The translations under genes were made by a program, and so were the position numbers. From assembly GCA_021847855.1 (NCBI GenBank), contig JAJZOT010000019.1, forward strand, positions 1 through 11,592: a stretch of DNA of 11,592 nucleotides, in the 5' to 3' direction. Origin of the DNA: Thermoplasmata archaeon (lineage in GTDB: Archaea > Thermoplasmatota > Thermoplasmata > Thermoplasmatales > Thermoplasmataceae). The notes below the pieces were generated by a model. The model was not told the DNA's origin. It did not search any database and was given only the letters and a program-made list of their open reading frames with translations. This document shows positions 1-11,592 of this stretch, in pieces. The stretch's first letter is position 1. Each line of letters starts with the position of its first letter.

Positions 1-12
1 TATCTTTTTCAT

Positions 13-31
13 TAGATATCAAATAGATATC
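13..31. promoter_or_regulatory. Tandem TAGATATC sites, possible operator or TATA region
   Basis: The octamer TAGATATC occurs at 13-20 and again at 24-31, exactly 11 bases apart, about one helical turn. The core GATATC of each copy is a perfect palindrome. A third partial copy, TAGATAT, sits at 208-214 in the putative promoter of the first surface gene. The first copy begins 27 bases before the ATG at 40, so it could be a TATA box for the small ORF there. In DNA this AT-rich such short palindromes can arise by chance. Confidence 0.2.
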
Positions 32-39
32 TATGAACT

Positions 40-138
40 ATGAATAAATATTTTGATCAATTAGGAGAAAAGCCAGGAATAAATTATCATATTATTGAGA
101 TAATTATCTTCGGAGATACTGCCTTTACAGCAAAATGA
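40..138 (+). CDS. Possible small ORF, 32 residues, unknown
   Basis: An ATG at 40 opens 32 codons ending in TGA at 136-138, beginning MNKYFDQLGEKPG and ending FGDTAFTAK. An in-frame TGA at 34-36 fixes the upstream limit. A TATA-like TAGATAT starts 27 bases upstream, which would give a leaderless message, and a short hairpin followed by a T8 tract lies 18-47 bases after the stop. I recognise no family, membrane segment or signal. It is more AT-rich than the genes to the right, and a 12-base palindrome lies inside it, which could mean that the region is regulatory DNA instead. It could also be chance or a gene remnant. Confidence is low. Confidence 0.17.
   Translation: MNKYFDQLGEKPGINYHIIEIIIFGDTAFTAK
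82..109. promoter_or_regulatory. AT-rich palindromes, possible regulator-binding site
   Basis: AGATAATTATCT at 98-109 is a perfect 12-base palindrome. AATTATC occurs at 82-88 and again at 102-108, 20 bases apart, about two helical turns, and its inverse GATAATT is at 99-105. This is the geometry expected of a dimeric DNA-binding protein, and the site lies about 100 bases upstream of the first surface gene promoter. No known operator consensus was recognised. Confidence 0.22.
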
Positions 139-155
139 AGTTTTGACTCTTTATT

Positions 156-185
156 CTGGTGCATTCCAGTTTTGTGCTTTTTTTT
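156..185 (+). terminator. Short hairpin plus T8 tract, putative terminator
   Basis: CTGG at 156-159 can pair with CCAG at 166-169 across a six-base loop. TTTT follows at 170-173 and an unbroken run of eight T at 178-185. Archaeal RNA polymerase terminates on T-rich non-template tracts, so a plus-strand transcript arriving from the left could end here. The four-base stem is weak; the T8 run is the stronger part of the evidence. Confidence 0.3.
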
Positions 186-200
186 CGCGACAGGCAATTA

Positions 201-217
201 CCGAAAATAGATATATC
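201..217 (+). promoter_or_regulatory. Putative archaeal promoter (BRE/TATA) for the first surface gene
   Basis: A purine-rich stretch, CCGAAAA at 201-207, is followed by TAGATATATC at 208-217, which fits a BRE plus TATA box. Its centre is about 27 bases before the TTG at 240, the same spacing as in the promoter of the next gene (centre near 1245, start at 1272). This predicts transcription starting at or next to the initiation codon, giving a leaderless message. Confidence 0.45.
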
Positions 218-239
218 GGGCAATTGCATGCTCTCTTAG

Positions 240-1232
240 TTGGCAAAACTTTCAGTCGGGAAAAAGGACAGTGCGGTCGCCGTCATAATCGGAGCGTTGC
301 TTACCTTTGTCATAGTTGCCTCTCTGATGACTGCTTACGTACTGTGGTATGTGCCCTCCAATGGTCAGCAACAGGACCTTCAGTATATCAGTGAGACAGA
401 GAATTCATTCCTCCAGTTGCAGGACCAGATCAGCAACACAACACCTTATCCCAATGATTTTGTCGGGCAAAGTTTCACGCTTGGAGTTCCTGGAACTCCC
501 CCATTCTCATCGAGCACGGATTCCTTTATCGGATACACGAACGGATCTGGCTTTAGAATCACTATGACTTACAACATGAGCGTCACTGTGTCCTATGATA
601 AGGTTGTGAGAACTATACCAATCAATTACACATTCAACTGTACAGGGGAATTTTATCTTGATACAGAAACACAGTTTGTCACCCCTACCAATTTTTACTA
701 CCAGTCTGACACAATAATCCTTCAGCAGCCCGCTTCCAATTATTCTGAAATAGTCGGGTCCCTTCCTATTTCTTTTGGCGGCCATGCCAAGAAACTTTAC
801 TTGAACGCATCCCAGTATTCGGTTGAAGGTACCAATTCCTCTACGGGAGGATATGGGGTTGCCCTCATCACAATGCAGTACTCCGACATAAACCAGAGCA
901 GCTTTTTCCTCGGTGAAAACGTTACTGTCTCCAACCTGACGGGCGGTTATACCTCGGCGATCGTGGATAACATTACACTTAACTCGTTCAATTACACCAT
1001 TATATCGCCGCAGGCATTTGCATGGAATTATGCACTTGCTTCGCTTTACAACTTGACTGCAAGCCAGCATCCATGGGGAAACAAACCGTTCACGTGGCAA
1101 CCTTTAACCAGTGGCTCCATCAACATCACGGCCAACCCGAAAGGCAACACGCTGAACATCGGCACAACCCATACCCTCTATCCATTTTCTGTCAATTTCG
1201 GGTACTTTGTCCTACGGTTGTTGCAGCTCTAA
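240..1232 (+). CDS. Pilin-like anchored surface protein, minimal form without propeller
   Basis: This 330-residue protein is anchored in the membrane and faces outward. Residues 11-37 form a hydrophobic helix (AVAVIIGALLTF...) resembling the archaeal type IV pilin N-terminus, ending in LWYVP. Residues 40-118 align by eye with the membrane-proximal module of the next two proteins (shared pattern QxFxLGxxGT). Residues 136-330 align with their C-terminal module: GEFYLDTETQFV, FYYQSD, AWNYAL, and a final LLQL. It lacks the propellers that interrupt both paralogues, so it may be the ancestral scaffold or a reduced form. Fifteen N-x-S/T sequons suggest heavy glycosylation. The start is TTG because TAG immediately precedes it and no in-frame ATG occurs before the hydrophobic helix. 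The usual VSE of the anchor is VAV here. Function is unknown; a structural pilus-like or ligand-binding role is inference. Confidence 0.8.
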   Translation: MAKLSVGKKDSAVAVIIGALLTFVIVASLMTAYVLWYVPSNGQQQDLQYISETENSFLQLQDQISNTTPYPNDFVGQSFTLGVPGTPPFSSSTDSFIGYTNGSGFRITMTYNMSVTVSYDKVVRTIPINYTFNCTGEFYLDTETQFVTPTNFYYQSDTIILQQPASNYSEIVGSLPISFGGHAKKLYLNASQYSVEGTNSSTGGYGVALITMQYSDINQSSFFLGENVTVSNLTGGYTSAIVDNITLNSFNYTIISPQAFAWNYALASLYNLTASQHPWGNKPFTWQPLTSGSINITANPKGNTLNIGTTHTLYPFSVNFGYFVLRLLQL

Positions 1233-1234
1233 AT

Positions 1235-1250
1235 TTGAAAAGTTTATTTC
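1235..1250 (+). promoter_or_regulatory. Putative promoter for the propeller surface-protein operon
   Basis: In the 39-base gap after the first surface gene, TTGAAAAGTTTATTTC contains a BRE-like AAAA run and a TATA-like GTTTATTT centred near 1245. This is 27 bases before the ATG at 1272, so the message is probably leaderless. No Shine-Dalgarno sequence precedes the ATG, which fits. The second gene can therefore be transcribed independently of the first. Confidence 0.6.
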
Positions 1251-1271
1251 TCACCTTTCACTTAACACTTT

Positions 1272-4200
1272 ATGCAAAGGCATGAGGCTGGTGTATCTGA
1301 GATCATCGGAACGATGCTGGTCTTTGCAATGGTTATCACCTCTTTTTCTGCACTGGAACTGTGGTACGTTCCGAATACCGAGGGAGCCTATGAACAGCAG
1401 TTCCAGCAGGAATCCCAGGCTTCACTTGTTTCGCTGATTTCTCAGATCGAGTCTCCCGCCCTCTCCTATGGGGATGTGATATCCCAGAATATTCCACTGG
1501 GCATTCAGGGAACTTTGCTATCGCCGTCGCAACCATCATCCATCGCATATCAGGACGGGGGGTTCAGTGCCTCTCTTTCATATGGTTTAGGAATAAACTA
1601 TAAGTTACTGGAGAACACCGTTCCCACTGCCATCACAAACGAAGTGGTGGGCACCGTTCCTGATATGAGTGGACTTGGACCTTCCCACTCCCTGACTGAA
1701 AATGGTATTACCTATATAACTGACTACAGCTCGAACAGCATGGAAGAAATTAACGATACAACCCATACCGTAATAGGCAACTTCAGGGTTGGCCTTAATC
1801 CGAGCGGATTAGCCTATGATCCGCAGAACGGAAATCTTTACATTTCAAATTTTTTTGCTTACACCAATTCCTCGGGTCTTCTTTATTCAACAATTACGGT
1901 TTTTAGCACAAAAAATAACACAATAGTAAATACCATCAATACGAACGGAATGGATACTGCCTTGCTATATCCTAGCGGGATAGCCTTTGTTCCTCAGCCT
2001 TCTACTTTAGGGGGTTATCTCTATGTCAGTGTAATGAACCTTACGTCAGGAGGGGTTAGCGCGGGCTACACACCTGACATCGCAGTAATTGACTTAAGCG
2101 ATACTTCCACCATTACCCTGATTAGGACAGATCTTTTCCCTGCTGGACTCGAAGTGAGCAATATAATCGCCGTCTCAGGCATCTCAGGCATTTTCCTGAA
2201 AATATTCTCGACCGATTACTGGCAGAACAACCTGACTGTGCTAACAATTTCGAGTGTAACGGACAGCTTTACAGACTTAACACCCACTTATGTTTCATCT
2301 GTCCCTAATCCGTATGGAATTGCTTATGATCCAGTTTCCCAAAATATTTTAGTGACGAATTCCAGCTACCTGCTTACTTCTTCAGGGATTCCTCATCCAA
2401 ATGAGGCTATCAACAGTGCAGGGCCTCAAAGCGGAAATATGACAGTGGTGAATGCGGCATTGAATACGGTTTCTACGGTCTATCTGAATATTTCAGAGCC
2501 GCTTGCCATAGCAGTGAATGCAGACTCTCTAACAGGAATTTCTACTGTTTACGTAACAGGCTATAACGTTTCGTTTAATGGAACAGGGGAATTCTATTAT
2601 TCACCCATTGTTGCTTTAGAGTATAATTCCGGAACGTACCAAATAGATAAGGCTCTGAGCTTCAATTATCCCAACGGTACTCTTCCTTATCTTGAAGGCC
2701 CTGATGCTCTTAATATTAGCGCGGGACAATTGATTATATCTAACAATTTCACTTCAAATACGGTGTACCTTCCTATTTCTGGTATTTCCGGTTCTTCACG
2801 CCCATCATATGTGTGGAATAACATGTTCAATGATCCGGTGGCAATTACTTATATTAACGGGACACAGTATATTGCTGTAGTAAATTCCGGTTCGGACAAT
2901 GTTATCGTGATTGATACTCTCAATAATAATACAGTGGTAGGAAATTATGGCGTCGGGCAGGAGCCTACAAGCGTTGCGTACAATCCTAGTAATGGATACC
3001 TGTATGTCACCAACAATCTTTCAGAGAACGTTACCATAATTAACCCTTCGCTGAACAACCCTAATGCAGGCCACGTTGTTGCCAATATATCGCTGGTCCC
3101 AACAGGAGTTATTCCCCAGTTATACCCCGATCCATCCTATGCAGTCTATGATCCACACAATCAGTCAGTCTACGTGCTTGACAACGGCAGCGGCAACGTC
3201 ACCCAGATTCTGCAGATCGGGACAAATACCTTCAGTGAGAATACATTTTCAATAAATCCTCCGAATGCTTACTATTCCAAGGAGTTCTCTGAAGTAACAG
3301 GACCTAATTTTAAAAAGGACCGCACCTTATACGGCACTGGATCGGAGGAATTCCTTTTGCCCGCTGCAGCGAATATAACTTATCTTGAATTGCGCCTGAA
3401 TAGTTCAAGTGGCAGCGGCACAGTCACTGTGGGCATTGGAACCGGAAATTTTACTCAGGCTTCTTGGAATAGTATTGCAAGTGGCAGTGCTTCATTTACG
3501 TCTGTAAAGGATTTGAAGAAGAAAGGAGGTGCCCTTGTGCTTATTCCGCTAACTCCCTCTTTCTTCAAGCTAACCGCCGGTAAATATTATATCAATGTCT
3601 TCTGCTCAAGCGGATTGAATTGGCTTTATACACAACATACCAACGGTAATGGTAAAAACCAGAAGAATGATCTCCTTGATTTTCATTATAATGCAAAGGG
3701 AATTGTTGTTAGTGATAACAACACTCCCTTCGGCTATATAATTGGTTATAACCTTGCTCCTGCTGGTTCCACTGGCCGCCCCTTTCCAACCTCCGCGGCA
3801 ATGAACCCACTTGAGTACCAGAACTTAATGTATGTTTCCTTGTATGGGAATTCAAACGTCAGTGTAGTAAATCTCTCAATGGTACAAACTGGACCGCTGG
3901 TCAAAATCTATCGTGCTGGGCTTATGCCAAGAGATGTGATATATGATCCACTTGACAACAACATATATGTAGGCAACTCCGGTTCTGGGAATGTAACTGT
4001 AATAGACGTTCTCAATTACAACAAGGGAACTTTCAACGTTGAGTCTGCGAGCGTAGCAGCATATCCTATGGGCCTTATAATGGATAACGGCAATGGTTAT
4101 GTGTATATTGGAAACAACAACTCCGACAATATTACTCTTGAGAACACGTTCACATCCCAGACCATAAATTCCATTGCAACAGGAAATGACCCTTCTGCAC

Positions 4201-4910
4201 TGGCCTATGATAGCGAAAACGGGCTCATTTATGTTCTTGACACACTTTCCAATAAAATGACTATTATCAACGGCGGCAGCATCTATTTCAACCAGAAACC
4301 GGGAACTATAAATGTATCCACTCTAACGGGAAGTGGGCAACTTACTACCTACGGGTACACGGCATTTGTTAATCCGGTAGCATTCTACATGCAGGATGGG
4401 ATGGTGCTTTCAAACTATTCCAACTCTCAGTACGTTACAAGCTCTGCCAATGTGCCTATCTCAATTGTCAATAATTCCGGAAAATTGTTTTTCTCTTCTT
4501 TCCTACTAAATCTAGGCGGGCAGACGTCTTCTGCTTCAGGAATTGAAACCAACCAACTTACGCTCAGCGTTTCCCAATTCGAGAGTAATCACAGATATCA
4601 GGGTGAGAAGTTTACCCATTATGATCTGTACGGAAATCCATACCCTGCAATGGTGACAAACCTTACGCTGATACATTTCTCGTACGTAATCAATTCCAAC
4701 TATGCCAGCGAAATTGACAGAGTGTTATTCTCAGAATTCAATAAAAACATGAATGGCAATCTTTATTCCTGGGCCTTTTCCAGTTTTCCACTGAACGTTA
4801 CGCTCAATCCTGCTGGGACGAAACTGTCCATAACCATGCCAGCCCAGGATTACATGTCACTCTATTCAGTAAATATTGTGTATGAGAGTCTGCAGGTATT
4901 AAACGTCTGA
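1272..4910 (+). CDS. Pilin-anchored surface protein with two YVTN beta-propellers
   Basis: This 1212-residue protein has a pilin-like anchor at residues 7-30 (GVSEIIGTMLVF...), then LWYVP and a membrane-proximal module at about 40-115. Fourteen propeller blades with the YVTN pattern (PxGxAYDPxNGxLYV...NVTVID) can be counted between about 127 and 1005. Blades 1-7 (to about 508) and 8-14 suggest two seven-bladed propellers. Residues 661-825 break this pattern between blades 10 and 11. This lysine-richer segment (DLKKKGG, LTAGKYYINVFCSS) looks like a jelly-roll beta-sandwich. The C-terminal module (about 1021-1212: GQLTTYGYTAFV, FYMQDG, final VLNV) matches the paralogues on both sides. The ATG at 1272 is supported by the promoter spacing. 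The gene is followed after 8 bases by its paralogue, with probable co-transcription. YVTN propellers are typical of archaeal surface proteins that bind partners or ligands; the ligand is unknown. Confidence 0.85.
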   Translation: MQRHEAGVSEIIGTMLVFAMVITSFSALELWYVPNTEGAYEQQFQQESQASLVSLISQIESPALSYGDVISQNIPLGIQGTLLSPSQPSSIAYQDGGFSASLSYGLGINYKLLENTVPTAITNEVVGTVPDMSGLGPSHSLTENGITYITDYSSNSMEEINDTTHTVIGNFRVGLNPSGLAYDPQNGNLYISNFFAYTNSSGLLYSTITVFSTKNNTIVNTINTNGMDTALLYPSGIAFVPQPSTLGGYLYVSVMNLTSGGVSAGYTPDIAVIDLSDTSTITLIRTDLFPAGLEVSNIIAVSGISGIFLKIFSTDYWQNNLTVLTISSVTDSFTDLTPTYVSSVPNPYGIAYDPVSQNILVTNSSYLLTSSGIPHPNEAINSAGPQSGNMTVVNAALNTVSTVYLNISEPLAIAVNADSLTGISTVYVTGYNVSFNGTGEFYYSPIVALEYNSGTYQIDKALSFNYPNGTLPYLEGPDALNISAGQLIISNNFTSNTVYLPISGISGSSRPSYVWNNMFNDPVAITYINGTQYIAVVNSGSDNVIVIDTLNNNTVVGNYGVGQEPTSVAYNPSNGYLYVTNNLSENVTIINPSLNNPNAGHVVANISLVPTGVIPQLYPDPSYAVYDPHNQSVYVLDNGSGNVTQILQIGTNTFSENTFSINPPNAYYSKEFSEVTGPNFKKDRTLYGTGSEEFLLPAAANITYLELRLNSSSGSGTVTVGIGTGNFTQASWNSIASGSASFTSVKDLKKKGGALVLIPLTPSFFKLTAGKYYINVFCSSGLNWLYTQHTNGNGKNQKNDLLDFHYNAKGIVVSDNNTPFGYIIGYNLAPAGSTGRPFPTSAAMNPLEYQNLMYVSLYGNSNVSVVNLSMVQTGPLVKIYRAGLMPRDVIYDPLDNNIYVGNSGSGNVTVIDVLNYNKGTFNVESASVAAYPMGLIMDNGNGYVYIGNNNSDNITLENTFTSQTINSIATGNDPSALAYDSENGLIYVLDTLSNKMTIINGGSIYFNQKPGTINVSTLTGSGQLTTYGYTAFVNPVAFYMQDGMVLSNYSNSQYVTSSANVPISIVNNSGKLFFSSFLLNLGGQTSSASGIETNQLTLSVSQFESNHRYQGEKFTHYDLYGNPYPAMVTNLTLIHFSYVINSNYASEIDRVLFSEFNKNMNGNLYSWAFSSFPLNVTLNPAGTKLSITMPAQDYMSLYSVNIVYESLQVLNV

Positions 4911-4913
4911 GGA
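4909..4913 (+). promoter_or_regulatory. Shine-Dalgarno GAGGA overlapping the upstream stop codon
   Basis: GAGGA at 4909-4913 shares its first two bases with the TGA stop of the preceding gene and ends five bases before the ATG at 4919. GAGG complements the archaeal 16S 3' tail. The upstream leaderless gene has no such site, so this supports internal translation initiation, perhaps coupled, within a two-gene operon. Confidence 0.5.
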
Positions 4914-4918
4914 CAAAT

Positions 4919-7021
4919 ATGAAGAAACCTAAGTCAACGAGAACAAGAGATCACGGGGTCTCGGAAATTATCGGCACCCTATTAGTATTCTCGATAGTGG
5001 TTACTATCACGAGTTCCTTCATTCTGTGGTACGTGCCTTATGCCAGCGGATTGAATGAAAACCAATTCGAGGTGAATACAAAGCAGGCACTTTCTGCATT
5101 CTCAGATCAACTGACATCAACCGACATCCAGAATAATTCCATTGTACACCAGAATATCCCAATGGGAATTCAGGGTGCCTTCTTTAATAACCCAACTTCT
5201 TCGACGTTGTCTTATTCGAAAGACTTCAGCCTTTCCCTTCACTACAATGTAACAATCGAGGCAACGTTCAGCAACGGCACCCCCAGCGGGGTGGTTTCAA
5301 ATAAACTGGTTGCCAATGTGCCAGTGGGTCAGAACCCTAATGGCGTTGTGGTGGACACAGTAAATAACCTGATTTTTGTTCTGAACTCCAACTATACCTC
5401 AGATTATCATGGCACGATTACTCCTGGACACATCAGTGTACTGAATGGTGCAACAGACACTGTGGGTGCCGTAATCCCGCTGAAGGGGTATCCCTCCGGT
5501 CTGGCTTTTGACCCTTATAACAATTTAATTTTTGTTGCGGAAGGAAATCTTTCTGCCGGCTCAGGCTACAATTTTGGCACTCTAGCCCCAACTTTCCAGA
5601 ACGGTTTTATTCAGGTCATTGATGGAAATTCGCTGAAAGTTGTACAAACAGTATATTTCTCCTCTGCGCCGGACGATGTCACATTTGTACCTTACTCGAA
5701 TTCAGTTATGATAACCACATATTTCAGCGTATATGGGGGCGCAGTCGTTACTCTGAATGCCACAACTTTTGCCCAGACCGGCTATATCGTGGTAGCTCAC
5801 CCTTCGACTTCAGGCAATGGCGTAATACCGTCCAGCATATCATACGACCCGGCAAATGGGTATGTGTATGTTGCTTTGGGAGGGGGAGCAGAAGGAATTG
5901 CCATCATTAACCCCATAATAGAACAGGTGATTGGTTACATTGGCGCTAATACCCCCTGGAGTCTGGCCTACGACACTTCTACGGGCTCTATTTTTGTTAC
6001 AGAATCTTATATTTCCAGCTACAATGAACCATATAGCAATTCACCAGGTAGAACTGTATTTTCGTTGGATGGCGCAAACAATCAGCCGCTGGCATCGTAC
6101 AGTAGTCAATTCAATACTCCAGTTTCCCTTATATATGATCGCGCCAACCAGATAGTCTACGTTGCTGATTTCGGTAAAAGTTCAGTGTATCTGTTCAATG
6201 GCGTGACGGGGGATTATGTTGGTTACGTTGCGAATTATCCAGGCAATGCTGGGCCCGGCAATGGTCCAAATGCGATGGATTGGGACCCAATCACAGGCCA
6301 GATATTTGTTCCAAACTGGAACAGTGGGACAGTTTCGGTTATTTCCGGGAGTACTAGTATAACAAATCAATTTGCATCTGCAGATAACAACTTCAAACCG
6401 GTTGATACCCTTAACAGCACAGGGGAGATTGAGTCATACGGGACTACCCAATTTGTCTCACAGAATTATTATTACCTGCAGGATGGCATACCTCTAGAGC
6501 AGGGAACTGGAAATTCGTCAGGGCATCTATTGAGTAACCTGCCTCTTGATATCAAAGGTGCAAAAGGACTGTTCACTTTTAGTTCTACCATTATAAACAT
6601 GTCTGGCTCTGAAACCTCTGTATCCCAGACAGGGAGCTTCCTGCTCTCTGGAAGCGTAACAAGTCTTGACAATCAGGTCTGGACAAGAGGACAGGTGCTC
6701 AATTTCCTCAGCGGCGGAAAGCTTTACTCTGCCACTGTTACTAGCATACTACTCAACAACATGACTGTGGTGATCAAAACTCCATCGGTGGCTGCCTGGA
6801 ATTACTCGCTCTATCAATATTATAACACTGCCAGCACTTCGTTCAATTCCAACCCAATCGGCACTCACTGGCAATTACAGGGTCTTCCAATCAGGGTAAT
6901 TGTTGGAACTGACGGCATATACATATCTACTTTTCCGCTTTCTCTTTCGGGTGCAGGGTTTACCGGTTTTAACCTGCAGGCATTTCAGTTCGAATACCTC
7001 ACCGTGCTGCTTAACCTCTGA
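4919..7021 (+). CDS. Pilin-anchored surface protein with one seven-bladed YVTN beta-propeller
   Basis: This 700-residue paralogue of the preceding two proteins has a basic leader (MKKPKSTRTRDHG), a pilin-like helix at 14-37 (VSEIIGTLLVFS...), LWYVP at 36-40, and a membrane-proximal module to about 115 (QNIPMGIQG nearly matches QNIPLGIQG in the upstream protein). Seven propeller blades can be counted at about 129-484 (for example PSGLAFDPYNNLIFV and PNAMDWDPITGQIFV), enough for one closed ring. The C-terminal module at 501-700 carries GEIESYGTTQFV, YYLQDG and AWNYSL and ends LLNL. The anchor should be processed by a prepilin-peptidase-like enzyme or remain as a signal anchor; H precedes G at the expected cleavage site, where canonical substrates have a charged residue. 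Translation probably uses the GAGGA site overlapping the upstream stop. A shared surface complex with the upstream protein is inference. Confidence 0.85.
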   Translation: MKKPKSTRTRDHGVSEIIGTLLVFSIVVTITSSFILWYVPYASGLNENQFEVNTKQALSAFSDQLTSTDIQNNSIVHQNIPMGIQGAFFNNPTSSTLSYSKDFSLSLHYNVTIEATFSNGTPSGVVSNKLVANVPVGQNPNGVVVDTVNNLIFVLNSNYTSDYHGTITPGHISVLNGATDTVGAVIPLKGYPSGLAFDPYNNLIFVAEGNLSAGSGYNFGTLAPTFQNGFIQVIDGNSLKVVQTVYFSSAPDDVTFVPYSNSVMITTYFSVYGGAVVTLNATTFAQTGYIVVAHPSTSGNGVIPSSISYDPANGYVYVALGGGAEGIAIINPIIEQVIGYIGANTPWSLAYDTSTGSIFVTESYISSYNEPYSNSPGRTVFSLDGANNQPLASYSSQFNTPVSLIYDRANQIVYVADFGKSSVYLFNGVTGDYVGYVANYPGNAGPGNGPNAMDWDPITGQIFVPNWNSGTVSVISGSTSITNQFASADNNFKPVDTLNSTGEIESYGTTQFVSQNYYYLQDGIPLEQGTGNSSGHLLSNLPLDIKGAKGLFTFSSTIINMSGSETSVSQTGSFLLSGSVTSLDNQVWTRGQVLNFLSGGKLYSATVTSILLNNMTVVIKTPSVAAWNYSLYQYYNTASTSFNSNPIGTHWQLQGLPIRVIVGTDGIYISTFPLSLSGAGFTGFNLQAFQFEYLTVLLNL

Positions 7022-7179
7022 CCTTTCACAACGATAAGGATACCTGTTTCCTTAGGTGCAGAAAGTCAATGATTCGAGTACGACGGCAACCCGAAAGTTA
7101 TTAGATTCCGTGATTGCTCTGGCTCACAGTGGAGACGTATTCCAGTTTAGCCGGAAGGCAGGATTCAAGATTTGTGGAA
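7022..7179. other. Intergenic region between the surface operon and the PH/SHOCT gene
   Basis: These 158 bases separate the stop at 7021 from the chosen start at 7180. TAAGGA at 7035-7040 and TCCTTA at 7049-7054 form a six-base inverted repeat with an eight-base loop, but no T tract follows, so it is at most a weak terminator. A purine-rich CCGAAA at 7091-7096 followed by GTTATTAG resembles a weak BRE/TATA pair that would start transcription near 7125. Nothing else was recognised. Confidence 0.3.
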
Positions 7180-7683
7180 ATGCCTGAATCTTATATGATG
7201 CGGCTCAGGCCTTATCTACAGACCGGAGAGGTTATTGAGGCTAGCCTCAGGTCCTGGGGCTTCACGCATTTTGAGGGATCTAATATAAATGTAAGGGGAT
7301 CCGGCAGGGGAAGGCAGTATGGCCATGCATGGCTGGTGATCACCAACATGAGGTTGCTTATGGTCTCAAAGGGCTTTATCTCTTTTGAGGTCAGAACATT
7401 TCAGTTCAAACAGCTTTCATCAATAGAGGTACAGGAAGGCGTGATGGATGATGTCCTTATCCTCTCTGGCATAGGCGTAAAGGAGAGGTGGGTGTTCAGG
7501 AGGAAAGTCAGGGACCTGACGAAGGCGCTGTCAATTGTTATCCAGAACAGGATCACGCATGCAACTGATCGTTTGTCTGCGCCAGCCGAAACAGATCCCC
7601 TGAAAGCGTTAAAGCTCCGGCTGGCCAAAGGGGAAATAAACGAGGAAGAATTCGAAAACCTGAAGCGTTTACTTCAGGCGTGA
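7180..7683 (+). CDS. PH-like domain protein with C-terminal SHOCT motif
   Basis: This cytosolic protein of 167 residues has no signal or membrane helix. Residues about 12-125 fit a bacterial/archaeal PH-like (bPH or GRAM-type) fold: LQTGEVIEAS, then WLVITNMRLLMVSKG, beta strands ending in IEVQEG, and a closing helix LTKALSIVIQN. Residues 139-166 (DPLKALKLRLAKGEINEEEF) match the SHOCT short C-terminal helical motif (DPL..L..L...G.I.eEEFe..K..LL). Proteins with this pairing are usually small, poorly characterised and membrane- or oligomer-associated; the role here is unknown. I chose the ATG at 7180 over the TTG at 7114 because the extra 22 residues look unlike the family and the TTG lies too close to the only TATA-like box. 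GTG at 7174 and ATG at 7195 are alternatives. Its stop directly abuts the stop of the convergent surface gene. Confidence 0.75.
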   Translation: MPESYMMRLRPYLQTGEVIEASLRSWGFTHFEGSNINVRGSGRGRQYGHAWLVITNMRLLMVSKGFISFEVRTFQFKQLSSIEVQEGVMDDVLILSGIGVKERWVFRRKVRDLTKALSIVIQNRITHATDRLSAPAETDPLKALKLRLAKGEINEEEFENLKRLLQA

Positions 7684-7703
7684 TCACATTCTCTTTCTTC
7701 TCT
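7655..7703. terminator. Possible bidirectional terminator at the convergent gene ends
   Basis: CCTGAAG at 7659-7665 and CTTCAGG at 7672-7678 form a perfect seven-base stem with a six-base loop, lying inside the last codons of the PH/SHOCT gene. Read on the minus strand, the stem is followed at once by TTTT (complement of 7658-7655). Read on the plus strand, a pyrimidine-only tract TTCTCTTTCTTCTCT follows at 7689-7703, which is the antisense of the Arg/Lys tail of the minus-strand gene. With no intergenic space, both transcripts must end inside the opposing gene. Archaeal termination depends mainly on U tracts, so the role of the stem is uncertain. Confidence 0.4.
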
Positions 7704-10700
7704 GCGAAGCGACTACCGCAATGCCCACGGCAATTCCAACGACAGCTACGGCAACAATTACGATGATTGCATACCCGGGCAGGTGGAAACCGCTACTCTG
7801 GGTGGGCGGCTGGTATGACGGCGAGGTAGAGGTATAGTAAATGGGTACGGTGACGTTCTTTCCTGTCACATTAAAGGGGCTCTGAGGAGGACCGCTGGTT
7901 TCCGTATAACCGCTGATCTGGGATACTGTGTAAGTGTATGTGCCGTTGAAGAGATGCGGAATGGTAATTGTGGTAGAATTGTTGGACCACTGCGAATACT
8001 GCTTGCCGTTAAATGTGACTGACCAGAGTGTGAGGGTAGCCAGGCCGGTTTCCCTGAATACAACGCTGAATTCATATGCAATGAAGGTTTCATTCACGGT
8101 TACAGCCGCACCGCTTACGTCGAAGCTGCCGCTGTAATTAGTCGGAGCGTAATCCCTGTTGCTGGACGCTATCTTATAACTGTATGAACCGTTAGGCAGG
8201 GAGTATTCTATTGAAGTTGCCGTGGTGGATTTGGACAGTTTCACTGTGGAGTTCGATACGGTCACATTCCAACCTACCCCAACCATACCGGTTTCCTGAA
8301 ACATCACTGTGTAATTCTGTTCGTGGAATTTTATCGGCAAATTTACAGGAAAGCCGGACACGGTCAAGTTCCCGTCTCTGACATTCGGATAATAGTTCAC
8401 ATAGACGTTGGGAATATAGTAACTATATGTCCCGTTGGGCATACTAACTGATATCTGGGAACTCTGGGAATAATACGTTTTTTGATCCACTATTGCCGAC
8501 CATGACGCATTTGCCGGCAGACCTGATTCAGCAATGACAATCGGGTAGACGAAGGCGCTATAGTTGACTGCCACCATATCCGAAGAATTGAGGGAAATCT
8601 GAATCAAAGATTGTAGAGGATAATATGCTAGCCCGGAGAAAGAGTCAAAAGAAGGCTCAAACGAGAGAGTATATGAACCGTTCAGCAGGTTCAGCACCGT
8701 GTAGTTAGCTACAATTGTTGATGGCGAGGATCCAGAGATGGAGTAATCCCATGCTATTCCGACGGGTAGTCCAGCCTCCCTGATGGTAAGCTGATCCATT
8801 ACGCTGTGAAAGCTCAGGTATATAACTGAGCCGGCCTGAGAGCCGTTTACCATTATGTGCCCCCCAGACAGGTTGGAAACATAATAAGTGAGTTCATTTG
8901 GAACTACGAACGAATAGGAACCGTTTTCAAGCTCGATGGACACCACTCCGGTCCCGAATGAACTGTAAGACACGCCAGAAATTACCACCTGCCAGTTCGT
9001 GTTTACAGGAAGACCTGATTCAACAAAGCTGACCGAATATGACATGTTGTAGAATTGAATGTAAACGGTTTCGGCAGAGCCATTGATGCCCAAAATGCCA
9101 GCAGATACGTTTGCCCTGTATCCCGGCTGCCCCAAAATTATGTACTGGTAGGTGCCGTTCAGGAGGTTTGCAGTAACAATGCCGGTTGAATTGGAGTTGT
9201 ACTGTGCCCCAGACACGTTCACAGCCCATGGAATCCCAGCAGGAAGTCCATGCTCAACAAACGTTACAGGGTATTCAGCGGAAATAAATCTGATGTTTCT
9301 ATGGGTGCCTGGACCGCTAACGACAAAGAATTCAGACCGGTCAGTAGGATAATAAACCGTCCCGTTGGCCTTAACGGGCTGGGCGAAATAGTAATAGGAA
9401 CCGTTTGGGAGATATGCCGTTATTTCCCCGAGCGTATTGGAAGGATATGAGATCGTTCCGTGGTAGAACGAGTTCAGCCCCACGCTCCATGATACCCCGG
9501 AGGGCAGTCCGCTTTCAGTGAAATTGACCCTGAAGGTCAGGGGTGTGAAGGTGACGTTCACAGAAGTGTAAGAGGCAATCAGATCAACGACCCCGGATCT
9601 TACAACGGGGACGAAACTGGATGTTGAAGAAACCCAGTAAACATAGGTCCCAGAGGAAAGGTCAGTAAATGTCAGGAGGCCTCCCGAACCTGAACTCAGA
9701 GTCTGATTCCTGTTGCTTGCGTTGAGGGTCACAGAATATCCAACACCATAAGGCAGGTTAAGGCCGAAAAACTGAATCTCATTGTTGTTCTGTATGCCAA
9801 GGATACCACTCGGTGTGGCGCTGCCTGTGAAAGACAGATTTATTAAATAGACTCCGCCGACTGATCTGCTGGTGTCAGTACCGCTGTTGTTCACAGCCAG
9901 CGGAGAAAAGTCAGGATTTGCAAGGACGCTATATGAAAAAGAAGTCGATGCCGGAACAGTGAAGATAAGTGTATTGTTTGCCGTAATTTGCTTGATTCCC
10001 CCTATAGTTGCCCCCCAGACAAAGTCATTTCCCGGTGGAAGCGATTTGGCAATGAACTTCACGTAGGAATAATTCTGTACGAAGAGAACGGGCTCAGAAT
10101 AAACGTTAGAGGCGACGGTTATGCTCTTCGCCGGATACATATAAAGATATCCGCCAGCAGAAGGAATGCTGAAGCTATAGGTGCCGTTGGCAACGTAGAA
10201 CAGCATTGAGGAAGTGTTGGCTGTCTGCACCATGCCCGAGAGATTTACCGACCACATCGAAACATTACTTGCGGAGGTGCGTGGCAACCCGGTTTCATTA
10301 AAGTAGAGCGCGTTGTAACCCCTGGTGAAAATGACAGTTATGTTATGATACGAATTATTGGAATACACGGTACCTGATGCAGGCGTAGGGAAGAAAGCTA
10401 AAACGCCGTTCCTGTTTGACTGGCTGCTCAGGTGGACATCATAGCTGTATGTTCCGTTTGGGAGGGAAAACACGATGCTCTGACCTGTGCTGTACGAATT
10501 GGTGACCCCAGTAATGGAAACCCCCCACTGCGTTCCCGAGGGGAGACCGGTCTCAAAGAACGTAATTTTTTCCAGATTACTTGTGAATTTTACTGGAATT
10601 GCTAGATTGTTTCCTGAAACATTGAATTTGCCTGAACTGATTGCAGGATAGTATCCGGCTGTCCTTGAAATTGAATAGGAATAGCTGCCATTCTTCAGAT

Positions 10701-11202
10701 TGAAAACTATGCTGTTGCCGTTTGTCCTTTCGGTCAAATTGTCAACAGTAATCTGCCAGTTTGCTCCCGTGAGCAAGCCACTCTGGGTAAACGTGACTTT
10801 ATAATACGTACTTGAAAAAGCGATTTGGAGTGCAACGTTGGATGAACTCACTGTAACGGACCCATGTCTCGGATTGGTGGAATAACCGCTTATGTTTTCA
10901 ACAGTGTAGTTATATGTACCATCTGATGCAGAGAAACTGATCACATTCGTATCGCTTCTTTCCGTGGAATTGTTGAAAGTTACTGCCCAGACTGCATTAC
11001 CTGACCCAACAGAAGGGAGACCGGTCTCTTCAAATGAAACGGAATAAGCAGGCAAGACACCTGCAGATTGTGGCATGTCCTGCTGCCGAGGAGCACCGGT
11101 GCCGTAAAACAGCCCGGTCGGGGTGATGAACAGTGCAACAGCAAGGAAGCAGGCAATGACAGCAATATAACCGCTTTTACTGGATAAAACGCGTTGAAAC
11201 AT
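7684..11202 (-). CDS. Giant stalk-like surface protein with 13 GLP/NGTY repeats
   Basis: This 1172-residue protein is exported and anchored at its C-terminus. Residues 1-10 are basic and polar, and 11-33 form a hydrophobic signal segment (GYIAVIACFLAVALFITP). Thirteen repeats of 77-94 residues start near 53, 134, 211, 297, 380, 474, 557, 644, 721, 804, 886, 963 and 1044. The pattern is VxFxExGLPxGxxWxV, then a LxNGTYxY strand, then sGxxxVxGxxxxVxF, as expected of an Ig-like or PEGA-like beta-sandwich. A Pro/Ser/Thr-rich linker (about 1125-1140) leads to a membrane helix at 1143-1166 and a cytosolic QRRKRM tail. The same repeat family occurs beside thermopsin-type peptidases and in other secreted Thermoplasmatales proteins, but no peptidase domain is visible here. 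The ATG at 11202 is supported by a TATA box about 37 bases upstream. A spacer, adhesin or envelope-layer role is inferred. Confidence 0.85.
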   Translation of the reverse strand: MFQRVLSSKSGYIAVIACFLAVALFITPTGLFYGTGAPRQQDMPQSAGVLPAYSVSFEETGLPSVGSGNAVWAVTFNNSTERSDTNVISFSASDGTYNYTVENISGYSTNPRHGSVTVSSSNVALQIAFSSTYYKVTFTQSGLLTGANWQITVDNLTERTNGNSIVFNLKNGSYSYSISRTAGYYPAISSGKFNVSGNNLAIPVKFTSNLEKITFFETGLPSGTQWGVSITGVTNSYSTGQSIVFSLPNGTYSYDVHLSSQSNRNGVLAFFPTPASGTVYSNNSYHNITVIFTRGYNALYFNETGLPRTSASNVSMWSVNLSGMVQTANTSSMLFYVANGTYSFSIPSAGGYLYMYPAKSITVASNVYSEPVLFVQNYSYVKFIAKSLPPGNDFVWGATIGGIKQITANNTLIFTVPASTSFSYSVLANPDFSPLAVNNSGTDTSRSVGGVYLINLSFTGSATPSGILGIQNNNEIQFFGLNLPYGVGYSVTLNASNRNQTLSSGSGGLLTFTDLSSGTYVYWVSSTSSFVPVVRSGVVDLIASYTSVNVTFTPLTFRVNFTESGLPSGVSWSVGLNSFYHGTISYPSNTLGEITAYLPNGSYYYFAQPVKANGTVYYPTDRSEFFVVSGPGTHRNIRFISAEYPVTFVEHGLPAGIPWAVNVSGAQYNSNSTGIVTANLLNGTYQYIILGQPGYRANVSAGILGINGSAETVYIQFYNMSYSVSFVESGLPVNTNWQVVISGVSYSSFGTGVVSIELENGSYSFVVPNELTYYVSNLSGGHIMVNGSQAGSVIYLSFHSVMDQLTIREAGLPVGIAWDYSISGSSPSTIVANYTVLNLLNGSYTLSFEPSFDSFSGLAYYPLQSLIQISLNSSDMVAVNYSAFVYPIVIAESGLPANASWSAIVDQKTYYSQSSQISVSMPNGTYSYYIPNVYVNYYPNVRDGNLTVSGFPVNLPIKFHEQNYTVMFQETGMVGVGWNVTVSNSTVKLSKSTTATSIEYSLPNGSYSYKIASSNRDYAPTNYSGSFDVSGAAVTVNETFIAYEFSVVFRETGLATLTLWSVTFNGKQYSQWSNNSTTITIPHLFNGTYTYTVSQISGYTETSGPPQSPFNVTGKNVTVPIYYTSTSPSYQPPTQSSGFHLPGYAIIVIVAVAVVGIAVGIAVVASQRRKRM
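7834..11046 (-). repeat. Thirteen tandem protein-level repeats of about 82 residues
   Basis: This is the repeat array of the stalk-like surface protein, residues 53-1123. Copies are clear at protein level (FxExGLP, W, NG[ST]Y, closing VxF) but have diverged at DNA level, so it is an old array and not a recent expansion. NG[ST]Y, itself an N-glycosylation sequon, is intact in ten copies (Asn171, 249, 339, 600, 682, 760, 841, 923, 1004, 1086). It is lost in copies 1 (DGTY), 5 (STSF) and 6 (SGTY). Copies 5 and 6 also lack the ExGLP signature. Confidence 0.85.
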
Positions 11203-11234
11203 TCTTCGTACCGTTCGAGTAATTGGAAGGAACG

Positions 11235-11250
11235 TACTTAAATGTTCTTT
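11235..11250 (-). promoter_or_regulatory. Putative promoter of the stalk-like surface protein gene
   Basis: On the minus strand, AAAGAACATTTAAGTA contains a TATA-like ATTTAAGTA at 11243-11235 preceded by an A-rich BRE-like segment. Its centre is about 37 bases before the ATG at 11202, predicting a start near 11212 and a leader of about ten bases. No Shine-Dalgarno sequence is evident in that leader. Confidence 0.5.
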
Positions 11251-11351
11251 TTGCTCCTGAGACTGCTATTTCCCTGTATTCGCATTCCTCTAAAACTATG
11301 TTGTATACAGGCTGGTCACTTATTGAATCTTGTGGCTATCCGAAACATGAA

Positions 11352-11592
11352 TTACTTGATTTTATAACTGACGCCACGCCACCTTATTTCATGTGATCTG
11401 GCTCCTGCTATTACATTGTAAAGATAGACGAAGGGCAGAAACAGGCTCATAGGTACTAGCCAGATAGCGTTTTTTGGGGCTCTAATGGCTGAATTTATAA
11501 GGTTAAGCACATAGGGAACCAACCCAAGTATGTACAGATAACCGTAAAAGAGGGAAAGGTATGTGATCATTGCCAGATAGACAATGACGCCT
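11352..11592 (-). CDS. C-terminal end of a membrane protein, possibly a family 2 glycosyltransferase (partial)
   Basis: The frame is open from the right edge (GVIVYLAMITYLSLFYGY...) to a TAA at 11352-11354, so 79 codons are visible and the 5' part lies outside the window. The Met codon at 11570 is probably internal, since the frame continues upstream without a stop. The visible part has two hydrophobic segments (about 1-31 and 44-61 of the visible residues) separated by a short polar stretch, and a basic tail HEIRWRGVSYKIK. A WRG-x-x-Y motif after C-terminal membrane helices is characteristic of membrane-bound family 2 glycosyltransferases of the ceramide-glucosyltransferase type. The catalytic domain is not in view, so this is a tentative reading. 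The gene is on the same strand as the stalk-like protein and 149 bases upstream of it. Confidence 0.5.
   Translation of the reverse strand, partial: GVIVYLAMITYLSLFYGYLYILGLVPYVLNLINSAIRAPKNAIWLVPMSLFLPFVYLYNVIAGARSHEIRWRGVSYKIK

Follow-up and report, generated by a model that had tools for sequence, protein, structure and literature searches.

The window, the whole stretch of DNA that was analysed, comprises 11,592 nucleotides of contig JAJZOT010000019.1 (assembly GCA_021847855.1) from a Thermoplasmata archaeon of the Thermoplasmataceae. It carries three tandem forward-strand genes, whose products are here called p1, p2 and p3, and a gene for an ETGLP-repeat protein on the reverse strand (Table 1). 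p1 consists of a scaffold with no insert, and p2 and p3 carry the same scaffold interrupted by beta-propellers. This bare-double-single gene order is conserved in five of five relative genomes.

Table 1. Genes and protein modules in the window, with the evidence for each.
Feature	Residues	Position	Strand	Basis
p1 (330 aa, start codon TTG), putative bare scaffold pilin		240..1232	+	ORF; orthologues in same gene order
p1 N-module: class-III-like leader K-K-D-S-A followed by V, long helix (residues 7-65, model), first beta strands		240..629	+	profiles, model; cleavage site between A and V predicted from motif
p1 joint: turn, paralogue inserts near here	119-122	594..605	+	model, module profiles
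p1 C-module	128-330	621..1229	+	module profiles
p2 (1212 aa), pilin-type scaffold carrying two propellers		1272..4910	+	ORF, domain models, BLASTP, module profiles
p2 N-module	2-124	1275..1643	+	profile including p2; independent operon-pilin profile E 2e-5
p2 propeller one	~137-515	1680..2816	+	six blade-profile matches and one blade by eye; boundaries approximate
p2 propeller two, seven blade matches, split by module X	~519-1002	2826..4277	+	blade profile, domain models
p2 module X, non-propeller, separating blade 3 from blade 4 in propeller two	663-853	3258..3830	+	profile comparison
p2 C-module	1015-1211	4314..4904	+	profile including p2; independent operon-pilin profile E 0.005 (weak)
p3 (700 aa), pilin-type scaffold carrying a single seven-bladed propeller		4919..7021	+	ORF, domain models, BLASTP, module profiles
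p3 N-module	4-129	4928..5305	+	profile including p3; independent operon-pilin profile E 5e-9
p3 propeller, seven blades	131-489	5309..6385	+	module and blade profiles
p3 C-module	494-700	6398..7018	+	profile including p3; independent operon-pilin profile E 2e-5
ETGLP-repeat protein, 1172 aa, hydrophobic segments at N- and C-terminus		7684..11202	-	ORF, locus comparison

The initial annotation had proposed that one pilin-anchored scaffold is common to the three proteins, and this was borne out. BLASTP with composition adjustment aligned the N-modules with E-values of 3e-13 (p1-p2), 2e-13 (p1-p3) and 1e-23 (p2-p3), and the C-modules with E-values of 2e-12, 9e-12 and 6e-19, respectively; three of the six alignments exceed the module, with the p2-p3 N alignment running into the first blades, the p1-p2 C alignment covering nearly the whole of p1 and the p2-p3 C alignment reaching the last blades. 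Profile A1, a one-piece profile of the p1 family built without p2 or p3, matched p1 as a whole and, in the orthologues of p2 and p3, the N- as well as the C-module, in five of five genomes (E 1e-14 to 1e-25). As judged by these sequence comparisons, homologous N- and C-modules common to p1, p2 and p3 are confirmed. The motifs printed in the annotation were recovered in part. LWYVP was found at residue 35 (p1), 30 (p2) and 36 (p3), and the tyrosine-rich strands FYYQSD, FYMQDG and YYLQDG follow the C-module motif, which reads GEFYLDTETQFV, GQLTTYGYTAFV and GEIESYGTTQFV in p1, p2 and p3. The spacing from G[EQ] to T in this motif is six residues rather than the five printed, and the N-module motif (QSFTLGVPGT, QNIPLGIQGT and QNIPMGIQGA, respectively) has methionine for leucine in p3, so that the printed pattern strictly fits two of the three proteins.

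A structure model of p1 (pLDDT 78.4, pTM 0.69) predicts a long N-terminal helix followed by an all-beta region, with the joint as a turn between strands 106-119 and 122-135. Counted from the predicted cut between residues 12 and 13, the helix would be 53 residues long. The N-terminal helix of pilins is about 50 residues long (PMC9934059), and the modelled p1 has the pilin shape of such a helix with a beta-rich head. A class III signal peptide motif is present in p1-p3, comprising a short charged leader, an alanine or glycine before the cut and a hydrophobic helix start. The assignment was made by motif, because the cut-off of the Pilin_N family (PF07790, 25.2 bits) was not reached: no match was listed for p1-p3, and the best of nine scaffold relatives scored 21.9 bits. 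DUF7289 (PF23960, cut-off 27 bits) was rejected as the family of p1-p3, since p3 scored 13.1 bits, below the cut-off; no match was listed for p1 or p2, and none of 18 genomes had one above it. Seven of 16 class-level scaffolds match DUF7289 at E <= 0.01, with one (L111) passing at 28.5 bits, and DUF7289 is possibly distant kin of the scaffold family. The Pfam and NCBIfam scans listed neither a bacterial pilin family nor a solute-binding domain, as in the sugar-binding proteins of the Bindosome, for p1-p3. A fold search with the p1 model gave no match; herpesvirus glycoprotein B, which filled its top rows, was rejected as noise (probability <= 0.08).

Measured between profile ends, the insert is 890 residues long in p2, as first annotated, and 364 residues in p3, where about 385 had been given. 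Both of the propellers proposed for p2 were found with the blade profile, which derives from the p3 family and several of whose p2 matches are weak, and the p2 insert was found to hold module X (about 190 residues) in addition. Module X is present in five of 11 p2-type proteins, absent from the other six, and also occurs in proteins adjoining other scaffold genes. Its presence within inserts of about 640 residues was considered and rejected, as the profile instead matches proteins of 919-928 residues in the same stretches. Structure prediction, which had been suggested as a check, yielded a usable model for p1 and a poor one for p2 (AlphaFold2, residues 1-1200, seven sequences; pLDDT 50.9). 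A Foldseek search with the p2 model returned 1394 of 1766 rows at E <= 0.001, and the 50 rows listed were mostly multi-propeller or WD-repeat proteins; this fits tandem propellers and was given little weight because of the quality of the model.

It is very improbable that the propellers are tethered extracellular enzymes, lactonase or dehydrogenase-like, for which the scaffold is only a tether. The Pfam Lactonase model scored 29.2 bits in p2 (cut-off 21.7) and NHL passed its cut-off in p2 and p3, but no enzyme-specific NCBIfam model reached its cut-off in p1-p3, where the sole pass was the generic YVTN repeat, and the joint that holds the propellers is filled elsewhere by unlike cargoes. Separate N- and C-module profiles placed inserts of 341-926 residues, in 35 distinct proteins, all at this one joint. 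The cargo consists of propellers, of a DUF2341-like module (sub-threshold) or of a stretch of about 640 residues with no known cargo domain. The N profile match ended at positions 113-128 of 129 in all 35 proteins, and the C profile match started at positions 1-9 of 198 in 33 proteins and at 24 and 26 in the remaining two; these limits fall at the joint partly by construction, because the profiles include p1-p3 and were cut there.

One-piece profiles were used as a check on the joint, namely A1 and an operon-pilin profile built from 20 class-locus proteins alone, which had been found via A3, a bare-form profile that contains p1. The operon-pilin profile matched p1 in one stretch (residues 8-288, E 3e-20), as it did 25 of 25 bare relatives. 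Among the 35 insert-bearing proteins, 14, including p2 and p3, gave two matched stretches separated at the joint; in 17 the match was confined to the N-part, and four were unmatched. That p1 is the bare scaffold, as had been proposed, is supported by its match to this profile and, over its whole length, to A1. The further proposal that propellers are interchangeable cargo displayed from one insertion point holds in so far as unlike cargoes occupy the same joint, but a scaffold relative in genome G015, encoded 1.0 kb from a two-ATPase, split-platform machinery, has a lectin domain (Laminin_G_3, E 7e-15) elsewhere in the protein. The single insertion point is thus a rule and not absolute.

A homologue search had been suggested to see whether propeller-bearing versions always adjoin the bare form. 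This is not a rule: each of 17 bare loci compared has one scaffold gene, and in L092-L094, three loci of trio type, the first gene is itself insert-bearing, so bare and propeller forms need not occur together. The propeller forms look like an elaboration that took place locally, at the site of the bare gene. A midpoint-rooted scaffold tree was computed from 58 sequences and 300 columns, after exclusion of five of 63 profile rows (three from L109, a repeat of L005, plus L084 and L087, whose coverage was poor); its parsimony reading would be three separate cargo acquisitions. In one genome, an exceptionally long open frame with an apparent scaffold helix at its start was discarded as a product of base masking.

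Of 400 Thermoplasmata genomes, 291 have a match to profile A3, and some of these matches span little beyond the helix. Thermoplasma acidophilum is among the species with the bare form. Twenty class loci were taken as a non-random sample, being the best-scoring A3 matches listed outside the order set (G143 was skipped, its gene being cut by the contig). In 18 of these the scaffold gene lies less than 1 kb from, and on the same strand as, ATPase or platform genes. Thirteen loci have the complete set, with two ATPase and two platform genes; in five the set is truncated by contig ends, and no ATPase or platform gene was seen at two (L146 and L148). At the order level the scaffold gene was within 1 kb of the machinery in 12 of 13 loci, a count that is not unbiased because those loci were picked after the linkage had been seen. 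In the reference operon (L128) the ATPases pass PF00437 and the platforms pass PF00482, and both ATPases also pass PF00437 at L129 and L143. T2SSF was found in 17 of 18 genomes and in 310 of 400. Prepilin peptidase models matched in three (PF01478) and six (PF06847, all below the curated cut-off) of 18 genomes; neither was found in G005 or G001, two relatives in which two ATPases and a split platform were found. Linkage to the assembly ATPase and platform is a property of the class-level relatives and not of the trio itself, which forms a locus separate from the pilus machinery, with no pilus genes recognised beside it in the trio loci compared.

In both G005 and G001 a separate small pilin, above the Pilin_N cut-off, is encoded upstream of the ATPase gene of the pilus operon, at 0.3 kb and 2.1 kb, respectively. 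This disfavours the earlier suggestion of a filament with p1 as its major subunit and p2 and p3 as decorated minor ones, an arrangement that would suit the common scaffold and the tandem genes. The solved pilus of Cuniculiplasma divulgatum is likewise built of a 135-residue pilin (PMC12448462), and a 2016 archaeal census predicts that a large operon-linked pilin of Euryarchaeota is a minor one (PMC4858521). A major role for p1 is accordingly improbable. The pilin in question, arCOG02911 of euryarchaeal Clade 2, is described as 250-550 residues long, all-beta, duplication-prone and operon-linked; the scaffold family is likened to it by description only, and inserted propellers are not mentioned in the section of the census that describes it (PMC4858521, section 11). 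The same source records a pair of ATPases at one Aciduliprofundum locus and frequent pairs of tadC genes, which Clade 2 pilus loci often have.

An unlikely reading of the trio is that p1-p3 are not filament subunits at all but membrane-anchored parts, together with the ETGLP-repeat protein, of an unordered exterior protein layer of about 20 nm. In two Thermoplasmatales species that have been imaged there is no S-layer but an exterior layer of unidentified proteins, according to the available text of PMC12448462. The ETGLP-repeat protein, with its hydrophobic ends, is encoded next to the trio at 11 of the 12 loci of trio type, and none of the 23 other stretches compared contains it. N-glycosylation sequons are numerous (15 in p1, 35 in p2, 11 in p3 and 52 in the ETGLP-repeat protein), and the want of a recognised pilus gene beside the trio also favours such a layer. 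Against it, 18 of 20 class loci link the bare family to pilus machinery, and p1 is related to the operon-linked family over most of its length, so that the inherited role is probably pilus-related.

We consider it probable, on balance, that p1-p3 belong to an archaeal type IV pilin family of the two-ATPase, split-platform machinery, and that p2 and p3 are modular pilins with internal propellers. The initial interpretation is partly supported overall. It did not know the architecture as that of a named system; bacteria do have 'modular pilins' (PMC8179133), and by their predicted domains p2 and p3 would qualify as such, each combining a pilin module with a domain of general type (propeller, NHL or YVTN). 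For archaea, pilins with this architecture were not found in the titles, abstracts and passages covered by a literature search, whose coverage of subscription papers was limited, so that absence is not proven.

Pilins with grafted domains have been described from bacteria, mostly with the domain at one end. PilB (vWA) and PilC (lectin) of Streptococcus sanguinis are modular pilins that occur with the plain PilA in a modelled tip complex (PMC8179133, PMC9934059). They are likewise large pilins with a general-type domain, PilA standing to PilB and PilC as p1 does to p2 and p3, and the lectin-bearing scaffold of G015 parallels PilC. Their module is C-terminal, however, whereas here it is internal and the scaffold resumes afterwards, and a tip complex of the trio would be hypothetical. 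Insertion into the pilin sheet is described in two cases, ComZ of Thermus (beta-solenoid) and GspK of type II secretion (alpha-domain) (PMC8179133); in contrast, several unlike cargoes share one joint here, in a scaffold family that is archaeal. In Saccharibacteria, PilX2 is a pilin with a seven-bladed propeller and a proposed adhesin, and PilX1 has a jelly-roll-like domain (PMC12206443). The PilX2 propeller is C-terminal, built of RCC1 repeats and bacterial, whereas those of p2 and p3 are internal, of YVTN/NHL type and archaeal. The PilC/PilY1 tip adhesin bears a propeller and, according to one proposal, is displayed together with minor pilins (PMC8179133), but it is not a pilin, and the propellers of p2 and p3 precede a C-module; the PilC/PilY1 C-terminal propeller model was not among the Pfam matches of p1-p3 at E <= 1. 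The CdiP pilus of C. divulgatum has the same type of machinery, with two ATPases and a split platform, but its filament is made of the small pilin CdiPB, and a large insert-bearing pilin is not mentioned in the available text (PMC12448462).

If p1-p3 are type IV pilins, prepilin peptidase would cut after the alanine or glycine that precedes V-[SA]-x-[IV]-I-G, and the hydrophobic helix would anchor the protein in the membrane and later pack into the filament. Insertion of the seven-bladed propellers, two in p2 and one in p3, at the hairpin turn would leave the N- and C-modules of the scaffold still able to fold together. The propellers would face outward as binding modules, most likely on low-abundance subunits at or near the pilus tip, and tandem pilin copies would thereby have become modular pilins with internal cargo. 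A fuller scheme is possible and is offered tentatively. The large pilin encoded with the two-ATPase, split-platform machinery across Thermoplasmata may serve as a mount whose hairpin is permissive; in some lineages it would have been duplicated in place and have gained unlike cargo at that joint, at least three times. The trio would be a tip complex of plain p1 and propeller-bearing p2 and p3, similar to PilA/PilB/PilC and reached independently by internal insertion, and insert-bearing homologues would form the distal hooks of Cuniculiplasma pili.

The findings point to an archaeal pilin family in which a single internal joint accommodates modules of several unlike kinds, and whose bare-form relatives are tied by gene order to pilus machinery. 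Two ATPases have been reported as unique to C. divulgatum; the 13 full sets in 20 loci suggest that the two-ATPase, split-platform machinery is common in the class. The joint, apparently permissive, would be a natural display site, and the scaffold looks like a reusable mount for displaying putative binding modules on the cell surface. The scaffold proteins are candidates for the make-up of the pilus hooks and of the exterior protein layer in these S-layer-less acidophiles (PMC12448462).

The initial annotation had described three tandem proteins that share one pilin-like scaffold carrying inserted beta-propellers, and this observation was borne out. The N-modules and C-modules of p1 (bare), p2 (double-propeller) and p3 (single-propeller) are homologous across all three proteins (weakest of the six pairwise matches E 9e-12; three of them extend beyond the module), and blades were found in p2 and p3. 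With a p1-family profile that contained neither p2 nor p3, the orthologues of these two proteins showed both modules in five of five genomes (E 1e-14 to 1e-25). Measured by profile, the modules are separated by 890 residues in p2 and by 364 in p3. A blade profile from the p3 family identified seven blades in p3. In p2 it matched six in propeller one, where one more was seen by eye, and seven of propeller two; several of the p2 matches are weak. The start regions (window 205-240, 1238-1272 and 4900-4919) were inspected by eye. TATA-like stretches lie ~27 bases upstream of the p1 and p2 starts, suggesting leaderless starts and separate promoters, and GAGG precedes the p3 ATG, suggesting that p3 is translated from the p2 message.

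Coordinates of the trio, its neighbours and related genes at other loci
Feature	Location	Strand	Description
p1	window 240-1232	+	charged leader, A or G, V-[SA]-x-I-I-G, hydrophobic helix ending LWYVP
p2	window 1272-4910	+	as p1
p3	window 4919-7021	+	as p1
189-aa protein	window 7114-7683	+	bPH_3 and SHOCT above cut-offs; between p3 and ETGLP gene; also in L001, L005
ETGLP-repeat protein, 1172 aa	window 7684-11202	-	repeated ETGLP-type domains; hydrophobic segments 5-35 and 1136-1168; 52 sequons
Small Pilin_N pilin (G005)	L128 2708-3265		upstream of pilus machinery
Small Pilin_N pilin (G001)	L129 1641-2171		upstream of pilus machinery
Scaffold relative with Laminin_G_3 (G015)	L165 9727-11415	-	1.0 kb from pilus machinery

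An AlphaFold2 model of p1 (16 sequences; pLDDT 78.4, pTM 0.69) consisted of a helix (residues 7-65) followed by an all-beta domain, in which the joint, where the paralogues have their inserts, falls at the turn linking strands 106-119 and 122-135. A fold search with this model matched no solved structure, and the quality of the p2 model was too low to judge the scaffold fold.

Relatives of the trio confirm the archaeal origin of the window, since the five loci of the p1-family profile, including one with 91% identity to p1 (L005), are Thermoplasmata or Thermoplasmatales metagenome-assembled genomes; genome-level statements here draw on these relatives' genomes. Homologues of p1 numbered 11 and those of p3 69, many of the latter, judged by coverage, probably matching via the propeller only. 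In the order of G005, a trio genome, the p1 profile matched 63 of 117 genomes and the p3 profile 70, some via propellers alone. The bare-form profile also matched 288-290 aa proteins of Thermoplasma acidophilum and T. volcanium.

A comparison of 46 sources (the window plus 45 loci) with N-module, C-module and propeller profiles yielded both modules in 63 rows. Of these, 60 are distinct, 25 being bare and 35 insert-bearing. The bare proteins span 280-371 aa and occur alongside single-propeller and double-propeller forms. Three first-gene orthologues (646, 997 and 1008 aa) carry a DUF2341-like insert, below the cut-off (E 6e-4 to 7e-3), and scaffold proteins of 937-978 aa carry a ~640-aa insert, which by eye looks Ig-like and jelly-roll-like and matched no Pfam cargo family in the five full-length proteins checked. 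The N-profile ended at 113-128 of 129 in all 35 insert-bearing proteins. For the C-profile, with 198 positions, the match began at 1-9 in 33 of them and at 24 and 26 in the remaining two. The ends of both profiles at the joint had been set in advance; a one-piece profile of 20 class proteins alone is the fairer test. This matched all 25 distinct bare proteins in a single stretch. Among the 35 with inserts, 14 were matched in two stretches and 17 through the N-part alone, and four were missed. It matched p1 in one stretch (residues 8-288, E 3e-20), p3 in two (profile 12-128 and 152-267, E 6e-14) and p2 likewise in two (E 1e-8, with only 0.005 for the second). The test is independent in letters and not in selection, its 20 proteins having been found via a p1-containing profile. 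One exception within the wider family is the scaffold relative of G015, in which a Laminin_G_3 lectin domain (E 7e-15, above cut-off) is inserted at a place different from the p2/p3 joint.

The scaffold gene is linked to pilus machinery. The bare-form profile matched 291 of 400 class genomes, and T2SSF was present in 310 of 400 drawn from that class. At 18 of the 20 class loci, the best-scoring ones outside the order set with G143 passed over, the scaffold shares its strand with ATPase or platform genes and lies no more than 1 kb from them; no such genes were found at L146 and L148. Two ATPases and two platform genes are present in 13 of the 20, contig ends cutting five. The L128 reference genes passed PF00437 twice and PF00482 twice; L129 and L143 each have two ATPases that passed PF00437. 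At 13 order-level loci, picked after the linkage had been noticed, the scaffold is within 1 kb of the machinery in 12 and within 5 kb in all 13. A report on C. divulgatum describes its two-ATPase, split-platform set as unusual (PMC12448462); such sets are common in the class loci (L133-L165; 13 of 20 full) and not confined to that organism. At L153-L156, Fa-Fb-E2 adjoin the scaffold without E1. In the trio genomes G005 and G001, a small pilin over the Pilin_N cut-off (186 and 177 aa) precedes the first ATPase gene by 0.3 and 2.1 kb, in the position where many class genomes carry the scaffold gene.

In a tree of 58 scaffolds, the first-gene proteins of trio-type loci, including the DUF2341 forms, grouped (UFBoot 89-100). 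Support was 98 for a group of p2 proteins, 99 for p2 together with p3, and 100 for the ~640-insert forms. The arrangement of genes in 35 stretches was consistent with this tree. At least one of purB, glycosyltransferase, ftsZ and acyl-CoA synthetase, neighbour families of which one member each was named by Pfam, flanks the scaffold at 10 of 12 trio-type loci (the others being L002 and the window, a short stretch), 16 of 17 bare loci and none of six ~640-insert loci. From these shared flanking genes, the trio probably arose at the site of a bare gene. The ETGLP-repeat protein, with no Pfam family above cut-off, is a neighbour at 11 of the 12 trio-type loci and was seen in none of the 23 other stretches.

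In propeller two of p2, blades 3 and 4 are separated by a non-propeller module (module X, residues ~663-853), present in five of 11 p2-type proteins (window, L001, L002, L003 and L005) and not found in the other six (L004, L090-L094). Its profile matched 919-928 aa proteins, each with two copies, in four stretches where ~640-insert scaffold genes occur (L100, L102, L103 and L107; E 2e-12 to 2e-14). Both of those checked (L102 and L103) contain a pro-kumamolisin activation domain, which suggests that module X is an extracellular accessory module.

The evidence demonstrates homology, the joint, cargo variety, synteny and operon linkage, and beyond these we infer the mechanism. The scaffold protein would be synthesized as a prepilin, cleaved ahead of its helix, retained in the membrane and passed to the pilus machinery, with its propellers displayed outward. 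The main gap is that prepilin peptidase families were present in only eight of 18 genomes searched, and were not found in G005 or G001. The chief alternative places the proteins in the exterior protein layer, with a role other than in filaments.

The scaffold and cargo proposed initially stand, and p1 as major subunit is probably wrong. As a side observation, the residue at +3 after the predicted cut is E in 9 of 11 p2 proteins (two not parsed), 9 of 13 p3 proteins (three not parsed, one V), 16 of 17 bare forms of other loci (one S) and 8 of 8 ~640-insert forms. Of the 11 first-gene proteins of trio-type loci, all seven that were parsed have V or A at this position (four were not parsed), and the 20 class proteins have S, A or V. 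In bacteria, a pilin without the conserved Glu5 caps the tip complex (PMC10191384), to which the archaeal case may be comparable.

The initial observation leads further than was supposed. The design matches modular pilins, with 264 architectures in bacteria (PMC8179133). The likeness extends to a modelled tip complex in which two modular pilins accompany a plain one (PMC9934059), and to a pilin that bears a propeller (PMC12206443). The design differs from these in that the scaffold is archaeal, inserts lie internally at one shared joint, and the cargoes are of unlike kinds. A 2016 census describes arCOG02911 as a euryarchaeal pilin of 250-550 aa, duplication-prone and predicted to be minor (PMC4858521), and we think that the scaffold belongs in this family or beside it.
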